A stretch of DNA of 64,000 nucleotides from Tidjanibacter massiliensis. Its GTDB lineage: Bacteria > Bacteroidota > Bacteroidia > Bacteroidales > Rikenellaceae. The notes under the pieces were generated by a model, which was not told the DNA's origin, ran no database searches, and saw only the letters and a program-made list of their open reading frames with translations. Made by a program: the position numbers and the translations under genes. Location of the stretch: NCBI RefSeq assembly GCF_900104605.1, contig NZ_LT629960.1, positions 1,922,001-1,986,000 of the forward strand. Reading direction: 5' to 3'. Shown piece by piece: positions 1-64,000 of this stretch; positions within the stretch are counted from its first letter, which is position 1; every line of letters starts with the position of its first letter.

Positions 1-292
1 TGAATACCGTATCGATGTCCCGTACCTTTTCGTCCAGCCGGACGGGGTCGGTCAGCGGTGTTTCGATGATTTTCAGCGCGCCTTCGGGGGCGTGTACGCC
101 GAGCCTTCGGAGGGCGGCCTCCGTGACGGCGATGCGGCCCGCATCGCGTACCGGAAGCGTGATGTCGGTGTAACCGGCACGGAGCAGTTCTGCCACGAGA
201 TGGCTGCCGAGCATGCCCGTCGCCCCGGTGACTGCGATGCGTCGGCCGTGAAATTTTCCAAGGTCGGGAGCGGTGTTCCGTGCGTTATTCAT
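1..292 (-). CDS. NAD-dependent epimerase/dehydratase (SDR) family protein, N-terminal part
   Basis: The reading frame starts with ATG at 292 and stays open to the left edge, so only the first 97 residues are present. It begins MNNARNTAPDLGKF and then shows the Rossmann dinucleotide-binding signature VTGATGMLGSHLV (about residues 22-34), typical of extended short-chain dehydrogenases that bind NAD(P). The strand-helix pattern that follows fits nucleoside-sugar epimerases and related reductases. The start lies inside the end of the upstream YhbP-like gene (8-bp overlap), so the two are probably co-transcribed. The catalytic YxxxK lies outside the window, so the substrate cannot be inferred. The family call is firm; the reaction is unknown. 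Confidence 0.75.
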   Translation of the reverse strand, partial: MNNARNTAPDLGKFHGRRIAVTGATGMLGSHLVAELLRAGYTDITLPVRDAGRIAVTEAALRRLGVHAPEGALKIIETPLTDPVRLDEKVRDIDTVF

Positions 293-734
293 GCCACAGG
301 AGTTTTTTGCCGAAACCGAGCCGGTTGTCGGTGAATTTCATGGAGGTCGGACGCATCGTCCACAGCGTGAGGTCGGCCACGACGGCGTAAGGAAATCTCC
401 GCAGGTAGGCACTGCGGGCCTCTCCTGCAACTTCTCCTTCGGCGAGGGCGGCGCGGCCGAGTATCTGGAGACCCTGCACCTGACCGACGGTGCGCGTTTC
501 GAGGACGATGGTGGCCGCTACGCGTCCGTTCAGGTACATTTCGCGGTAGTGCCTCGTGCGGTCGTCGGAGGTGAATACGAAAAGGTTGCGTTCCGGAATG
601 TAGGCATAGAAGAGGTTGGCGCAGTAGGGCCCGCATTCGGTTGCCGCCGACGCGATTGTCATGACGTGGTGGCGGCCGATGAACTTGACGATGCGTTGGT
701 CTACCCCGTTGTCCGTATGTTTCCCGTTTGCCAT
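285..734 (-). CDS. YhbP-like (UPF0306) split-barrel flavin-binding-fold protein
   Basis: A 149-residue cytosolic protein. Its C-terminal motif MKFTDNRLGFGKKLLW closely resembles the end of E. coli YhbP as I recall it, and the body (CANLFYAYIPERNLFVFTS, then TRHYREMYLNGRVAATIV) has the pattern of the pyridoxamine-5'-phosphate-oxidase-like split barrel. Members of this fold bind flavin or heme; YhbP itself has no settled reaction. Start at ATG 734. The 3' end overlaps the following SDR gene by 8 bp, implying translational coupling. The 278 bp upstream of it (735-1012) holds no gene. Family assignment is confident, function unknown. Confidence 0.75.
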   Translation of the reverse strand: MANGKHTDNGVDQRIVKFIGRHHVMTIASAATECGPYCANLFYAYIPERNLFVFTSDDRTRHYREMYLNGRVAATIVLETRTVGQVQGLQILGRAALAEGEVAGEARSAYLRRFPYAVVADLTLWTMRPTSMKFTDNRLGFGKKLLWHE

Positions 735-1012
735 GTACGTAATCGTGCTCTTTCCTGCCGGATATTCTGACCGAAGACCCGGAGCGAATCGGTTCAGGCC
801 GGGATTTTCTTCCCGCTGTTTTCGGTCGTTTGCCGGCAGTTTTCGGCTTCTTGCCGGTTCGTTGTTGCCTCCTGCTTTTTATCTGCCGCCCGGTGCAGCA
901 GTTGCGGTTTTGTGCAGGGGGCGCTGACGTAATCGGCCTCTGGCTTCCAGTGCTGCGGAGCGCTCATCCCGCGGGCTCTCCTCGGGAAAGGAGGTACCGG
1001 CCCCCGGTGGGG

Positions 1013-2383
1013 CTATTCGTCGCTGCCGGCGAGGTCTTCTATCCGGTGCTGCTGCACGGGCGTATAGTCGAGGCTGACGATTTTTTCATCGTCGGGAACC
1101 TCTCCCTCCAGTTCGGCGATTATGTTGGTTTTGAAATATTCGAAGGCTTCCCGATTCGCCGGGCTTATCGGTTCCACCGGGTCGGAGGGAATTTTGAGCG
1201 GGTCGATGGCCGTCCCGTTCTTCCAGATGCGGAAATCGAGGTGCGGGCCGGTCGATGCTCCGGTACTTCCGACGTAAGCTATCGGTTCGCCTTGCGATAC
1301 CCGTTTGCCAACGGTTATTCCTCTGGCGTATCCCTTCAGGTGCAGGTAGCCTGAAATGTAGTTGTTGGCGTGTTTTATCTTGAGGATATTGCCGCCGCCC
1401 TTGCTGTCCCACCGTTTTTCGGTTACCACGCCGTCGGCGATGGCTACCACTTCCGTCCCCGCAGGAGCGGCGTAGTCGACGCCGAGGTGCGGTCGGCGCA
1501 CTTTGTATATCGGGTGCAGGCGCGAGGGGGAGAAACGCGAACTGATGCGCGTGTATTTCAGCGGGGCCTTCAGGAACTGTCGGCGCAGGCTGTTGCCGTT
1601 CTCGTCCCAATAAGCCACCCGTCCGTCCTGCCGGAAGGGGATGGCACGGTAAAGTTTGCCGTTGTGCCGGAACTCTGCTCCCCACACCATGCCGGTACCT
1701 ACCCGAACGGTGTCAATCCACCGCTCGTCGAAGATGACCGTGAATTCGTCGCCCTCCTGAAGCCCGAAGAAATCCACGCTCCAGCCGAATATGTCCTCCA
1801 TTTCGCATGGAATGCTTGCCGGCATGCCGGCAGCAATCGTAGCGTTCCACAGCGAATTGTTCGTCTTGTCTATCTTCGCCGTCTCCTTGCGGCGTACCAG
1901 TTTCACCTCCTTGCTCTCCTGCCTGACCGTTACGGAGTCGCCTGCGAGCGATACCACGATGTAATCCGTGGGATTTTTCTCGTAAACGAAGTGGCGCAGC
2001 CTCCGTCCGAGCGAATCGTGTTCCATGAAGGCCGTGTAGGGCTGTCCCGCCCGCATGCCGCGCATGTCGAATACCGACCTGCTTTCGCGGTCGATGCGGT
2101 CCACCGTGGCCGGGCCTACGCCGAGGCCGTCGAGGATGTGCGACAGGGTTTGTCCGCTGCCGACCTTCTCCGTGATGACGTCGTAGTTTTCATATTCGAT
2201 GCCGTACATGAGATTGGGGGCCGACATCTCTTCCTCTTCGGAGAGGAGGCCTCTCTCCGTCGGGTGTGAGCACCGTTTCGTCCCGAAGAGGAGGAGCAGG
2301 ACGATGGCCGCGGCAACGGCAGCCCCGCCGGCGATGATGCCCGCCCGCTTCAGTGTTTCTTTTTTTATCTTCATCTTTTTCAT
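1013..2383 (-). CDS. M23 family peptidoglycan endopeptidase, membrane-anchored
   Basis: 456 residues from the ATG at 2383, chosen because it directly precedes a basic stretch and a hydrophobic anchor (IIAGGAAVAAAIVLLLLFG). An earlier in-frame ATG at 2419 adds 12 unremarkable residues. The C-terminal half is a lysostaphin-type M23 domain with zinc motif HLGVD (H299, D303) and the catalytic motif GPHLDFR (H381), plus the family loop GYLHL. The central part resembles the LysM/opacity-associated region of MepM-like peptidases. The protein would cut peptide cross-links of the sacculus from the periplasmic face. It lies 105 bp downstream of the dipeptidyl-peptidase gene on the same strand. Confidence 0.88.
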   Translation of the reverse strand: MKKMKIKKETLKRAGIIAGGAAVAAAIVLLLLFGTKRCSHPTERGLLSEEEEMSAPNLMYGIEYENYDVITEKVGSGQTLSHILDGLGVGPATVDRIDRESRSVFDMRGMRAGQPYTAFMEHDSLGRRLRHFVYEKNPTDYIVVSLAGDSVTVRQESKEVKLVRRKETAKIDKTNNSLWNATIAAGMPASIPCEMEDIFGWSVDFFGLQEGDEFTVIFDERWIDTVRVGTGMVWGAEFRHNGKLYRAIPFRQDGRVAYWDENGNSLRRQFLKAPLKYTRISSRFSPSRLHPIYKVRRPHLGVDYAAPAGTEVVAIADGVVTEKRWDSKGGGNILKIKHANNYISGYLHLKGYARGITVGKRVSQGEPIAYVGSTGASTGPHLDFRIWKNGTAIDPLKIPSDPVEPISPANREAFEYFKTNIIAELEGEVPDDEKIVSLDYTPVQQHRIEDLAGSDE

Positions 2384-2488
2384 AAGGTCCGTATACTCAA
2401 TCGCCCGCTGAGGCGACAAGGGTTGTCTCCGTAAGAACGCGGGAATACCTTCCGGGGTATGCCGGCATTCGAAAAAACGTACCCCGCG

Positions 2489-4537
2489 TCAGTTCACCGA
2501 AGGGAGGAAAGAGTACCTTGACGAGTAGTCCAGCATCTGTTCCGTGTAACTTTTCGGGTACTCGTAGATGATGTCCACGATTTCGCCGCCCTCCATGACA
2601 GGAGTGTATATCGGGTTCACGAAGCCGCTGTAAGGCTGGATACCGAGTTTGCCGTAGCGTTCGAGCACCTCTTCGTGCAGTTTGCGGTCCACCTTGACGC
2701 CGTACCGTTCCACCAGGTCGCGTCCCGCCACGAAATCGCCCTCCGACTTGATGCGCTGCACTTCGCGGAGCATCTTTCCGAAGAGGGTACGCAGCTTGTC
2801 GAAGTCGTTGACGACGATATAGGTCTTCCCGTCGCTGACTACCTTCTCGATGACATTCTCCCTGCGCCCCAGTTCGTAAGCCCATTCGCTTATCATTTTG
2901 CGGTTGCGCATGTGCGTCTGTTCGATGTCTTTGCCCAGTTCCACGCGTGCGAGCTGCGTCATCATGCCGTTCGAGATGTAGGAGGCGTACTGTGCCTTAG
3001 CCACCTCCGCGTCCGGCAGCAGCCCCAGCTCCTCCATCTTCGGGTCGGCCATGTAGTAGAGGCTGAAGAGGTCGGCACGCGCCTCCTCCAGCACCGAGCC
3101 GTACTGTTTCAGCTCGTCGCCTTTCACGCCCGGTGCGAGCTGCCCCGAACCGTGGCCGAGGCATTCGTGCAGGTCGGTGTGCATGTTGTCGCCGATGGTT
3201 CCGTACAATGTGATGCGTTCGCGGTCTTCGGGCCGGAAGATGAACTCCTCGATGAACCCGTTGCCCTTGCTGCTCTCGGCGTATGCCTGCGTGATGTTTT
3301 GTATCGTGACGGATTTGGAACCGTAGTCCTTCCTTATCCAGTCGGCGTTGGGGAGGTTGATGCCTATCGGCGTGGCAGGATAGCAGTCGCCGCCGAGTAT
3401 CGCGGCATTGATGACTTTCGCCGATACCCCTTTCACCTCCTTTTTCCTGTATTTCTCCTGTATGGGCGAGTGGTCTTCAAACCACTGTGCATTGGCGCTG
3501 ATGATTTCTGTGCGACGGGTGGCATCCATATCTTTGAAGTTCACCATGGCTTCCCACGATGCCTTGTACCCCAGGGGGTCGCCATACACTTCCGTAAAGC
3601 CGTTCACGAAATCCACCATGCTGGCCGTATCCTGCACCCAGAGGATGTTGAACCGGTCGTACTCTTTCAGGTCGCCGGTATTATAGAACGAGATGAGCGC
3701 CTCTATCGTTTCCTTTTGGACGGGGGAGGCCACTTCGGCGGCCTTTTCGAGCCAATAGACTATCTTCTCGAGGGCGGGCGCATACATGCCGTCTGTCTTC
3801 CAGACACGTTCCGTAAGTTTTCCGTTCTGCTTGACGAGCTGTGAGTTGAGACCGTAAGAAATCGGCTGCGGGTCGCCCGGTTTGGCCATGCGTGCGTAGA
3901 ATGCCTCCGCCTCGCGTTGCGATACCCCGTCGTAGTAATTCATCGCCGAACTCTTCAGCAGGTCGGCTCCGGCTGCTTGATTCACCCGTACCGGATAGAG
4001 AGCGGGGTCGAAGATGACCGGCTTGATGATTGCCGTCAGCTGTTCCGCGGAACCGAAGTCGTGCGGCAGCTTCTCTGCCGGAACCGATGCCACGAGCGTA
4101 TCGAAATAGGCTTCGCTGAATTCCGGAGTGAACTTGTCGCTCGAATAGTGGTGATGGATGCCGTTGGCGAACCACACCTTCTTGAGATACTTCTCGAAGG
4201 CCTTCCATTCGGCTGTAGTGCGGTCGCCGCGGTAGTTCGTGTAAATCGCCTCCAGTGTCCGGCGTATGGGAAGATTGTATTTGAAATTCTGGTCGAAGAT
4301 GATATCCCGTCCGCTCAGGGCGGCCTGGTTGAGGTAGTAGATGAGTTTCTTCTGGTCAAGGGAGAGGTTCTCGAAGCCGGGTACTTTGTACTGCAATACT
4401 TTGATGTCGTCGAACGTATCCACTACCCATTTGAACTCCTCCGTCTGTACCTGCTCCTGAGGTTGTTTCAGTTCGATGCAGGAGGGTGCCCCTAATGAAA
4501 CGATTGCCATAGCTAAAACGGTTAATCCTTTTCTCAT
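2489..4537 (-). CDS. Dipeptidyl-peptidase III (M49) lipoprotein
   Basis: 682 residues starting at ATG 4537. The open frame continues upstream, but that part is the antisense/shadow frame of coaB. The N-terminus (MRKGLTVLAMAIVSLGAPSC) is a signal peptide with a loose lipobox, so the enzyme is probably an envelope lipoprotein. The zinc motif HECLGH (457-462) and EEARAD (484-489; E485 would be the third ligand) are the M49 signature: HELLGH/EECRAE in human DPP III, with HECLGH the bacterial form. It would release dipeptides from peptide N-termini, fitting amino-acid scavenging in the gut. The gene is separated by 167 bp from coaB upstream. The family is certain. Confidence 0.92.
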   Translation of the reverse strand: MRKGLTVLAMAIVSLGAPSCIELKQPQEQVQTEEFKWVVDTFDDIKVLQYKVPGFENLSLDQKKLIYYLNQAALSGRDIIFDQNFKYNLPIRRTLEAIYTNYRGDRTTAEWKAFEKYLKKVWFANGIHHHYSSDKFTPEFSEAYFDTLVASVPAEKLPHDFGSAEQLTAIIKPVIFDPALYPVRVNQAAGADLLKSSAMNYYDGVSQREAEAFYARMAKPGDPQPISYGLNSQLVKQNGKLTERVWKTDGMYAPALEKIVYWLEKAAEVASPVQKETIEALISFYNTGDLKEYDRFNILWVQDTASMVDFVNGFTEVYGDPLGYKASWEAMVNFKDMDATRRTEIISANAQWFEDHSPIQEKYRKKEVKGVSAKVINAAILGGDCYPATPIGINLPNADWIRKDYGSKSVTIQNITQAYAESSKGNGFIEEFIFRPEDRERITLYGTIGDNMHTDLHECLGHGSGQLAPGVKGDELKQYGSVLEEARADLFSLYYMADPKMEELGLLPDAEVAKAQYASYISNGMMTQLARVELGKDIEQTHMRNRKMISEWAYELGRRENVIEKVVSDGKTYIVVNDFDKLRTLFGKMLREVQRIKSEGDFVAGRDLVERYGVKVDRKLHEEVLERYGKLGIQPYSGFVNPIYTPVMEGGEIVDIIYEYPKSYTEQMLDYSSRYSFLPSVN

Positions 4538-4704
4538 GACTCTGCCTTGGAAATTTACCCCGTAAAAATAGTGATAAAAACCGGATAATGGCAAACCGAT
4601 TTCCGTTCGGGCGCAATCTTGTTTTTTGAACGGCACGAAAAGGCCGGCGTTCGGCGGCGGATACGGAAATGCGGGACAGGGGAGGCCTTCCCCGCTCGTC
4701 GGGA

Positions 4705-5370
4705 TTACCGTTTTTCCGGTACGGCGGCGAACCACGCTTCGATGCGGTCGGCGATGCGTGCCGCGGCGGCGGTTTTTGCCTCCAGCGGGTATTCGTCGGT
4801 GTGTCCCTGCCTGTCTATGACGGTGATTTTGTTCGTGTCGCCGGAGAATCCGGCTCCCTTGTCGCGTAGGGAGTTGAGCACGATGAAGTCGAAGTTCTTG
4901 CGGCGCATCTTGTCGAGGGCGTTGTTCCGCTCGTTGTCCGTTTCGAGTGCGAAACCGACCAGCAGCCGATGCCCCTTCATCCGGCCTGCTTCCGCTGCGA
5001 TATCCTTCGTGCGTTTCAGGCGGACGACCATTTCGCCGTCCCCTTTCTTGATTTTTGTCGGACTGACCTCCGCAGGAGTATAGTCGGCCACTGCTGCGCA
5101 CATCACGGCGCCGTCCGCCTGCGGGAAACGTTCCATCACTGCACGGTACATCTCTTCGGCGGAGAGTACGTCGATGCGTTCGGTGCCGGCCGGAGTCGGA
5201 AGGCAGGTACGGCCGCTCACGAGTGCGACATGCGCCCCGCGGGCGGCGAGTGCGCCGGCTATCGCATAGCCCATCTTCCCGGAGGAGTGGTTGGAGAGAA
5301 AGCGTACGGGGTCCAGCGGCTCGATGGTCGGGCCTGCCGTAACGATGAGGTATCTGCCTTGGAGCGACAT
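4705..5370 (-). CDS. coaB: Phosphopantothenate-cysteine ligase (CoaB), separate ORF
   Basis: 221 residues from ATG 5370. This is the ligase half of the usual bifunctional CoaBC: it joins cysteine to 4'-phosphopantothenate using a nucleotide triphosphate. The start region (LIVTAGPTIEPLDPVRFLSN) and NHSSGKMGYAIA are the N-terminal nucleotide-binding and substrate loops of CoaB. Later motifs include AVADYTP, KIKK and VGFALET. The gene begins 2 nt after the stop codon of coaC, in a different frame, so the two activities are split here instead of fused into one polypeptide of about 400 residues. Either natural fission or a single-base difference could explain this; both halves look intact. Confidence 0.9.
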   Translation of the reverse strand: MSLQGRYLIVTAGPTIEPLDPVRFLSNHSSGKMGYAIAGALAARGAHVALVSGRTCLPTPAGTERIDVLSAEEMYRAVMERFPQADGAVMCAAVADYTPAEVSPTKIKKGDGEMVVRLKRTKDIAAEAGRMKGHRLLVGFALETDNERNNALDKMRRKNFDFIVLNSLRDKGAGFSGDTNKITVIDRQGHTDEYPLEAKTAAAARIADRIEAWFAAVPEKR

Positions 5371-5372
5371 GG

Positions 5373-5915
5373 TCAGGGAAGGAGCCCGCGCACCTGTTCG
5401 ATGATTTCTTCCGGTTCGGCCATGCGGCCCTTTCCCGTCAGGCCGCTCGCCAGCTCTCCGGAGCCCGGTTCGATGATGCGTACGCCGAGGTTCCGCAGTT
5501 TTTCGATGTTCTCCTGCGTTGTGGGGTGGGCGTACATGTCGAGGTCCATGGCCGGAGCGAGAGCGACAGGGCAGCGTGCCGACAGATAGCATGTCAACAG
5601 CAGGTTGTCGGCGATTCCGTGGGCCATTTTCCCGATGGTGTTGGCCGTGGCGGGCGCGATTAGGTAGAGGTCGGCCCACGTTCCCAGGCTCACATGACTG
5701 TTCCACTCCCCGTTCTCCGGATTGAAGAAATCCACGAGGATGGGGTGGCGGGAGAGCGTGGCCATCGTGAGGGGGGTGATGAACTGTTTGGCCAGCGGCG
5801 TCATGACAACCTTGACTTCGGCTCCCTCTTTGACGAGGCTGCGCGTGAGCACGGCGGCCTTGTAGGCTGCGATGCTGCCCGTTACGCCCAACAGTATGTG
5901 TTTTCCTGAAAACAT
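5373..5915 (-). CDS. coaC: Phosphopantothenoylcysteine decarboxylase (CoaC), separate ORF
   Basis: 180 residues from ATG 5915 (MFSGKHILLGVTGSIAAYKA). A flavoprotein of the HFCD family that decarboxylates 4'-phosphopantothenoylcysteine in CoA synthesis. The active-site histidine is present (WNSHVSL, H74). Two other motifs differ from the E. coli pattern: PAMNxxMW reads PAMDLDMY (D124 for Asn), and the substrate-clamp cysteine of the ACG motif is serine (GELASG, S157). I believe the same variants occur in other Bacteroidota but could not check. The stop codon is 2 nt before coaB. The gene follows the omega-like gene by 104 bp in a bamD-rpoZ-coaC-coaB order. Confidence 0.9.
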   Translation of the reverse strand: MFSGKHILLGVTGSIAAYKAAVLTRSLVKEGAEVKVVMTPLAKQFITPLTMATLSRHPILVDFFNPENGEWNSHVSLGTWADLYLIAPATANTIGKMAHGIADNLLLTCYLSARCPVALAPAMDLDMYAHPTTQENIEKLRNLGVRIIEPGSGELASGLTGKGRMAEPEEIIEQVRGLLP

Positions 5916-6019
5916 GGGTTCATGGGACTGTGCCGAACGGACGGCGGAGTGTACATTCCGTGCTTTCTGCCGCACGACGGCAGAGGGTCCGTTCTTCCGC
6001 AGGCTCCCGAAGCCGGCGG

Positions 6020-6352
6020 TTACTGCTGCTCTGTCTCGGGCGTCGCGTTGCGGAAATAGACTTCTCCTTCGAGGAACTCCTCCGTTGCGATGAGGGTAGG
6101 CTTCGGAAGCCTTTCGTAGTAGCGGGATATCTCTATCTGTTCCCTGTTCTCGAAAGTCTCCTCCAGCGTGTCGGTGGTGCTTGAAAAATCGGCGAGCTTC
6201 CGGTTGAGTTCCTGTTTGAGCTGCGTGGCTATCTGGTTGGCGCGGCGCGATATGACCACGACGGATTCGTATATGTTGCCTGTCTGTGCGTCGATGTCGG
6301 TGAGTTTTCGCGTCACCGTGTTGTTGGGCACGTTATTTTTCTTGATGTCCAT
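6020..6352 (-). CDS. rpoZ: RNA polymerase omega (Rpb6-like) subunit
   Basis: 110 residues from ATG 6352 (MDIKKNNVPNNTVTRKLTDI). The segment TGNIYESVVVISRRANQIATQ is the conserved core of the Bacteroidota omega/Rpb6 family, which helps assemble the beta-prime subunit into RNA polymerase. The rest is charged and ends in a low-complexity tail. A longer open frame to 6520 is a shadow of bamD. It is 13 bp downstream of bamD on the same strand, so it is read from the bamD promoter. Function is inferred from the family; the core match is clear. Confidence 0.85.
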   Translation of the reverse strand: MDIKKNNVPNNTVTRKLTDIDAQTGNIYESVVVISRRANQIATQLKQELNRKLADFSSTTDTLEETFENREQIEISRYYERLPKPTLIATEEFLEGEVYFRNATPETEQQ

Positions 6353-6365
6353 GGTATACTTGTTC

Positions 6366-7184
6366 TTATTCTGTTGCTTCGCTCTGGTGTTTGTCGAGGT
6401 ATTCCCTCGCGGTTTTCTGCAACCGGTCGAGTTCGCGGCGGTATCCGCTCTCCGGAAATTCGGAAATGAACGTGTAATATGCGTCCAGCATATCGAGGTA
6501 ACGGTCCGTTTGCAGCGCATGGACCGAGTTGGCCGCCAGTTCGTAGCACGATTTCACGGTGAGGTAGAGTATCTCCTCCCGGTGCGGTGTTTCGGGGTAC
6601 TCCCTGAGCGCATTCCGCAGGGCGACGACCGCCGATTTGTAACGGCCTATCTTGTAATACGTCCGTGCGTTGATGAACGATTTGTCGTACAGCGTCTGCT
6701 GCAGTTCGTCGAGACGTATGAGGCACAGTTGCTTCTTCAGCGAGTTGGGATAGCGTTGCAGGTATTCGTTGATGCTGGTTATCGCCATGTAGGTCGATGT
6801 CTGGTCGCGGTTGGCCGGCGGCGACATGTAATAGAAACCCATGGCGTATTTGTATTCCGCCTCCTCCACGAAAGGACTCCGTCCGAAGCGGCGCCTGAAG
6901 TCGTCGAACTCCATGGAGCTGAGCTGGTAATCACGCGACCGGAAGTGTGCGTCGGCCGTGTAGAACAGGATGGTGTCTTCGCGGACGGTACCCTGATAGT
7001 AGGGCGCTATCTCCTCGAAGAGCTGCAGCGTTTTGTCGAATTTCCCCTTCTCGAAGTAGTCGAGCGCTGCCTTGTACATCTGCTCCCTGTCGTTGCTTTT
7101 CAGCAGTTTGTTATAACCGCTGCAGCCTGCTGCCAAAAGCAGGACTGCGGAACAGACCGTTATTTTCAGGACCGGTTTTGTCAT
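6366..7184 (-). CDS. bamD: Outer-membrane assembly lipoprotein BamD
   Basis: 272 residues from ATG 7184. An N-terminal lipoprotein signal (VCSAVLLLAAGC, lipobox LAAGC) is followed by tetratricopeptide-like helices: YKAALDYFEKGKFDKTLQLFEEIAPYY is the typical first BamD TPR, with later repeats around EEAEYKYAMGFYY and INEYLQRYPNS. BamD is the essential lipoprotein partner of BamA in outer-membrane beta-barrel insertion. The length fits the family. It is the first gene of the minus-strand group bamD-rpoZ-coaC-coaB and has a well-formed promoter at 7225-7254. Confidence 0.92.
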   Translation of the reverse strand: MTKPVLKITVCSAVLLLAAGCSGYNKLLKSNDREQMYKAALDYFEKGKFDKTLQLFEEIAPYYQGTVREDTILFYTADAHFRSRDYQLSSMEFDDFRRRFGRSPFVEEAEYKYAMGFYYMSPPANRDQTSTYMAITSINEYLQRYPNSLKKQLCLIRLDELQQTLYDKSFINARTYYKIGRYKSAVVALRNALREYPETPHREEILYLTVKSCYELAANSVHALQTDRYLDMLDAYYTFISEFPESGYRRELDRLQKTAREYLDKHQSEATE

Positions 7185-7224
7185 GGCTGTGATGGTTTGC
7201 AGGCGCGCACGGTACAAATGCGCA

Positions 7225-7254
7225 CAAAGTTACGTAACTTTAACGAGATGCAAA
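7225..7254 (-). promoter_or_regulatory. Bacteroidota-type promoter of bamD operon
   Basis: On the minus strand the -7 element TAACTTTG (7232-7225) fits TAnnTTTG, and a -33 TTTG lies at 7254-7251 with an 18-bp spacer. The predicted start is about 35 nt upstream of the bamD ATG. It is divergent from the acyltransferase promoter. Confidence 0.6.
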
Positions 7255-7294
7255 AAAGTTTATTGCATTTTCTCTTACTTTCGGTAATAATGGC

Positions 7295-7302
7295 TAAATT
7301 TG
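7295..7302 (+). promoter_or_regulatory. -7 element for the acyltransferase gene
   Basis: TAAATTTG matches TAnnTTTG exactly. No clear -33 element was seen. An in-frame ATG at 7300 lies inside this element, so if the promoter is real, translation must start further downstream, most likely at GTG 7363. Confidence 0.45.
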
Positions 7303-7362
7303 TCCGGTCTCTTCGGCGATTCGCCGAACGGTTTGATATATAACCTCAAAAACATAATTCAA

Positions 7363-8634
7363 GTGAACATCTTAGAGAGAATCAGGAATAATTCCGGCGG
7401 CCCGATTGGGCAGTATATCGATTATGCACACGGCTATTTCGCATTCCCCAAGCTGGAGGGCGACATAGGGCCCCGCATGAAGTTCCGCGGCAAGGAGGTT
7501 CTCAACTGGAGCCTCAACAACTACCTCGGACTGGCCAACCATCCGGAGGTACGCAAGGCCGACGCCATCGGCGCCGTGGAGTTCGGCATGGCCGCTCCCA
7601 TGGGCGCACGCATGATGAGCGGGCAGACCAAATACCATGAGGAACTGGAGCGCCGTCTGGCGAAATTCGTGGGCAAGAAGGATGCGTTCCTGCTCAACTT
7701 CGGCTATCAGGGGATGATATCCATTATCGACTGCCTGCTGACGCGCCGCGACGCCGTAGTTTACGATTCCGAGGCGCACGCCTGCATCATCGACGGACTG
7801 CGCATGCACATGGGCAAACGTTTCGTCTATCCGCACAACGACATGGAGCGGCTCCGCGTGGAGCTCGCCCGGGCGTCGGAACTGGTGAAGGAGACCGGCG
7901 GCGGCATTCTCGTCATTACGGAGGGTGTGTTCGGCATGAAGGGCGACCTCGGCAAGCTGGACGAAATCGTGGCGATGAAGAAGGATTTCGATTTCACCTT
8001 CCTCGTGGACGATGCCCACGGTTTCGGGACGATGGGCCCCGACGGACGCGGTACCGCCCACCATTTCAACTGCGTGGACGGGGTGGATGTCCTCTTCAAC
8101 ACTTTCGCCAAGTCGATGGCCGGTATCGGTGCCTTCGTCTGCGGTGACAAATATCTGATAGATTTCTTCCGTTACAACATGCGTTCGCAGCAGTTTGCCA
8201 AAAGCCTTCCGATGCCGATGGTAATCGGTGCGCTCAAGCGCCTCGAGCTTATCGAAACGCATCCCGAATACCGCGAGCGGCTCTGGACGATAACCCGTGC
8301 CCTGCAGCAGGGATTCCGCGACAAGGGATTCGATATCGGCGGTACGCTCTCGCCCGTGACGCCCGTCTATATGAAAGGAGGCGTGAACGAGGCCACGAAC
8401 CTCGTGTACGACCTGCGCGAGCGGTTCAACCTCTTCTGCTCCGTCGTGACCTATCCGGTGATACCCAAGGGCGAAATCATCCTGCGCATCATTCCGACGG
8501 CGGTGCATACCCTCGAAGATGTGGAGTACACGCTCAACTGTTTCGAAGCCTGCCGCGAGAAGCTCCTCAAGGGCGAGTACCAGAAGGAGATGCCGCGTGT
8601 GGCGGACAAGTATTTCGAAGAACAGGCGAAATGA
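7363..8634 (+). CDS. Alpha-oxoamine synthase: serine palmitoyltransferase or cysteate fatty acyltransferase
   Basis: 423 residues from GTG 7363 (VNILERIRNNSGGPIGQY). An upstream ATG at 7300 is in frame but sits in the -7 element. It is a fold-type I PLP enzyme of the KBL/SPT family: WSLNNYLGLANHP, DDAHGFG (D217, H219) and the PLP lysine in NTFAKSMAG (K250). Such enzymes condense an acyl thioester with an amino acid to give a 3-keto long-chain base. In Bacteroides this is serine palmitoyltransferase. In sulfonolipid makers such as Alistipes the homologous enzyme uses cysteate and yields 3-ketocapnine. The sequence alone does not settle the substrate. Ends at a bidirectional terminator (8755-8789). 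Confidence 0.88.
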   Translation: MNILERIRNNSGGPIGQYIDYAHGYFAFPKLEGDIGPRMKFRGKEVLNWSLNNYLGLANHPEVRKADAIGAVEFGMAAPMGARMMSGQTKYHEELERRLAKFVGKKDAFLLNFGYQGMISIIDCLLTRRDAVVYDSEAHACIIDGLRMHMGKRFVYPHNDMERLRVELARASELVKETGGGILVITEGVFGMKGDLGKLDEIVAMKKDFDFTFLVDDAHGFGTMGPDGRGTAHHFNCVDGVDVLFNTFAKSMAGIGAFVCGDKYLIDFFRYNMRSQQFAKSLPMPMVIGALKRLELIETHPEYRERLWTITRALQQGFRDKGFDIGGTLSPVTPVYMKGGVNEATNLVYDLRERFNLFCSVVTYPVIPKGEIILRIIPTAVHTLEDVEYTLNCFEACREKLLKGEYQKEMPRVADKYFEEQAK

Positions 8635-8754
8635 CAGCATAAAGTCATGTCCGGTCAGAACGGCCGACAGCGTCATTCGGGGGGAAGCGATACCGCTTTC
8701 CCCCGTTTGTTTCGTCCTTGCGTCCGCCGCTCCTGCTGCGCACGACGCCCCCGA

Positions 8755-8789
8755 ATGCAAAAGACCGGCTGTCTGCCGGCCTTTTGCAT
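8755..8789. terminator. Bidirectional hairpin terminator
   Basis: 15-bp stem (8755-8769 with 8775-8789) with one mismatch and a 5-nt loop. The stem ends in an A-tract on one side and a T-tract on the other (CAAAAG and CTTTTG), so it can stop both the acyltransferase transcript and the convergent lipoprotein transcript. Confidence 0.7.
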
Positions 8790-8813
8790 ATCCCGTACCG
8801 ATGCGAGTTGGAT

Positions 8814-9157
8814 TTACGGTTGTTCGCTGAGCAGTATCCGGGCCCCGTAATTCGGGAAATCCAGCCATTGTTCCGGATTCTCGAAATAGAGCATGGAACT
8901 CTCCCCGCAGTACTTGTCCGTTTGCGGGAAATGCAGTGTGATTTGTGCTGCTACCCCTAACTCGATGACTTCTTTGTATTTGTATCCGGCCTTGACGTTG
9001 ATGGATGTGTCGAAATAAGTATCTTCGTTCGGTCCGAGGACGGCTATGGTTTCGTAATCGTCGTTGGTGTTGCCTGATGTTCTTTCTCGTTTGCGGTACA
9101 AGAAAACAGAATGGATGCAGCAAGCAATGCTGCAATGGATTTGGAAACAGGTTTCAT
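8814..9157 (-). pseudogene. Small lipoprotein, apparently frameshifted
   Basis: From ATG 9157 the frame gives a good lipoprotein signal (MKPVSKSIAALLAASILFSC) but stops after 37 residues (ending TITKP). The remaining 95 codons (to TAA at 8814) are open in the -1 frame and encode a plausible mature domain (DDYETIAVLGPNEDTYFD through ENPEQWLDFPNYGARILL) without a start or signal of its own, other than a TTG at 9101. The simplest reading is one gene broken by a single-base indel between about 9100 and 9045. No known domain recognised. It lies 40 bp downstream of another small lipoprotein gene on the same strand. Confidence 0.55.
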
Positions 9158-9197
9158 AATTTTAGGGTTTAAAGATGTGTTTAGGCATTATCGGTTG

Positions 9198-9707
9198 CTA
9201 CCAATCGTTCCAGATATCGTGGTCGACGGTCATAACGTACTCGGCCGTCCATTGACCGGTACGCGTATAGTACCAATGTTCGTAAGACCATATATTTTTA
9301 TGACGCCAATCCCAATCTCCTTTCGGATATACTTGGCATATTCCATGGAACGTGATGATATCGGAGTAGTAGAAACAGTTGAACGGTTCGGTATTGTCCG
9401 GGCTTTCAAATACTTTTACGAGCGTTTTGGTATGTGCAGGTAAAAGTATTTTACGGTATAAATTGACTTGGAACCTTTTCGGGAGGTCAGGCGTTCCCGG
9501 TCTAAAATATCCTTCCAGAACGATATTAGTTCCCGGCTCTTGATAATGAGGCCCTGAAAACTCAAGGTCTATATCCAGATTGTTCTGTACATAAAAGTAG
9601 CTCAGTCCCCGCGGAAGCGGTTCCGGCGGTTCAGCATGGCCGCTTTTGCTGCAGGCCGTCGGTATCATCAGCATCGCTGCCAATACCGGCAATAGGAAAT
9701 TTTTCAT
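9198..9707 (-). CDS. Hypothetical lipoprotein
   Basis: 169 residues from ATG 9707. The N-terminus MKNFLLPVLAAMLMIPTACS is a lipoprotein signal with Cys at position 19. The mature part is rich in aromatic residues and prolines, with no family I can name; its pattern (alternating beta-type stretches, for example LDIDLEFSGPHY and TKTLVKVFES) suggests a small beta-sandwich. Base composition is clearly lower in GC than the flanking genes, which suggests a recently acquired or fast-evolving pair together with the frameshifted gene next to it. No function proposed. Confidence 0.6.
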   Translation of the reverse strand: MKNFLLPVLAAMLMIPTACSKSGHAEPPEPLPRGLSYFYVQNNLDIDLEFSGPHYQEPGTNIVLEGYFRPGTPDLPKRFQVNLYRKILLPAHTKTLVKVFESPDNTEPFNCFYYSDIITFHGICQVYPKGDWDWRHKNIWSYEHWYYTRTGQWTAEYVMTVDHDIWNDW

Positions 9708-9889
9708 TTTAAAAGCTGTTTAGAGTATTTGTGTATAAGTGTGGTATTTCTTTAGACTAAAGTTAGGTAAAATATAAGAATAGACAAGGCGATGCGTCGT
9801 TTTTTGATGTGTATTCATGGAAAATATACGCCCGCATCAGGTGATGGCGGGAATCGGGAGGAAGCAAGGCAGAGGTTCCCGTATTGTCG

Positions 9890-9933
9890 TATACACCGTC
9901 GGTCGGCAGCTTACTGCCGACCGACGGTGTATA
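9890..9933. terminator. Perfect 20-bp stem hairpin
   Basis: Arms 9890-9909 and 9914-9933 are perfect reverse complements (outer sequence TATACACCGTC) with a CTTA loop. It lies just past the stop of the PepSY-like gene at 9988 on the minus strand, so it probably terminates that transcript. No strong U-tract is visible. The remainder of 9708-9987 has no gene. Confidence 0.55.
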
Positions 9934-9987
9934 AACGGTTTCTGTATGGGGTTAACGATGTGCGCAGGTTTCAAACCCGCGGTCGGG

Positions 9988-10425
9988 TCAATTGTCCAGG
10001 TCGATGACGTTGAAGTTGAGGTCGAACTTGATTTCCCACCAGTTCGAGAGGTTGACTTCGTAGGCGTGGCGGTCGCGTTCGATACTCCTGATGTAGGCGT
10101 CCGGATAGTTCTCGGTGACGTATTTCGTAATTGCGGCAGGGACTATCGCGGCAGGTACCGCACCCTCCCGGTACTGTACTTCCGTCCATTCGCCGGAACG
10201 GTCGAATTCCACCTTGTCGCCGTTGGTGAAGATGACTTCGTAGCTCTTTTCGAAGAGTTCCGAATCCATTTTCGCCATCGCCACCTTATGGCCGGAGAAA
10301 TGGTCCGAGATGAATTGCTGTGCCGTCTGGGGCAGGTCCGTGACCTTGACGGGTTTGTCGTCTGCTGCGAATGCCGTCGCCTGGAGTGCGACCAGGCCGA
10401 CCAACAGGAATGCTAATTTTTTCAT
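9988..10425 (-). CDS. PepSY-like domain secreted protein
   Basis: 145 residues from ATG 10425. A cleavable signal peptide (MKKLAFLLVGLVALQATAFA) is followed by two repeats of the PepSY-like pattern common in Bacteroidota. The first is LPQTAQQFISDHFSGHKVAMAKMD with YEVIFTNGDKVEFDRSGEWTEV; the second is VPAAITKYVTENYPDAYIRSIER with YEVNLSNWWEIKFDLNFNVI. These small periplasmic proteins are predicted inhibitor-like or binding folds with unknown ligands. An upstream in-frame extension to 10551 is ignored because the signal peptide marks the start. Monocistronic; a 20-bp hairpin follows its stop. Confidence 0.8.
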   Translation of the reverse strand: MKKLAFLLVGLVALQATAFAADDKPVKVTDLPQTAQQFISDHFSGHKVAMAKMDSELFEKSYEVIFTNGDKVEFDRSGEWTEVQYREGAVPAAIVPAAITKYVTENYPDAYIRSIERDRHAYEVNLSNWWEIKFDLNFNVIDLDN

Positions 10426-10560
10426 AAATAAGATGTTTTTAATGAGTTGGTGTTTGAACAAATTTCTGTTTTCCGATTGATTATTTCCGCAATTTCCGCT
10501 CCAAACTTTCCGCAGCCGCTTCGTGTTCTGCGGTTCCGGAAATATTTTCATCCCCTGTCG

Positions 10561-10593
10561 TTTGTTCGTTCGCCCGGATTACCGGTATCTTTG
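10561..10593 (+). promoter_or_regulatory. Promoter of DUF2148 gene
   Basis: -33 TTTG at 10561-10564 and -7 TATCTTTG at 10586-10593 with a 21-bp spacer. The start codon of the next gene is at 10640. Confidence 0.6.
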
Positions 10594-10639
10594 CATGTGC
10601 CGCCGCAGGCGGCCGGGTCAGTGTAAAATATAAAACGTT

Positions 10640-11188
10640 ATGATAATCAGAGAGAACGAATCAAGGGAAGAGTACGTTATGTCGGTGGCCAAGGCGATGA
10701 TGTCGGCTGCGAGGACGGCACCCAAGGGGTGTGGAGTGGATAATCTCGAAATCGCCGCATTGGGTCTGTCGCGCCTTTCCCGTCTTGCCCGCAAGATGCG
10801 TGAGATAGGCGAACGCGACAGCAAGGCCTTCTTCCTGCGCGATGCCGACAATGTGGAGAACTCCCAAGCCGTCGTCCTCATCGGTACCCGCCGTGCGGTG
10901 CGGGGATTGAACTGCGGACTGTGCGGATACCCTACCTGCCGCGAAAAACGCGACAGTGCGCCGGCCGTTCCGTGCGTATTCGACGTCACCGACCTCGGCA
11001 TTGCCGTAGGGAGCGCCGTTGCCATAGCGGCGGACTGCCGGGTGGACAACCGGATTCTCTATTCGGCGGGCGTTGCCGCGAAGGAGCTGGGCTTTCTCGA
11101 TGACTGTGCCATCATCTATGCCGTGCCGCTCTCTGTCAATGGCAAGAACATCTATTTTGACAGGTTTGCCAAGTGCGGGGCCAAGTAG
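10640..11188 (+). CDS. DUF2148 ferredoxin-like domain protein
   Basis: 182 residues from ATG 10640 (MIIRENESREEYVMSVAKAM). The central motif CGLCGYPTC, with a further Cys at PAVPCVFD, is the conserved cysteine cluster of DUF2148 proteins, thought to bind an iron-sulfur cluster. N-terminal KGCGVDNLEIAAL and C-terminal VGSAVAIAADCRVDNRI are also typical. The cellular role is unknown; the distribution in strict anaerobes suggests a redox function. It stands alone, with its own promoter upstream and the convergent PspC operon downstream. Confidence 0.82.
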   Translation: MIIRENESREEYVMSVAKAMMSAARTAPKGCGVDNLEIAALGLSRLSRLARKMREIGERDSKAFFLRDADNVENSQAVVLIGTRRAVRGLNCGLCGYPTCREKRDSAPAVPCVFDVTDLGIAVGSAVAIAADCRVDNRILYSAGVAAKELGFLDDCAIIYAVPLSVNGKNIYFDRFAKCGAK

Positions 11189-11262
11189 GGCGGAGACCAC
11201 CCGCTGTTCGGCGGCAGTATGTACCGAGGTCCCGTCCGTACGGGCAGGAACCCCGGTGCCGC

Positions 11263-11634
11263 TTACCGTTTTCCCAGCCGCGATACTATCAGCGCGATGC
11301 CTGCTGCCATGACCAGTATCGGCAGGACGATTTTGTTGAAGGATAGGCTGATGTCCAGTGCGTCCATGACTACGAAGAAGATTCCGAGTCCTCCGATTAT
11401 CACGCCTGCGCTCCAGCGGCGGACCGCAAGCAGGTAACCTCCCGCGGCTACCAGCAGCATCTGCCATGAAAAGAGGGCGTTGAACAGTCCGTAGCCTATC
11501 CAGCCGGTGTTGTAGAAGAGCCATATCACTCCGATGGCGACGAGGATGATGCCGAGGTAGATGTTGCCGGCTATGTTGGTCTCCCCTTTCCTGTGCGGCT
11601 GCTCGGGCAGCCTGCTGTCGTTTATTACTTCCAT
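11263..11634 (-). CDS. DUF5668/LiaF-like small membrane protein
   Basis: 123 residues from ATG 11634. After a basic N-terminus it has about four membrane segments, including IYLGIILVAIGVIWLFYNTGW, WQMLLVAAGGYLLAV, VIIGGLGIFFVVMDAL and IVLPILVMAAGIALIV. This matches the LiaI-LiaF-like transmembrane region found next to PspC proteins, which takes part in envelope-stress sensing in other bacteria. It is the last gene of the PspC/PadR operon, 22 bp after the long PspC gene. The N-terminal MEVINDSRLPEQP resembles MEIINDNRKPRRL of the small PspC protein in the same operon. Confidence 0.7.
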   Translation of the reverse strand: MEVINDSRLPEQPHRKGETNIAGNIYLGIILVAIGVIWLFYNTGWIGYGLFNALFSWQMLLVAAGGYLLAVRRWSAGVIIGGLGIFFVVMDALDISLSFNKIVLPILVMAAGIALIVSRLGKR

Positions 11635-11656
11635 GTGTATGAATTTTTAAAGTTTT

Positions 11657-13003
11657 TCAATCGTTTCCCCGGTCCGGATACCTGCCGGGACGGCTTATGA
11701 CGATGCGTTCGTCGCTGAGCGTATCGGCCGGATTGTCGGGATGGACCACCACCTTGCGGATGGTGACCCTGCCGTCCTGTTCGGTTATCTCTACATGGAC
11801 ATTGTCATCTTCCCAGTCCTCTTCGCGGTATTCGCGGTAGAGGTCGTCGATGCTGCTGTCCTTGCGGAGTTCCTCTTCTTTCCACTCGCCCTGTTCGTCC
11901 CAATCATCGGGCAGGGCGGGCGTGTGCCGGTACCAGTCGTAGAAGTCGTCGTACTCCTCTATTTCGTATTCGAGTCTGCGGGCGCCGTCGCGCAGTCTGT
12001 CGGCATTGTGCATGGTGACGACCGAGAGGTAAACCACGAGTGCCATCCAGATGACCGATGTGACGAGCAGAAATGTCCGGTTGGTTTTCGAGCCGAAGAG
12101 TACCTTGAGCAGGAAGTATCCGAGGAGGACGAGGGGTATCAGTATCGCCAGCAGCGTCAGTCCGGCATAGAGACCGGGCGTAATGCCCTCGAGGCCGGAG
12201 AAGTTTTCCAGTACCATCCGTCCGCCGACCAGTTCTGCGCTGAACAGGACGGCTATGATGGCGATGAAACATCCGATGGCTGCGATGCCGACGCCCAGTG
12301 CGATGAAGAATACTACCGCTTTGAGCAGGAAGAGCAGGATGCGTCCCAGCCCATAGACGATATCCGCCCAGACCGATGCCGACCGCTGGCGCTTCGGGGA
12401 GGGCGGCATGGCCGAGGCGTCCCCTGCGAAGGTCTGCCGTATGGAGGATGCAGTCACTTTTTCTCCTTGCATTTCGAGTTTCTGCCGCGGTGTCCGCGCC
12501 ATGGGAATGGCTATCCAGAGAATGATGTACAGGACGACGAACATGACGAACATCGAACCGAAAAAGGCCGAAGCGTCGCCCGTGGGAAAGATGACCAGCA
12601 GCATCGGCAGGAAGAATGCGAGCCTTATCCATACGGGGTCGGTACGGAAATAGGCAGCCAGTCCGGAGCATACGCCGCCGAGTACCGCCCCGTCGGGATT
12701 CCGGTAGAGCCTTTTCGGAATCTTCTCCACGGGCGGTTCTTCTTCCGTATCCAAATCGTCCGGAAAACCGAGCTGCGCCACCACCGATTCCGCGAGTGCG
12801 CGGCTCACCACGTTGTCGCTCTCCTGTTCGTTCAGTATGAGTTCTGCGATACGCGCTTCGATGTCGGCCACGATTTCGCGGCCGTCGGGTTTCTTCGCAT
12901 ACCCTGTTTCGAGCTTGTCGAGGTAATCCTTCATCACCTGGTAGGCCTCGGCGTCGAACGAGAACGCGATGCCCGATATGCTCACTTTCACAACCTCTTT
13001 CAT
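11657..13003 (-). CDS. PspC-domain membrane protein, long form
   Basis: 448 residues from ATG 13003. Residues 1-100 form a cytosolic domain (VVKVSISGIAFSFDAEAYQVMKDYLD with DIEARIAELILNEQESDNVVS) shared with the PspC gene at 13690-14169. A PspC domain follows (KRLYRNPDGAVLGGVCSGLAAYF through VVLYIILWIAIPMA), then three or more further membrane helices. The acidic C-terminal tail (YDDFYDWYRHTPALPDDWDE and more) is probably cytosolic. PspC proteins sense membrane damage and partner with other Psp proteins. Here it sits with PadR, two other PspC proteins and a LiaF-like protein, so the operon is probably an envelope-stress module. Confidence 0.85.
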   Translation of the reverse strand: MKEVVKVSISGIAFSFDAEAYQVMKDYLDKLETGYAKKPDGREIVADIEARIAELILNEQESDNVVSRALAESVVAQLGFPDDLDTEEEPPVEKIPKRLYRNPDGAVLGGVCSGLAAYFRTDPVWIRLAFFLPMLLVIFPTGDASAFFGSMFVMFVVLYIILWIAIPMARTPRQKLEMQGEKVTASSIRQTFAGDASAMPPSPKRQRSASVWADIVYGLGRILLFLLKAVVFFIALGVGIAAIGCFIAIIAVLFSAELVGGRMVLENFSGLEGITPGLYAGLTLLAILIPLVLLGYFLLKVLFGSKTNRTFLLVTSVIWMALVVYLSVVTMHNADRLRDGARRLEYEIEEYDDFYDWYRHTPALPDDWDEQGEWKEEELRKDSSIDDLYREYREEDWEDDNVHVEITEQDGRVTIRKVVVHPDNPADTLSDERIVISRPGRYPDRGND

Positions 13004-13030
13004 CTGTGCGGAAATTTGGACGGCCTGCCG

Positions 13031-13366
13031 TTAGCGGCCGCGGATTTGTGCTATCTGTGCTATCAGTTCATCCCACGAGACATCGAGCTGCGACAGCGCC
13101 TCGCGGCCTTTGTCCGTGATGGAGTAGTATTTGCGGGGAGGGCCCTGCGGGGACTCTTCCCAGCGGTACGACAGGAGTCCCTGGTTCTTCTGACGCGTCA
13201 GGATGGGGTAGAGCGTACCCTCCACCACTATCATCCGGGCGTTTTTGAGCTCCGCAATGATTTTCGGAGCATAGGAGTCGCCCCGCGACAGTATCAGCAG
13301 GATGCAGTACTCCAGAATGCCTTTGCGCATCTGCGCTTTTGCATTGTCTACATTGATGGGTTCCAT
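13031..13366 (-). CDS. PadR family transcriptional regulator
   Basis: 111 residues from ATG 13366. It has the complete PadR winged helix: MRKGILEYCILLILSRGDSY, EGTLYPILTRQKNQGLL and PPRKYYSITDKGREAL. The short C-terminal helix (DVSWDELIAQIAQI) is the dimerisation part of the small PadR subclass. It lies inside the PspC operon, 2 bp after the small PspC gene and 27 bp before the long one, so it very probably represses its own operon. A palindrome at 14222-14242 overlapping the operon promoter is a candidate operator. Confidence 0.92.
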   Translation of the reverse strand: MEPINVDNAKAQMRKGILEYCILLILSRGDSYAPKIIAELKNARMIVVEGTLYPILTRQKNQGLLSYRWEESPQGPPRKYYSITDKGREALSQLDVSWDELIAQIAQIRGR

Positions 13367-13368
13367 GT

Positions 13369-13611
13369 TCAGCTCCTTCCGTAATTATCGCCGCCGTTCG
13401 CCGAAGCCGGTTCGAGCGGTACGGCTATCCACAGCACCAGATAGACCCAGAACCCTGCCGAGAAGCAGAAGAGGGCGAACAGAGCTATGATGCGTACGAG
13501 TACGACGTCCACGTTGAAATAATCGGCCAGTCCCTGGCATACGCCGCCGATGATGCGCCGGCGGCTGCGGTAGAGCCTCCTGGGCTTCCTATTGTCGTTG
13601 ATGATTTCCAT
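13369..13611 (-). CDS. PspC-domain protein, short form
   Basis: 80 residues from ATG 13611 (MEIINDNRKPRRLYRSRRR). The frame is open to 13638 but the internal ATG leaves the typical short PspC layout: a basic N-terminus, IIGGVCQGLADYFNVDVVLVRI, then two membrane segments (IALFALFCFSAGF and WVYLVLWIAVPLE). Its stop codon is 2 bp from the padR start. It is one of three PspC copies in this operon, so the copies may sense different stresses or form a mixed complex. Confidence 0.85.
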   Translation of the reverse strand: MEIINDNRKPRRLYRSRRRIIGGVCQGLADYFNVDVVLVRIIALFALFCFSAGFWVYLVLWIAVPLEPASANGGDNYGRS

Positions 13612-13689
13612 TTTCTTGACTTTTATGTTTATATACATTGTTTCCGCCGCGGCTGCAGACCGCGTCCGTGCCGGCCGGCACGGCGTATT

Positions 13690-14169
13690 TCACGCCTCGG
13701 AAGGTATCACTATCCACAGGATGATATAGACCCACAGGCTGATACCGCCGAAGAAGATGAGCAGGAACATCAGCAGGCGTACGACCGCTACGTCTATGCC
13801 GAAATAGGCCGCCAGTCCGCCGCATACGCCGCCTATTACCCGGTTGCTGCGCGAACGGCGCAGGCATTTGATGTCGGCCTGAGCCTGCCTTCCCTCCGGT
13901 CTGCGGCGCGGTTCTCCGAACTCGTCCGCCCGCCCGAGTATGGCTATCGCCTTGCGCACGAGGTCGGCGTTTACCACCTGCCGCGGTGAGGCAAGGTTCT
14001 CGCTGAATATGTCTGCTATGCGCATCTCCAGGTCGTTGAGCGTCTCCGCGGCCTCTACCGGTTCGAAGCGTTCTCCGACGTCGTCGAGGTATTTCCGCAG
14101 GATATAATAGGCATCCTCGTCTATAACGAATGCGACGGAACCTATGTTTACGTTAAGTGTTTTCTTCAT
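13690..14169 (-). CDS. PspC-domain protein with N-terminal cytosolic domain
   Basis: 159 residues from ATG 14169; first gene of the operon. The N-terminal domain (LNVNIGSVAFVIDEDAYYIL, DLEMRIADIFSENLASPRQV) is homologous to that of the 448-residue PspC protein. The C-terminal PspC module reads RSRSNRVIGGVCGGLAAYFGI and ends in two membrane helices (VVRLLMFLLIFFG and LWVYIILWIVIP). It lacks the extra helices and acidic tail of the long form. The promoter lies at 14201-14208. Confidence 0.85.
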   Translation of the reverse strand: MKKTLNVNIGSVAFVIDEDAYYILRKYLDDVGERFEPVEAAETLNDLEMRIADIFSENLASPRQVVNADLVRKAIAILGRADEFGEPRRRPEGRQAQADIKCLRRSRSNRVIGGVCGGLAAYFGIDVAVVRLLMFLLIFFGGISLWVYIILWIVIPSEA

Positions 14170-14200
14170 GGCTCATACGGTTTAATGTTGTTTTGTATCG

Positions 14201-14208
14201 CAAATATA
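14201..14208 (-). promoter_or_regulatory. -7 element of the PspC/PadR operon
   Basis: On the minus strand TATATTTG (14208-14201) matches TAnnTTTG. The predicted start is near 14193, 24 nt upstream of the first ATG. The -33 region coincides with the palindrome at 14222-14242, which fits a repressed promoter. Confidence 0.6.
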
Positions 14209-14221
14209 CGATTATTTCCTA

Positions 14222-14242
14222 ATACTATGTATTGCATAGTAT
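14222..14242. promoter_or_regulatory. Palindromic operator, probable PadR site
   Basis: Perfect 8-bp arms ATACTATG (14222-14229) and CATAGTAT (14235-14242) around a 5-bp centre. It covers about positions -29 to -49 of the PspC/PadR promoter, where a bound dimer would block RNA polymerase. Assignment to PadR is by position and symmetry only. Confidence 0.55.
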
Positions 14243-14621
14243 ATTTTTTTCAAGAATTGTGCCGTTCCGCGTGGAAGCGGAGACAAATTGCAGGTAGGAA
14301 CAGGAGTCGGGGCGGAAATTGGCCGGCGGAATAGAGAGTTTTCCGGAGGAGTGTCCGAATACCGACGGATAAGGAGCCGCAGCCGTGGAGTGGAGCCGGC
14401 GGATGTTTCGCCTTTCGTAGAGCGTATCCGCTGCGGGAAGGTTTTATGAGGAAGTGCCGGCCGATGGGGGCGGACCGTTCATTCGCCTTTGCATGCCGTA
14501 CGGCGTGTCGAGACCGGAGAACGGTATGGCAACGGAGGCCGGGCAGTGCGGTTATGGACTTGTTTGAAGGGGATTCCTAATCTTTTCGCCGTTTTTTTCG
14601 AAAAAAAATTATGAATCGTTA

Positions 14622-14650
14622 TTGGAATTAAAAAATAAGCTATACTTTTG
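14622..14650 (+). promoter_or_regulatory. Promoter upstream of long leader of the SDR gene
   Basis: -7 TACTTTTG at 14643-14650 and a partial -33 (TTG at 14622-14624) with an 18-bp spacer, in an AT-rich block. The predicted start near 14657 is about 300 nt upstream of the SDR ATG. The stretch 14250-14620 shows no gene or clear signal. Confidence 0.5.
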
Positions 14651-14656
14651 TGTTAT

Positions 14657-14955
14657 CGAAATAACAGTTATTTGTGTAACAGATACGTTTTCAATACCGC
14701 ACTGTGAAGTCCGGGCAAGCAATAGTTAGGATAGTAAGTTAGGTTAGAAGTGGATAGTGCGGGTGCGGCGGCAGACCGTACCCGCACGAAACACGGGGAA
14801 CTTCGGTTCCGAAAGGTTCTTTGGAGAGTTTGGCATTCCGCGGCGCATGGTCGTCCCTGCGGCCGGACAAATCCGTTTTGGCAAAGAAATTGTCCTTGTA
14901 TCGAAGGGAGGGGAGGATTCCCCGTTCGATTGAGGATTTCTTAAAAGCGAAGATT
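14657..14955 (+). other. Structured 5' leader or small RNA before the SDR gene
   Basis: About 300 nt without a supported gene, containing three hairpins in series. The first has arms GTGCGGGT (14757-14764) and ACCCGCAC (14780-14787). The second is GGAAC-TTCG-GTTCC (14797-14810), a C(UUCG)G-type stable tetraloop. The third is GGGGA-GGAT-TCCCC (14910-14923), enclosed by TCGAA/TTCGA (14901-14905 and 14925-14929). This could be a regulatory leader or an independent RNA. No known riboswitch core was recognised and no U-tract terminator follows. Confidence 0.35.
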
Positions 14956-15729
14956 ATGGATTTATTCGGATTGAAAGGACGGGTAGCGGTAGTGACCGGT
15001 GCTTCGAGCGGATTGGGTGCGGATGCCGCACGGGCATATGCGGCTTACGGGGCCGACGTGGCGTTGGTCGCACGAAGGAAAGAGCGGCTCGAAAGTTTGG
15101 CGGAGGAGCTCCGCGGAGAGGGGGTGAAGGCTCTGCCGGTTGCCTGCGACGTTTCGCGGGAAGACGATGTCCGGGCTGCGGTGGAGCGTATCATGGATTA
15201 CTTCGAACGGGTGGACATCCTGCTCAACGATGCGGGAGTGGCTGTTCCGGGCGGTGTGGAGACACTGACCGCCGAGGAGTGGGACAGGTCGATGGATATA
15301 AACGTCCGGGGGATGTTCTTGATGTGCAAGTATGTCGTTCCGCATATGCGGGAAAGGAGATACGGCAAGATAGTGAATATATCCTCCGTGAATGCCACCC
15401 TGGCCGATAAGGTACCGGAGTTGTGGCGGCACGCCTACAACGCCTCGAAGGCCGCTGTGAAGGGATTGACCGTCGGGATGGCGGCCTCCTATGCAGCGGA
15501 CAACATCACGGTGAATTCCATCGGACCGGGACTGTTCGAGAGCGAAATGACGGAGAATACGCTCTTCAGGCACGAAGCGTTCATGCAGATGTACGATACG
15601 CTGACGCCCGCATCGAGACCCGGTGCGAAAGGGGAGTTGAACGGTACCATCCTCTATTTCTCCTCGCAGGCTTCGAGCTATGTGACCGGACAGCATATCA
15701 TCGTGGACGGAGGTTTCTCCATCGTATGA
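14956..15729 (+). CDS. SDR family NAD(P)-dependent oxidoreductase
   Basis: 257 residues from ATG 14956 (MDLFGLKGRVAVVTGASSGLG). A longer frame from 14821 has no start signal. Classical SDR: cofactor motif TGASSGLG, LLNDAGVAV in place of the usual NNAG, the active-site Ser in IVNISSVNA and YNASKAAVKG carrying the catalytic Tyr and Lys. The C-terminus VTGQHIIVDGGFSIV is typical of FabG/gluconate-dehydrogenase-like members. Substrate unknown. It is preceded by an unusual structured leader of about 300 nt and followed directly by a strong hairpin (15754-15776). Confidence 0.85.
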   Translation: MDLFGLKGRVAVVTGASSGLGADAARAYAAYGADVALVARRKERLESLAEELRGEGVKALPVACDVSREDDVRAAVERIMDYFERVDILLNDAGVAVPGGVETLTAEEWDRSMDINVRGMFLMCKYVVPHMRERRYGKIVNISSVNATLADKVPELWRHAYNASKAAVKGLTVGMAASYAADNITVNSIGPGLFESEMTENTLFRHEAFMQMYDTLTPASRPGAKGELNGTILYFSSQASSYVTGQHIIVDGGFSIV

Positions 15730-15753
15730 CGAAAGTGGTTTTTAAGATATACC

Positions 15754-15786
15754 CGCCCGTTCAAGGCGGACGGGCGTTTAAGTTTT
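15754..15786 (+). terminator. Rho-independent terminator of the SDR gene
   Basis: 7-bp stem CGCCCGT/ACGGGCG (15754-15760 and 15770-15776), then the T-rich stretch TTTAAGTTTT. Confidence 0.75.
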
Positions 15787-15806
15787 AGGTAGGATTTTAG
15801 AATGGT

Positions 15807-15842
15807 AGCGCAGGCAAGCTGGGAAGCTCGCCTGCGCTTTTT
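15807..15842 (+). terminator. Second rho-independent terminator
   Basis: 14-bp stem with one mismatch (15807-15820 with 15825-15838), loop GGGA, followed by five T. It backs up the previous terminator in front of the convergent coiled-coil gene. Confidence 0.7.
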
Positions 15843-15902
15843 CGTCTCCGCTGCCGGGAAAAGAGGATTCTTTTCTCCGAAAGGAGCTCCCCGTGTGCCG
15901 CA

Positions 15903-16382
15903 TCATTTCCCGATATTCCTGCCAATCCGGCTCATGCGGTCCAGCGAATCCGCCATGTCTGCATCGATGTCGTCTTTCGCCCGCAGCGCCTGGTCGGAGA
16001 TGTCGTATGTTTTGGCTGCGACCGTCCCCGCTTTGGCGTCGTCGCGTATCCTGCGCCTGGCTTCTGCGACCTCCTCCCGGAAATCGGCCTTGTCGTCGTC
16101 GAAGTCGGCGCGGGCCGTTATGACCTCCATATTGACCATATCCTTCGCCCGCCGGGCGGTTTCGCGAGCCTCCCGGATGTTATGGCTGGAGCATCCGTCG
16201 CCGAGTGTCTTCTCCATGCGTTCCGTTTCCCGGAGCTCCTCCTTTATCTCTTTCATGCGTGTATCCGCACTTTCTCGGACGTTCCTGTACGCTTCGCGTG
16301 CCTCTTTGCGTACCTCTTTCCCGAGCCCCGCAGCGGTTTCGCCGAACTCCCTGCGTGCTTCCCTGTATTCTTCTTTCTTCAT
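15903..16382 (-). CDS. Charged coiled-coil hypothetical protein
   Basis: 159 residues from ATG 16382 (MKKEEYREARREFGETAAGL). Almost entirely helical and highly charged (Lys, Arg, Glu and Asp dominate), with heptad-like spacing through VRKEAREAYRNVRESADTRM and MKEIKEELRETERMEKTLG. There is one Cys and no signal peptide or membrane segment. The antisense frame of the SLC13 gene is also open here, but that frame has no plausible start until 16582, whereas this one shows a clean start and stop. No family recognised; it resembles small stress-related coiled-coil proteins only in composition. Confidence 0.55.
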   Translation of the reverse strand: MKKEEYREARREFGETAAGLGKEVRKEAREAYRNVRESADTRMKEIKEELRETERMEKTLGDGCSSHNIREARETARRAKDMVNMEVITARADFDDDKADFREEVAEARRRIRDDAKAGTVAAKTYDISDQALRAKDDIDADMADSLDRMSRIGRNIGK

Positions 16383-16581
16383 GACCGTGTATTTTAAGTC
16401 TTGTTTCTGGCCGGTTGCCCGGCTTACAAAGACCTTACTTCAAAAAAGAGGCCAATCGGTATCGCAGCCCTCCGGAGACGGATGTCCCGTCCGGTCTCCC
16501 ATACTCCGAAACATGCAGACGATTGTATTTTTCGCAGTTAATCCCTATCTTGCAGATTCAATCAATGCATACGGTAATTTT

Positions 16582-18426
16582 ATGGTGTCTTTACTATCCC
16601 CCTCTGTAATGACGCTGGCTATACTTATCGTCTCATGTGTCTTTTTCATGAGCGGTAAGGTCAGGTCCGATATTGTCGCGCTCTGCGCCCTGCTCGCCTT
16701 GCTGATATTCGGCATACTCACTCCCGCCGAGGCGCTTTCGGGTTTTGCGAGTCCGGTGGTGATAATGATGGTGGGGCTGTTCGTCGTGGGTGCGGGCATC
16801 TTCCGCACCGGTCTCGCCAAGATGATAAGCAGTCGTATCCTGCGTATCGGCGGCAAGAACGAGAACGTGCTTTTTGTCCTCGTGATGCTCGTTACCGCCC
16901 TGATAGGGGCCTTCGTGAGCAATACGGGTACGGTGGCGGTGATGCTGCCTATCGTGATGAGCATGGCCGCATCGTCCGGCATCAGTTCGAGCCGTTACCT
17001 GATGCCCATGGCATTCGCCAGCAGCATGGGACTCTTTACCCTGATAAGTACCCCGCCCAACCTCGTCATACAGGAGGCGCTGGTGGATGCGGGCATGGAG
17101 CCGCTCGGTTTCTTCTCGTTCGCCCCGGTCGGAGCAGTGGTCGTGGCGGTAGGCATTGGGGTGCTCTATTTCCTGAGCCGCCTGCTCGTTCGGAAGGACG
17201 AAGGCAAGCGGAACGAAAAACGGAAGGCGAAGACGCTGGCCGAACTCGTGGAGGAGTATAACCTCGTGCACCTGAGTTTTCAGGTGGAGGTTCCCGCCGC
17301 ATCGCCCATGGTCGGCCGTTCGCTCAAGGAGCTTCGCATCGGTTCCCTTTACGATGTGAGCGTGGGGCGTATCATCCATGCGCCGCAGACCCGGTTCCGC
17401 AGGATAACCACCGAAGAGGTGGCCGGGCCGGAGAGCGTGATTCTGGCGGGCGACGTCCTGCACCTGCACGGCAGCGAGGAGCATGTGGACCGCCTCGTGG
17501 CGGAGCAGGGACTCGTAGCGACCGAGTGGAGTCCCAAATCGTCCGGGGAGACCGCCGACACCGGGTATGCCGAGGCGTTCATCATGCCCAACTCGCACTT
17601 GATAAACCATACGGTGGCGGACAGCCGCTTTAGGGAGCTGTACAACGTGAATGTTCTTGGAATAAAGCGTCACGGGGAGTATGACCTCGGCGATATGCGC
17701 GATGTGAAGATGCATGCCGGGGACTCCCTGCTCATTCAGGGAACCTGGGACAATATCACCGCTCTGGAGGAGTACACCGATGAGTTCGTGCTGTTGGGGC
17801 AGCCGGAGAAGCGGGCCGCCCGCGTGACACTCGACCGGAAGGCGCCGATGGCCGCCCTCATCATGGCGGGCATGATACTGCTCATGGTGCTCGATGTCAT
17901 TCCGGGCGTAGCGGCCGTGCTGCTGGCGGCCGTATTCATGGTGCTGACCGGATGCCTGCGCAACATGGAGGAGGCCTATACCAGTATCAACTGGGCCAGC
18001 GTAGTGCTGATAGCCGCCATGATACCCATGTCCACGGCCTTCGACAAGACCGGCATCACGGCTGCCATATCCGGATTCCTGCTGCACGGTCTCGGCGATA
18101 TCGGGCCGCAGGGCCTGCTTGCAATGGTCTATTTCGTCACTTCGCTCACGACCATGTTCATCAGCAATACGGCGACGGCGGTGCTTTTCGCCCCCATCGC
18201 CATGGATGCCGCCCTGCGCATGGGCGTCAGTCCCTATCCTTTCCTTTTCGCCGTGGCCGTTTCGGCCAGCATGTGTTTCGCCTCGCCCTTCTCCACACCG
18301 CCCAACGCGCTGGTGATGAGTGCCGGCGGATATAGGTTCGGAGACTATATCCGGGTGGGGCTGCCGCTGCAGGTCGTGATGGGGGTCGTGATGATATTCG
18401 TGCTGCCGCTGCTCTTCCCCTTCTGA
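16582..18426 (+). CDS. SLC13 family permease with two TrkA-C domains
   Basis: 614 residues from ATG 16582 (MVSLLSPSVMTLAILIV). The frame stays open far upstream, but family members begin at this hydrophobic segment. It is a polytopic inner-membrane transporter of the SLC13/ArsB-like superfamily: SGFASPVVIMMVGLFVVGAG and FVSNTGTVAVMLPIVMSMA in the first half, FISNTATAVLFAPIAMD and FASPFSTPPNALVMSAGGY in the second, each carrying an SNTxTAV-type motif. The middle cytosolic part (about residues 225-415) holds two TrkA-C/RCK-C regulatory domains. The usual substrates are sodium-coupled dicarboxylates or sulfate; specificity is not deducible. Confidence 0.87.
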   Translation: MVSLLSPSVMTLAILIVSCVFFMSGKVRSDIVALCALLALLIFGILTPAEALSGFASPVVIMMVGLFVVGAGIFRTGLAKMISSRILRIGGKNENVLFVLVMLVTALIGAFVSNTGTVAVMLPIVMSMAASSGISSSRYLMPMAFASSMGLFTLISTPPNLVIQEALVDAGMEPLGFFSFAPVGAVVVAVGIGVLYFLSRLLVRKDEGKRNEKRKAKTLAELVEEYNLVHLSFQVEVPAASPMVGRSLKELRIGSLYDVSVGRIIHAPQTRFRRITTEEVAGPESVILAGDVLHLHGSEEHVDRLVAEQGLVATEWSPKSSGETADTGYAEAFIMPNSHLINHTVADSRFRELYNVNVLGIKRHGEYDLGDMRDVKMHAGDSLLIQGTWDNITALEEYTDEFVLLGQPEKRAARVTLDRKAPMAALIMAGMILLMVLDVIPGVAAVLLAAVFMVLTGCLRNMEEAYTSINWASVVLIAAMIPMSTAFDKTGITAAISGFLLHGLGDIGPQGLLAMVYFVTSLTTMFISNTATAVLFAPIAMDAALRMGVSPYPFLFAVAVSASMCFASPFSTPPNALVMSAGGYRFGDYIRVGLPLQVVMGVVMIFVLPLLFPF

Positions 18427-18599
18427 CGGGTCTGCCGCGGCGGGCCGGCAGGAGGAGCCGAACGCTTTCCCGGCTGTCTGTGGAACCGGGCCGCACGGAG
18501 TTCCGTTCTGTCTTTGTCTTCAGTGGCGGAGGAGAACCGTCGCCGGGAAGGTGCGGGCGAAAACCCCCTGCCGTCCGCAAACGGTGCCCGGAAAATTCG

Positions 18600-18607
18600 T
18601 AAATTTG
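18600..18607 (+). promoter_or_regulatory. -7 element upstream of dnaG
   Basis: TAAATTTG, an exact TAnnTTTG match, 24 nt upstream of the dnaG ATG. No clear -33 element. Confidence 0.4.
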
Positions 18608-18631
18608 CAATCCGTAATCCTTACGCACGAG

Positions 18632-20599
18632 ATGATAGACAGGGAAACAGTGGACCGCATCTATGCCGCCGCAGACATCGTGGAGGTGGTGAGCGACTTC
18701 GTCACCCTCAAGAAGAAGGGGGCGAACTACCAGGCATGCTGTCCTTTCCACAGCGAACGTACCCCTTCTTTCATCGTCTCTCCGGCCAAGGGGCTCTTCA
18801 AGTGTTTCGGCTGCGGCAAGGGCGGGAATGCCGTGACCTTCGTCATGGAGCACGAGAAGATGACCTATGCCGAGGCACTCAAGTATGTGGCGAAGAAATA
18901 CGGCATCGAGGTGCGGGAGAAGGAGCTGACTCCGGAGGAGGCCAGGCGGAACGACGACCGCGAAAGCATGATGGTCGTCAACAGTTGGGCCGCCGACTAT
19001 TTCCAGCATGTGCTGCACGATACGGATGAAGGGCTGAGCGTGGGAATGGGGTACTTCCGTGAGCGCGGTTTCACGGATGCCACGGTGCGCAAGTTCGCGT
19101 TGGGGTACTGTCCGGCCAAGGGCGACGCGATGACCATGGCGGCGCTCGGTGCCGGCTACAAGGAGCAGTTCCTCACCGAAACGGGACTCACCATCAAGCG
19201 CGAGACGGGCGGTTATTACGACCGTTTCACGGGCCGGGTGATATTTCCCGTCTACTCCATCAGCGGCCGCGTCATCGCTTTCGGCGGGCGGGTGCTGAAG
19301 ACGAGCGACCGGACGGCCAAGTACCTCAATTCTCCCGAAAGCCTCATATATAGCAAGAGCCACAGCCTTTACGGCATCTACCATGCGAAGAACGCCATCG
19401 TGCGCGAAAACTTCTGCATTCTCGTGGAGGGCTATACGGACGTGATGCGGATGCATCAGACGGGCATCGAGAATGTCGTGGCTTCGTCGGGTACCTCCCT
19501 GACGGCAGACCAGATAAAGCTCATCAGCCGTTTTACGAAGAACATTACCGTCATTTACGACGGCGATTCGGCAGGTATCAAGGCGTCGCTCCGCGGTATC
19601 GACATGATACTGCGCGAGGGGTTGAACGTGCGGGTGGTGCTGCTGCCCGACGGCGAAGACCCCGATTCGTTCGGCCGTTCGCATTCGGCAGAGGAGGTCA
19701 GGGCCTACATCGAGGGGCACGAAGAGGATTTCATTCGTTTCAAGACACGCCTGCTGATGGCCGACGCAGGGGACGACCCGCTGAAGCGGGCGGCACTGGT
19801 CACCGATATCGTGCAGTCCATCTCCGAGATACCCGACCCGATTGTCCGTTCGGTTTTCATCAAGGACTGTGCGAAGAGCATGGATGTGGACGAGCAGGTA
19901 CTCGTGGCCGAGGTGGCCCGCAAACGCCATTCGGTGCAGTACGACCGCCAGACCGGCGATTTTCTGCGCAGCATGCAGGCTCAGCGCCGCCGCGAAGAGC
20001 AGGCCGCCGCGTTGCCGGCCTCGCTCAAGGGTGTGACCGCAGGCAGCAGCATGGACGAGCTGGAGAAGGAGATAGTGGGATACCTGATGAAGTACGGTCA
20101 TCTCTATTTCGAACACAAGGAGGGGCGCAACCTCGTGAAATTCAACGTAGCGGAGACTATTTTCAGCGACCTGCGCGACGACGTCTCCATCCGGAATCCC
20201 CAATACAGGGCGTTGTACGAGTGCTACGAGCAGCACTATGCCGAACTCGGCGAAGGTGTCAAGGTACCGGAGCACTACTTTACGAACCATGCCGATCCGC
20301 TGGTGTGCAATGCGGCGGTGGATATTCTCACCTCGGATACCAACTATGTGATGAGCGAGCTGTGGAAACGTCACGAGATTTTTCTCGACAGTGAGGAGGA
20401 GCGCCTTTCGGAACTTATACCCCGTGTCGTCACCCTCTATAAGTCGAAGACCATCGAGGCCATTATCGGAAAACTGAAGGAGAGTCTGGCCGACGAGGCA
20501 CTCTCCGAGGAGGAGCAGATGTCCATCATGGAGAACATCGCCGCGCTCAACGAAGTGCGTACCCGGATTGCGAAAAAAATATCGAGACTGATACTGTGA
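18632..20599 (+). CDS. dnaG: DNA primase DnaG
   Basis: 655 residues from ATG 18632 (MIDRETVDRIYAAADIVEVV), the standard DnaG opening; in-frame codons further upstream are not used. The CHC2 zinc finger is C37-x2-H40-x17-C58-x2-C61. The catalytic TOPRIM domain shows ILVEGYTDVMRM and the metal-binding YDGDSAG, with the primase core motif around FGGRVL. The C-terminal helical part would bind the DnaB helicase. It synthesises RNA primers at the replication fork. Full length. smpB follows with its own promoter. Confidence 0.96.
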   Translation: MIDRETVDRIYAAADIVEVVSDFVTLKKKGANYQACCPFHSERTPSFIVSPAKGLFKCFGCGKGGNAVTFVMEHEKMTYAEALKYVAKKYGIEVREKELTPEEARRNDDRESMMVVNSWAADYFQHVLHDTDEGLSVGMGYFRERGFTDATVRKFALGYCPAKGDAMTMAALGAGYKEQFLTETGLTIKRETGGYYDRFTGRVIFPVYSISGRVIAFGGRVLKTSDRTAKYLNSPESLIYSKSHSLYGIYHAKNAIVRENFCILVEGYTDVMRMHQTGIENVVASSGTSLTADQIKLISRFTKNITVIYDGDSAGIKASLRGIDMILREGLNVRVVLLPDGEDPDSFGRSHSAEEVRAYIEGHEEDFIRFKTRLLMADAGDDPLKRAALVTDIVQSISEIPDPIVRSVFIKDCAKSMDVDEQVLVAEVARKRHSVQYDRQTGDFLRSMQAQRRREEQAAALPASLKGVTAGSSMDELEKEIVGYLMKYGHLYFEHKEGRNLVKFNVAETIFSDLRDDVSIRNPQYRALYECYEQHYAELGEGVKVPEHYFTNHADPLVCNAAVDILTSDTNYVMSELWKRHEIFLDSEEERLSELIPRVVTLYKSKTIEAIIGKLKESLADEALSEEEQMSIMENIAALNEVRTRIAKKISRLIL

Positions 20600-20637
20600 C
20601 GGGCCTCCCCGGCCGCTGGTACGTGCCGGGTCCGGTT

Positions 20638-20668
20638 TTTGTTTATCGCTGCGGAATATGTACCTTTG
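20638..20668 (+). promoter_or_regulatory. Canonical promoter of smpB
   Basis: -33 TTTG (20638-20641), 19-bp spacer, -7 TACCTTTG (20661-20668). The start codon is at 20681, leaving a leader of only about 6 nt. Confidence 0.75.
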
Positions 20669-20680
20669 CAGGGTTAAGCT

Positions 20681-21139
20681 ATGGCGGATTACAACAAGAA
20701 GATAAACATAAAGAACAAGCGTGCCGCGTTCGATTACGAGATACTCGAAGAGTATGTCGCAGGCATCGTCCTGACCGGTACCGAGATAAAGTCGCTCCGG
20801 CTCGGCAAGGCCTCCATGGTGGATTGCTACTGCTATTTCGACCGCCACGAACTCTACATCCGGGGGCTGAATATCTCCGAGTATCATTGGGGTACCTACA
20901 ACAACCACCAGCCCAAACGCGACCGCAAGCTGCTGCTCAACAGGCGCGAACTCGACAAGCTGGAGCGGGCCTCGCAGGACAAGTCGGTGACTGTTGTGGG
21001 GCTGCGGCTCTTCCTGAACGAGCGGGGACTCGCCAAGGTGGTGATAGGGCTCGCCCGCGGGCGCAAACGTTACGACAAACGCGAATACATCAAGGAGAAG
21101 GATGCCCGGCGGGAGATGGACCGCGCCATGAAGCGATGA
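20681..21139 (+). CDS. smpB: SsrA-binding protein SmpB
   Basis: 152 residues from ATG 20681. It binds tmRNA and delivers it to stalled ribosomes. Diagnostic segments: [36 protein letters not shown] (the beta-barrel that contacts tmRNA), [21 protein letters not shown] and the basic C-terminal tail [19 protein letters not shown] that enters the mRNA channel. Length and motif order are standard. It is read from its own canonical promoter. No tmRNA gene was found in the window. Confidence 0.96.
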
Positions 21140-21221
21140 CCTTTTCTGTCGTACCCTGCCGGGTGTGCGGGGGATGGCAACCCGTCGTGCGGAACTCGCT
21201 TCCTTCCTAAACGGATAAAAA

Positions 21222-21932
21222 ATGTCCCTCATACTCTGCATAGAAACCGGAACGGATGTCTGTTCCGTCGCGCTCGCCCGCGGGGGGCGGCTCGTCTCCC
21301 TTCGGGAGGAGGCGGGACGCGACCATGCCCGCAAGGTGGCCCTGTTCGCCGACGAACTTTTTCGGGAGGCGGGAATATCTCCCCGCGGCCTGGATGCGGT
21401 GGCGGTCGGCCGGGGGCCGGGGTCGTACACTGGGCTGAGGATAGGTACGTCGTTCGCAAAGGGGCTCTGCTATGCGTTGGATGTTCCCCTGCTGGCGGTG
21501 GACTCGCTCGCCGCGATGGCGGTTATCGCATGCGATGACCGTGAGGCGGGACTGTTCCGCTCCGCGCAATGGGAATCCGCCCTGCTGTGTCCCATGATAG
21601 ACGCCCGCCGGATGGAGGTCTATGCCGAGGTGTTCGACACCTCGCTGGAGAGTCGTTCGGAGGTGGCGGCCGAGGTGGTGACGTCCGGGAGTTTCGGCAG
21701 GTTCATCCGTCCCGAAGGGGAGTTTTTCGTTTTCGGGAGCGGTGCGGCCAAGACGGTCGGGGTGCTTCCGGCCGAGGGCGTCCGGTTCATCGATGTCCGC
21801 CCCTCGGCACGGGGGCTGTGCCGGCTCGCGCAGGCACGGCTCGACGCGGGACAGGTGGAGGATACCGCCTACTTCGAACCGGCTTACCTGAAAGATTTCG
21901 TGGTGACGGCAGGCCGGAAAAAATTATTCTGA
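21222..21932 (+). CDS. tsaB: tRNA threonylcarbamoyladenosine synthesis protein TsaB
   Basis: 236 residues from ATG 21222 (MSLILCIETGTDVCSVALAR). TsaB is the scaffold partner of TsaD in making t6A37 on ANN-decoding tRNAs. The ASKHA-fold signature is clear: ETGTDVCSVALARGG, then RDHARKVALFADELF and VAVGRGPGSYTGLRIGTSFA. The C-terminal half is divergent, as in the family. Two genes downstream of dnaG on the same strand, and 19 bp before the dCMP deaminase gene. Confidence 0.93.
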   Translation: MSLILCIETGTDVCSVALARGGRLVSLREEAGRDHARKVALFADELFREAGISPRGLDAVAVGRGPGSYTGLRIGTSFAKGLCYALDVPLLAVDSLAAMAVIACDDREAGLFRSAQWESALLCPMIDARRMEVYAEVFDTSLESRSEVAAEVVTSGSFGRFIRPEGEFFVFGSGAAKTVGVLPAEGVRFIDVRPSARGLCRLAQARLDAGQVEDTAYFEPAYLKDFVVTAGRKKLF

Positions 21933-21951
21933 GGAAGTAAGATTTGTCGTA

Positions 21952-22386
21952 ATGGGATATCACGAGGAGAAACAGAGGCAGTTGGACATGCGCTATATCC
22001 GCATGGCGAAGATATGGGCGGAGAACTCCTATTGCATCCGCCGGCAGGTGGGAGCCTTGATTGTCAAGGACAAGATGATAATATCCGACGGTTACAACGG
22101 TACCCCCTCCGGGTTCGAGAACATCTGCGAAGACGAGGTGACGGGCAAGACCAAACCTTATGTGCTCCACGCCGAGGCCAACGCCATTACCAAACTGGCC
22201 AAAAGTGCCAACAACGGCGACGGAGCCACGCTCTACATCACCGCCGCACCCTGTATCGAATGTGCGAAACTCATCATCCAGGCGGGTATCAAGCGGGTGG
22301 TCTATTGCGACGACTACCACAGCGACGACGGCATTCTGCTCCTCAAGCGCATCGGTATCGAGGTGACGCAGGTCGAACTGGCATAA
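21952..22386 (+). CDS. Deoxycytidylate (dCMP) deaminase
   Basis: 144 residues from ATG 21952. A zinc-dependent cytidine-deaminase-fold enzyme: HAEANAI (H73 zinc ligand, E75 catalytic) and PCIECAK (C101, C104 zinc ligands). The N-terminal region (VGALIVKDKMIISDGYNGTPSGF) is the dCMP-deaminase/ComEB signature. It converts dCMP to dUMP for thymidylate synthesis. It lies 19 bp after tsaB, so probably co-transcribed. It is followed by a convergent exporter operon with 90 bp between. Confidence 0.93.
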   Translation: MGYHEEKQRQLDMRYIRMAKIWAENSYCIRRQVGALIVKDKMIISDGYNGTPSGFENICEDEVTGKTKPYVLHAEANAITKLAKSANNGDGATLYITAAPCIECAKLIIQAGIKRVVYCDDYHSDDGILLLKRIGIEVTQVELA

Positions 22387-22476
22387 CCTTTTCCGTTCGT
22401 CTCTCTTCCTTGTTCGGTCAAACCTGCGATGGGATATCTTTTGCGTCCGGGTTCTCCGGGGAGAGCCTGCCCGGCA

Positions 22477-23586
22477 TCAACTGTTCTTGCGGTAACTCAG
22501 GATGGCCCAGACGTTCAGTATCAGTGCCATCGCCGCGAGAGCCGTAGCCTCGCGCCAAAGGTCGGAGAGGTCGCTCCCCTTCAGATAGATTCCCCGCATG
22601 GCGTCCACCATGTATTTCGTCGGATTGACGGCCGCGATGGCCTGCGCCCAGTCGGGCATACTCCCTACCGGTGTCAGGAGCCCGCACATCATGACGAATA
22701 TCATCACGAAGAAGAGCATCACGAACGTGGCCTGCTGCATGGTGGAGGAGCTGTTGGAGATGATGAGCCCCATGCCCGTCATGGTGAGGATGAAGAGCCC
22801 GGTGAAGAGGAGGATGTTCCAGAGGCTTCCCACGGGCCACAGGCCGTAGATGAGCCATGCGAGCAGCATGCTGACCACCAGCGCGAAGATGCCGATTATC
22901 CAGAAGGGTATCAGTTTGGCGAGGATGAACGAGAGTTTCGATACGGGCGTTACGTTTATCTGCTCGATGGTGCCGAGCTCCTTTTCCTGTACGATATTGA
23001 CTGCGGGCATGAAGCCGCACAGAAGCATGACGACCACAACCATCAGGCCGGGAACCATCGTGTGCTTGTAGTCCAGCAGAGGGTTGTACATGTTTTTGAC
23101 GAACATTTCGAGCCGGGGAACGAGCGCCGGAGCGGCTTGTGCAGGGGAGGGTTCGCCCGCCGAGAACTCCGTCGTGAGCATCTGGATGTAGGCGCGGCCC
23201 AATACCCCTTTGGTGGTGTTCACCGTATTGATGGAGACGAGCAGGTCGGCCGAACCGTCCCGGATGTAGTCTTCCTCGAATCCCGACGGAATCTCCACGA
23301 TGAGGTCGGCATCGCCGAACTCCATGGCATCCACCGCCTGTTCGTAGCTCTCCGTGACATCCCGCAGCCGGAAGTACGACGAGGCATTGACCGCCTTGAC
23401 CAGGTCGCTCGACATCGTGCTGGCGTCGTGGTCCACCACGATGGTGTTGATGTCCTTGATATCGAGGGTCGTGGCCCACGGCATGAGCACCATTATCATC
23501 AGGGGGAATAACACGACGAGTTTCGGCATGAACTTATGCCGGAAAAACTGTTTGAACTCTTTTTCGAGCAGATACTTGAGTGTCAT
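22477..23586 (-). CDS. ABC-2 type exporter permease, second subunit
   Basis: 369 residues from ATG 23586. One N-terminal membrane helix (FMPKLVVLFPLMIMVLMPWA), a large periplasmic domain (about residues 50-170), then five helices including MVVVVMLLCGFMPAVNIVQ and IIGIFALVVSMLLAWLIYGL. The cytosolic motif EKELGTIEQINVTPVSKL is typical of YhhJ/ABC-2 permeases. It overlaps the previous permease gene by 1 nt (TAATG), so the two are translationally coupled. It forms the membrane part of a drug- or metabolite-exporting pump with the other permease, two ATPases, HlyD and TolC partners encoded upstream. Confidence 0.9.
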   Translation of the reverse strand: MTLKYLLEKEFKQFFRHKFMPKLVVLFPLMIMVLMPWATTLDIKDINTIVVDHDASTMSSDLVKAVNASSYFRLRDVTESYEQAVDAMEFGDADLIVEIPSGFEEDYIRDGSADLLVSINTVNTTKGVLGRAYIQMLTTEFSAGEPSPAQAAPALVPRLEMFVKNMYNPLLDYKHTMVPGLMVVVVMLLCGFMPAVNIVQEKELGTIEQINVTPVSKLSFILAKLIPFWIIGIFALVVSMLLAWLIYGLWPVGSLWNILLFTGLFILTMTGMGLIISNSSSTMQQATFVMLFFVMIFVMMCGLLTPVGSMPDWAQAIAAVNPTKYMVDAMRGIYLKGSDLSDLWREATALAAMALILNVWAILSYRKNS

Positions 23587-24689
23587 TATTCGAGTCGGTT
23601 ATTCAGTTTCTTGAGGCTCGCGCCTATCAGTACGACGGCCATGGATGCGAGGATGACAATCTCTTTCCATGCGTAAATCATGGGGAGGCCCTGTATCATC
23701 AGTTTGCGGACGGCCGTGATGTACCACCGGGCCGGCAGGATGCATGAGATACCGCGAAGCGGCCAGGGCATACTCTCTATCGGAAAGACCATTCCCGACA
23801 ACAGCATGGTCGGCATCATAAGCAACAATCCGGAGAACATCAGCGCGATGACCTGCTGCTGGGCCATGGTCGAAATGAGCAGACCGAGCGAGAGGTTGGC
23901 GATGATGTAGATGAGAGACACGAGCCACAGCGCCGCAAGGCTGCCCGCCACAGGTACCCCCAGCACGAAGACCGAGAGCAGCAGGATGGTCGCCAGGTTG
24001 ATGCACGAGAGCACGAAGTAGGGTACCATCTTCGAAACCACGATGTAGATGGGCCGCACGGGGGATACGAGCAGCACCTCCATGGTTCCCGTTTCCTTTT
24101 CGCGGACGATGGAGATGGAGGTCATCATGGCGCAAATCAGCATCATGATGAGCCCCATGATGCCGGGCACGAAGTTGTAGGCCGATTTCATCTGCGGGTT
24201 GTAGAGGAACTGCACCTGCGTGAGGATGCCGCTCTCCGTTCCGCCGGAGGCCATTTCGTTTCCGAAGGCCGCTATGATGCCGCTCGCATAGGATGTGTAG
24301 CTTTGGGCCATGTTGGCGTCGCTGGCATCCACTATCAGTTGCATCTGGGAACCGTCCGGCGAGAGCATCCCGCCCGAAAAGTTCTGCCCGAAGGCCACCA
24401 CGAGCTGCACCTCTCCCGATTTCATCACCTCGTCTATCTCTTCCGGCTTGTCGAGCCACTGCGTTACGGTGAAATACTCGCTGGCGTCGAGTCGTTCGGC
24501 TATCTGCCGCACCGTCGGGTCGGACGACGGCGAGAGGATGGCGATATTGACGTTGCGCACCTCGGTCGAGAGCGCGAAGCCGAACAGGATGATGAGTACG
24601 ACAGGCATGACGAGCACGATGAGCATCGTCCGCTTGTCGCGCAGGATGTGGTAGAACTCTTTCTTGACGAATGCCCCGAACTCTCTCAT
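23586..24689 (-). CDS. ABC-2 type exporter permease, first subunit
   Basis: 367 residues from ATG 24689. It has the same layout as the next permease: an N-terminal helix (TMLIVLVMPVVLIILFGFAL), a periplasmic domain of about 140 residues, then helices such as IMGLIMMLICAMMTSISIVR. The EKETGTMEVLLVSPVRP loop is the conserved cytosolic coupling element. The two permeases are probably a heterodimer. It starts 9 bp after the second ATPase gene. Confidence 0.9.
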   Translation of the reverse strand: MREFGAFVKKEFYHILRDKRTMLIVLVMPVVLIILFGFALSTEVRNVNIAILSPSSDPTVRQIAERLDASEYFTVTQWLDKPEEIDEVMKSGEVQLVVAFGQNFSGGMLSPDGSQMQLIVDASDANMAQSYTSYASGIIAAFGNEMASGGTESGILTQVQFLYNPQMKSAYNFVPGIMGLIMMLICAMMTSISIVREKETGTMEVLLVSPVRPIYIVVSKMVPYFVLSCINLATILLLSVFVLGVPVAGSLAALWLVSLIYIIANLSLGLLISTMAQQQVIALMFSGLLLMMPTMLLSGMVFPIESMPWPLRGISCILPARWYITAVRKLMIQGLPMIYAWKEIVILASMAVVLIGASLKKLNNRLE

Positions 24690-24698
24690 ATCGCTCTC

Positions 24699-25442
24699 CT
24701 ATTCCGTCCTTTCGGCTTTTCGTGCGAGGGCCTGAAATACCTCCTCCATGGAGCGTGCCCCGAAACGCTCCTTGAGATTGTGCGGCGTATCGAGCGCGTC
24801 GATGCGTCCGTCCACCATGATGGATACGCGGTCGCAGTACTCTGCCTCGTCCATGTAGTGGGTGGTGACGAAGACCGTGATACCCCGGTCGGCCGCTTCG
24901 TATATCATCTCCCAGAACTGCCGCCGGGTGTAGGGGTCCACGCCGCCCGTGGGCTCGTCGAGGAAGACGATGGCCGGGTCGTGGAAGATGGAGACCGAGA
25001 AGGCGAGCTTCTGTTTCCATCCCAGCGGGAGCGACTGTACCATGGTGTTCCGCTCGCGCGTGAAGTCCAGCCTTTCGAGCAGCTCGTCGGTCTTGCGGGC
25101 GATTTCGGCATCCTTCATGCCGTATATGCCGGCGTAGAGCCGGATGTTCTCCCACACCTTCAGGTCTTCGTACAGGGAGAATTTCTGGCTCATGTAGCCG
25201 ATGTTCCGTTTTATCTTTTCGTGCTGCCGCGTGATGTCGAATCCCGCCACCGTGCCCGTTCCCGAAGTGGGACGGCTCAGGCCGCAGAGCATGCGCATTG
25301 CGGTGGTTTTGCCCGCGCCGTTGGCACCGAGGAATCCGAAGACCTCCCCGCGGGCCACATCGAATGATATGTGGTCCACTGCCGTGAAGCTGCCGAACTG
25401 TTTGGTCAGACCGTCGGCATGTATGACCGTCTCCTTTTCCAT
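24699..25442 (-). CDS. ABC exporter ATP-binding protein, second of the pair
   Basis: 247 residues from ATG 25442 (MEKETVIHADGLTKQFGSFT). Walker A is GANGAGKTT, Walker B IVFLDEPTGGVDP and the switch His lies in VTTHYMDEAEYCD. The signature helix is atypical: LPLGWKQKL instead of LSGGMKQ. I believe this is a recurrent feature of the second ATPase in RbbA-like exporters. It is preceded by 5 bp after the first ATPase gene, so one operon. Together with its partner it would form an asymmetric ATPase pair. Confidence 0.9.
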   Translation of the reverse strand: MEKETVIHADGLTKQFGSFTAVDHISFDVARGEVFGFLGANGAGKTTAMRMLCGLSRPTSGTGTVAGFDITRQHEKIKRNIGYMSQKFSLYEDLKVWENIRLYAGIYGMKDAEIARKTDELLERLDFTRERNTMVQSLPLGWKQKLAFSVSIFHDPAIVFLDEPTGGVDPYTRRQFWEMIYEAADRGITVFVTTHYMDEAEYCDRVSIMVDGRIDALDTPHNLKERFGARSMEEVFQALARKAERTE

Positions 25443-25447
25443 CCCTC

Positions 25448-26353
25448 TTATTGTTTTGCGAGCAGCATGTAGCAGTCTTCGATGGTAGCTTTGGCCGGCT
25501 GCAGGCAGACGGCGGTGTGTCCCAATCCCTCCAGGTAGCTGCGCAGCCCGTCCGCGTCGAACCCCTCGCATGCGGTGAAGTGGTGCGTCTCTCCGAAGGC
25601 ATAGCAGTTGTCCACTCCGGGGAAAGCCCGTACATCGTCGAGCAGCCGGTGCATCCTCTCCGAGCGTACCGCCCAAAGGGGAGCGGAGAAACCCTGCCGG
25701 ATGTTCTGCGGCGTATCTATCTGGAGGAAACGTCCCCCTTTGATGAGGGCGATGCGGTCGCACAGGTTGGCCTCGTCCATGTAGGGGGTGGAGACCACGA
25801 TGGTGATACCCTCCTGCTGGAGTTTCCCCAGCATCTCCCAGAACTCCTTGCGCGATACGGGGTCCACGCCCGTGGTCGGTTCGTCGAGGTAGAGGATGTC
25901 GGGCTTGTGGATGAGGGCGCAGCAGAGCGCGAGTTTCTGTTTCATGCCTCCGGAGAGTTTTCCCGCCCGTCGCTTGCGGAACGGTTCGAGAAGTTTGTAG
26001 ATGCCCTCCACGAGGTGGTAATTCTCCCGGATGGTCGTCCCGAATACCGCGGCGAAGAACGAGAGATTCTCCTCGACGGTGAGGTCCTGATAGAGCGAGA
26101 AGCGTCCGGGCATATAGCCGATGCGTTTACGAAGCTCCTTGTAGTCCCGCACCACGTCGAACCCGTCTACCGATGCGGTGCCGCTGTCGGCCAGTATCAG
26201 GGTGGCGATGATGCGGAAGAGGGTGGTTTTCCCGGCGCCGTCGGGTCCGATGATACCGAACAGCTCTCCCTTCTCCACCTCGAAGCTCACCCCGTCCAGG
26301 GCGACGGTCTTCCCGTACCGCTTGGTGATATTTTCGACGCTTACCGCAGTCAT
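25448..26353 (-). CDS. ABC exporter ATP-binding protein, first of the pair
   Basis: 301 residues from ATG 26353. Complete ATPase: Walker A GPDGAGKTT, signature LSGGMKQKL, Walker B ILYLDEPTTGVDP. The C-terminal 80 residues (ALWAVRSERMHRLLDDV, VCLQPAKATIEDCYMLL) are the usual regulatory extension. The gene starts 4 bp after hlyD. With the second ATPase and two permeases it resembles E. coli YhiI-RbbA-YhhJ, but here the two ATPase domains are separate proteins. Confidence 0.92.
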   Translation of the reverse strand: MTAVSVENITKRYGKTVALDGVSFEVEKGELFGIIGPDGAGKTTLFRIIATLILADSGTASVDGFDVVRDYKELRKRIGYMPGRFSLYQDLTVEENLSFFAAVFGTTIRENYHLVEGIYKLLEPFRKRRAGKLSGGMKQKLALCCALIHKPDILYLDEPTTGVDPVSRKEFWEMLGKLQQEGITIVVSTPYMDEANLCDRIALIKGGRFLQIDTPQNIRQGFSAPLWAVRSERMHRLLDDVRAFPGVDNCYAFGETHHFTACEGFDADGLRSYLEGLGHTAVCLQPAKATIEDCYMLLAKQ

Positions 26354-26357
26354 GGTC

Positions 26358-27263
26358 TTACAGTTTGATTCCTCCGTACATTCCGATTTTCAGGTAACCG
26401 TCGTTCGGAACGGCTATCTTTATCGCATACACCATGTTGGCGCGGTCGTCCGAGGTGACGATGTTCTTTGGCGTGAATTCGCTCCGGTCGGATATCCACG
26501 TCACCGTTCCTTCGTATTCGCGCTTTTCGTCTCCTCCGAAGTCGGCATAAACCTTCACTTTCTGTCCGAGTTTCACCTGCGGAAGCTGCGAGGAGACGAG
26601 ATAGGCTTTCAGGTGGATGTTGTTCACGTCGGCTACTTTCATCAGCGGTTTCCCGGCGACGGCAAGTTCGCCCGCCTGTGCGTATTTGGCCAGTACGGTC
26701 CCCTCTATCGGCGAGCAGATACGGCATTTGGCGAGCTGTTCTTCGAGTTGTTCTGCCTGCGCGCGTGCGGCCGCTATCTGTGCGTCGATACTTTTGAGCG
26801 AGTTGCCGAGCGCGCTGCGCTGTGCGTCGAGCTGCTTCTCGAGCACCGTTATCGCCGAAGTGATGTCGTCAAGCTGCTTCTCGGTCGTCACGTCGGCTTT
26901 CATCAGGTTCTCCACGCGCTGCCTTTCGCGCTGTTGCTTGGCGAGCTGTTCCTCCAGAGGGGCGAGCTGCTCCCCGATATCGGGTCGACTGCTCTCCAAC
27001 GCCAGGATGTTGCTCTCGACCTGCAGCCGTTGCAGATGCAGTTGGGTGGAATCAATGAGTCCCACCTGTTCCCCGCTGTGCACGGGGCTCCCCTCGCTGA
27101 TGGGAAATTCCAGGATGCGGCCGTTCACTTCGCTCGATACGACGACTTCCGTCGCTTCGAAATTGCCCGTGGCGTCGTATTGGTTACGGTCGCCCGCACA
27201 GCCGCCTGCCGCAAGGAGCGTCACGGCCGCCAAGAGGGCCGCGCTTGTCGTTTTTATGCTCAT
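26358..27263 (-). CDS. HlyD-family periplasmic adaptor lipoprotein
   Basis: 301 residues from ATG 27263. The signal (LLAAVTLLAAGGC) carries a lipobox, so the protein is anchored in the membrane. A biotinyl-lipoyl-like half (EVNGRILEFPISEGSPVHSG) is followed by a long coiled-coil hairpin (about residues 75-175) and the second lipoyl half (CRICSPIEGTVLAKYAQAGE), then a beta-barrel. It links the inner-membrane ABC unit to the TolC channel. Operon partner of the TolC gene (3-bp gap) and the ATPases (4-bp gap). Confidence 0.92.
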   Translation of the reverse strand: MSIKTTSAALLAAVTLLAAGGCAGDRNQYDATGNFEATEVVVSSEVNGRILEFPISEGSPVHSGEQVGLIDSTQLHLQRLQVESNILALESSRPDIGEQLAPLEEQLAKQQRERQRVENLMKADVTTEKQLDDITSAITVLEKQLDAQRSALGNSLKSIDAQIAAARAQAEQLEEQLAKCRICSPIEGTVLAKYAQAGELAVAGKPLMKVADVNNIHLKAYLVSSQLPQVKLGQKVKVYADFGGDEKREYEGTVTWISDRSEFTPKNIVTSDDRANMVYAIKIAVPNDGYLKIGMYGGIKL

Positions 27264-27266
27264 GGT

Positions 27267-28562
27267 TTATTGATTTATCGTGTATTTAAGGTCGTATATG
27301 TTCTTGAGCCACTCCACCTCGTGGGCCGTTCTGTTCCGGCGTGCCCGGTCTTCGGCGTTGATGTCGCGCAGCAGGTCGTTCACACTCCCCTCGCCGTTGG
27401 TTACCTGTGCTTCGGTACGCTTGCGTATCGTACTGCGCAGCCGGATGATTTCGTCGTCGTAACGCATTACCTCCTCCATCTGTTCGATTGCGGCCCGTTC
27501 CTGGGTACTTTGCAGCCTGATGTTGTAGAGCAGGGTTTCGCGCTGCGTCTCCAGTCGTTTCCGGTTGAGTTCAATTTGGGACATCCGGTTCTTCTTGGTG
27601 TAGAAGCCGTCGATGTTCCATTTGAGGCTGATGCCGGCGAAGAGGTAAGGCGACCATTTGCCGTTGCCCATCATGCTGTTGAAGATGTTGGGACTGGGGT
27701 TGGAGTAGGCGCCGAGGACGAAGGCGCCTATCTGCGGCATGACGCTCGCCCGTACCGCCCTGCGCTGCGCATCGAGCAGGCCGGCCTGTGCGTCGAGCAG
27801 CGCGAATTCGGGCCTTCGGCTCCCGTCGCCTGCCGGTATGCCGTCGGGCGCAGGTTTTTCGAGTTCTGTGGCGGCAGTCAGTTCGAGTCCCGTCATGATG
27901 CTCAGCATGGCGATGTAGGCCGTGCGCGTGGAGGCGAGCTGTGCACGCTGCTGCTGGGCGCCGAGTATCTCCACCTTCAGCATGTCGAGGTCGTTCTTTT
28001 CGGCCGTGCCGAATGCCGCCATGGATTCGAGCATCTTGTAGTTGCGCTGCAGGTCTTCTATCATCAGGTCGGCGGTGGCGATATTCTCCTGAAGCAGCAG
28101 CGAACCGAAATAGAGCTGATTGACCCGTTCGGTGAGGGCGTACATTTCCGACTCCCAGCTGCGGCGGGAGACTTCGCTTTCGGCTTTGGCAGCCTCGGTC
28201 TGCGCTTTTATCAGTCCGCCGTCCCATATCGCCTGCTGTATCTGTACCGTAGTGCCGTAAAGCGTATTGGGCATTGCCGCGAGGTTCACTCCGAGCTGGG
28301 AGAAGAGGTCGTTGAGCGTCGAAGGGAATTCGGGGACTTCGGAGAGATAGGCCGCCATGGCCGAGAGCGAGATTTTGGGCAGCCAGTTGCGGCGGGCATT
28401 CGAGATGTTGAACTCTTCGAGCTGGTCAATCAATTCCTGTTGTGCTATCACGGGATAGTTGTCCCGTGCCAGGAGCTGGCACTCTTCGAGCGTCACGCGA
28501 TGCTGGCCGTAGCAGACTGCAGCCCCTATGACGAACAGTATCAGGCATGCGATGCGTTTCAT
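27267..28562 (-). CDS. TolC-family outer-membrane efflux protein
   Basis: 431 residues from ATG 28562 (signal peptide MKRIACLILFVIGAAVCYGQ). It shows the two-fold TolC repeat: VTLEECQLLARDNYPVIAQ at the N-terminus, and long helices such as ERVNQLYFGSLLLQENIATA. The C-terminal half has matching helices (LNRKRLETQRETLLYNIRLQ). It forms the outer-membrane exit duct of the exporter. First gene of the six-gene operon. No adjacent regulator is seen. Confidence 0.92.
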   Translation of the reverse strand: MKRIACLILFVIGAAVCYGQHRVTLEECQLLARDNYPVIAQQELIDQLEEFNISNARRNWLPKISLSAMAAYLSEVPEFPSTLNDLFSQLGVNLAAMPNTLYGTTVQIQQAIWDGGLIKAQTEAAKAESEVSRRSWESEMYALTERVNQLYFGSLLLQENIATADLMIEDLQRNYKMLESMAAFGTAEKNDLDMLKVEILGAQQQRAQLASTRTAYIAMLSIMTGLELTAATELEKPAPDGIPAGDGSRRPEFALLDAQAGLLDAQRRAVRASVMPQIGAFVLGAYSNPSPNIFNSMMGNGKWSPYLFAGISLKWNIDGFYTKKNRMSQIELNRKRLETQRETLLYNIRLQSTQERAAIEQMEEVMRYDDEIIRLRSTIRKRTEAQVTNGEGSVNDLLRDINAEDRARRNRTAHEVEWLKNIYDLKYTINQ

Positions 28563-29047
28563 GTGTTTTCGTATGTTTTTACCGGCCGCCGACGGGTGTC
28601 GGGATGACCGTTTCGGTTCCGTGCTGCCGGGTGTGATACAACAGCACGCTAAGTTACGGAAAATTCGTGATTGCGTGCAGCGTTCGGCGGTAAAACGGCG
28701 AGTGTCGCCGTTCGGATGCCTTGGGCTTTCGTTCGGTCGTCCCGCAATTTCCTTGCAAAATCCGTTACAGGCAAGCGTCGAATTTTACAAATAATTATCC
28801 GTCCGGCCCTGTTTTTCCCCGATTCGCTGCCGGAATCCGTTCCCCGGCGGCAAAATCCGGCGGGCGGCTCTGCCGACCGCAAAGATAGCAGGATAGCGCC
28901 GGATTCGGAACGCACCTTCCTGTTTTCCTGGCGGTATTTTCCCGCCTATTTCGGGAGCATCGGCCGGGCGATGTGCGGGGGGCGTGCGGAGAGAGGCAGG
29001 GGCCGGGAAACATTCCCGGCCCCCGCCTCTCTCCATTGCACATTTCC
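28563..29047 (-). other. Intergenic region before the exporter operon
   Basis: 485 bp without a supported gene. It holds a possible -7 element for the exporter operon (TATCTTTG on the minus strand, 28887-28880, no clear -33), which would give a leader of about 310 nt. It also holds the hairpin described at 28988-29034. Short open frames on both strands look like noise. Confidence 0.4.
28988..29034. terminator. Long GC-rich hairpin after hmuV
   Basis: Arms 28988-29009 and 29013-29034 pair over 21 of 22 positions, loop of 3 nt, immediately after the hmuV stop at 29048. There is no clear U-tract, but position suggests termination of the hmu operon. Confidence 0.5.
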
Positions 29048-29377
29048 CTATTCGGGGACGTAGATGATTTCCCCGTTTTCGAGCTGGTAGGCGGTGCCCA
29101 CGCGTTTGCCGCGCGAGTTCTTGCCGCTCTGGTCTTCCGACGGAGTGTACTTTTCTATTTTCTCTCCCTTTTTGGTGATGATTTCCATCTGCTCGGTACC
29201 GGGGTTCTTCACTACCGTGAAATCCTCCTGCGAGAACATTTCGGTCATGTCGAACCGTGTGACGAGTGCGACCATCAGCGCCACGGCGAATACCATCGCC
29301 ACATCGAAGAGGTTGGTGAGGACGGCCATCGGGTCGTGGTCCTCGTCGTTCTTGATAAGTCTTCGTCTGCGTGCCAT
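29048..29377 (-). CDS. hmuV: HmuV-like DUF2149 membrane protein
   Basis: 109 residues from ATG 29377 (MARRRRLIKNDEDHDPMAVL). One membrane helix (FDVAMVFAVALMVALVT) after a basic, charged N-terminus, then a periplasmic tail ending QLENGEIIYVPE. This is the DUF2149 family found next to CobN-like chelatases and MotA/ExbB proteins; topology resembles ExbD/TolR. Last gene of the heme operon, 1 nt after hmuU. It probably forms a proton-driven motor with HmuU that works on HmuS. Assignment rests on the operon order. Confidence 0.85.
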   Translation of the reverse strand: MARRRRLIKNDEDHDPMAVLTNLFDVAMVFAVALMVALVTRFDMTEMFSQEDFTVVKNPGTEQMEIITKKGEKIEKYTPSEDQSGKNSRGKRVGTAYQLENGEIIYVPE

Positions 29378-29378
29378 C

Positions 29379-29966
29379 TTATTCCTTTTCATTGAGGGAT
29401 TCCACAACGTATTCCAGTATGTTCATGTCGTCCGCCACCCAGCGCTGCTTTACCTGGAGCGTAATGAAACCGATTGCGCCGATAACGATACCCACTACGG
29501 TGGTGGCGAAGGCCACCTGCATGTTGTAGGCCATCGAGCCGATGTCGCCCGTAGCAAGTCCCACGAGCGCCGGACCCATCGGGATGAGCGTACCCATAAG
29601 ACCGAGCATCGGGCCGATTTTGACCAGCAGTTTCGATTGTCCCAGTTCCTTGTCCGCGGCTATTTCGTAATCGCCGAGGAGCTTTTCGCGGAGCGCCCGG
29701 TCCTGCGGGGCGGCTTTTATCTTGCGGAGGTACTCCAGCAGTTTGCTTTTGCCGTTGCCCTCAGGCAGCGTGTCGAGGAATTCCTCCACCCCGGTCTTTC
29801 CTATTTCGCGGTTGAGCTTGACGTTGATTTTGGTGCGGGCGATGTATGTACCGTAGAAGCCGCCAATCATCAGCAGTGCCTTGATGAAGAAGAAGAGCAG
29901 AAAAATGATGTCCGGTATCAGCATCCCGTTGGATAGCCAGAACAACATGTTAGAAATCAATTCCAT
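29379..29966 (-). CDS. hmuU: HmuU-like MotA/TolQ/ExbB channel protein
   Basis: 195 residues from ATG 29966, 2 nt after the hmuT stop; a TTG at 29972 would overlap hmuT and is less likely. The MotA/TolQ/ExbB core is clear: a first helix (IIFLLFFFIKALLMIGGFYG), then KIGPMLGLMGTLIPMGPALV and MQVAFATTVVGIVIGAIGF. Such proteins conduct protons and power an associated machine. In hmu operons the machine is thought to be HmuS. Confidence 0.9.
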   Translation of the reverse strand: MELISNMLFWLSNGMLIPDIIFLLFFFIKALLMIGGFYGTYIARTKINVKLNREIGKTGVEEFLDTLPEGNGKSKLLEYLRKIKAAPQDRALREKLLGDYEIAADKELGQSKLLVKIGPMLGLMGTLIPMGPALVGLATGDIGSMAYNMQVAFATTVVGIVIGAIGFITLQVKQRWVADDMNILEYVVESLNEKE

Positions 29967-29968
29967 TT

Positions 29969-30673
29969 TCAATTATGTCTATTAATGAGTTTTTTGAAGT
30001 TTATTTTTGAAAGGAGCAGCCCCAGCAGGAAGAAGCAGGCCGTACCGGCGGTTAGTGCCGCGAGCGCGCCCCATTCGACATTGCTGACGGTGGCGTAGAC
30101 GACGGTACTGTCGGCTGCCGACGCATTGACCAGCAGGCCGATGAGGAGGATACCCATGTTGAGCATGATTTTCAGTTCGAGCTTCATGCTCTCGTGTCGG
30201 ACGAAGAGGTGGATGAAGCCTGCCGCGAGCAGGACGACGGCGAAAACGATACCCGCATAGATGGCGGCGGTGGCCCCGAAATCGGCGCCTACCCGCTGCC
30301 TGAAGAAGAGCAGTTCGAAGTAGGCCACCGCGAATATCCACAGGATGCCGGGTACCACTTTCAGCACGAAGACCGATTTTCTGCGCTGCCCTTTCGGTTT
30401 GAAGTAGTTGCTCAGCAGAAACACCGAGACGAAGATGCCGAGTATGGCCTCCGTCGTGGTCAGTACCGCCCCGTCCGTCACCAGTTCCCGGTCGGCCAGC
30501 AGATTCGTTATCACCGTGGCGGGCTGTTCAATGACCGTCGGATAGAGCGCCAGCGATACGAGTGCCGCGAAAAAGGCGTAACAGGCCATCGTCCAGAAGC
30601 GGCCGGTCATGGCCGCTTTCAGACAGAATTTCGCCAGTGCGAGGACGAATATGATTTGAATATAGAGTTCCAT
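29969..30673 (-). CDS. hmuT: HmuT-like polytopic membrane protein
   Basis: 234 residues from ATG 30673. About seven hydrophobic segments, for example FWTMACYAFFAALVSLALYP, AAIYAGIVFAVVLLAAGFIH and LTAGTACFFLLGLLLSKINF. It has no recognisable catalytic motif. Its place between the chelatase-like gene (3-bp gap) and the MotA/ExbB gene fits HmuT of hmuYRSTUV operons. The name is from position and general topology rather than a specific motif. Confidence 0.75.
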   Translation of the reverse strand: MELYIQIIFVLALAKFCLKAAMTGRFWTMACYAFFAALVSLALYPTVIEQPATVITNLLADRELVTDGAVLTTTEAILGIFVSVFLLSNYFKPKGQRRKSVFVLKVVPGILWIFAVAYFELLFFRQRVGADFGATAAIYAGIVFAVVLLAAGFIHLFVRHESMKLELKIMLNMGILLIGLLVNASAADSTVVYATVSNVEWGALAALTAGTACFFLLGLLLSKINFKKLINRHN

Positions 30674-30676
30674 CGC

Positions 30677-33600
30677 CTATTTGTCCTGTTTGCGCCGTAC
30701 AATCAGCCATACGATGACGAGCCCCAGCAGAATGCCGGCAATCCAATACACCGTACCGTTCCGTCCCGGGGCGGTCTCTTCCCTCTGCGCTTCCCTGCGG
30801 CGTTCGGGCTGCTGCTCCTCCTTTTGCAGGACGACGTTGTTCTCGTTCTGCTCTTCGAGCTGTACCTGCCGGGCGGCGTCTATGTTTTTGTTGTAGCTCT
30901 CGGCCGCCTCTTTGTCCACCTTGGATGCGATGAAGTCGCGCAGTTTGGCGTTGTCGCAGATGAATCCGCTGCATCCTGCCGCATGTTCCGAGACGAGGCG
31001 CGTGTGCAGCTCGGCCACTTCGCGTAGCTGTACGTCCGTGGCTTGCCACATTCCCTTGCGGGCCGATTCGAGCATCACCGCAGTCATCTCCTGCAGGGCG
31101 TAGGGATTCTTCTCGGAGAAGGTCTTTTCCAGTCCGAGGTCGTATGCGTCCTCGACGTACACGTCATAGTATTTGTTCCAGATGTGCTGGTCGATGGCCG
31201 AAGGCTTCATGGCGTTCCAGCCGTAGGTATTGCGGAAGGTCTCGGCGAAGGTCTCCATGCTGCTCGCTTCGCCTTTCATCATTTCGCGGATGTATTTCGG
31301 ATTGAATACCGTCGAGTTGGTCTCCACGCCGATGGCCTCCTTGAGCCCCTGCACTTTCGGGCGTCCCGTATTGCGGAAGTCGTTGAAATAGCCCGTCGGG
31401 TCGTTGCCCGTGACATGGCGGACGGCCGCCGACATGCCGCCCATGAATTCGTAGACGTGGTCGAGGCTGAGCGGCCCCCACGTGTTGCTCGAACGCGGCT
31501 GTACGACCACCGAGGTGTTGAGCAGTGCCGCTTCGAACACCCCTTCGCGGGCTTCGCCCCAGGCCTCCGAACCGTTGGCGGAGTAGAGGGCTCCCATGTT
31601 GTGGATGTACTGTCGGGCTATCTCTTCTTCCGACTCCCATGCGTCGCCCTTTTCGACGAGGCCCATGATGCCGGTTCCATAGCTGCCGTTCAGACCGCCG
31701 AATATCCGTTCGCCCGCATATTTGCGTGCGTCTGCCGGAGAGAATCCCTTTTCGAGCAGCAGGCGTTCGGCATCCTCGAATCCTTTGCGCACGTAGTTTC
31801 CGTACGCTTCGTCGCGCGCTTCGGCCGCCATGGCGATGGCGTCGTTGATGAGTTCGAGGCGCGACGCGGCGATGTCGCGCAACTGTCCGGAGGTCTGTAC
31901 CACCACGTCGATGCGGGGCCGGCCGAGCTGTTCGGAGGGAATGAGCCGCAGCGAGCGGATATAGCCGAAGCCGTCGCGCATCGGTTCCACGCCCAGCAGG
32001 TAGAGTATCTGTGCGATTGTCGCTCCTTCGCTCGATATGAAGTCGGTGGACCACAGCGTGAAGCTGACCTTTTCGGGATATTTGCCGTTGGCCGTCATTT
32101 CGGCGGCGAGCAGGTCTTCGGCCAGCCGTTTGCCCGTTTTCCACGCTTCGGCGGAGGGGGTGGTCTCCGGATTGATGGAGTAGAAGTTGCGTCCGGTGGG
32201 AACGGCCTGCGGATTCACGATGGGGTCTCCCGCCGAGCAGGGTTCCACATAACCGCCGTTCAGGGCGTTGAGGAGTGCGGCCGGTTCCGCGTCTGTGCTG
32301 TGCTTCAGTGCCGCATAATATCCTTTCACGCCTTGAAGCGCTTCCCGAAGGGTTTTCAGTGCCGACAGGATGCGTTCCTCACGGCGTTCTTCGCTACCCG
32401 CATCGACCCCTGCGGGAGTGGCCTGCGCCATCATCTCCATCATGGAGGCTGCCGGCTGGGCCGCATGTTCCGCAGCCTGCTGTTCCTGTGGTGCGGCGGG
32501 AATGATATTCCCCTGTTCGTCGAGGAAGCGCGGCAGCTCCTTTTTGGGCTCGGCGGCCATCGTGCGCATCATTTGCATCATCGCCTCCTGCTGCTGCCGT
32601 TGTGCCGCGTCGTCCGCTTCGAGCATGGCCATGCCCTCCGCGCCGACCAGCGAGCGGAGCAGCCGGTCGGGGTTCTCCCCGGCGAGCGCACGCGCTATAG
32701 CATTCTCGGTCGCTGCTCCGTAGCGGTGGTTGATGAAGGCAATATCGTCCAGCCGGTCGTTGTCGATGAGGCCCTTTGCCGCGTCGAGCGAGGCGAGCGA
32801 GTAGCGTATCGGGTCGATGCTCATCAGGCGGGCCGTATTGCGCAGGTTCTCGTCGCTGTAAGGAACGCCCAGCGTGTAGAGGCCGTCGTTCACCTTGGCG
32901 CCGTCTATCTCTTCGAGGTAGATGTGTACGCGGTCGATGTCGGCATCGGTCAGCGTCCGTGTGGAGTCGATGTCCAGCGCGGAGAGGATGTTCTGCTGTG
33001 CGGCCATCTCCGTGATGGTCTCGCGGTAGTTCTGCTTGACGCTGCTCTCCTCCATGTTCTCGATGCGGTGGATGCGGTCTTTCAGGATTTTCAGTTCGTC
33101 GTACAGTTCGCTCTGCATGAACGGCGCGGTAAGATGCGTCACGAGCGTGGCATAGCTGCGGCGCTTGGCGATGATGCCTTCGCCGATATTATTGATGGTG
33201 TAGATGTAGAAGTGGGGCATGTCGCCGACGAGTACATCGGTCCAGTCGTAATCCGACAGCGCCACCTGCTTGCCGGGAATGAATTCGAGGCTGCCGTGCG
33301 TCCCGAAATGGATGAGCGCGTCCGCACCGAACCCCTTGCGCGTCCAGAGATAGGAGGCTACGTAGGGATAGGCGGGAGCTCCCTCCACGCCGTGCACGAT
33401 TTTTTCCGTGTCCTCGCCGACGGCCGGCAGCGGCTGCGGCAGAATGGCGACGTTGCCGAACACGATGCGCGCCACCGCGATGTATTTCCGGCCCTCCTTC
33501 TCGACGCCCATGTATTCGCCCGGAGCCTCGCCGTACGTGTCGCGCAGTTCCTGGCGCAGCTTTTCGGGAAGGATTTCCTCTGTCCATTCCGTGAAGGTCT

Positions 33601-34936
33601 CCACATCGACGAGTTCGGGGTTGCCGTGCTTCAGGAATTCGTCGTATGCGCCGAGCGCATAGGGGCCGAGTACGGAGCCCTGGGTCTGTATCATCCGTTC
33701 GAGCGCCGCAGCGTCGGCGGGCAGGCCGGATACGTCGTAACCGGCATCGCGGAGCGCCTTCAGCGTATTGTAGAGCGACTGCACGCCTTCGATATCGGCC
33801 GCCGAAACGGCACCCTTGCCGGCTCCCTTGTAGTAGTAGATGGCGACCTTCTTCTCGCTGTTGGGCGTGTCGTGCAGACGGGCATAGTGTTCCACCAGAC
33901 TGCAGAATTTGTCCGTGTGGACGGGAATGGCGTCGAAGAGTTTCATGCCGTTGCGCTCGAACTGTGCGGCCACGGCGTACGGTGCGACGGCACCGTCCAG
34001 TTCGGGCATCACGATGCTCATCGAGGTCATGCCGCCCGATGCCATTCCCTGCCTGTCGGTCAGCCAGTTCTCGTACAGGTCGCTGACGGTGACCGGTGCG
34101 AGGATGGGCACGTTGAGTTCCCGGAGCATCCGCGTACCGCTTTCGCCGCCGCCCATGACGAGCCGGCCGTGGGGACGGTTGATGATGACATCCGGCGCCA
34201 CCGCCCGTATCATGCCGAGCTTCTTCATTCCGAACGAGTTGATGGGATAGACGTTCAGCCCGCGTTCTTCGAGGGAATTGATGATGGCGGCCATGTGCTC
34301 CTCGTTGGAGTTTTGCATGTTGATGTTGCCCGAAAGCAGCGCCACACGGGGTGCTCCCTCCCTGTAGCGTCCTGATTCCTCGTAGAATTTCTGGTACTCC
34401 TCATAGGTGGCGAAGAATTGGTCGTCGCCCAGGTGGAAGTAGTAATCCTCCGGTATCGGTACCGGCTCCGCATAAGGTTCGTTGAAGAGGGCTTTGCGGT
34501 CGATGTGTTTGCGGACGTAGTTGAAGAGGCTGCGGTAGTTCTGTATCGAACCGTTGGCCATTAGGGCGTCAATGTATTCGAGTTCCCGGCCCGACAGGGT
34601 GTTGATTTCGGGGTTATCGCTCTCGGTGGCATAGACGGGTACCCCTTTGGCAATCGCCTTTTTGATGGCCTGCAGGTGCGTGCCGTTGAGACTGCTGCCA
34701 TGAATGCGTACCAGTACGAAATCGTATTTCGCTATCTTTTCGGCTTCGTCGAGGCCGATGGGGTTGATTTTAATAAAGGGATTGTCGTTCGAGCGGATGA
34801 ATTTCTCGACGGTGAAATCGGGAAAGTTGAGTGTCGCTACCCTTGTCACGGAGGCGAACCGGCAGTAGAGCATGGCGAGGATTGCGACCGCTGCGGCGAC
34901 ACCCCCGATGATGTACAGGAGTTTCTTTCTGTTCAT
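30677..34936 (-). CDS. hmuS: HmuS, CobN-like membrane-anchored chelatase
   Basis: 1419 residues from ATG 34936. An N-terminal anchor (LYIIGGVAAAVAILAMLYC), a very large periplasmic CobN-like region with the family hallmark HFGTHGSLEF (543-552), and a C-terminal helix (VYWIAGILLGLVIVWLIV). CobN is the large subunit of cobaltochelatase. HmuS homologues in Bacteroides and Porphyromonas belong to heme operons and have been linked to removal of iron from heme, leaving protoporphyrin IX. A Gln/Met/Ala-rich insert of about 90 residues (around 770-860) interrupts the core and is probably disordered. Third gene of the operon, 107 bp after hmuY. Confidence 0.9.
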   Translation of the reverse strand: MNRKKLLYIIGGVAAAVAILAMLYCRFASVTRVATLNFPDFTVEKFIRSNDNPFIKINPIGLDEAEKIAKYDFVLVRIHGSSLNGTHLQAIKKAIAKGVPVYATESDNPEINTLSGRELEYIDALMANGSIQNYRSLFNYVRKHIDRKALFNEPYAEPVPIPEDYYFHLGDDQFFATYEEYQKFYEESGRYREGAPRVALLSGNINMQNSNEEHMAAIINSLEERGLNVYPINSFGMKKLGMIRAVAPDVIINRPHGRLVMGGGESGTRMLRELNVPILAPVTVSDLYENWLTDRQGMASGGMTSMSIVMPELDGAVAPYAVAAQFERNGMKLFDAIPVHTDKFCSLVEHYARLHDTPNSEKKVAIYYYKGAGKGAVSAADIEGVQSLYNTLKALRDAGYDVSGLPADAAALERMIQTQGSVLGPYALGAYDEFLKHGNPELVDVETFTEWTEEILPEKLRQELRDTYGEAPGEYMGVEKEGRKYIAVARIVFGNVAILPQPLPAVGEDTEKIVHGVEGAPAYPYVASYLWTRKGFGADALIHFGTHGSLEFIPGKQVALSDYDWTDVLVGDMPHFYIYTINNIGEGIIAKRRSYATLVTHLTAPFMQSELYDELKILKDRIHRIENMEESSVKQNYRETITEMAAQQNILSALDIDSTRTLTDADIDRVHIYLEEIDGAKVNDGLYTLGVPYSDENLRNTARLMSIDPIRYSLASLDAAKGLIDNDRLDDIAFINHRYGAATENAIARALAGENPDRLLRSLVGAEGMAMLEADDAAQRQQQEAMMQMMRTMAAEPKKELPRFLDEQGNIIPAAPQEQQAAEHAAQPAASMMEMMAQATPAGVDAGSEERREERILSALKTLREALQGVKGYYAALKHSTDAEPAALLNALNGGYVEPCSAGDPIVNPQAVPTGRNFYSINPETTPSAEAWKTGKRLAEDLLAAEMTANGKYPEKVSFTLWSTDFISSEGATIAQILYLLGVEPMRDGFGYIRSLRLIPSEQLGRPRIDVVVQTSGQLRDIAASRLELINDAIAMAAEARDEAYGNYVRKGFEDAERLLLEKGFSPADARKYAGERIFGGLNGSYGTGIMGLVEKGDAWESEEEIARQYIHNMGALYSANGSEAWGEAREGVFEAALLNTSVVVQPRSSNTWGPLSLDHVYEFMGGMSAAVRHVTGNDPTGYFNDFRNTGRPKVQGLKEAIGVETNSTVFNPKYIREMMKGEASSMETFAETFRNTYGWNAMKPSAIDQHIWNKYYDVYVEDAYDLGLEKTFSEKNPYALQEMTAVMLESARKGMWQATDVQLREVAELHTRLVSEHAAGCSGFICDNAKLRDFIASKVDKEAAESYNKNIDAARQVQLEEQNENNVVLQKEEQQPERRREAQREETAPGRNGTVYWIAGILLGLVIVWLIVRRKQDK

Positions 34937-35043
34937 ATTACAGTCAATGCGTGTTCAATGCGCTTACCGAAAGGAGCATACTGTATCCGTTTTGACAGCG
35001 TGCATCCCTCCGGTAACCGCAATCCGTGCAAAAAAGTGGTCGT

Positions 35044-35664
35044 CTATTTAACTTCAGCAAAAGAGAATATTACGTGTCCGGATTCCTTGTTTTCGTCCTG
35101 ATACTGGGTGAACAGCACCTTGTAACAGTGATTGCCGTCGGCCGAACGGAACAGATAGACCGGGGCCTGCAGGTAGACCGGCGGCATTACCTTGTTGCCT
35201 TCGGCGTCGGTCTTGAACAGGATGACGGTAGCTTCCGATTTTACCGTCGTGGTCGTACCTCCCATCCCCTCCGAGGTGACTGCTTTGTCGGTGCTGAAAG
35301 TGGCTCCGGCGGGTACCTCCGCGACGGAATCGAAGGTTACGGTGCTGTCGAACGTGTAGACGCCTCCTTTGGCTCCGGTCGAAGAGGCCTCTCCGCTGTT
35401 GGTGCGGATGCTGTAACGGTTGATGGCAATGTCCCAGTCGGTACGTGCGGCCCAGGCGGCGTTGTCGGTTTCGTCCTCCTTGCCCGAACCGACCACCTTG
35501 CCTTCGGCGAACGAGAAGTATTGCCATACGCCGCTTTCGCTGGCGTTAACGGATGCTTCGAGGACATTCCCGCCTTCACCTCCGCCGTTGCCCTGCTCTT
35601 TGGAGCAGGACGAAAGTGCGAGCAGCACTGCTGTGGCTGCCATGAAATAAACTGCTTTTTTCAT
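35044..35664 (-). CDS. hmuY: HmuY family heme-binding lipoprotein
   Basis: 206 residues from ATG 35664. Lipoprotein signal AVLLALSSC, then a Gly/Asn-rich linker and the HmuY fold: GVWQYFSFAEGKVVG, TDWDIAINRYSIRTNSGEAS and APVYLFRSADGNHCYKVLFT. HmuY is a surface hemophore that hands heme to the TonB receptor HmuR. The family match is good, especially the WDIAINRYSIRTN core. In the classical operon hmuY precedes hmuR; here it lies after it (31 bp downstream). Confidence 0.88.
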   Translation of the reverse strand: MKKAVYFMAATAVLLALSSCSKEQGNGGGEGGNVLEASVNASESGVWQYFSFAEGKVVGSGKEDETDNAAWAARTDWDIAINRYSIRTNSGEASSTGAKGGVYTFDSTVTFDSVAEVPAGATFSTDKAVTSEGMGGTTTTVKSEATVILFKTDAEGNKVMPPVYLQAPVYLFRSADGNHCYKVLFTQYQDENKESGHVIFSFAEVK

Positions 35665-35695
35665 CTTCTATCGCTGTTTTTGATTATTGAATTGG

Positions 35696-37843
35696 CTATT
35701 TGAATGCGTAGCGTATTCCGATGAGGAACTGGCGGCCCGGGTCCACGAAAGAGGCCTCGCGGAAGTTGAACAGGTTGTCCACCTTGAAGGTCACCTCGAT
35801 GGTGTGTTTGTTGATACGGAAGGGTTTCACCAGCACGATTTTCCATATCGAATACGGGTCCGATTCCTCCATGGAGACCGTCTGGCTGCCGTCGCTTCCC
35901 GTAATTATCTGCTGGTAGAGTTTCGGCGAGTTCATCCGGCCGGCTATCTGAAGGGAGAAGGGACTGCGGGCGATGCGGCCGTTCCAGGTGAGGGAGACGG
36001 TTCCGCTGTGTTTCACGTTGTCTTCGAGCTGGAGCCCCGTGGAGTTGTCCACCGCGTCGCAGAAGCTGTAGTTGGCCCGCACGGCAAGGTGCTTGGAGAA
36101 GAGGTACGAGAAGGTTACGTCGATGCCGCGGAGCGTGGCGCTGCTCACGTTCTTGTAGTATTTCTCGTTGCCGCCCGCCGCATTTATCACGTCGTACTGG
36201 GTAATCTTGTTGTTGATGTTGTTGTAGTATGCCGATACCGAGACGTTGAGCAGCCCTTCGGTGTATTCCGCCGACAGCGAGGAGTACAGCCCTTTTTCCG
36301 CCTTCAGGTCGGGGTTGCCGTAGACCCAGAACATGCCCTGATGGTCGAAGTCGTAATAGAGTTCCTTGATACTCGGCGCACGGAATGCGGTGCCGACGCC
36401 GCCCCGGAAGCGCCATTCGGCCACTTCGTACATGAGCGACAGCTTGGGCGTGAAGGCGGAGCCGAACTGGCTGTTGTAGGTATAGCGGGCGCCCGCCACG
36501 GCGTCGAAATTCTTCAGTATCTCGTATTCGGCCTGGGCGAACACGTTGGCGTCGTCGAGCGTCTTGGTGGTCGGCGTGGCGCCGAGCGTGGAGGTGGCGA
36601 AATTCTCCTCATGGTTGTATTCGAGGCCGCCGATGAGTTCCCATTTTGCAGTAGGAATGAAGGTATCTATGAAGCGTGCGGAGATGTAGCTCGATGTGTT
36701 GTCCTTGTTCTTCGTGTCGTTCTTCTTTTCGAGGACCTCGTAATCGAAGTATTTGTCGAAATTCACGCTGAGCCGCATGCTGTTGCGCTTGTCTGCGGAA
36801 GAGAGTCCGCCGTTCGCGCCGAGCGACAGGTTGTGCGACAGGGCATGCGAGGCGTTCATGCTGCCGGTCGGATTGAAGGTTTCGTGGCTGAAGAAACGGC
36901 CCACGACGTTCACGTCCGAGCGGTCCGTCGGACGGTAACCCATGTTAAGCGTCGCCCCATAGTCTTCGTAGGCCGCTGCATACGCCCCCTCCCCGTCGCC
37001 GCCGAAGCCGTCCGAGGAGTTGCGGAAGCCGCTCGCCCGGGCCGAGAACTTTTTGAGGTTCGTGCCGGCGCTCAGACGGGTACGCCATGTGTTGTGGTTG
37101 GCCCAGGAGGCATTGGCATCTGCTTCGAACTTGTGTACCGGTTTTTTTGTGATGACGTTGATGACCGCTCCCACGGCGTTGGAACCGTAGAGCGCCGAGG
37201 CTGCGCCGTTTATCATCTCGATGCGCTCGATGTTGTTCACGTCGATTTGGTCGAGGTTTACGTTGCCTCCGGCCCCTTCCGATACGAGGCGTTCGCCGTC
37301 GACGAGCATCAGGATGTACCGGCTGTTGAGCCCCTTGATGCGCATGTTATTGCCCATGGCATTGGGCGATATGACGATGCCGGGAATGTTGTCCTGTAGG
37401 GATTCGAGCATGGATACCGAACCGGCTTTCTCTATCTCCCGTTCCCCTATCACGGTGGTCAGTACGGGGGCCTCTGCAAGTCTTTTTTCCGTTCTCGTGC
37501 CGGTCACCACCACTTCGTTGATGTTGAATATCTGTTCGGCCAATATGAAATCGACCGTCGTATCGCCCGTGAGCTCTATCTCGCGCGTGGCGGTGGGGTA
37601 GGATGAATAATACATGGTCTTGAGGGTAACCTTTCCGGCGGGAACGTTCTTGATGACATAGTGTCCGTCGCCGTTCGTCTGTCCTCCCTTGCTGCCTGCC
37701 GTTACGTAAACGCCGGGCAGCGGTTCGGAAGAGAGCGAATCCACTACCGTTCCCGATATGTCGTATGTTTTCGTTTGCCCCTGCGCATTGAGGGCGGATA
37801 TCGCAAGCAGCAAAGAGAACAAGGCAGTCGCTGTTTTTTTCAT
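35696..37843 (-). CDS. hmuR: HmuR-type TonB-dependent heme receptor
   Basis: 715 residues from ATG 37843 (MKKTATALFSLLLAISALNA). The frame extends to 37900, but the signal peptide marks the start. A carboxypeptidase-like repeat (ISGTVVDSLSSEPLPGVYV) precedes the plug (EVVVTGTRTEKRLAEAPVLT, NMRIKGLNSRYILMLVDGER). The 22-strand barrel contains the FRAP box (487-490, GTAFRAPSIKELY) and NPDL (510-513), the pair of motifs that marks heme and hemoglobin receptors. It imports heme across the outer membrane using TonB. First gene of the operon. Confidence 0.93.
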   Translation of the reverse strand: MKKTATALFSLLLAISALNAQGQTKTYDISGTVVDSLSSEPLPGVYVTAGSKGGQTNGDGHYVIKNVPAGKVTLKTMYYSSYPTATREIELTGDTTVDFILAEQIFNINEVVVTGTRTEKRLAEAPVLTTVIGEREIEKAGSVSMLESLQDNIPGIVISPNAMGNNMRIKGLNSRYILMLVDGERLVSEGAGGNVNLDQIDVNNIERIEMINGAASALYGSNAVGAVINVITKKPVHKFEADANASWANHNTWRTRLSAGTNLKKFSARASGFRNSSDGFGGDGEGAYAAAYEDYGATLNMGYRPTDRSDVNVVGRFFSHETFNPTGSMNASHALSHNLSLGANGGLSSADKRNSMRLSVNFDKYFDYEVLEKKNDTKNKDNTSSYISARFIDTFIPTAKWELIGGLEYNHEENFATSTLGATPTTKTLDDANVFAQAEYEILKNFDAVAGARYTYNSQFGSAFTPKLSLMYEVAEWRFRGGVGTAFRAPSIKELYYDFDHQGMFWVYGNPDLKAEKGLYSSLSAEYTEGLLNVSVSAYYNNINNKITQYDVINAAGGNEKYYKNVSSATLRGIDVTFSYLFSKHLAVRANYSFCDAVDNSTGLQLEDNVKHSGTVSLTWNGRIARSPFSLQIAGRMNSPKLYQQIITGSDGSQTVSMEESDPYSIWKIVLVKPFRINKHTIEVTFKVDNLFNFREASFVDPGRQFLIGIRYAFK

Positions 37844-37869
37844 GAATCCTCCTGTTTTTAATTCCGGTG

Positions 37870-37900
37870 CAAAAATATCGGCTCCCCGTGGGGTAGGCAA
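37870..37900 (-). promoter_or_regulatory. Promoter of the hmu operon
   Basis: On the minus strand -7 TATTTTTG (37877-37870) and -33 TTG (37900-37898) with a 20-bp spacer; start near 37863. I see no convincing Fur-type palindrome in the 348 bp between hmuR and the BACON gene, so iron control cannot be shown. Confidence 0.6.
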
Positions 37901-38030
37901 TTCCTACTTTTGGGGATATTGCCGGGGGCTGTTACTAAAATCTGTGCATCGGAAAGAGGCCGGAATGCCCGATTGGGGCGTGCGATGCGTTCGGATTCTT
38001 CTCCGGTACGATGCCGTTTTCGGATATAGA

Positions 38031-38078
38031 TAAAAAATATTGTCATCGCGAGGCGCTGGATGCTCTCACGATGACAAT
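38031..38078 (-). terminator. Rho-independent terminator of the BACON lipoprotein gene
   Basis: 14-bp stem with one mismatch (38039-38052 with 38065-38078). On the minus strand it is followed by an A/T run containing six T (38037-38032). Confidence 0.75.
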
Positions 38079-38191
38079 ACGGAATGCGTGTACCGGAGCG
38101 GCCGACTGCGTACCGTTCCATCGCGTTTCCCATGCTGCGGGGAGGATGGTGCCGGTACGGGACAACGGGCTTGCCCGGACTTTACGGCTGC

Positions 38192-39346
38192 TTACAGGAC
38201 CGGTTTGGGATACTCCTGCATCTCCTGCTCTCCGTAGAAGATTTCGTAATGGAGCTCCCACTCTTCCACATACGCGGATGTCACGCGCCCCGTTCCGTCG
38301 AATTCGTACCGGAATGTCCTCGGAGAATCGCCGGTCGTCCCGGCCGGAAGGTTCGTGGAGGGTGTACCCATATACGAGGAAGCCGGGGTAATCCAATTTT
38401 CGAGAATGAGGAAGAATCCGAAGTCGAATCCGGTTTCGGTTTCGGGGGCCGCATACTCCGGAGCATACGTTATGTCTTCTTCGTTGAAATATACCATGTT
38501 CCCGTTTTCCCACCGTGCGGCTATCTCTTGGTTTTCATACTCTTTGCCTGCCCATATCCAGGTCTTGAGCGTGTTGTCCGCGTTATATGCGGCCTCGACC
38601 CATAAGTCCTCGTCTCCGACGGCGTAGGGCTGTCGTACCGCATTTCCGTTGTCGTCGAGCAGGATGGATGAAGTGTATTCCGACTTCTCGCTCTGCATCT
38701 CTGCCGTGCTTATCCATTCGTTACGTGTCAGAACGGTAATCTCGTTGCCGTCGCTACCTGTCACCGTATGGCTTACGTGAGAATAGTAGATACATTCGCC
38801 CGCTTCCATGTCGATGTCGAACCGGTCGGTACCGACGATGTTCCCGTTTTCGTCGTATGCGATGTAGAAATCGGAGACGTCGTTCGGGTCTTCGGTTCCG
38901 GTCAGTCGTATTTTGGTGATGAACTTCTCGTCCGATACGACGGGCTCGTCCGGGTCGGGGTTGTTCGGGTCCGGGTCGTCGGTACTTTCGGTACCTTTCT
39001 GGACGACGGTAATGGTTGCCGGGTCTCCGCCTGCGGTGAGCGTGATTTCGGTTGTGCGTCCATCGTTGCCGTCGTTTGCCCTGAGGGTCGTGACGGTGAT
39101 TGTGTTGCTTCCGCTGTTGCCGGAGTCGGGAGCGACGGCGAGCCAGTCGCCCTGTACGCTTGCGGTCCACGAGGTGGTCGAGGAGAACGTGACGGATTTC
39201 TCAAGGCCGGCTTCTCGGCCGAATGTCAGGACTTTGTCCTGTTCCCGGAGTGTGATTTTCATGTACTCTTTCTGGAGGGCTTCGCACCCGGTCAGAAGCA
39301 ATGTCGTCAGAGCGAGTATCGCTCCCGAGTAGCAGATGTTTTTCAT
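38192..39346 (-). CDS. BACON-domain surface lipoprotein
   Basis: 384 residues from ATG 39346; an in-frame extension to 39535 carries no start signal. Lipoprotein signal ILALTTLLLTGC. A BACON domain follows (about 30-115: VTFSSTTSWTASVQGDWLAV, NTITVTTLRANDGNDGRTTE, ITVVQKG), then an acidic Asp/Pro linker and a C-terminal beta-rich domain of unknown fold. BACON domains usually bind carbohydrate or mucin in Bacteroidota. It is a single gene with its own promoter and terminator. The specific ligand is unknown. Confidence 0.82.
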   Translation of the reverse strand: MKNICYSGAILALTTLLLTGCEALQKEYMKITLREQDKVLTFGREAGLEKSVTFSSTTSWTASVQGDWLAVAPDSGNSGSNTITVTTLRANDGNDGRTTEITLTAGGDPATITVVQKGTESTDDPDPNNPDPDEPVVSDEKFITKIRLTGTEDPNDVSDFYIAYDENGNIVGTDRFDIDMEAGECIYYSHVSHTVTGSDGNEITVLTRNEWISTAEMQSEKSEYTSSILLDDNGNAVRQPYAVGDEDLWVEAAYNADNTLKTWIWAGKEYENQEIAARWENGNMVYFNEEDITYAPEYAAPETETGFDFGFFLILENWITPASSYMGTPSTNLPAGTTGDSPRTFRYEFDGTGRVTSAYVEEWELHYEIFYGEQEMQEYPKPVL

Positions 39347-39451
39347 AGTTTGAAATTGGTAAATTGTCCGTGTTCTATCGAGTACGTGCTGCCGGCCGTA
39401 CAGTGTGCGGAATGGGCAGGAAGTACGCGCTGAAAATTTTGGCCAAGGTAG

Positions 39452-39459
39452 CAAAAGTA
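39452..39459 (-). promoter_or_regulatory. -7 element of the BACON lipoprotein gene
   Basis: TACTTTTG on the minus strand (39459-39452). Predicted leader of about 100 nt. The -33 element is not obvious. Confidence 0.45.
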
Positions 39460-39799
39460 ATGATAAAAGTAAATAATATATTGATAATGAGTAAATAAGA
39501 CGTACAAGCAGGAAGTCGGACAGCCGAACGGGCATTGCGGTCGGCGAGGAAAATGTGGTGGGAAAGAAGGATGTCTGGATGGAGCGTCGGATAGGCGTAG
39601 TGCCGTAGATGGCGTAAGGGAGAGCGAAGCAGGGGGCGGATATGGTTTGTGGGTGGATGCTGGGTAGCCGGGGCAGTATTGGCAGGGAGGCGCTGTATGT
39701 CTCCGTTGCGGGAGAAGACCTGCTGTCGTCGAAGCGTATCCGTGAATGCTGCGTTTGAATGGTGCTGCGAATCCCTTCCGCAAAGAACAGTATGCAAAC

Positions 39800-39829
39800 A
39801 GAGAGACCCGCATTCTTGCGAGTCTCTCT
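39800..39829 (-). terminator. Terminator of tRNA-Asn
   Basis: Stem AGAGAGAC/GTCTCTCT (39800-39807 and 39822-39829) extended inward by CGCA/TGCG with one mismatch, directly past the tRNA 3' end. The interval 39460-39799 holds nothing else I recognise. Confidence 0.6.
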
Positions 39830-39835
39830 TACCGG

Positions 39836-39909
39836 CTCCTCAACCAGGACTTGAACCTGGGACCCCCTGATTAACAGTCAGGTGCTCTAACCAACTGAGC
39901 TATTGAGGA
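39836..39909 (-). tRNA. tRNA-Asn (GTT)
   Basis: 74 nt. Acceptor stem TCCTCAA/TTGAGGA, D-loop AGCTCAGTTGGTTAGAGC, anticodon arm CCTGA-CTGTTAA-TCAGG with anticodon GTT, T-arm CCAGGTTCAAGTCCTGG. CCA is not encoded. Confidence 0.97.
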
Positions 39910-39974
39910 ATATTTCGTTGTTGAAACGGAAGTCTCTCGTAAGTCTTCGACTGGCGGGTTCCCGTTTCGGGATG

Positions 39975-40005
39975 CAAATATATAGCAAATATTTTTTTGT
40001 GCAAA
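39975..40005 (-). promoter_or_regulatory. Canonical promoter of tRNA-Asn
   Basis: On the minus strand -33 TTTG (40005-40002), 19-bp spacer, -7 TATATTTG (39982-39975). Start near 39968. Confidence 0.7.
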
Positions 40006-40194
40006 ATTTTTTCGGAAAACTGCATGACAATTTCTCGGATGTCCGTTTGTCTCTTGCGGGGACGAACCGTACGGGAGGTGTCGGTGGGCCGATACGGAGA
40101 CGGTGCAGGGTTTCTCCGAATTGTTTTTGACGGGCCGGTACTCCGATATACCTGTTATTATGAATACGGCGTTCCTCGTTACATGAATATTTTA

Positions 40195-40202
40195 TAGATT
40201 TG
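40195..40202 (+). promoter_or_regulatory. -7 element of the DUF1573 gene
   Basis: TAGATTTG, an exact TAnnTTTG match; start near 40209, only about 9 nt before the ATG. Confidence 0.5.
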
Positions 40203-40217
40203 CAGGGTTTTATTGTT

Positions 40218-41306
40218 ATGAAAGTGTACGGAATAGCGAAAAGGGCGGTGCTGCTGACCGCAGCGCTGTTGGTTTGTGCGGCCGGGTGGGCGCAGAACAG
40301 CATCTCCGCGCTCGTTTTCGACGAATACGAATGGGATTTCGGTACGCTGCGTGAAGTGGACGGCCCGGTCAGCCATCTCTTCTCCTTCACCAACACGGGT
40401 ACGGGTGCGGCGGTCATTACGCGCATCAAGGTGGACTGCGGTTGTACCGCAGTCGATTACAGCCGCGAACCGGTGAAGCCGGGCGGGCGCGGTTCCGTGG
40501 AGGTGGTGTTCGACCCGGCGAATTATTCGGGTAAATTCTCGAAGAGCGTGACCGTCTACAGCAACGGCAACCGAAATCTGCTTACGGTGAAGGGGACGGT
40601 GATAGGGCGTCCGCGCAGTGTGGAGGAGGAGTATCCGTTCGCGTTGGCGGGCGGAGTACGGGCCGAGGCCATGCATGTGGCGTTCGGATATGTGGAGAAC
40701 GGCAGTGCCGAGTCCGTTGCCGTCGGTGTCGTCAATACGGGGGAGACCGAAACCGTGTTGTCTGTGAGGGCCGGTTACGGGAGCGGCCGGTTGACGATAG
40801 CCGCTCCGGAGCGGCTCGCACCGGGAGAGAGAGGCTTGGTGACCTTTACCTACGATTTTACCGAAGGGGACCCGGTGTACGGTCTGCTGGCCGAGCGGGT
40901 CTATTTCTCGGTGGACGGCGAGGAGGCGGGCCTGCCCTTTACGGCCAATGCCATCGCGGTGGATGATTTCAGCGCTACGGATATCTCCCGGGCTGCCCGT
41001 TGCGAGGTGTCGCCGATGTACCGGAATTTCGGGGATGTCCGGCCGGGAAGCGAGCTGACGCTCGAGGTGAATATCTCGAACAGCGGGCAAAGCGACCTGA
41101 TTGTACGGAGCGTGTCGCTCCGGCGCGGTACGGAGTGTCCGCTGACCCCGGGGACGGTCGTGCGTCCCGGAACGTCGCTGGCCGTGCCGGTGACGTTGAA
41201 GATAAGCGAGGAGGCTTACGGTACGGAGTCGGGCGGGGTCTCGTTCGTAGTGAACGACCCGGCGCGTCCTTTCCGTGAGGTGCGGCTGGGGGCCGATGTC
41301 TATTGA
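40218..41306 (+). CDS. DUF1573 (ASPM/immunoglobulin-like) secreted protein
   Basis: 362 residues from ATG 40218, chosen for the signal peptide AVLLTAALLVCAAGWAQ. It contains at least two DUF1573-type beta-sandwiches: the first at about 30-125 (WDFGTLREVDGPVSHLFSFT, VDCGCTAVDYSREPVKPGG), the last at about 270-360 (NFGDVRPGSELTLEVNISNS). The family is abundant in Bacteroidota and is thought to be periplasmic or surface-exposed with a structural role. No operon partner; the next gene starts 59 bp later. Confidence 0.82.
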   Translation: MKVYGIAKRAVLLTAALLVCAAGWAQNSISALVFDEYEWDFGTLREVDGPVSHLFSFTNTGTGAAVITRIKVDCGCTAVDYSREPVKPGGRGSVEVVFDPANYSGKFSKSVTVYSNGNRNLLTVKGTVIGRPRSVEEEYPFALAGGVRAEAMHVAFGYVENGSAESVAVGVVNTGETETVLSVRAGYGSGRLTIAAPERLAPGERGLVTFTYDFTEGDPVYGLLAERVYFSVDGEEAGLPFTANAIAVDDFSATDISRAARCEVSPMYRNFGDVRPGSELTLEVNISNSGQSDLIVRSVSLRRGTECPLTPGTVVRPGTSLAVPVTLKISEEAYGTESGGVSFVVNDPARPFREVRLGADVY

Positions 41307-41365
41307 TACAACGGCTTCCGGCTCCGGAGAATTGTTGCAATGGAAGTATAACCAAATACGTAATT

Positions 41366-42220
41366 ATGTTCAGGATAGTAGAAAAAAGGCTGCTTGCGCC
41401 GGATATCTGGCTGATGAATGTCGAAGCGCCGCGCGTAGCCAAGGCGGCCCAGCCCGGTCAGTTCGTGATAGTCCGCGGTACCGACGACGGGGAGCGGATA
41501 CCGCTGACGGTTGCCGATTACGACAGGGAGCAGGGGACAATCAGCATCGTGATACAGGCTGTCGGTGCTTCCACCCGTAAGATAGTGGCCCTCGAAGAGG
41601 GCGGCGCTTTGGCCGATTTCGCCGGCCCGCTCGGTCAGCCGTCGGAGTTCATACACGAAACTCCGGAGGCTCTGCGTGCCAGGAAGTTCCTTTTTATCGC
41701 CGGAGGCGTGGGTGCGGCGCCGGTTTATCCGCAGGTGAAATGGCTGCATGAACACGGCGTCGAGGCGGATGTCATCGTGGGAGCCCGTAACCGGGAGATG
41801 TTGATTATCACCGATGAGCTGCGCAAAGTGGCCGGTAACCTCTATCTGTCCACCGACGACGGAAGCGCGGGTTTCCACGGCAATGTCACGGCGCTGATGA
41901 AAGACCTCATCGACAACCGCGGCAAACGCTATGACGAGATTGTCACCATCGGACCGATGATAATGATGAAGTTCGTGGCCCTTGCGGCGCGTGAATACGG
42001 CATCAGGACCATCGCAAGCCTCAATACGCTGATGATAGACGGAACGGGCATGTGCGGAGCCTGCCGGGTGAGCATCGGCGGCAAGATGAAGTTCGCCTGC
42101 GTGGATGGTCCGGAGTTCGATGCGTCGCTGATAGATTTCGACGAGGCGATGCGTCGTCAGCGGATGTACAAGTCTAAGGAATCGGTCGCCGACCACCGTT
42201 GCCGTATCGGCCGGGGATGA
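41366..42220 (+). CDS. nfnA: NfnA: ferredoxin-NADP reductase-like FAD subunit
   Basis: 284 residues from ATG 41366 (MFRIVEKRLLAPDIWLMNVE). FAD domain motif IPLTVADY, NAD-binding FIAGGVGAAPVYPQ, and a C-terminal [2Fe-2S] ligand cluster (MCGACRVSIGGKMKFACVDG). This is the alpha subunit of the electron-bifurcating NADH-dependent ferredoxin:NADP oxidoreductase (or the sulfide dehydrogenase/DHOD-like alpha subunit). The NfnB gene lies 93 bp downstream, making the pair characteristic. Confidence 0.88.
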   Translation: MFRIVEKRLLAPDIWLMNVEAPRVAKAAQPGQFVIVRGTDDGERIPLTVADYDREQGTISIVIQAVGASTRKIVALEEGGALADFAGPLGQPSEFIHETPEALRARKFLFIAGGVGAAPVYPQVKWLHEHGVEADVIVGARNREMLIITDELRKVAGNLYLSTDDGSAGFHGNVTALMKDLIDNRGKRYDEIVTIGPMIMMKFVALAAREYGIRTIASLNTLMIDGTGMCGACRVSIGGKMKFACVDGPEFDASLIDFDEAMRRQRMYKSKESVADHRCRIGRG

Positions 42221-42313
42221 CGGAAACCGAAAATGTGCGGCGGTTTTCCGCCGGATGGAGTGAAGAAGGGATAACGCGGGTACGGCCCGCATAAATATAT
42301 CTAAAAAAAGAGT

Positions 42314-43708
42314 ATGGCTAACAAGATTCCCCGCGTCCCGGTGCGGGAACAGAATCCCCGAGTAAGGGCGACGAACTTCGACGAAGTTTGTTACGGATAC
42401 GACCTGAACGAAGCGCAGCTTGAGGCTTCGCGTTGCTTGAACTGCAAGAAGCCCCAGTGCATGGCGCATTGTCCGGTTTCCATCAAAATACCGAATTTCA
42501 TTACCAAGGTGCTGGCCGGTGACCTGGCCGGTGCCGCAGCGGTCATTGCCGAGGACTCTTCGCTGCCCTCGGTGTGCGGCCGTGTCTGTCCGCAGGAGGC
42601 ACAGTGCGAAGGAGCGTGCGTGCTCGGCATTAAAGGGGAGCCGGTGGCTATCGGCAAACTGGAGCGTTTCGTGGGAGATTGGGAATTGGAACACGGCAGC
42701 AGCCAGCGGGTGGCGGTCGCCTCCAACGGGCACAAGGTCGCCGTAATCGGCAGCGGTCCTTCGGGATTGGCATGTGCTGCCGACCTGGCCAAGATGGGGT
42801 ATGAGGTGACGGTGTTCGAGGCGCTGCACAAGCTCGGCGGGGTGCTGCAATACGGCATTCCTGAATTCCGCCTTCCGAAAGACAAGGTGGTGGCCCGCGA
42901 GATAGAGAAGGTGAAGGCACTGGGAGTCCGGTTCGAGACCGATACCATCGTCGGACGTACCGTGACCATCGACGGCCTGATGCGCGACGAAGGGTTCGAG
43001 GCGGTATTCATCGGTTCCGGAGCCGGTCTGCCCAAATTCATGGGGATACCGGGCGAGAACCTCAACGGAGTGCTCTCTGCCAACGAGTTTCTGACGCGCA
43101 ACAACCTGATGAAAGCCTATCTGGAGGAGTCCGACACGCCCGTCTATGTGGGCGAACGGACGGTGGTCGTAGGGGGTGGCAACGTCGCCATGGATGCCGT
43201 GCGTACCGCCAAACGGTTGGGGGCCGATGCCTATATCGTCTATCGCCGTTCCGAAGCGGAGCTTCCTGCCCGTCTGGAAGAGGTACACCATGCCAAAGAG
43301 GAGGGGGTACAGTTCGTGATGCTCGCCAATCCGCTCGAGATTCTCGGCAACGAGGAGGGTTGGGTGCGGGGCGTGCGCTGCATCCGGATGGAGCTCGGCG
43401 AACCCGATGAGTCGGGGCGCCGTTCCCCGAAAGCGGTTCCGGGTTCCGAGTTCGAAATTCCGTGCGATACCGTCATCATGTCGCTGGGTACCTCACCGAA
43501 TCCTCTCATCGCCTCCACGACGGAGGGGCTTCAGACGACGCGTTGGGGCGGTTTGATTGCGAACGACGAAGGGGCTACTACCCGTGAGGGCGTGTTTGCC
43601 GGCGGCGATGCCGTGACGGGCGCGGCTACGGTTATTCTTGCCATGGGAGCGGGACGCAAGGCGGCCGCGGCTATCGACGCCTATATCCAGGGCAAGGGAG
43701 CCCAGTGA
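42314..43708 (+). CDS. nfnB: NfnB: NADPH-dependent glutamate-synthase-like subunit
   Basis: 464 residues from ATG 42314. Two [4Fe-4S] clusters (CLNCKKPQCMAHCPV and CGRVCPQEAQCEGACV), a FAD site (VAVIGSGPSGLACAADLAK) and an NADPH site (TVVVGGGNVAMDAVRTAKRL). It is the large subunit partner of NfnA. The complex couples NADH and ferredoxin oxidation to NADPH formation. An alternative label is the small subunit of glutamate synthase (GltD), but a glutamate-synthase large chain is absent here. It ends before a 22-bp hairpin. Confidence 0.88.
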   Translation: MANKIPRVPVREQNPRVRATNFDEVCYGYDLNEAQLEASRCLNCKKPQCMAHCPVSIKIPNFITKVLAGDLAGAAAVIAEDSSLPSVCGRVCPQEAQCEGACVLGIKGEPVAIGKLERFVGDWELEHGSSQRVAVASNGHKVAVIGSGPSGLACAADLAKMGYEVTVFEALHKLGGVLQYGIPEFRLPKDKVVAREIEKVKALGVRFETDTIVGRTVTIDGLMRDEGFEAVFIGSGAGLPKFMGIPGENLNGVLSANEFLTRNNLMKAYLEESDTPVYVGERTVVVGGGNVAMDAVRTAKRLGADAYIVYRRSEAELPARLEEVHHAKEEGVQFVMLANPLEILGNEEGWVRGVRCIRMELGEPDESGRRSPKAVPGSEFEIPCDTVIMSLGTSPNPLIASTTEGLQTTRWGGLIANDEGATTREGVFAGGDAVTGAATVILAMGAGRKAAAAIDAYIQGKGAQ

Positions 43709-43762
43709 GATACCGGTATCCTGTCCCGTCGGTCGAGGCCGTATTGGGAAAGGGTACGATAC

Positions 43763-43808
43763 GAAAGCCGAAAAGGGAAGGATTGAAATCCTTCCCTTTT
43801 CGGCTTTC
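43763..43808. terminator. Perfect 22-bp stem hairpin between convergent genes
   Basis: Arms 43763-43784 and 43787-43808 are exact reverse complements separated by 2 nt. It lies between convergent nfnB and lpxH, with a run of four A on one side of the stem and four T on the other, so it serves both directions. The rest of 43709-44025 holds no gene. Confidence 0.65.
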
Positions 43809-44025
43809 ATGTCTGTGGCGGCTGCCGGGCGGTTTTCTTTGCGCATCGCTGCCGGGAACGTTTTTTCCGTATCCGGCGCTACCCGCAGTTTTGCCGGGGC
43901 TTGCCATATCGTGTACTCGGTTTGTAGTATGTCGGATTGGGCCTTCTCTCCGTACCGTCGCCGGAGGCACTGTCTCCCCGTCCGGCCGTGTGCGGTCTTT
44001 GCAGAGGGTGGATGATATCTCCTTG

Positions 44026-44805
44026 CTACTGCGGGGTGTTCCGGGCCTGTTGTGTCTCTCCGCTGTCGGGATATCGCTTGAGGCTGACTCTGCCTGTGGA
44101 GTCGAGTACCGCATAGGTGGGATGTTCTATCCATTCGCCGAGGAATACGGCGGTGGAGCCGTTGCCCAGCGGATAGATTTCGGCACAGTGGTTGTGGCCG
44201 AATACGAAGTAATCGACCGGTTCATGGGCACAGTAGCGGCGGGCGAAGCGCACCATCGGTTCCTCTTCGGCAAGGAAGCGGTGCGTGACGGCCTTCGATT
44301 TGCGGCTGTGCGACGACCATCCGTATCCGAAGCGCAGTGCGGTGTCGGGATGCAGCAGATGGGAAAAGAGCCACCGGACGGCGGGCGACCGGAAAGTCCG
44401 GTTCATGAGCCGCGTCGGGAATCCGTGTTCGCGGGCGGTGATGTCGTCGCCGTGGGTGATGAAGAATCGTTTGCCGTAGAGCAGAGTTTCGAGGGGTTTG
44501 TCGTGGACATGGACTCCGCACTCCGTTTGGAGATAGCCGTAGGCCCACATGTCGTGGTTGCCGGTGAAGAAGTGGATTTCCACCCCCCGGTCGGTCAGCT
44601 CCGACAGGGTGCCGAGCAGCCGGGTGAAACCTTTCGGGACGACGCGCCGGTATTCGTACCAGAAATCGAACAAATCTCCTACGAGGAAGATGGCTTCGGC
44701 ATCGGCGGCAACCCTCCGCAGCCATCCGATGAGCAGTTTTTCGCGTTCCCGCGACTCCTGCGCCGGTAGCAGTCCGAGATGCATGTCCGATGCGAAGTAG
44801 TACAT
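44026..44805 (-). CDS. lpxH: UDP-2,3-diacylglucosamine hydrolase (LpxH-type)
   Basis: 259 residues from ATG 44805. Calcineurin-like metallophosphoesterase with all five blocks: SDMHLG, GDLFDFWYE, GNHDMW, THGDD and GHNHCAEI. It cleaves UDP-diacylglucosamine to lipid X in lipid A synthesis at the inner-membrane surface. The Asp/His metal ligands are intact. The next gene on the strand lies 9 bp upstream. Confidence 0.92.
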   Translation of the reverse strand: MYYFASDMHLGLLPAQESREREKLLIGWLRRVAADAEAIFLVGDLFDFWYEYRRVVPKGFTRLLGTLSELTDRGVEIHFFTGNHDMWAYGYLQTECGVHVHDKPLETLLYGKRFFITHGDDITAREHGFPTRLMNRTFRSPAVRWLFSHLLHPDTALRFGYGWSSHSRKSKAVTHRFLAEEEPMVRFARRYCAHEPVDYFVFGHNHCAEIYPLGNGSTAVFLGEWIEHPTYAVLDSTGRVSLKRYPDSGETQQARNTPQ

Positions 44806-44814
44806 GGCTTCCTT

Positions 44815-45984
44815 TTATTTCAGTCTCCTTACGAGATTGTCCACCTCGCGGGCGAGTTTGTCGGTCGGGATGTTGCGCCCCACGATTTCGCCGTTGCCGT
44901 CGATGAGGTAATTGGCGGGAACCTTGTCGATGTTGTACACGCGCGGGGCGATACCTGCCGGCCCCTTGAAGTCGCATACCGAAATCCAGGGCAGCCTCTG
45001 TTCCTGTACGGCGTTTATCCACACCTGTTTGTCGGTATCTATTCCCACTTGGTATATCTCGAAGCCCTCCCCGGCGAATCGGCTGTAAATCTCCTTGAGT
45101 TCGGCGTTGTACATCGCCGCCTCCGGTGCTGCGGCCGACCAGAAGTCGAGTAGAATGACCTTGTTCCCGATGGACGAGAGCCGGCGGACGTCGCCGTACA
45201 TGTCCGGCAGGGCGATGTCGGGATAGGGAGCCGGATTGCAAATGCTTTCGCTGACCATGCGTGCGAGCTCCTCGTTGGCGTCGGCCATGTCGACCTGCGA
45301 TCGGAGCGCGGCCACGTACGGCGAATCGGGATAGTATTTGGAGACTGAATCGGCTACGAGCCGGTAGTAGATGATGTCGGAATTGCCGTTGAAGAGCGTC
45401 TTGTCGTCGGGCAGTCGCTGGTAAAGGGCGTAAAGCGCCGCAAGCGACCGGCTGTTGGTTACGATGAATTTTATCTGTTCGCGTTTCAGACGGCTGTACT
45501 CCCTGCCGTACTCCTTGATGTACTCTGTCCGGCGTGCGGCGTTGCGGTCGGTCGTGGAGATGAGCCGGGAGAGCGAATCGAGCCTTCCGGCCCCGGCATT
45601 CATCATGTCATTGAGCTCCTTGACGAGGATGGATTCGCGCGACCCTCGTATGATGTAGTCGCCCGGGTTGCCGTACATCGACGAGATGGTGACCTTCTCG
45701 CCCGGCGATACGAACAGGGGTATTCTGTCTTCGCCTATCCGGAGATTGTAGAATGTCGTTCCGCTCGGAGGCAGTTCGATGTTGAACCGGAAGTTGCCCC
45801 TGCGGTTCGTGGCCGTCGAATCCACCGATACGGCGCCCGTGGCCGTTATCTGTTCGAGCACCACCATGCACCGCTCGGGGCCGGCGATGCGCCCGGACAC
45901 TTTCGCCCTGTTGCTGTCGCAGGAGACGGCGAGCGCTGCTGCGGCGCATACCGCCAGGGCGGGTACAAGAAGAGAGTGTTTCAT
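44815..45984 (-). CDS. Thioredoxin-fold (TlpA/AhpC-like) lipoprotein without CXXC
   Basis: 389 residues from ATG 45984 (signal with AAALAVSC lipobox). An N-terminal DUF4369-like beta domain (KVSGRIAGPERCMVVLEQIT) precedes helices and a C-terminal thioredoxin fold (IALPDMYGDVRRLSSIGNKV, ILLDFWSAAAPEAAMYN, VGIDTDKQVWINAVQEQRLP, VYNIDKVPANYLIDGNGEIV). The active-site position is WSAAAPEA (282-289) instead of the expected WCxxC, so it lacks both redox cysteines; the cis-Pro-equivalent KVPANY is kept. It is likely a binding or scaffold protein. 9 bp from lpxH. Confidence 0.88.
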   Translation of the reverse strand: MKHSLLVPALAVCAAAALAVSCDSNRAKVSGRIAGPERCMVVLEQITATGAVSVDSTATNRRGNFRFNIELPPSGTTFYNLRIGEDRIPLFVSPGEKVTISSMYGNPGDYIIRGSRESILVKELNDMMNAGAGRLDSLSRLISTTDRNAARRTEYIKEYGREYSRLKREQIKFIVTNSRSLAALYALYQRLPDDKTLFNGNSDIIYYRLVADSVSKYYPDSPYVAALRSQVDMADANEELARMVSESICNPAPYPDIALPDMYGDVRRLSSIGNKVILLDFWSAAAPEAAMYNAELKEIYSRFAGEGFEIYQVGIDTDKQVWINAVQEQRLPWISVCDFKGPAGIAPRVYNIDKVPANYLIDGNGEIVGRNIPTDKLAREVDNLVRRLK

Positions 45985-46084
45985 ACGTGTCGGTTTGGGG
46001 TACAAAGATAACCCGATTGATAGGAAAACGCGAAAAACGGCGCGATATTACGTGCCGGTTTCCGCAGCCGCAGCCCTGTGCGTC

Positions 46085-46732
46085 TTATTTGGAATAGTTG
46101 TGCCGCTGGGGGCCCTTGTTGTTCTTGCCGTTCTTCTTGTTGGCGTAGAGCGGTTTCTTGCTGCGTACCGGCGCCTGCTTGTATTCGCTTTTTATCAGAC
46201 TCAGGGCATCCTCGTCCACGCTGATGCGGTAATCCGACATCCGCTTTATCTCCTTGATGATGGCCTCGTTGTTGGGGTGCTCCTGATTGTATTCGTAACT
46301 TTTGGTGCGCATGTAGCGGGCAATGTCGCCCAACACCTCCTGTACGGCCTCCTGGTCCCGTACCCCTTCGAGCGAACGGATGACCTTCTTGACATATTTG
46401 CCGTAATGTTTCAGCCCCACCTTTTCGTCGGGATAGTCCATGCGGCGCGGTACGGGTGTCAGCGTCATCGAGGTGGGAATGGGATAGGGAGAATCCACGT
46501 CGAGCTTGAAATCGGACATGATGAACATGTGGTCCCAGAGTTTGTGGGTGAACTCCGGGGTGTCCCGCAGGAGGGGGTTGAGGTTACCCATCACGTTTAT
46601 CACCACCCGTGCCTTGCGGTTGCGTTCATCGCGGTCTTCGATGGCCATCAGGTTGTCCACCATCTGGTGTATGTGCCGGCCGTACTCCGGCAGCTGCAGG
46701 TTTTTCCTGTAGATGTTATAGTTTTTTTCCAT
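46085..46732 (-). CDS. DUF4290 family protein
   Basis: 215 residues from ATG 46732 (MEKNYNIYRKNLQLPEYGRH). A conserved Bacteroidota-specific cytosolic protein with the opening LPEYGRHIHQMVDNLMAIED followed by VINVMGNLNPLLRDTPEFTH. The basic tail (SKKPLYANKKNGKNNKGPQ) may bind nucleic acid. Function is unknown; the family is widely conserved in the phylum, often near cell-wall or division genes, but nothing here tells its job. Confidence 0.85.
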   Translation of the reverse strand: MEKNYNIYRKNLQLPEYGRHIHQMVDNLMAIEDRDERNRKARVVINVMGNLNPLLRDTPEFTHKLWDHMFIMSDFKLDVDSPYPIPTSMTLTPVPRRMDYPDEKVGLKHYGKYVKKVIRSLEGVRDQEAVQEVLGDIARYMRTKSYEYNQEHPNNEAIIKEIKRMSDYRISVDEDALSLIKSEYKQAPVRSKKPLYANKKNGKNNKGPQRHNYSK

Positions 46733-46882
46733 AAAATGAATCATTAGTCGCTGCCGCAAGACGGCAACCGCCTGTTCACGATAATGACCGGCTCCGTTCC
46801 TCGGTAGGACATCCGTCCGGTAAAATATGTGAAATCAGGAGGTCAAAATGCTGATAGGTAGGAGAAAAATAACAGCATGTCT

Positions 46883-46913
46883 TTTGACAAGAAAAACTAA
46901 TTACTTAACTTTG
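46883..46913 (+). promoter_or_regulatory. Canonical promoter of the sigma-54 activator gene
   Basis: -33 TTTG (46883-46886), 19-bp spacer, -7 TAACTTTG (46906-46913). Start near 46920; leader of about 56 nt. Confidence 0.7.
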
Positions 46914-46975
46914 TACAAAGTTAATGCGATTTTTTGGGGAAATCAAATTTTGCTGTAACATTTTAACCTCCGACT

Positions 46976-48148
46976 ATGGCCAATATACTGGTAATAGATC
47001 CTTCGCGCAGCATGCGCAATACTCTGAAAGAGCGTTTGGAGTATGAGGGCCATGCGGTGGAAGTCGCCGAAGACACGATTTCCGGCATGACCGTCTATGC
47101 GAACCGGCATTTCGACCTGTTGCTGTGCGGACAGCCCGATTCCCCGCTGAGAACCTCCACGCCGTGGATAAGGCTGTCGCATGACAGCAGCCCGGAAAGC
47201 GCCGTTCTGGCTATGCAGCAGGGTGCTGTCGATTTCGTCACGAAACCCATCAACATGAACCGGCTGCTGGATGCCGTGCGCAAGGGGCTGGCCAAGACGC
47301 CTGCCGCCGTGGCGGATGCGGCGGACGAGGCCGAATCCGTCCCGGAAGAGGTTGTCCCGGTACGCCGTGTGCGTGCCGCGCGGTCGCATGTCGGCAGGAT
47401 AGTGGGCGAATCGGTTCCGGTCAAGCGTCTGAACACGTTGATTGACAAGGTCGCCCCGACCGATGCACGGGTACTTATCATGGGAGCCAACGGGACGGGC
47501 AAGGAGCTCGTGGCGCGTTGGCTGCACGAGAAGAGCCGCCGGCGCGACGGACCGTTCGTCGAAGTAAACTGCGCCGCCATTCCTTCCGAACTTATCGAAA
47601 GCGAACTGTTCGGTCATGAGAAAGGGGCCTTCACCTCCGCCGTCAAGCAGCGCAAGGGCAAATTCGAGCAGGCCCACAACGGAACGTTGTTCCTCGACGA
47701 GATAGGCGATATGTCCCTGCCGGCGCAGGCGAAGGTGCTGCGCGTGTTGCAGGAGCGCAAGATAACGCGCGTCGGCAGCGACCGCGACATCGACGTGAAT
47801 GTGCGTGTTCTGGCCGCGACCAATAAGGACATTCCCCGCGAAATATCCCGCGGCGAGTTCCGCGAAGACCTTTTCCACCGGTTGAGCGTCATCATCATCC
47901 GTGTGCCGACGCTGGCCGAGCGCATAGACGATATTCCCATCTTGGTGGACCATTTCCTGGAGACGATATGCGGCGAATACAACGTGCCTGTCAAGAAGAT
48001 AGAGGCGGAAGCGCTGGCCGAACTGCAGAAATTGCCCTGGACAGGGAACATCAGGGAGCTCCGCAACGTGGTGGAGCGCCTCGTTATCCTGTGCGAGAAT
48101 ACGATAACGGTCGATGACGTGAAGATGTACGCCAACGGACTGCAATAG
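46976..48148 (+). CDS. Sigma-54-dependent activator with degenerate receiver, no HTH
   Basis: 390 residues from ATG 46976. The receiver-like N-terminus (MANILVIDPSRSMRNTLKER) keeps one acidic residue (D8) and K90 (DFVTKPIN), but the phosphorylation Asp is replaced (LLLCGQPD, Gly at 52), and the following region is shortened. The AAA+ domain is complete: Walker A GANGTGKE, the loop GAFTSA (usually GAFTGA), and Walker B LFLDEIGD. There is no C-terminal Fis-type helix-turn-helix; the chain ends soon after VVERLVILCENTITVDDV. It may act from solution or through partners. Own promoter and terminator; no kinase gene next to it. Confidence 0.88.
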   Translation: MANILVIDPSRSMRNTLKERLEYEGHAVEVAEDTISGMTVYANRHFDLLLCGQPDSPLRTSTPWIRLSHDSSPESAVLAMQQGAVDFVTKPINMNRLLDAVRKGLAKTPAAVADAADEAESVPEEVVPVRRVRAARSHVGRIVGESVPVKRLNTLIDKVAPTDARVLIMGANGTGKELVARWLHEKSRRRDGPFVEVNCAAIPSELIESELFGHEKGAFTSAVKQRKGKFEQAHNGTLFLDEIGDMSLPAQAKVLRVLQERKITRVGSDRDIDVNVRVLAATNKDIPREISRGEFREDLFHRLSVIIIRVPTLAERIDDIPILVDHFLETICGEYNVPVKKIEAEALAELQKLPWTGNIRELRNVVERLVILCENTITVDDVKMYANGLQ

Positions 48149-48184
48149 CTCCGCAGATTGCTTGTTGCAAAGAGAAATGACAGT

Positions 48185-48216
48185 GCAGGGCGCATACCGA
48201 AGAGTATGCGCCCTGC
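48185..48216 (+). terminator. Terminator of the sigma-54 activator gene
   Basis: Perfect 13-bp stem (48185-48197 and 48204-48216) with a 6-nt loop. The U-tract after it is weak. Confidence 0.6.
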
Positions 48217-48217
48217 G

Positions 48218-48255
48218 CTTGTCGTGTCTGTTCGCTCTTGTCGTGTCTGTTCGCT
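48218..48255. repeat. Two 19-bp tandem repeats
   Basis: CTTGTCGTGTCTGTTCGCT occurs at 48218-48236 and again at 48237-48255 without any change. Noncoding, right after the hairpin. Confidence 0.9.
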
Positions 48256-48311
48256 CCCTATTTCGCGGAGCAAGGCGCCCTGCCGGGAACGAACTTCGAG
48301 CTGCGGGGATG

Positions 48312-48344
48312 AAAAAACCGGGGCCCCCGTTTCGGGGACCCCGG
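48312..48344 (-). terminator. Terminator of the collagen-like lipoprotein gene
   Basis: 12-bp stem with one mismatch (48318-48329 and 48333-48344, loop TTT). On the minus strand it is followed by six T (48317-48312): a classic rho-independent terminator. Confidence 0.8.
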
Positions 48345-48401
48345 CACCAACATTAATTATCCTAAAACCGGACTATGCAACCATAGCCTTTTCGTCATTG
48401 C

Positions 48402-51188
<2,787 letters not shown>

Positions 51189-51271
51189 GACACAAAAGTT
51201 TAAAATTTATAAATTTTAAAAAAGAAAATGTGGCCTTGTCAGCGGTTGGCTCAATTATCCCCGTGTGTTTT

Positions 51272-51297
51272 CCGTTACTTTATAGGTAACGGCACAT
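51272..51297 (+). repeat. Inverted repeat IR-L of the invertible segment
   Basis: 26 bp starting CCGTTACTTTATAGGTAACG, the exact reverse complement of 52530-52555. It carries an internal dyad CCGTTAC/GTAACGG with a 7-bp centre (TTTATAG), the shape of a tyrosine-recombinase core site. Confidence 0.9.
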
Positions 51298-51370
51298 GTC
51301 CCTGTATCCTCACCGGAGGCCGTTTCGGATATGGGGTCGTGGTACGGTTGCATACGGACAGAGACAGCCT

Positions 51371-51396
51371 GTCCGGGGAAACGCATCTCCCCGGAC
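51371..51396. terminator. Hairpin between recombinase stop and IR-L
   Basis: Perfect 9-bp stem GTCCGGGGA/TCCCCGGAC (51371-51379 and 51388-51396) with an 8-nt loop. No U-tract. It might stop recombinase transcripts from running into the lipoprotein gene. Confidence 0.35.
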
Positions 51397-51485
51397 CGAC
51401 CGTCGCAGTTGAGAAAAGTCGCGGATTTGTTCGTATCCGGTTTCCGGCAGCCGGGGGAAGCGGCTCCGGCAACCGGGCCGAACGT

Positions 51486-52427
51486 TTATCGGCCGGAGTT
51501 TTTCCGGGCCTGTTTTTTTACATAGGATATCACTTCCCGGTTGGCTTCGTCAATCCGGTCGTCCCGGAACGGTTTGAGGTAGGTCTCGGTGACCGCTATG
51601 GAGGAGTGTCCCATCGCCTCGGAGATGATGCCGGGATGTATTTCGCAGTAGTAGGCCATGGTAGCCCATGTATGCCGTATCGTGTAGGTGCTGATGGGTG
51701 TCGAGCCGCCGAACCGTTCCCCGAGCGCGGCGAGCTGCCGGTTGAAACTCCGCAGCGCACGCTGGTATTCACGGTAAGCCTCCTCGCTCCCTTCCGGACT
51801 GGTGAGGAACGGCAGCAGATAAGGCGATTCCTCCCTTTTATCCGACAGGGTGTCGATGAGCTTCAGGGCCTCCGGTGTCAGTATTACGGTGAGTCGTCTG
51901 CCCGTCTTGCGTCGCCTGTACCTTAATATATTGCCTTGGATGTCGCTTTTGCGCAGGTAGGCGAGGTCTACGAACGGGATGCCGCGCAGGATGAACATCA
52001 ACTGGAGAATGGCCAGCGTGCGCTCCATTCCTGCGGAGAGTTCCTCGCCCTTGCCGTTCATCAGCCCTCCCATGTCGGAGGCTTCCAGCGACTTTTTCCG
52101 CTCGGAGGAGACCCCCGTTTGTACGTGCCGGAAGAGCCGTGGGACATAGCTGGCGTAGCCTTCGTCCACGGCCCGGTTGTAGGTGGCCCGCAGCACTTTC
52201 ATGTAGGTGGAGACGGTGTTCCAACTGCATTTGCGTTTGCGGAGGTATATCTCGAAATCCTTCAGGAGCGCCGGGGTGAATTTCTTGAACGGGATGTCCC
52301 GGCAGCAGGAGAACAGGGCGAACGAATTGTACGCGCTTTGGTAGACGTGGGCCGTACCCCATTGTCCGTTCTCTTTAAGCTCCTGTATGATAGATGATAG
52401 CGTTTGCAATAACGATTTCTGTTCCAT
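51486..52427 (-). CDS. Tyrosine recombinase (DNA invertase) inside invertible segment
   Basis: 313 residues from ATG 52427; an ATG at 52466 adds 13 unremarkable residues. SAM-like N-terminal domain (IPFKKFTPALLKDFEIYLRK) and a catalytic domain with R148 (LRGIPFVDLAYL), K174 (RRRKTGR), R251 in TYTIRHTWAT, H274 (GHSS) and nucleophile Y283 (VTETYLKPF). The first position of the HxxR motif is Tyr, which is common in Bacteroidota invertases as I know them. It presumably recombines the flanking 26-bp repeats and so inverts the segment carrying it. Its reading direction flips with the segment; in the sequenced state it reads left toward the lipoprotein gene. Confidence 0.9.
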   Translation of the reverse strand: MEQKSLLQTLSSIIQELKENGQWGTAHVYQSAYNSFALFSCCRDIPFKKFTPALLKDFEIYLRKRKCSWNTVSTYMKVLRATYNRAVDEGYASYVPRLFRHVQTGVSSERKKSLEASDMGGLMNGKGEELSAGMERTLAILQLMFILRGIPFVDLAYLRKSDIQGNILRYRRRKTGRRLTVILTPEALKLIDTLSDKREESPYLLPFLTSPEGSEEAYREYQRALRSFNRQLAALGERFGGSTPISTYTIRHTWATMAYYCEIHPGIISEAMGHSSIAVTETYLKPFRDDRIDEANREVISYVKKQARKNSGR

Positions 52428-52489
52428 AGTACCGCATTTGTTTTGAATACATTGATTTATCGCCACATAATAAAAAAAACAACTATTAT

Positions 52490-52520
52490 TTTGCGCGGTT
52501 GCAAAAAACAGCTATATTTG
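52490..52520 (+). promoter_or_regulatory. Canonical promoter inside the invertible segment
   Basis: -33 TTTG (52490-52493), 19-bp spacer, -7 TATATTTG (52513-52520). Start near 52527, just inside the right repeat. It is aimed outward (right) as sequenced. Confidence 0.75.
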
Positions 52521-52529
52521 CGTTGTGTT

Positions 52530-52555
52530 ATGTGCCGTTACCTATAAAGTAACGG
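52530..52555 (-). repeat. Inverted repeat IR-R of the invertible segment
   Basis: Exact 26-bp reverse complement of 51272-51297. On the outer side it continues as a longer dyad (see 52530-52560). Confidence 0.9.
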
Positions 52556-52560
52556 CACAT
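52530..52560 (+). terminator. Hairpin formed at IR-R plus its outer flank
   Basis: 12-bp perfect stem (52530-52541 with 52549-52560) around a 7-nt centre, followed by GCCGTTTT. In the sequenced orientation the promoter transcribes straight into this hairpin, which could act as an attenuator. At the left junction the outer flank differs, so the matching stem would be only 7 bp. Confidence 0.4.
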
Positions 52561-52774
52561 GCCGTTTTCGGGCGTTCCGGATGCGTTTTGGAGGCCTGAA
52601 TGTGTCATATATCGGAGTGGTTGATGGTATATGCAGTACGGAAGATGTTCCGTACGGTGTCTTTCCGTATCTCTTTGCCGTCCGGTATCCGCTCCGGAAC
52701 GGATGGACCGGATGCCGTATCGCCCAAATTCGGGTATTTTTGTGCATCGTTTAATCAAGTTTAAAAAAAATTAC

Positions 52775-52782
52775 TATTTTTG
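52775..52782 (+). promoter_or_regulatory. -7 element of the PorV/PorQ-like gene
   Basis: TATTTTTG, an exact TAnnTTTG match, start near 52789, leader about 58 nt. The flanking sequence is AT-rich with a weak TTTA at 52750-52753. The region 52561-52774 holds no other gene or signal. Confidence 0.5.
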
Positions 52783-52846
52783 TCTATTGTGACTTATGCG
52801 ATATGTCATCAACTAAAGTAAATTATAATAATCTAAATCTCTGACT

Positions 52847-53848
52847 ATGAGTAAAAAAATCTTGCTCGGAGCAATTTGTACGGTACTTTTTTGCGGTACT
52901 TCTGCAACTGTGTTCGCTCAGGACAATGCTCCCTCGGGCGCTGCGTCTTCACTGCTTAACAGCGCCGACCCCCGCGCCGCCGGTATGGGTATGGCAACTA
53001 CCGCAGTGAACGACAATCCTTTCGGAATATTCGGCAATGCCGCATCCAACCTCCTCAGCGAAAAACGGATGGGCTTCGGCTATTCCTACAACCCCGTGAT
53101 GCCCGATTACAATAAGGGCGTTGCTACCCATGCGGTAGGCGGTTATTTCAACCTCGACGAAAACAACGGTTTCTCCCTCGGCTTCCGTTATTTCAACGGT
53201 CCCAAGAGCATTATCGCAGGTGACGATGCCGTTGCGGGCGATTCTTTCCGTCCCAACGATATGGCTGTCAGCATCGGTTATACGCGCAGGATTGTGGATA
53301 ACTTCACCATGTCGCTGACTGCTAGGTATATCCGTTCGGATTATACGAAGTTCGGCAGCGACTATTACAAGGCCGGCAATGCGTTTACCTTCGACCTGGG
53401 ATTTTACTATGAAAATACCATCGAATCTTTCTACGGTTCGACCTGGGCGGTGGGCCTCAACGTCAGCAACGTAGGTACCAAACTCGATATCTCGGTGCCT
53501 TCCAATCCGATAGCGATGCCTGCCTACGCTAAGCTGGGCGGTTCTATCGACATGCCTTTCTCCGAAAACCACAAGCTGCTCGCAGCTCTCGACCTCGGCT
53601 ATACCTTCATGCCTTCGACCGATGCGTCGTTTACCGCCGGTCTGGGTCTGGAGTACAACTTCCTGAAACACGGTTTCCTCCGTGCCGGTTATCACTACGG
53701 TGACGAGAAATCCATCGGCGGCAGCTACGCTACCGTGGGGCTCGGTGCGGCAGTAGGTCCGGTGAGGGTCGATGCTTCATACTGGATTGCAGGTAAGGAG
53801 AGCCCGGTGAAGAATACCTGGGCAGTGGGCCTCAGCCTCTTCTTCTAA
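52847..53848 (+). CDS. PorV/PorQ-family outer-membrane beta-barrel protein
   Basis: 333 residues from ATG 52847. Signal peptide (ILLGAICTVLFCGTSATVFA), then the PorV/PorQ-type opening SLLNSADPRAAGMGMATTAV and NPFGIFGNAASNLLSEKRMG. A FadL-like 14-strand barrel follows (GFGYSYNPVMPDYNKGVATH, then amphipathic strands to the C-terminal Phe of WAVGLSLFF). Proteins of this family help type IX secretion or surface display in some Bacteroidota, but no other T9SS genes are here, so it may be a general porin-like protein. It has a terminator at 53885-53913. Confidence 0.82.
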   Translation: MSKKILLGAICTVLFCGTSATVFAQDNAPSGAASSLLNSADPRAAGMGMATTAVNDNPFGIFGNAASNLLSEKRMGFGYSYNPVMPDYNKGVATHAVGGYFNLDENNGFSLGFRYFNGPKSIIAGDDAVAGDSFRPNDMAVSIGYTRRIVDNFTMSLTARYIRSDYTKFGSDYYKAGNAFTFDLGFYYENTIESFYGSTWAVGLNVSNVGTKLDISVPSNPIAMPAYAKLGGSIDMPFSENHKLLAALDLGYTFMPSTDASFTAGLGLEYNFLKHGFLRAGYHYGDEKSIGGSYATVGLGAAVGPVRVDASYWIAGKESPVKNTWAVGLSLFF

Positions 53849-53884
53849 TCGGACATAGCGGCCGCTTCGGCGGTGACGAACAGG

Positions 53885-53913
53885 CGGGTACCCGGTGAGG
53901 GTGCCCGTTTTTT
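53885..53913 (+). terminator. Rho-independent terminator of the PorV-like gene
   Basis: 9-bp stem CGGGTACCC/GGGTGCCCG with one G-U pair (53885-53893 and 53899-53907), then six T. The following 270 bp (53914-54187) hold no gene. Confidence 0.85.
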
Positions 53914-54187
53914 GTCGTCGTCCCGAACCGACGGAAGCGGAACGGGTTTCGGAGCCGTATCGGTTTCTGTTTCCGACCTTTTGTGTTTGCGCCTTGGTTT
54001 TGCCTTTCCGAAAGGGGCTTTGTGCTGTCTTCGCTCGTCTCATTCCGGTCGGAGGTGCGGCTTGTGTCCGCACGGGCAGAGAGAGGGGAAGGCGGCCGGA
54101 AGAAAAGGACAGAGGTGGAAAGGGGGGCTTCTGCAGTCGTCTCGGCTGCGCAGGAGGATGGATGGAACTGGAACGCTTCTGCTGCGA

Positions 54188-54219
54188 TTTGTCATTGACG
54201 GCAAAAAAAGCTATTTTTG
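54188..54219 (+). promoter_or_regulatory. Canonical promoter of tRNA-Leu
   Basis: -33 TTTG (54188-54191), 20-bp spacer, -7 TATTTTTG (54212-54219). Start near 54226, 3 nt before the tRNA. Confidence 0.8.
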
Positions 54220-54228
54220 TCACGCACT

Positions 54229-54310
54229 GCGGATATGGCGTAATTGGTAGCCGCGCCAGACTTAGGATCTGGTGCCGAAAGGCGTGGGGGTTCGAGTCCC
54301 TTTATCCGCA
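54229..54310 (+). tRNA. tRNA-Leu (TAG)
   Basis: 82 nt including the discriminator. Acceptor GCGGATA/TATCCGC, anticodon arm CCAGA-CTTAGGA-TCTGG with anticodon TAG, a long variable arm (class II, TGCCGAAAGGCGT) and T-arm GGGGGTTCGAGTCCCTT. CCA is not encoded. Confidence 0.97.
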
Positions 54311-54435
54311 CAAGTCGGTTATGGCAGCGGAAGATAAATCGCAAATCGTTGCGTTGTTATCGGTATCGGATGCGACCGGTTGGGCTGGAAGATTTTTTCG
54401 CACCGGTTTTCGATGTCTCGTCCGGGTGGGGTTAG

Positions 54436-54495
54436 ACTTAAAGAGGCCGTACCGTTCTGAACAGATATGTTCAGAACGGTACGGCCTCTTTAAGT
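54436..54495. terminator. Perfect 28-bp stem hairpin
   Basis: Arms 54436-54463 and 54468-54495 are exact reverse complements with a GATA loop. It is the longest perfect hairpin in the window, between tRNA-Leu and the convergent YugP-like gene. It is AT-rich at the base and GC-rich inside, and can terminate in both directions. Confidence 0.6.
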
Positions 54496-54578
54496 TATTC
54501 GGAAAGTGGGGAAGATTGCGCGGTGGTGTCGGCGAAGCCGGTTCGGAAGATGGAAAAGCGGTCATTGTCTGCGCCGCA

Positions 54579-54622
54579 AAACAGATGCAGGGAGACGGAT
54601 TTCCGTCTCCCTGCATCTGTTT
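54579..54622. terminator. Perfect 21-bp stem hairpin
   Basis: Arms 54579-54599 and 54602-54622, 2-nt loop, starting with AAACAGATGCAG. It lies 17 bp past the YugP-like stop on the minus strand, ending in T-rich sequence on that strand, so a terminator is likely. Confidence 0.65.
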
Positions 54623-54639
54623 GATAGTTGGTGTCGGCG

Positions 54640-55314
54640 TTAGTCTCTTCGCGCGAACCCGATGTAGTAGAGGAGGGTGGCGATGGCGCTCAGGGCTGCG
54701 ACGAGGTAGGTGCGTGCGGCCCATCGGAGGGCGGTTCCGGCCTGTTGGAGCGCTTCGCCGTGGAGCGTGCCGCTCGCTTCCAGCCACTGCATGGCCCGGT
54801 TGGAGGCATTGTACTCCACCGGCAGCGTAATGACCGAGAAGATTGCCGAGAGGGCTATCAGGGCGATGCCGGCCCAAAAGATGGCCGGCATGGTGTTGAT
54901 GAGGATGATGCCGACAATGATGAGCAGGAAAGACCACTGCGATGCGAAGCTGATGACCGGCACGAGCGCCGAGCGCACACGCAGGGGGGCGTACCCGTAG
55001 GCATCCTGTATGGCGTGTCCCGTTTCGTGGGCGGCCACGGCCGCAGCCGCGATGCTGTTGGAAGCGTAGACGCTTTCGCTCAGGTTGATTGTCTTGTTCG
55101 TGGGATTGTAGTTGTCGGTAAGGTGTCCCCGCGTGGAGGTCACGGTGACGTCGTAGATGCCGTTGTCGCGCAGCATCTTTTCCGCCACCTCACGGCCCGT
55201 CAGCCCTCCTGTCATCGGTACCTTGGAGTATTTGGAGAATACGGACTGCAACCGTCCCTGTACGATAAGGCCGACAATCCCGATGATTATCAGCAGCCAC
55301 CACTCTATTGTCAT
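54640..55314 (-). CDS. YugP-type neutral zinc metallopeptidase
   Basis: 224 residues from ATG 55314. N-terminal helix (WWLLIIIGIVGLIVQG), a cytosolic or periplasmic peptidase domain with the zinc motif HETGH (VAAHETGHAIQDAYGYAPLR), and further hydrophobic helices (SFLLIIVGIILINTMPAIFW and later VAALSAIATLLYYIGF). Matches the YugP/DUF2268-neighbour family of membrane zinc peptidases (often labelled zinc metallopeptidase) of unknown substrate. The length is right for the family. Monocistronic. Confidence 0.88.
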   Translation of the reverse strand: MTIEWWLLIIIGIVGLIVQGRLQSVFSKYSKVPMTGGLTGREVAEKMLRDNGIYDVTVTSTRGHLTDNYNPTNKTINLSESVYASNSIAAAAVAAHETGHAIQDAYGYAPLRVRSALVPVISFASQWSFLLIIVGIILINTMPAIFWAGIALIALSAIFSVITLPVEYNASNRAMQWLEASGTLHGEALQQAGTALRWAARTYLVAALSAIATLLYYIGFARRD

Positions 55315-55421
55315 CGTTAATTCCTGTTTATTGGTTTCTGTATCAATAACGGCGCTTCGGGGAGGCTATTGCGTTGCCTCCCCGCTAAATCGTTTGCCGT
55401 GCCGTTTCTTTCGGCGGAGGC

Positions 55422-56186
55422 TTACATCTCTTTCTTGTTGTAGTAGGAGTTGGCCTGCGATACGGGTGTCACCACGATTTCGTCGATATTGACGTGGGGC
55501 GGCTGCGTGACCGCCCAGAGGATGGTGCGGGCGATGTCCTCCCCCCGCAGCGGGCGGATGCCTTCGTATACCTTGTCGGCCTTCTCCTTGTCGCCGTGGA
55601 AGCGTATCAGCGAGAATTCCGTCTCCACTTTGCCCGGACGTATCTCCGTGACCTTGACGCCCGTGCCGAGCAGGTCGATGCGCATGCCGCGGCTGAGGGC
55701 GTGTACGGCGTGTTTCGTCGCGCAGTAGACGTTGCCCGCCTCGTACGCCTCGGTGCCGGCTATCGAACCCAGGTTGACGATATGTCCGCCGCCCTGCTGT
55801 GCCATCCGCTCCGAAACGATGCGGGCCATGTAGATGAACCCTTTGATGTTGATGTCGATTACCTCGTCCCAGTTCCGGATATCGCCCTCCTGGAACTTTA
55901 CCAGATCGGTGGCGCGGCCGGCGTTATTGACGAGAATGTCGATACGGCGGTACTCCTCGGGCATGGAATCCAGGGCGGCCAGGCCCCGCTGGTAGTCCCT
56001 GACATCGAAACTCATGACGTGTACCTTCGTGCCGTAGGCCTCTTTCAGCTCCTTTTTGAGCGCTTTCAGCCGGTCGGCTCGACGGCCCGCTATGATGAGG
56101 TCGTAATCGCCTGTCTGTGCGAACAGCTTTGCCGTCGCTTCTCCTATACCGGAGGTCGCTCCGGTTATCATCGCAACTTTTTTCAT
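55422..56186 (-). CDS. SDR family oxidoreductase (YdfG-like)
   Basis: 254 residues from ATG 56186. Cofactor loop TGATSGIG, NNAGRAT, the catalytic Ser in VNLGSIAGTE, and YCATKHAVHAL with catalytic Tyr and Lys. The Arg-rich motif AGRRADRL after the second strand points to NADP preference. It is closest in pattern to E. coli YdfG (3-hydroxypropionate/serine dehydrogenase), with C-terminal IDEIVVTPVSQ also YdfG-like. It is divergent from the LolE-type permease gene. Confidence 0.9.
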   Translation of the reverse strand: MKKVAMITGATSGIGEATAKLFAQTGDYDLIIAGRRADRLKALKKELKEAYGTKVHVMSFDVRDYQRGLAALDSMPEEYRRIDILVNNAGRATDLVKFQEGDIRNWDEVIDINIKGFIYMARIVSERMAQQGGGHIVNLGSIAGTEAYEAGNVYCATKHAVHALSRGMRIDLLGTGVKVTEIRPGKVETEFSLIRFHGDKEKADKVYEGIRPLRGEDIARTILWAVTQPPHVNIDEIVVTPVSQANSYYNKKEM

Positions 56187-56284
56187 GACGGAATTGGAGT
56201 TTTCATATTTCCGGTAAAACTACGAATAAAGCGGCGGATATGCAATTTTGCCGTCCGATTTCGCTCAACCCCCGTTTTTTGGTT

Positions 56285-56292
56285 TAATTTTG
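56285..56292 (+). promoter_or_regulatory. -7 element upstream of the LolE-type gene
   Basis: TAATTTTG, an exact TAnnTTTG match, about 84 nt before the ATG; no clear -33. Confidence 0.4.
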
Positions 56293-56375
56293 CGGACGGA
56301 GGCGGGAGCATCGGGTATGTCCCGTGCGGATTATGTCCGGCGCCGCCCTCTTCAGAGTTATCGGACCGTACTGTC

Positions 56376-57626
56376 ATGTCGCATATCAATACAGAGCTGT
56401 TTATCTCCCGTCGCATCTCCTCCCGGAAGGGGGGGCGGGAGAATATCATGGTGCGCATCGCCACGCTTACCGTGGCGGTAGGCATGGCCGTCATGATACT
56501 TGCACTGGCGGTCGTGACGGGATTCAAGCGGGAGGTGACGGCCAAGCTGGTCGGGTTCGGTTCCCATGTCCGGATAGTGAGCCTCCACTCGAACGCCTCG
56601 CTCGAAACCGACCCCGTGACGGTGGATACTGCGCTCATGGAATCCGTCGCCCGTCTGCCGCGCTTCGCCTCCGTGGCCCCCTATGCCGTGAAGGGGGGGA
56701 TGATAAAGACGCCGGAAGCGATACAGGGCGTGGCGCTGAAAGGTATCGGTCCCGATTACGATACCGCTTTCCTGCAGGAACATCTTGTCGTCGGTTCGCT
56801 TCCTGCCGTGGGAGGGGAGGTACGGAGTAAGGAGCTGCTGGTCTCCGCCAATATTGCCCGGATGCTGGGGCTCGCCGTGGACGACCGGGTAGAGATGCTC
56901 TTCATCAGTTCCTCGCGGCCCGTCAGGCGCGACCGCTTCAAGGTGTGCGGCATCTACTCCACCGGTATGGAAGAGCTCGACAACGCCATGACCTTTACCG
57001 ATATCCGGAACGTGCAGCGGCTCAACGGCTGGAACGGGGAACAGGTGACCGGTTACGAGGTCATGACCACCGATTTCAGCCGGCTTGACGAGTTCGCCGA
57101 GGCGGTCTACGGGGCCGTATTCGATAACGCCGACCGCACTTCCGACGTGTTGAAGGTGGAGGATATCGTGAGTCTCAATCCCAATACTTTCGACTGGCTT
57201 CGCGCCCACAACGTCAATGCCGCGGTCATCATCGTCATCATGCTGCTCGTGGCCTTTCTGAACATGGTATCGGCGATGCTGATAATCCTCCTCGAAAAGA
57301 CCTCCATGATAGGCGTGCTGAAAGCGCTGGGTATGCGGAACCGGGCCGTGCAGAAGGTCTTCATGCTGCGCTCGCTGGCCATCGTGTTCCGCGGGATGCT
57401 GTGGGGAAATGTCGTCGGGATAGGGCTGGCGCTGCTGCAGAAATATACCGGGCTGATACGGCTCGACAGTACGGGGTACATGCTTTCCCGTGTCCCGGTA
57501 CATTTCGGATGGGAGTGGTGGTTTGCCCTGAATGTCGGGGTGCCCCTCGTGATGCTTGTCCTGATGGTCATTCCGGCACGGGCCGTTTCGGCGGTCAGAC
57601 CGGAGCGGACCATGCGTTATCAGTGA
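56376..57626 (+). CDS. FtsX/LolE-type ABC transporter permease
   Basis: 416 residues from ATG 56376 (MSHINTELFISRRISSRKGG). The frame is open far upstream, but it starts here with the typical amphipathic N-terminus, then the first helix (IATLTVAVGMAVMILALAVV). A large MacB-type periplasmic domain (about residues 50-255) is followed by three helices (VIIVIMLLVAFLNMVSAMLI and others). The motif EKTSMIGVLKALGMRNR is the coupling helix of LolC/LolE permeases, which extract lipoproteins. No ATPase (LolD) gene is adjacent. Followed after 4 bp by UbiE. Confidence 0.88.
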   Translation: MSHINTELFISRRISSRKGGRENIMVRIATLTVAVGMAVMILALAVVTGFKREVTAKLVGFGSHVRIVSLHSNASLETDPVTVDTALMESVARLPRFASVAPYAVKGGMIKTPEAIQGVALKGIGPDYDTAFLQEHLVVGSLPAVGGEVRSKELLVSANIARMLGLAVDDRVEMLFISSSRPVRRDRFKVCGIYSTGMEELDNAMTFTDIRNVQRLNGWNGEQVTGYEVMTTDFSRLDEFAEAVYGAVFDNADRTSDVLKVEDIVSLNPNTFDWLRAHNVNAAVIIVIMLLVAFLNMVSAMLIILLEKTSMIGVLKALGMRNRAVQKVFMLRSLAIVFRGMLWGNVVGIGLALLQKYTGLIRLDSTGYMLSRVPVHFGWEWWFALNVGVPLVMLVLMVIPARAVSAVRPERTMRYQ

Positions 57627-57630
57627 TGTG

Positions 57631-58338
57631 ATGGAAGAGAACAGCAAAAAAACGCGGGTGCGCGAGATGTTCGACAGCATCGCCCCCAGATATGACCTGC
57701 TGAACCACCTGCTTTCGTTCGGGGTGGACAGACTGTGGCGGCGGCGTATGGTCGGCGTCGTGGCGGCCGGTACGCCGGCTGCCATACTCGATGTAGCCGC
57801 AGGGACGGGCGATGTAGCCGTCGCCCTGGCCCGCCGTCTTCCAGCGGCCCGGATAACCGGTATCGACCTTTCCGGCGAGATGCTCGCCGTGGGGCGCGGC
57901 AAGGTGGCCCGCAGGGGACTTTGCGACCGTATCGAACTGGTGCAGGGCGATGCCGAGCAACTGCCCTTTCCCGACGGGACGTTCGATGCGGTGACCATCG
58001 GATTCGGAATTCGCAATTTCGGCAGCATCGAGGCCGGTCTCGCCGAAGCCTTCCGGGTGCTTCGCCCCGGCGGCCGGCTCTGTATCCTCGAATTTTCGAC
58101 GCCCCGCGGACGTTGTTTCGGCCCGCTGTACCGGTTCTATTTCCACCGTATCCTGCCGTTGGTGGGGCGCCTGATATCGAAGGACGATTCGGCTTATACC
58201 TATCTTCCCGAATCGGTGGACCATTTTCCGGATAATTTACTATTTTTGCGATTGATGGGGCAGGCAGGGTTCGCAGCGTGCCGCTCCCGCCGCCAGATGC
58301 GCGGAATCGCCTATATTTACGAGGGCAGAAAGGAATGA
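57631..58338 (+). CDS. ubiE: UbiE/MenG demethylmenaquinone methyltransferase
   Basis: 235 residues from ATG 57631; a GTG immediately upstream (57628) is possible. Class I SAM methyltransferase with UbiE signatures: YDLLNHLLSFGVDRLWRRRM, LDVAAGTGDVAVALARRLP and GFGIRNFGSIEAGLAEAFRV. In a menaquinone-making anaerobe it converts demethylmenaquinone to menaquinone. Its stop overlaps the start of the next lipoprotein gene (ATGA). Confidence 0.94.
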   Translation: MEENSKKTRVREMFDSIAPRYDLLNHLLSFGVDRLWRRRMVGVVAAGTPAAILDVAAGTGDVAVALARRLPAARITGIDLSGEMLAVGRGKVARRGLCDRIELVQGDAEQLPFPDGTFDAVTIGFGIRNFGSIEAGLAEAFRVLRPGGRLCILEFSTPRGRCFGPLYRFYFHRILPLVGRLISKDDSAYTYLPESVDHFPDNLLFLRLMGQAGFAACRSRRQMRGIAYIYEGRKE

Positions 58339-58829
58339 GAGGAAAGATTTGCATATTCGTCGCGGCGCTCGCCGCACTCCTGGCATTGCAGGGGTGCATG
58401 AGGAGGGATGCCGTCATCTTCCAAGGTATCTCCGACGTGGAGGTTTCGATGGAGGCGTCGCCCCGTGTGGGCGTCGTGCTGCTCGTCGAGAACACCTCCG
58501 GCAGGAACATCACGGTGCGCGACGCGTCGTTCGTCCTCACCTCCCGGGACGGAGGCCGTATCGCCAAGGCTCGGGTGGAGGGAGAGCTTTATCTGCCGAA
58601 ACGATGCCGTACGGAGCTGTATGTGCCCTTGCAGTGTTCGCTCGACAATCCCTTGAAGGCACTCGCCGTTTTGGGAGACATCGAGGGAAATGCGCCGCTG
58701 CTCTTCGTAACGGGAGGCGTGACGGTGAAGGCAGGATGCCTGAAGAAAACGTTCGGAGTGGAGAAGATGCCTCTGTCGGAGTTTCTGAGGTATTTCGGGG
58801 AAAGCGTATCGTCCTTTCGCGGCGCTTGA
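58335..58829 (+). CDS. LEA14-like lipoprotein
   Basis: 164 residues from ATG 58335, overlapping the ubiE stop by 4 bp. Lipoprotein signal AALLALQGC. The mature part is a single beta-sandwich with the pattern of water-stress/LEA2-type domains (GVVLLVENTSGRNITVRDAS, LYLPKRCRTELYVPLQCSLD). No known function. Probably co-translated with ubiE. Confidence 0.65.
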   Translation: MRGKICIFVAALAALLALQGCMRRDAVIFQGISDVEVSMEASPRVGVVLLVENTSGRNITVRDASFVLTSRDGGRIAKARVEGELYLPKRCRTELYVPLQCSLDNPLKALAVLGDIEGNAPLLFVTGGVTVKAGCLKKTFGVEKMPLSEFLRYFGESVSSFRGA

Positions 58830-58839
58830 ATTGTGTGTT

Positions 58840-59379
58840 ATGAGGATGAAATTGTTGGCATACGGTACGGTCGCACTTCTGGCGCTGCTCCTCTCTTTCC
58901 CGGCCGCAGGGCAGGGGATAGGGACGTTCAAGGCCCGGCTGGCCCGGCCCGGCGAATCGACGGATGCCGTGGTGACGGTTCGCGAGTACGGTTCCGCAGT
59001 CGAGGCCGTGCGGCGCTACGACAACAGCGACCGGCCGACCGAGATTCCCGGTTACCGTATCCGGATATTTTTCGATAACGGACAGAATGCCCGCAGCGAG
59101 GCATTGGCTACGCAGGAGCGTTTCCGCAGCGAGTTTCCCGGTATACCAACCTTTCTCGTTTACGAAAATCCTTCCTATATCGTGACCGTGGGTAACTGCA
59201 TCACGATTGACGAAGCGCTGATGCTGTGGGACAGGGTGCGGAAGAGTTTCAGTACCGCGTTTCTCTGGCGGGGAAGCATCCCCGTCGAGGAGTTGCTGCG
59301 GGAAGAACCGGTTCCGGTACCGGAATCCGGCCTGCAGGCCGATACCGTTGCGGCAGTGACACGGGTTTTACCGTATTAA
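58840..59379 (+). CDS. SPOR-like secreted protein
   Basis: 179 residues from ATG 58840 (signal peptide MKLLAYGTVALLALLLSFPA). The central part (PGYRIRIFFDNGQNARSEA, ALATQERFRSEFPGIPTFLV, YIVTVGNCITIDEALMLWD) looks like a divergent SPOR peptidoglycan-binding domain: short beta, helix, beta pattern of about 70 residues. Fourth gene of the lolE-ubiE group on the plus strand, starting 10 bp after the LEA-like gene. Confidence 0.65.
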   Translation: MRMKLLAYGTVALLALLLSFPAAGQGIGTFKARLARPGESTDAVVTVREYGSAVEAVRRYDNSDRPTEIPGYRIRIFFDNGQNARSEALATQERFRSEFPGIPTFLVYENPSYIVTVGNCITIDEALMLWDRVRKSFSTAFLWRGSIPVEELLREEPVPVPESGLQADTVAAVTRVLPY

Positions 59380-59412
59380 TTCATTATAATAACCTACTAA
59401 AATTTAAAGACC

Positions 59413-59805
59413 ATGAAAAAGTTAACGCTCGTTTGCATCGTGGCTATGGCCGCTTTCGTGATGACCGCATGCGGTAACAGGAACGCCAAGAAGGCTGCGG
59501 AAGTACAGGTTGTTGAGACCGAGACGGTGGCTGCCGAGGCAACTGCATGCTGCGCCGCCTGCCCCTGCGAGGAGTGCAAATGCGGGGAGTGCAAATGCGC
59601 CGAGGGTGTGTGCACTTGCGAGAAGTGTGTTTGCGAAGGGTGCAGTTGCGCCAAAGCTGCGAAGTGTGAGAACTGCGCATCGTGTGAGGATTGCAAATGC
59701 CCGGCAGAGAAGTGCGAGGAGTGCAAATGCGAAGATTGCAAATGTGCTGACTGCTGTGCCGAGACCGTAGTTGTCGAAGAGGCCGATACGGCGGTAGCCG
59801 AGTAG
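59413..59805 (+). CDS. Cysteine-rich metallothionein-like lipoprotein
   Basis: 130 residues from ATG 59413. Lipoprotein signal (VAMAAFVMTAC), a short Val/Glu-rich linker and then a domain with 26 Cys in about 73 residues. The cysteines are arranged as CxC, CxxC and CC pairs (EECKCGECKCAEGVCTCEKC), with Lys and Glu/Asp between them; a Val/Glu/Ala tail follows. No aromatic residue or His occurs in the Cys region. The pattern is like metallothioneins in composition, but no known bacterial family was recognised. It has its own terminator. A longer open frame on the opposite strand is a shadow, because this frame has the signal peptide. Confidence 0.8.
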   Translation: MKKLTLVCIVAMAAFVMTACGNRNAKKAAEVQVVETETVAAEATACCAACPCEECKCGECKCAEGVCTCEKCVCEGCSCAKAAKCENCASCEDCKCPAEKCEECKCEDCKCADCCAETVVVEEADTAVAE

Positions 59806-59853
59806 TCGCATTGCATCCGGGAGGCTGCAGCGCTTTCGGGTGAAGGAAGAAGA

Positions 59854-59887
59854 ACGGCAGTGGGCGGTAAGCCTCGCTGCCGTTTTG
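59854..59887 (+). terminator. Rho-independent terminator of the Cys-rich gene
   Basis: Stem ACGGCAG/CTGCCGT (59854-59860 and 59877-59883) with inner pairs GGC/GCC, then TTTTG. Confidence 0.75.
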
Positions 59888-59916
59888 TGTAAATGCGGTT
59901 TATTTGAGTATCTTTG
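59884..59916 (+). promoter_or_regulatory. Promoter of the DEAD-box helicase gene
   Basis: -33 TTTG (59884-59887) overlapping the preceding terminator T-tract, 21-bp spacer, -7 TATCTTTG (59909-59916); ATG at 59937. Confidence 0.65.
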
Positions 59917-59936
59917 CGGTTCGTAAAAGATAAAAG

Positions 59937-61892
59937 ATGACCGAAAACGAAGATTTCGGCTCGCTCGGGCTCTCTCCGGAGATGCTCGCCGCAGTCGAAG
60001 CGAAAGGGTTCGAGCGCCCTACGCCAATTCAAAAGCTCACCATTCCCATATTACTTGACGGCCGGAACGACATTATCGCTCAATCCCAGACGGGGACGGG
60101 CAAGACCGCCGCATACGGTTTGCCCATCCTGCAGGAGCTCGTGCGCGGTGCGGGCAGCGTGCAGGCCATCGTCCTCGTGCCGACGCGCGAACTCGCCCTG
60201 CAGGTGACCGAGGAGCTGGTCTCCTACAATCGGGAGAAGCGGCTTTCCATCGCGGCCATATACGGCGGAGCCTCCATGAGCGAACAGCTCAGGCGGCTGG
60301 CGAAGGGGGCCGATATTGTGGTGGGGACGCCGGGGCGCGTGCTCGACCACATCCGGCGCGGGACGCTCGACCTGTCCGGCATCCGCTACCTCGTGCTGGA
60401 CGAGGCTGACGAAATGCTGAACATGGGATTCATCGAGGATGTCGAGGAAATTATGTCGCATACGCCCGGAGAGCGGCGCGTCCTGCTTTTTTCGGCGACC
60501 ATGCCGCAGCGTATCGTGAACCTTTCGCGGACCTACATGCGCGACGTGGAGATGCTGCGCGTGGAATCGGCCCGGCTGACGGCCGACCTGACCGACCAGA
60601 TTTATTTCGAGGTGCGCGAAGCGGACAAGTTCGACGCCCTGACGCGTATCATCGACATCACTCCCGAATTTTATGGCATCGTCTTCAGCCGCACGAAGGT
60701 GGGGACGGACGAGCTGGTGAACCGGCTTCTCGAACGGGGATACGCGGCCGAGGGCCTGCACGGCGACGTGTCGCAGGCACAGCGTGAAAAGGTACTGCGT
60801 AAATTCCGTAACAGGCAGGTAAATATCCTCGTGGCTACGGACGTGGCGGCGCGGGGTATCGACATCAACAACCTGTCGCACGTCATCAACTATTCGCTGC
60901 CGCAGGATTCGGAAAGCTATGTGCACCGCATCGGGCGTACAGGCCGGGCCGGGAATCAGGGAACGGCCATTACGTTCATCTCCTCTTCGGAGATGCGGCA
61001 GTTCGGCTTCCTGCGCCGCGATATCAAGGCCGACATCCGCAGGCAGGATTTGCCTACGCCGCAGGATATTGTGGCCGTCAAGAGGCAGCGCATCAAGGAG
61101 GAACTGCGGGAAATCGTCGAGGGGGACAACTATGCGGATTACGGCGATATGGCCGAGGAGCTGTTGGCTGCCTATACGCCGGAAGTGGCGTTGGCTGCCC
61201 TGCTGCGCCTCGCTTTCCGGAGCGAGCTCGACGAGTCGAACTATCCGGAAATACGCTCCTTCTCGGTAGACAGGCGGGGAACGGCGCGGCTCTTCCTCGC
61301 CGTCGGCCGGAAAGACGGTTACGACGTACGGAAACTCGTGGCCCTGCTCAAACGCGAGTGCGGCCTGCGGGACAAACATATCAACGATGTGAAGCTCGGC
61401 GACAGCTATTCTTTCGTCAGCGTTCCCTTCGAGGATGCCGAGCAGGTGGTGCGTCGGCTGAACAAACTGCGCCGCGGTACGCGTCCTCTGGCGGAGATAG
61501 CCCAATCGGTCGGCGGGTCCGACGGACCGCGCGGCCGGGAAAAGGAGCATGTCGGGGAGGAGGTTGCAGCCAGGGAGGAACCTATCCGCGGGAAGCGGGA
61601 GACGGGCCGGTCGGTCGGGTGGGAGCGTCGTTCCTGCGATGGGGCGGAGCATGTTGCTGCGGAGCGCGGGAAGCGTCCGAAGAAAGAAAAGGGGCGGCCG
61701 GACAGCGGTCGCGGAGAACGACCGGCCGGAAAGGGAAAACCGTTCCCCTCTTCCGGACGGGATGCCGGACGGGTGGATGCGGCATTCTCTTTTGAATCGG
61801 AAGAGGGAGGCAGCGGCGGATTCGACTGGTCGTTTTTCGAGAAAGACGGCAACCGGTGGGAACGTCCGGCCAAGGGAAAGAAACGGAAATAG
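59937..61892 (+). CDS. DEAD-box ATP-dependent RNA helicase with DbpA-type RNA-binding domain
   Basis: 651 residues from ATG 59937. Complete helicase core: motif Q (FERPTPIQ), motif I AQTGTGKT-like SQTGTGKTA, Ia PTRELALQ, II DEAD (YLVLDEADEML), III SAT, and VI HRIGRTGRAG. After about residue 440 comes a DbpA/CsdA RNA-binding fold (RGTARLFLAVGRKDGYDVRK). A basic, low-complexity tail of 150 residues follows (KRPKKEKGRPDSGRGERPAG). It unwinds RNA in ribosome assembly or cold response. The tail is a likely RNA-binding element. Confidence 0.93.
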   Translation: MTENEDFGSLGLSPEMLAAVEAKGFERPTPIQKLTIPILLDGRNDIIAQSQTGTGKTAAYGLPILQELVRGAGSVQAIVLVPTRELALQVTEELVSYNREKRLSIAAIYGGASMSEQLRRLAKGADIVVGTPGRVLDHIRRGTLDLSGIRYLVLDEADEMLNMGFIEDVEEIMSHTPGERRVLLFSATMPQRIVNLSRTYMRDVEMLRVESARLTADLTDQIYFEVREADKFDALTRIIDITPEFYGIVFSRTKVGTDELVNRLLERGYAAEGLHGDVSQAQREKVLRKFRNRQVNILVATDVAARGIDINNLSHVINYSLPQDSESYVHRIGRTGRAGNQGTAITFISSSEMRQFGFLRRDIKADIRRQDLPTPQDIVAVKRQRIKEELREIVEGDNYADYGDMAEELLAAYTPEVALAALLRLAFRSELDESNYPEIRSFSVDRRGTARLFLAVGRKDGYDVRKLVALLKRECGLRDKHINDVKLGDSYSFVSVPFEDAEQVVRRLNKLRRGTRPLAEIAQSVGGSDGPRGREKEHVGEEVAAREEPIRGKRETGRSVGWERRSCDGAEHVAAERGKRPKKEKGRPDSGRGERPAGKGKPFPSSGRDAGRVDAAFSFESEEGGSGGFDWSFFEKDGNRWERPAKGKKRK

Positions 61893-61931
61893 CTGAATTG
61901 CGCGGCGTATCCGTTGTAGACGCACTGTAAA

Positions 61932-61963
61932 AACGAAGCCGGAGAGGAAACTCCGGCTTCGTT
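61932..61963. terminator. Bidirectional hairpin terminator
   Basis: Perfect 13-bp stem (61932-61944 and 61951-61963), loop AGGAAA, between the convergent helicase and metallopeptidase genes. Preceded by AAAA (61930-61933). Confidence 0.7.
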
Positions 61964-62092
61964 CGTTGCTGGAAACAGCAGGTATTGAAATCAATCCGAC
62001 CTTTCGCAGGATGACGATTATTCGGACAGGCCGTCCGCTGTTATTCCGGACATCTGAACCGTCGTCCGGTCGATTGGACTTTTGTCCGTTTC

Positions 62093-64000
62093 CTATTCGC
62101 CGATTGTCGTGCCCGTCGTTTGAGACGCAGGCGTATCCGGGAAATTCGATACGATGAGTATGGCCGGTTCTTCTACTTCCACTCCGTTTACCTTGTAGTG
62201 TATGATGAGTTTGTAATCGAAAGTCAACGGGTGGTCGGGAATAAGGAAAGACAGCGTTCTTGTGGATTTGTTATAACTCCATGTATCGAAAGGATAGTAC
62301 GGGTAATGTGTCCGGTGGTCGGCCTCTACATCCACTATTTCGACGTTCGTTTCCGTCCCCATATATTTGGCCCGGTAGGTGGTGTTGTAGGCGTAGGTCT
62401 CCGGTGCGTTGATGACTCCGAATACGCTGTAAACATCCAATGGCTGCACGCGTATCGGAGCGGTGTATTCCACTTCGGGGCCGTTTGGCTGGAACTGTAT
62501 CTTTAGCTTGACGGTCATATTTCCCGGCTGTCTGAAAGTGTACTGGGCGCTTCTGTCCGTCTTCGGCGTAATGGTTGCGTCGCCCTGAACCACCGACCAC
62601 TCCGTGACTTTCGCATCCGGACAGATTTCCAAATCCATCACCGAAACCGTGACCGGATAACCCTCCGTAGCGGTTCCGGGTACCGAAACGATGCTCGTGT
62701 TTGAGACGGTGACGGTCTTGTCGAACGTCTCTTCGATGCCCGGTGCCAGCTCTACTGTGGCACGCAGGGTCTTTTCTCCCGGTTCGGTAAAGCATACCAG
62801 AAGTTGGGAAGTATTGTTATTCAGTATCGTGGCGCCCGTACCGTCCGTTATCTCCCAGGTTGCAGAAAACGGTGTTTGGTCTTTCATCCTAAGTCGGACG
62901 GGTTGGTAAAGCCGTATCCGGGTATCCGAAACCTCGGCCATATTCCTCATATCGAAATGATATTTGTTCGGATTGTCGAAGATAAGGTTCACTAATCGGT
63001 CGCTTATCTGTTTGTCGTTTCTGGCACGGATTCTCGATTGCCAGTGCCCCCAATCGTCCGAACCGTAAAAGTCGTACTGAATCTGCTCCATCGTAAAGCC
63101 GTTCAGTAACAGGCACTCTATAAGTCTGGTATATTCTTCATTGGTAGTGCCACTCCATTCGTATTCCTCCCCCAGCAATGCACGCGTATAAGCATACGAA
63201 ACGCCGTTAGCCCAAGATTCCATGTCTTTTCTTCGACCGAAAAGATACATGGCACTGTAACTGCCGGCATCCTTATAGTAGTGCGATGCGTGTCCCAATT
63301 CGTGAAAGGTCGTTTGCATTGCACTTTTGGACGAGTGATAGCCCCCAACACGGGATTTTGCATACATGGTCAAAGCGTGTTCTCCTATTACGGCAGTAAG
63401 TATAGGAACGTATCTGCCTTCCCACTTAAATGGCGTTTCTTTATCGACGATTCCTATATTGAGCAGTTTCTGTTCCCTGACCAGTCCCGGAACGTGATTC
63501 GGTTCGGTATAATAGGCTGTCAGCGCACGGTGAGAACCTGCAAGGAAATAATCGAGACCGCACTGCGACGTCAGTACCGTATCGAGCGGCTCCGTGTGTC
63601 CCTTACACCAAGAACCGCGCCTCGTCCATGTATTGCCCTGCCGGATGACGAAATGGTGGGAATCCCATACGACCTGATAATCTACGGGGCCTATGAACTT
63701 ATCGGTTACTGTAATCCTCCCGTCAGCATCGGTATAATATCGTTTCTGATTGCTGCCCTGTACGACCACTACGTTGAGCTGTTTTAAGGGGAGTATCGTG
63801 TCGCTGTTGTCGCCTACATCGACGTGAAACCGGAATCTTGCCGAAGGGTTCCACTCTTGCTGCGATTCGCCTGCACGCGTTGCGACAGAAGTGTGTCCCG
63901 TAGCGGCCAGCGTCTGAGTCAGGACATCTTTGAACAGGTCGGTCGAGAGCTGCTCTTCCGAACCGGACGCAGACCCTGCGCCGCCGAGACTCTGAATATA
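62093..64000 (-). CDS. Zinc metallopeptidase-like protein with Ig-like domains (5' end cut)
   Basis: The frame is open through the right window edge, so the true start is outside; a GTG at 63769 is internal. At least 635 residues. The zinc motif HELGH is encoded at 63304-63290 (MQTTFHELGHASHYYKDAGS). A region before it looks like an N-terminal beta domain (RFRFHVDVGDNSDTILPLKQ). After it come two or three Ig-like/PKD-type repeats (SATWEITDGTGATILNNNTS, TVTVSNTSIVSVPGTATEG). The third zinc ligand is not obvious. It is probably a secreted or surface protein; family unknown. A terminator follows at 61932. Confidence 0.72.
   Translation of the reverse strand, partial: YIQSLGGAGSASGSEEQLSTDLFKDVLTQTLAATGHTSVATRAGESQQEWNPSARFRFHVDVGDNSDTILPLKQLNVVVVQGSNQKRYYTDADGRITVTDKFIGPVDYQVVWDSHHFVIRQGNTWTRRGSWCKGHTEPLDTVLTSQCGLDYFLAGSHRALTAYYTEPNHVPGLVREQKLLNIGIVDKETPFKWEGRYVPILTAVIGEHALTMYAKSRVGGYHSSKSAMQTTFHELGHASHYYKDAGSYSAMYLFGRRKDMESWANGVSYAYTRALLGEEYEWSGTTNEEYTRLIECLLLNGFTMEQIQYDFYGSDDWGHWQSRIRARNDKQISDRLVNLIFDNPNKYHFDMRNMAEVSDTRIRLYQPVRLRMKDQTPFSATWEITDGTGATILNNNTSQLLVCFTEPGEKTLRATVELAPGIEETFDKTVTVSNTSIVSVPGTATEGYPVTVSVMDLEICPDAKVTEWSVVQGDATITPKTDRSAQYTFRQPGNMTVKLKIQFQPNGPEVEYTAPIRVQPLDVYSVFGVINAPETYAYNTTYRAKYMGTETNVEIVDVEADHRTHYPYYPFDTWSYNKSTRTLSFLIPDHPLTFDYKLIIHYKVNGVEVEEPAILIVSNFPDTPASQTTGTTIGE

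Follow-up and report, generated by a model that had tools for sequence, protein, structure and literature searches.

A probable self-contained invertible promoter switch beside a collagen-like surface lipoprotein gene in Tidjanibacter massiliensis

Background

Switches that depend on the Tsr tyrosine recombinases of Bacteroides fragilis were reportedly described by Weinacht and colleagues in 2004. In Bacteroidaceae, the recombinase gene is usually located upstream of the invertible promoter (PMC13114119), and a position of the recombinase within the invertible segment is occasional, with Hin as the example (PMC5903667). In Bacteroides thetaiotaomicron, the repeat consensus CCGTTACCTABVRAGTAAC is present at the BT1927 S-layer operon and at seven other loci (PMC12118408). 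BT1927 is a phase-variable S-layer lipoprotein that protects against phage and complement (PMC12548429).

We analysed a 64-kb stretch of the Tidjanibacter massiliensis genome (hereafter the window, to which all positions refer), in which an earlier note had proposed an invertible promoter switch. As judged from the sequence and its comparison with relatives, the segment 51272-52555 is very probably a self-contained invertible promoter that serves ON/OFF switching of a large collagen-like surface lipoprotein. With BT1927-type switches it has in common the repeat consensus, the invertible promoter, a large surface lipoprotein as target and a nearby site-specific integrase (PMC12548429, PMC12118408). 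In the BT1927 type, however, the integrase is reported near the locus, whereas the window has its recombinase within the inverting segment; BT1927 shares its operon with other genes, an OmpA-family gene for example, whereas the gene next to the window lipoprotein gene at its 3' end is convergent; and, unlike BT1927-type repeats, the repeat pair of the window is unique in its genome. The Tsr switches of B. fragilis are alike in the broad tyrosine recombinase family, the inverted promoters and the surface-molecule targets (PMC4747536), and B. fragilis carries relatives of the window recombinase (loci L089, L115 and L112), but the Tsr recombinase is located outside its invertible element, which measures about 300 bp, on the upstream side. 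With the Hin switch of Salmonella the locus shares an inverting segment that holds the recombinase gene together with an outward promoter (PMC5903667); Hin belongs to the serine recombinases and has a Fis-bound enhancer (PMC3798978) as well as different sites, whereas the window encodes a tyrosine recombinase. GTTAC-N7-GTAAC repeats, a linked intact recombinase, an outward promoter and an adjoining surface-molecule gene, as in Tsr/S-layer-type switches, are all present, and the one departure is from the position of the recombinase outside and upstream, which is usual for that type but not defining. The window locus is a Tsr/S-layer-type switch with a Hin-like anatomy: it has its recombinase within the segment, and the enzyme is not a serine recombinase, so that it resembles Hin in layout and is not a member of that class.

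Results

Inverted repeats and outward promoter

The segment is bounded by two 26-nt inverted repeats, the predicted recombination sites, at 51272-51297 (minus strand, core GTTAC-N7-GTAAC at 51274-51290) and 52530-52555 (plus strand, core at 52537-52553), which are 100% complementary with 1232 nt between them; the earlier note had placed this perfect pair exactly to the base. Short-loop hairpins set aside, it is the only perfect pair of at least 22 nt in the window, the chance expectation for such a pair being about 5e-7 per window. A search of the 2.39-Mb genome for GTTAC-N7-GTAACGG without mismatch returned just these two sites, and genome-wide matches to the core with one mismatch stayed at the level of a reversed control. 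A chance origin of the repeats is ruled out by the perfect 26-nt match at such a distance and by this genome-wide uniqueness, and cross-talk with other genomic sites was likewise rejected, there being no other copy of the repeat and no close recombinase paralogue. The repeat fits the consensus of the B. thetaiotaomicron S-layer switches exactly (PMC12118408), and its core presumably consists of two recombinase-binding arms that flank a 7-bp spacer.

Elsewhere in the window, an inverted repeat with perfect 28-nt arms and a 4-nt loop is located at 54436-54495, about 125 bp past a tRNA-Leu gene (54229-54311). It is found nowhere else in the genome at up to 3 mismatches; it may serve as a terminator or mark an element close to the tRNA gene. 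A second perfect hairpin, with 21-nt arms and a 2-nt loop, lies close to it at 54579-54622.

The outward promoter, TTTG-N19-TATATTTG (52490-52520, plus strand), sits 9 bp inside the right repeat and points away from the lipoprotein gene, with TTTG at 52490-52493, a 19-bp spacer and TATATTTG at 52513-52520, at the positions and with the outward direction given in the earlier note. Equivalent motifs were present in all 20 cassettes with an internal recombinase, in the form of an outward TTG-N17..22-TAnnTTTG located 7-16 bp inside the repeat 5' of the recombinase, compared to 0.45 of 20 expected from shuffled sequences of the same composition; locus L052, of Candidatus Tidjanibacter gallistercoris, has a second promoter copy further inside the cassette. 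Inversion would bring the final base of the -7 box to 51307, and with a start assumed about 7 nt further on the leader would measure about 112 nt, so that our recalculation returned the same distance between inverted promoter and lipoprotein gene as originally proposed.

The lipoprotein gene itself starts 84 bp outside the left repeat, and no TAnnTTTG is found in the 83 nt from its ATG to that repeat, both of which hold as first noted. TAnnTTTG is absent from the leaders (the gaps between repeat and gene) of 24 of 24 targets; this lack is weak evidence, since just 2.8 occurrences would be expected by chance in 24 leaders, and it does not exclude another promoter type in the lipoprotein leader.

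The recombinase and the spacer behind it

Between the repeats, where the earlier note had recognised it, lies a tyrosine recombinase gene (51486-52427, minus strand, 313 aa) with the Pfam domains Phage_int_SAM_5 and Phage_integrase, the probable invertase of its own segment. Its best start is the ATG at 52427, with the stop at 51486; translation from an alternative GTG at 52466 would yield a protein of 326 aa. The catalytic residues R148, K174, R251, H274 and Y283 are intact and invariant across 21 relatives. The gene is single in the genome, in which the next match reaches 27% identity (E 1e-4). Between the window and L052, codon positions 1, 2 and 3 of the recombinase differ by 14%, 11% and 43%, and since the differences concentrate at third positions, the gene is under purifying selection. 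In the window, no recognisable promoter (no TAnnTTTG) was found for the recombinase gene itself, which would fit a weak expression of the enzyme. The 188-nt spacer between the recombinase stop and the left repeat (51298-51485, minus strand) has an RNA folding z-score of -3.15, and a search between the recombinase and the lipoprotein gene gave no convincing intrinsic terminator in it; as a strongly structured RNA, this spacer may hold back transcription that would otherwise run on into the lipoprotein gene when the switch is OFF.

The lipoprotein target

The predicted target, OFF as assembled, is a collagen-like DUF4988 surface lipoprotein of 928 aa (48402-51188, minus strand), assigned by Pfam (Collagen 3.6e-9, DUF4988 1.7e-7), a lipobox and a Gly-X-Y stretch. 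Its 3' neighbour is a convergent gene for a sigma-54-type regulator (46976-48148), and the lipoprotein lacks close copies in the rest of the genome. A structural model built from eight sequences has a mean pLDDT of 62, in which residues from about 480 to 928 are mostly confident and form successive beta-sandwich domains and the N-terminal half is poorly predicted. The best fold matches were cadherins along with the S-layer proteins SbsB and Sap, at TM-scores of 0.09-0.16 by query length, and a profile of the lipoprotein found no match among solved structures. No function was drawn from the fold search, the matches being generic tandem beta-sandwiches with low TM-scores; from the model, a surface protein of a stalk-like or S-layer-like type is plausible. 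The similarity to a switch-linked lipoprotein of B. faecis (36%) covers the first 150 residues only and is partly of low complexity. Compared with L052, the PorV-family protein encoded on the other flank is 91% identical, the recombinase 77% and the lipoprotein 72%, and the lower identity of the lipoprotein than of the PorV-family protein indicates that change is faster in the switched protein than in the neighbouring one.

Both orientations among relatives

In L052 the cassette has the same two neighbours, the lipoprotein gene at 81 bp and the PorV-family gene at 293 bp, and its recombinase and promoter are reversed, such that the promoter is aimed at the lipoprotein gene. By BLASTN, window positions 46503-48162, 48352-51297 and 52729-53915 align to the plus strand of L052 and positions 51489-52555 to its minus strand, with the repeats as breakpoints. 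A second inverted pair, L055 (ON) and L073 (OFF), with other neighbours, follows the same pattern. The flipped form in relatives, a test named beforehand in the earlier note, is thus found in collinear loci in both orientations and in two separate pairs, and the linkage expected in relatives is found as well, repeats, outward promoter and recombinase occurring together in 20 loci, 19 of them beside a lipoprotein of the same class. These comparisons support the original interpretation of the segment as a putative invertible switch. Among the assembled single-target cassettes about 15 are OFF and 2 are ON, an excess as expected for a switch that is seldom ON; BT1927 is ON in about 1 in 1,000 cells in culture (PMC12548429).

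Two further observations were made at cassettes of this type. In L055 (3509-6634) and L073 (280-3405), which come from two relatives of Tidjanibacter, 3.1 kb beside the cassette is 99.5% identical and the rest of the locus 79-89%, which suggests a recent transfer of this neighbouring DNA. At a shared pepD-like locus in Bacteroides closely related to B. cellulosilyticus (L161, L162, L163 and L164), the cassette is conserved, with recombinases that are 96-100% identical, and the target lipoprotein comes in two distinct versions, as if target genes had been swapped beside a fixed switch.

Distribution and phylogeny of the cassette

Relatives of the recombinase were taken from named genomes at 70 loci. 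The layout of the window, with the recombinase inside the repeats and segments of about 1.1-1.5 kb, is shared by 19 of these, and in 33 further relatives the recombinase is located outside, beside an element of about 300 bp that mostly has the same core; many of these 33 loci control the same lipoprotein class. Of the 20 cassettes, 19 have a large lipoprotein gene whose start lies 60-208 nt beyond the repeat; all 19 targets have the signature C-x-x-Y-D at the lipidation site, and the exception, L092, has a different gene at the target position. In L167 and L114 the recombinase is found beside a lipoprotein gene without an intact repeat pair.

In a maximum-likelihood tree of the recombinases, from which four long-branch rows were dropped and in which 19 inside rows were kept, all 19 fall into one clade of 27 rows (bootstrap 100, SH-aLRT 99), with members from Rikenellaceae, Bacteroidaceae, Muribaculaceae and Odoribacteraceae. 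The tree requires two changes of architecture, or one when L067 and L069 are left out; these Muribaculaceae-type loci (L067 5001-6436, L069 649-2105) are placed within the inside clade and have the recombinase outside, beside an element of about 300 bp. Since outside-type rows are basal, one move inward and one later return form the simplest reading, and the recombinase-inside layout was apparently gained once and lost once.

Cassettes with two targets

At L060 (Odoribacter), L064 (B. muris) and L071 (Mediterranea), the genes just outside the two repeats encode different lipoproteins, with starts 60-208 nt from the repeats and pointing apart. The paired lipoproteins have a common N-terminal sequence and then diverge, with an overall identity of 41% in L064 and patches of similarity only in L060 and L071, and the 5' ends of the genes are near-identical inverted copies of 75-428 bp. 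Because targets are present on both flanks, one of the two genes faces the promoter in either orientation of the cassette, and at least three relatives are therefore likely, from their gene arrangement, to carry a two-way lipoprotein toggle. These three loci resemble the S-layer locus sap of Campylobacter fetus, in which one promoter is flipped between divergent surface-protein genes with common 5' ends; sap recombines between long homologous gene ends and is not known to carry a recombinase in its segment.

In B. oleiciplenus (L054 1696-9442, the same genome as L166), two identical 964-aa lipoprotein genes lie in 3.2-kb inverted copies around the cassette, and a second recombinase of the family is located about 6 kb from it (L114). 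The identical pair may be a recent duplication or an effect of assembly, and L054 was left out of the evidence for the toggle as a possible assembly artefact.

Discussion

Proposed mechanism

In the mechanism that we propose, the internal recombinase would bind the GTTAC/GTAAC arms of both repeats, and strand exchange in the 7-bp spacer would invert the whole segment, the recombinase gene included. With the cassette as assembled, the promoter would fire away from the lipoprotein gene, which would be OFF; once inverted, it would drive this gene from about 112 nt upstream, the ON state. The messenger would then start at the repeat or shortly ahead of it, and the arms of this repeat are able to pair. 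As no own promoter is recognisable, the lipoprotein would be expressed only when the cassette promoter points to it. The DNA upstream of the recombinase would be left unchanged by inversion, so that the enzyme need not be shut off, and in the OFF state its transcription would head toward the lipoprotein gene. In relatives with a second lipoprotein gene on the other flank, the switch would become a toggle. We infer that the recombinase flips the segment that contains it, that inversions are common in a single strain and that transcription depends on the orientation.

Alternative explanations

The promoter at present aims in sense at a PorV/PorQ-family gene (52847-53848, plus strand, NCBIfam PorV_fam 8e-66) that starts 292 bp outside the right repeat, and genuine two-lipoprotein cassettes are known in L060, L064 and L071, so that a toggle could be imagined here too, in which the promoter drives the lipoprotein gene one way and the PorV-family gene the other. 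This gene, however, has a probable -7 box of its own, TATTTTTG (52775-52782, plus strand), outside the cassette in a block that is identical in L052, while the DNA from the repeat to this promoter-like block is not conserved between the window and L052; moreover, in the Bacteroides relatives the gene on that flank is convergent and would be read antisense. Because of its own conserved promoter-like block we judge the PorV-family gene an unlikely target, and the sequence indicates that it is probably not a second one.

That the cassette was once invertible and is now locked, or inverts so rarely that its orientation amounts to a fixed species difference, would agree with the two orientations being seen between species (window and L052, L055 and L073) and with the occurrence of locked forms such as L167 and L114, where recombinase and lipoprotein remain and the repeat pair is not intact. 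We nevertheless hold it to be quite improbable: the repeats of the window are perfect and its recombinase is intact, with the catalytic residues kept and under purifying selection, all of which a dead switch would lose. A real switch that is flipped in trans by another recombinase has precedents in a capsule promoter of P. vulgatus, which inverts though the adjacent recombinase is defective (PMC13114119), and in Tsr19 of B. fragilis, which works at a local and a distant site (PMC4747536), but becomes very improbable in a genome without another repeat copy or a close recombinase paralogue. Least credible is a small mobile element of the tyrosine-recombinase transposon kind, with the repeats as its ends and no regulatory role. 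A recombinase flanked by inverted repeats, in a clade that extends across four families, would suit such an element; the cassette, however, is single-copy in the genome, 19 of 20 cassettes lie 60-208 nt from one class of lipoprotein gene with an outward promoter at a fixed place, and collinear loci differ by inversion and not by presence or absence. A viral origin was also considered and rejected, a scan of viral contigs having given a single weak relative.

What is new and what it means

The self-contained invertible switch that we favour had appeared undescribed in the earlier note. This does not stand for the type of repeat, the family of the recombinase or the use of surface lipoproteins as targets, all of which are known from Bacteroides switches (PMC12118408, PMC12548429, PMC4747536), and it stands for the internal recombinase and the two-target form: a recombinase inside the DNA that it flips looks new within this recombinase family, as does the form with two targets. 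In the open literature searched, we found no description of an autonomous cassette of single origin with two-target derivatives. On balance, we lean toward an evolutionary course in which one recombinase lineage moved once into the DNA that it inverts, the resulting autonomous cassette being present in at least four families, lost in some Muribaculaceae and made two-sided in some genomes, where it would act as an always-on toggle.

With segments of 1.1-1.5 kb in place of about 300 bp, such cassettes may be under-counted by surveys that are tuned to short invertible promoters. Switches of this kind determine which surface proteins are displayed by a gut commensal, and the combination of promoter and enzyme in one cassette makes for a compact, self-sufficient unit. 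In its two-target form the switch would always be on, and the question becomes which lipoprotein is expressed, which is testable in single cells.
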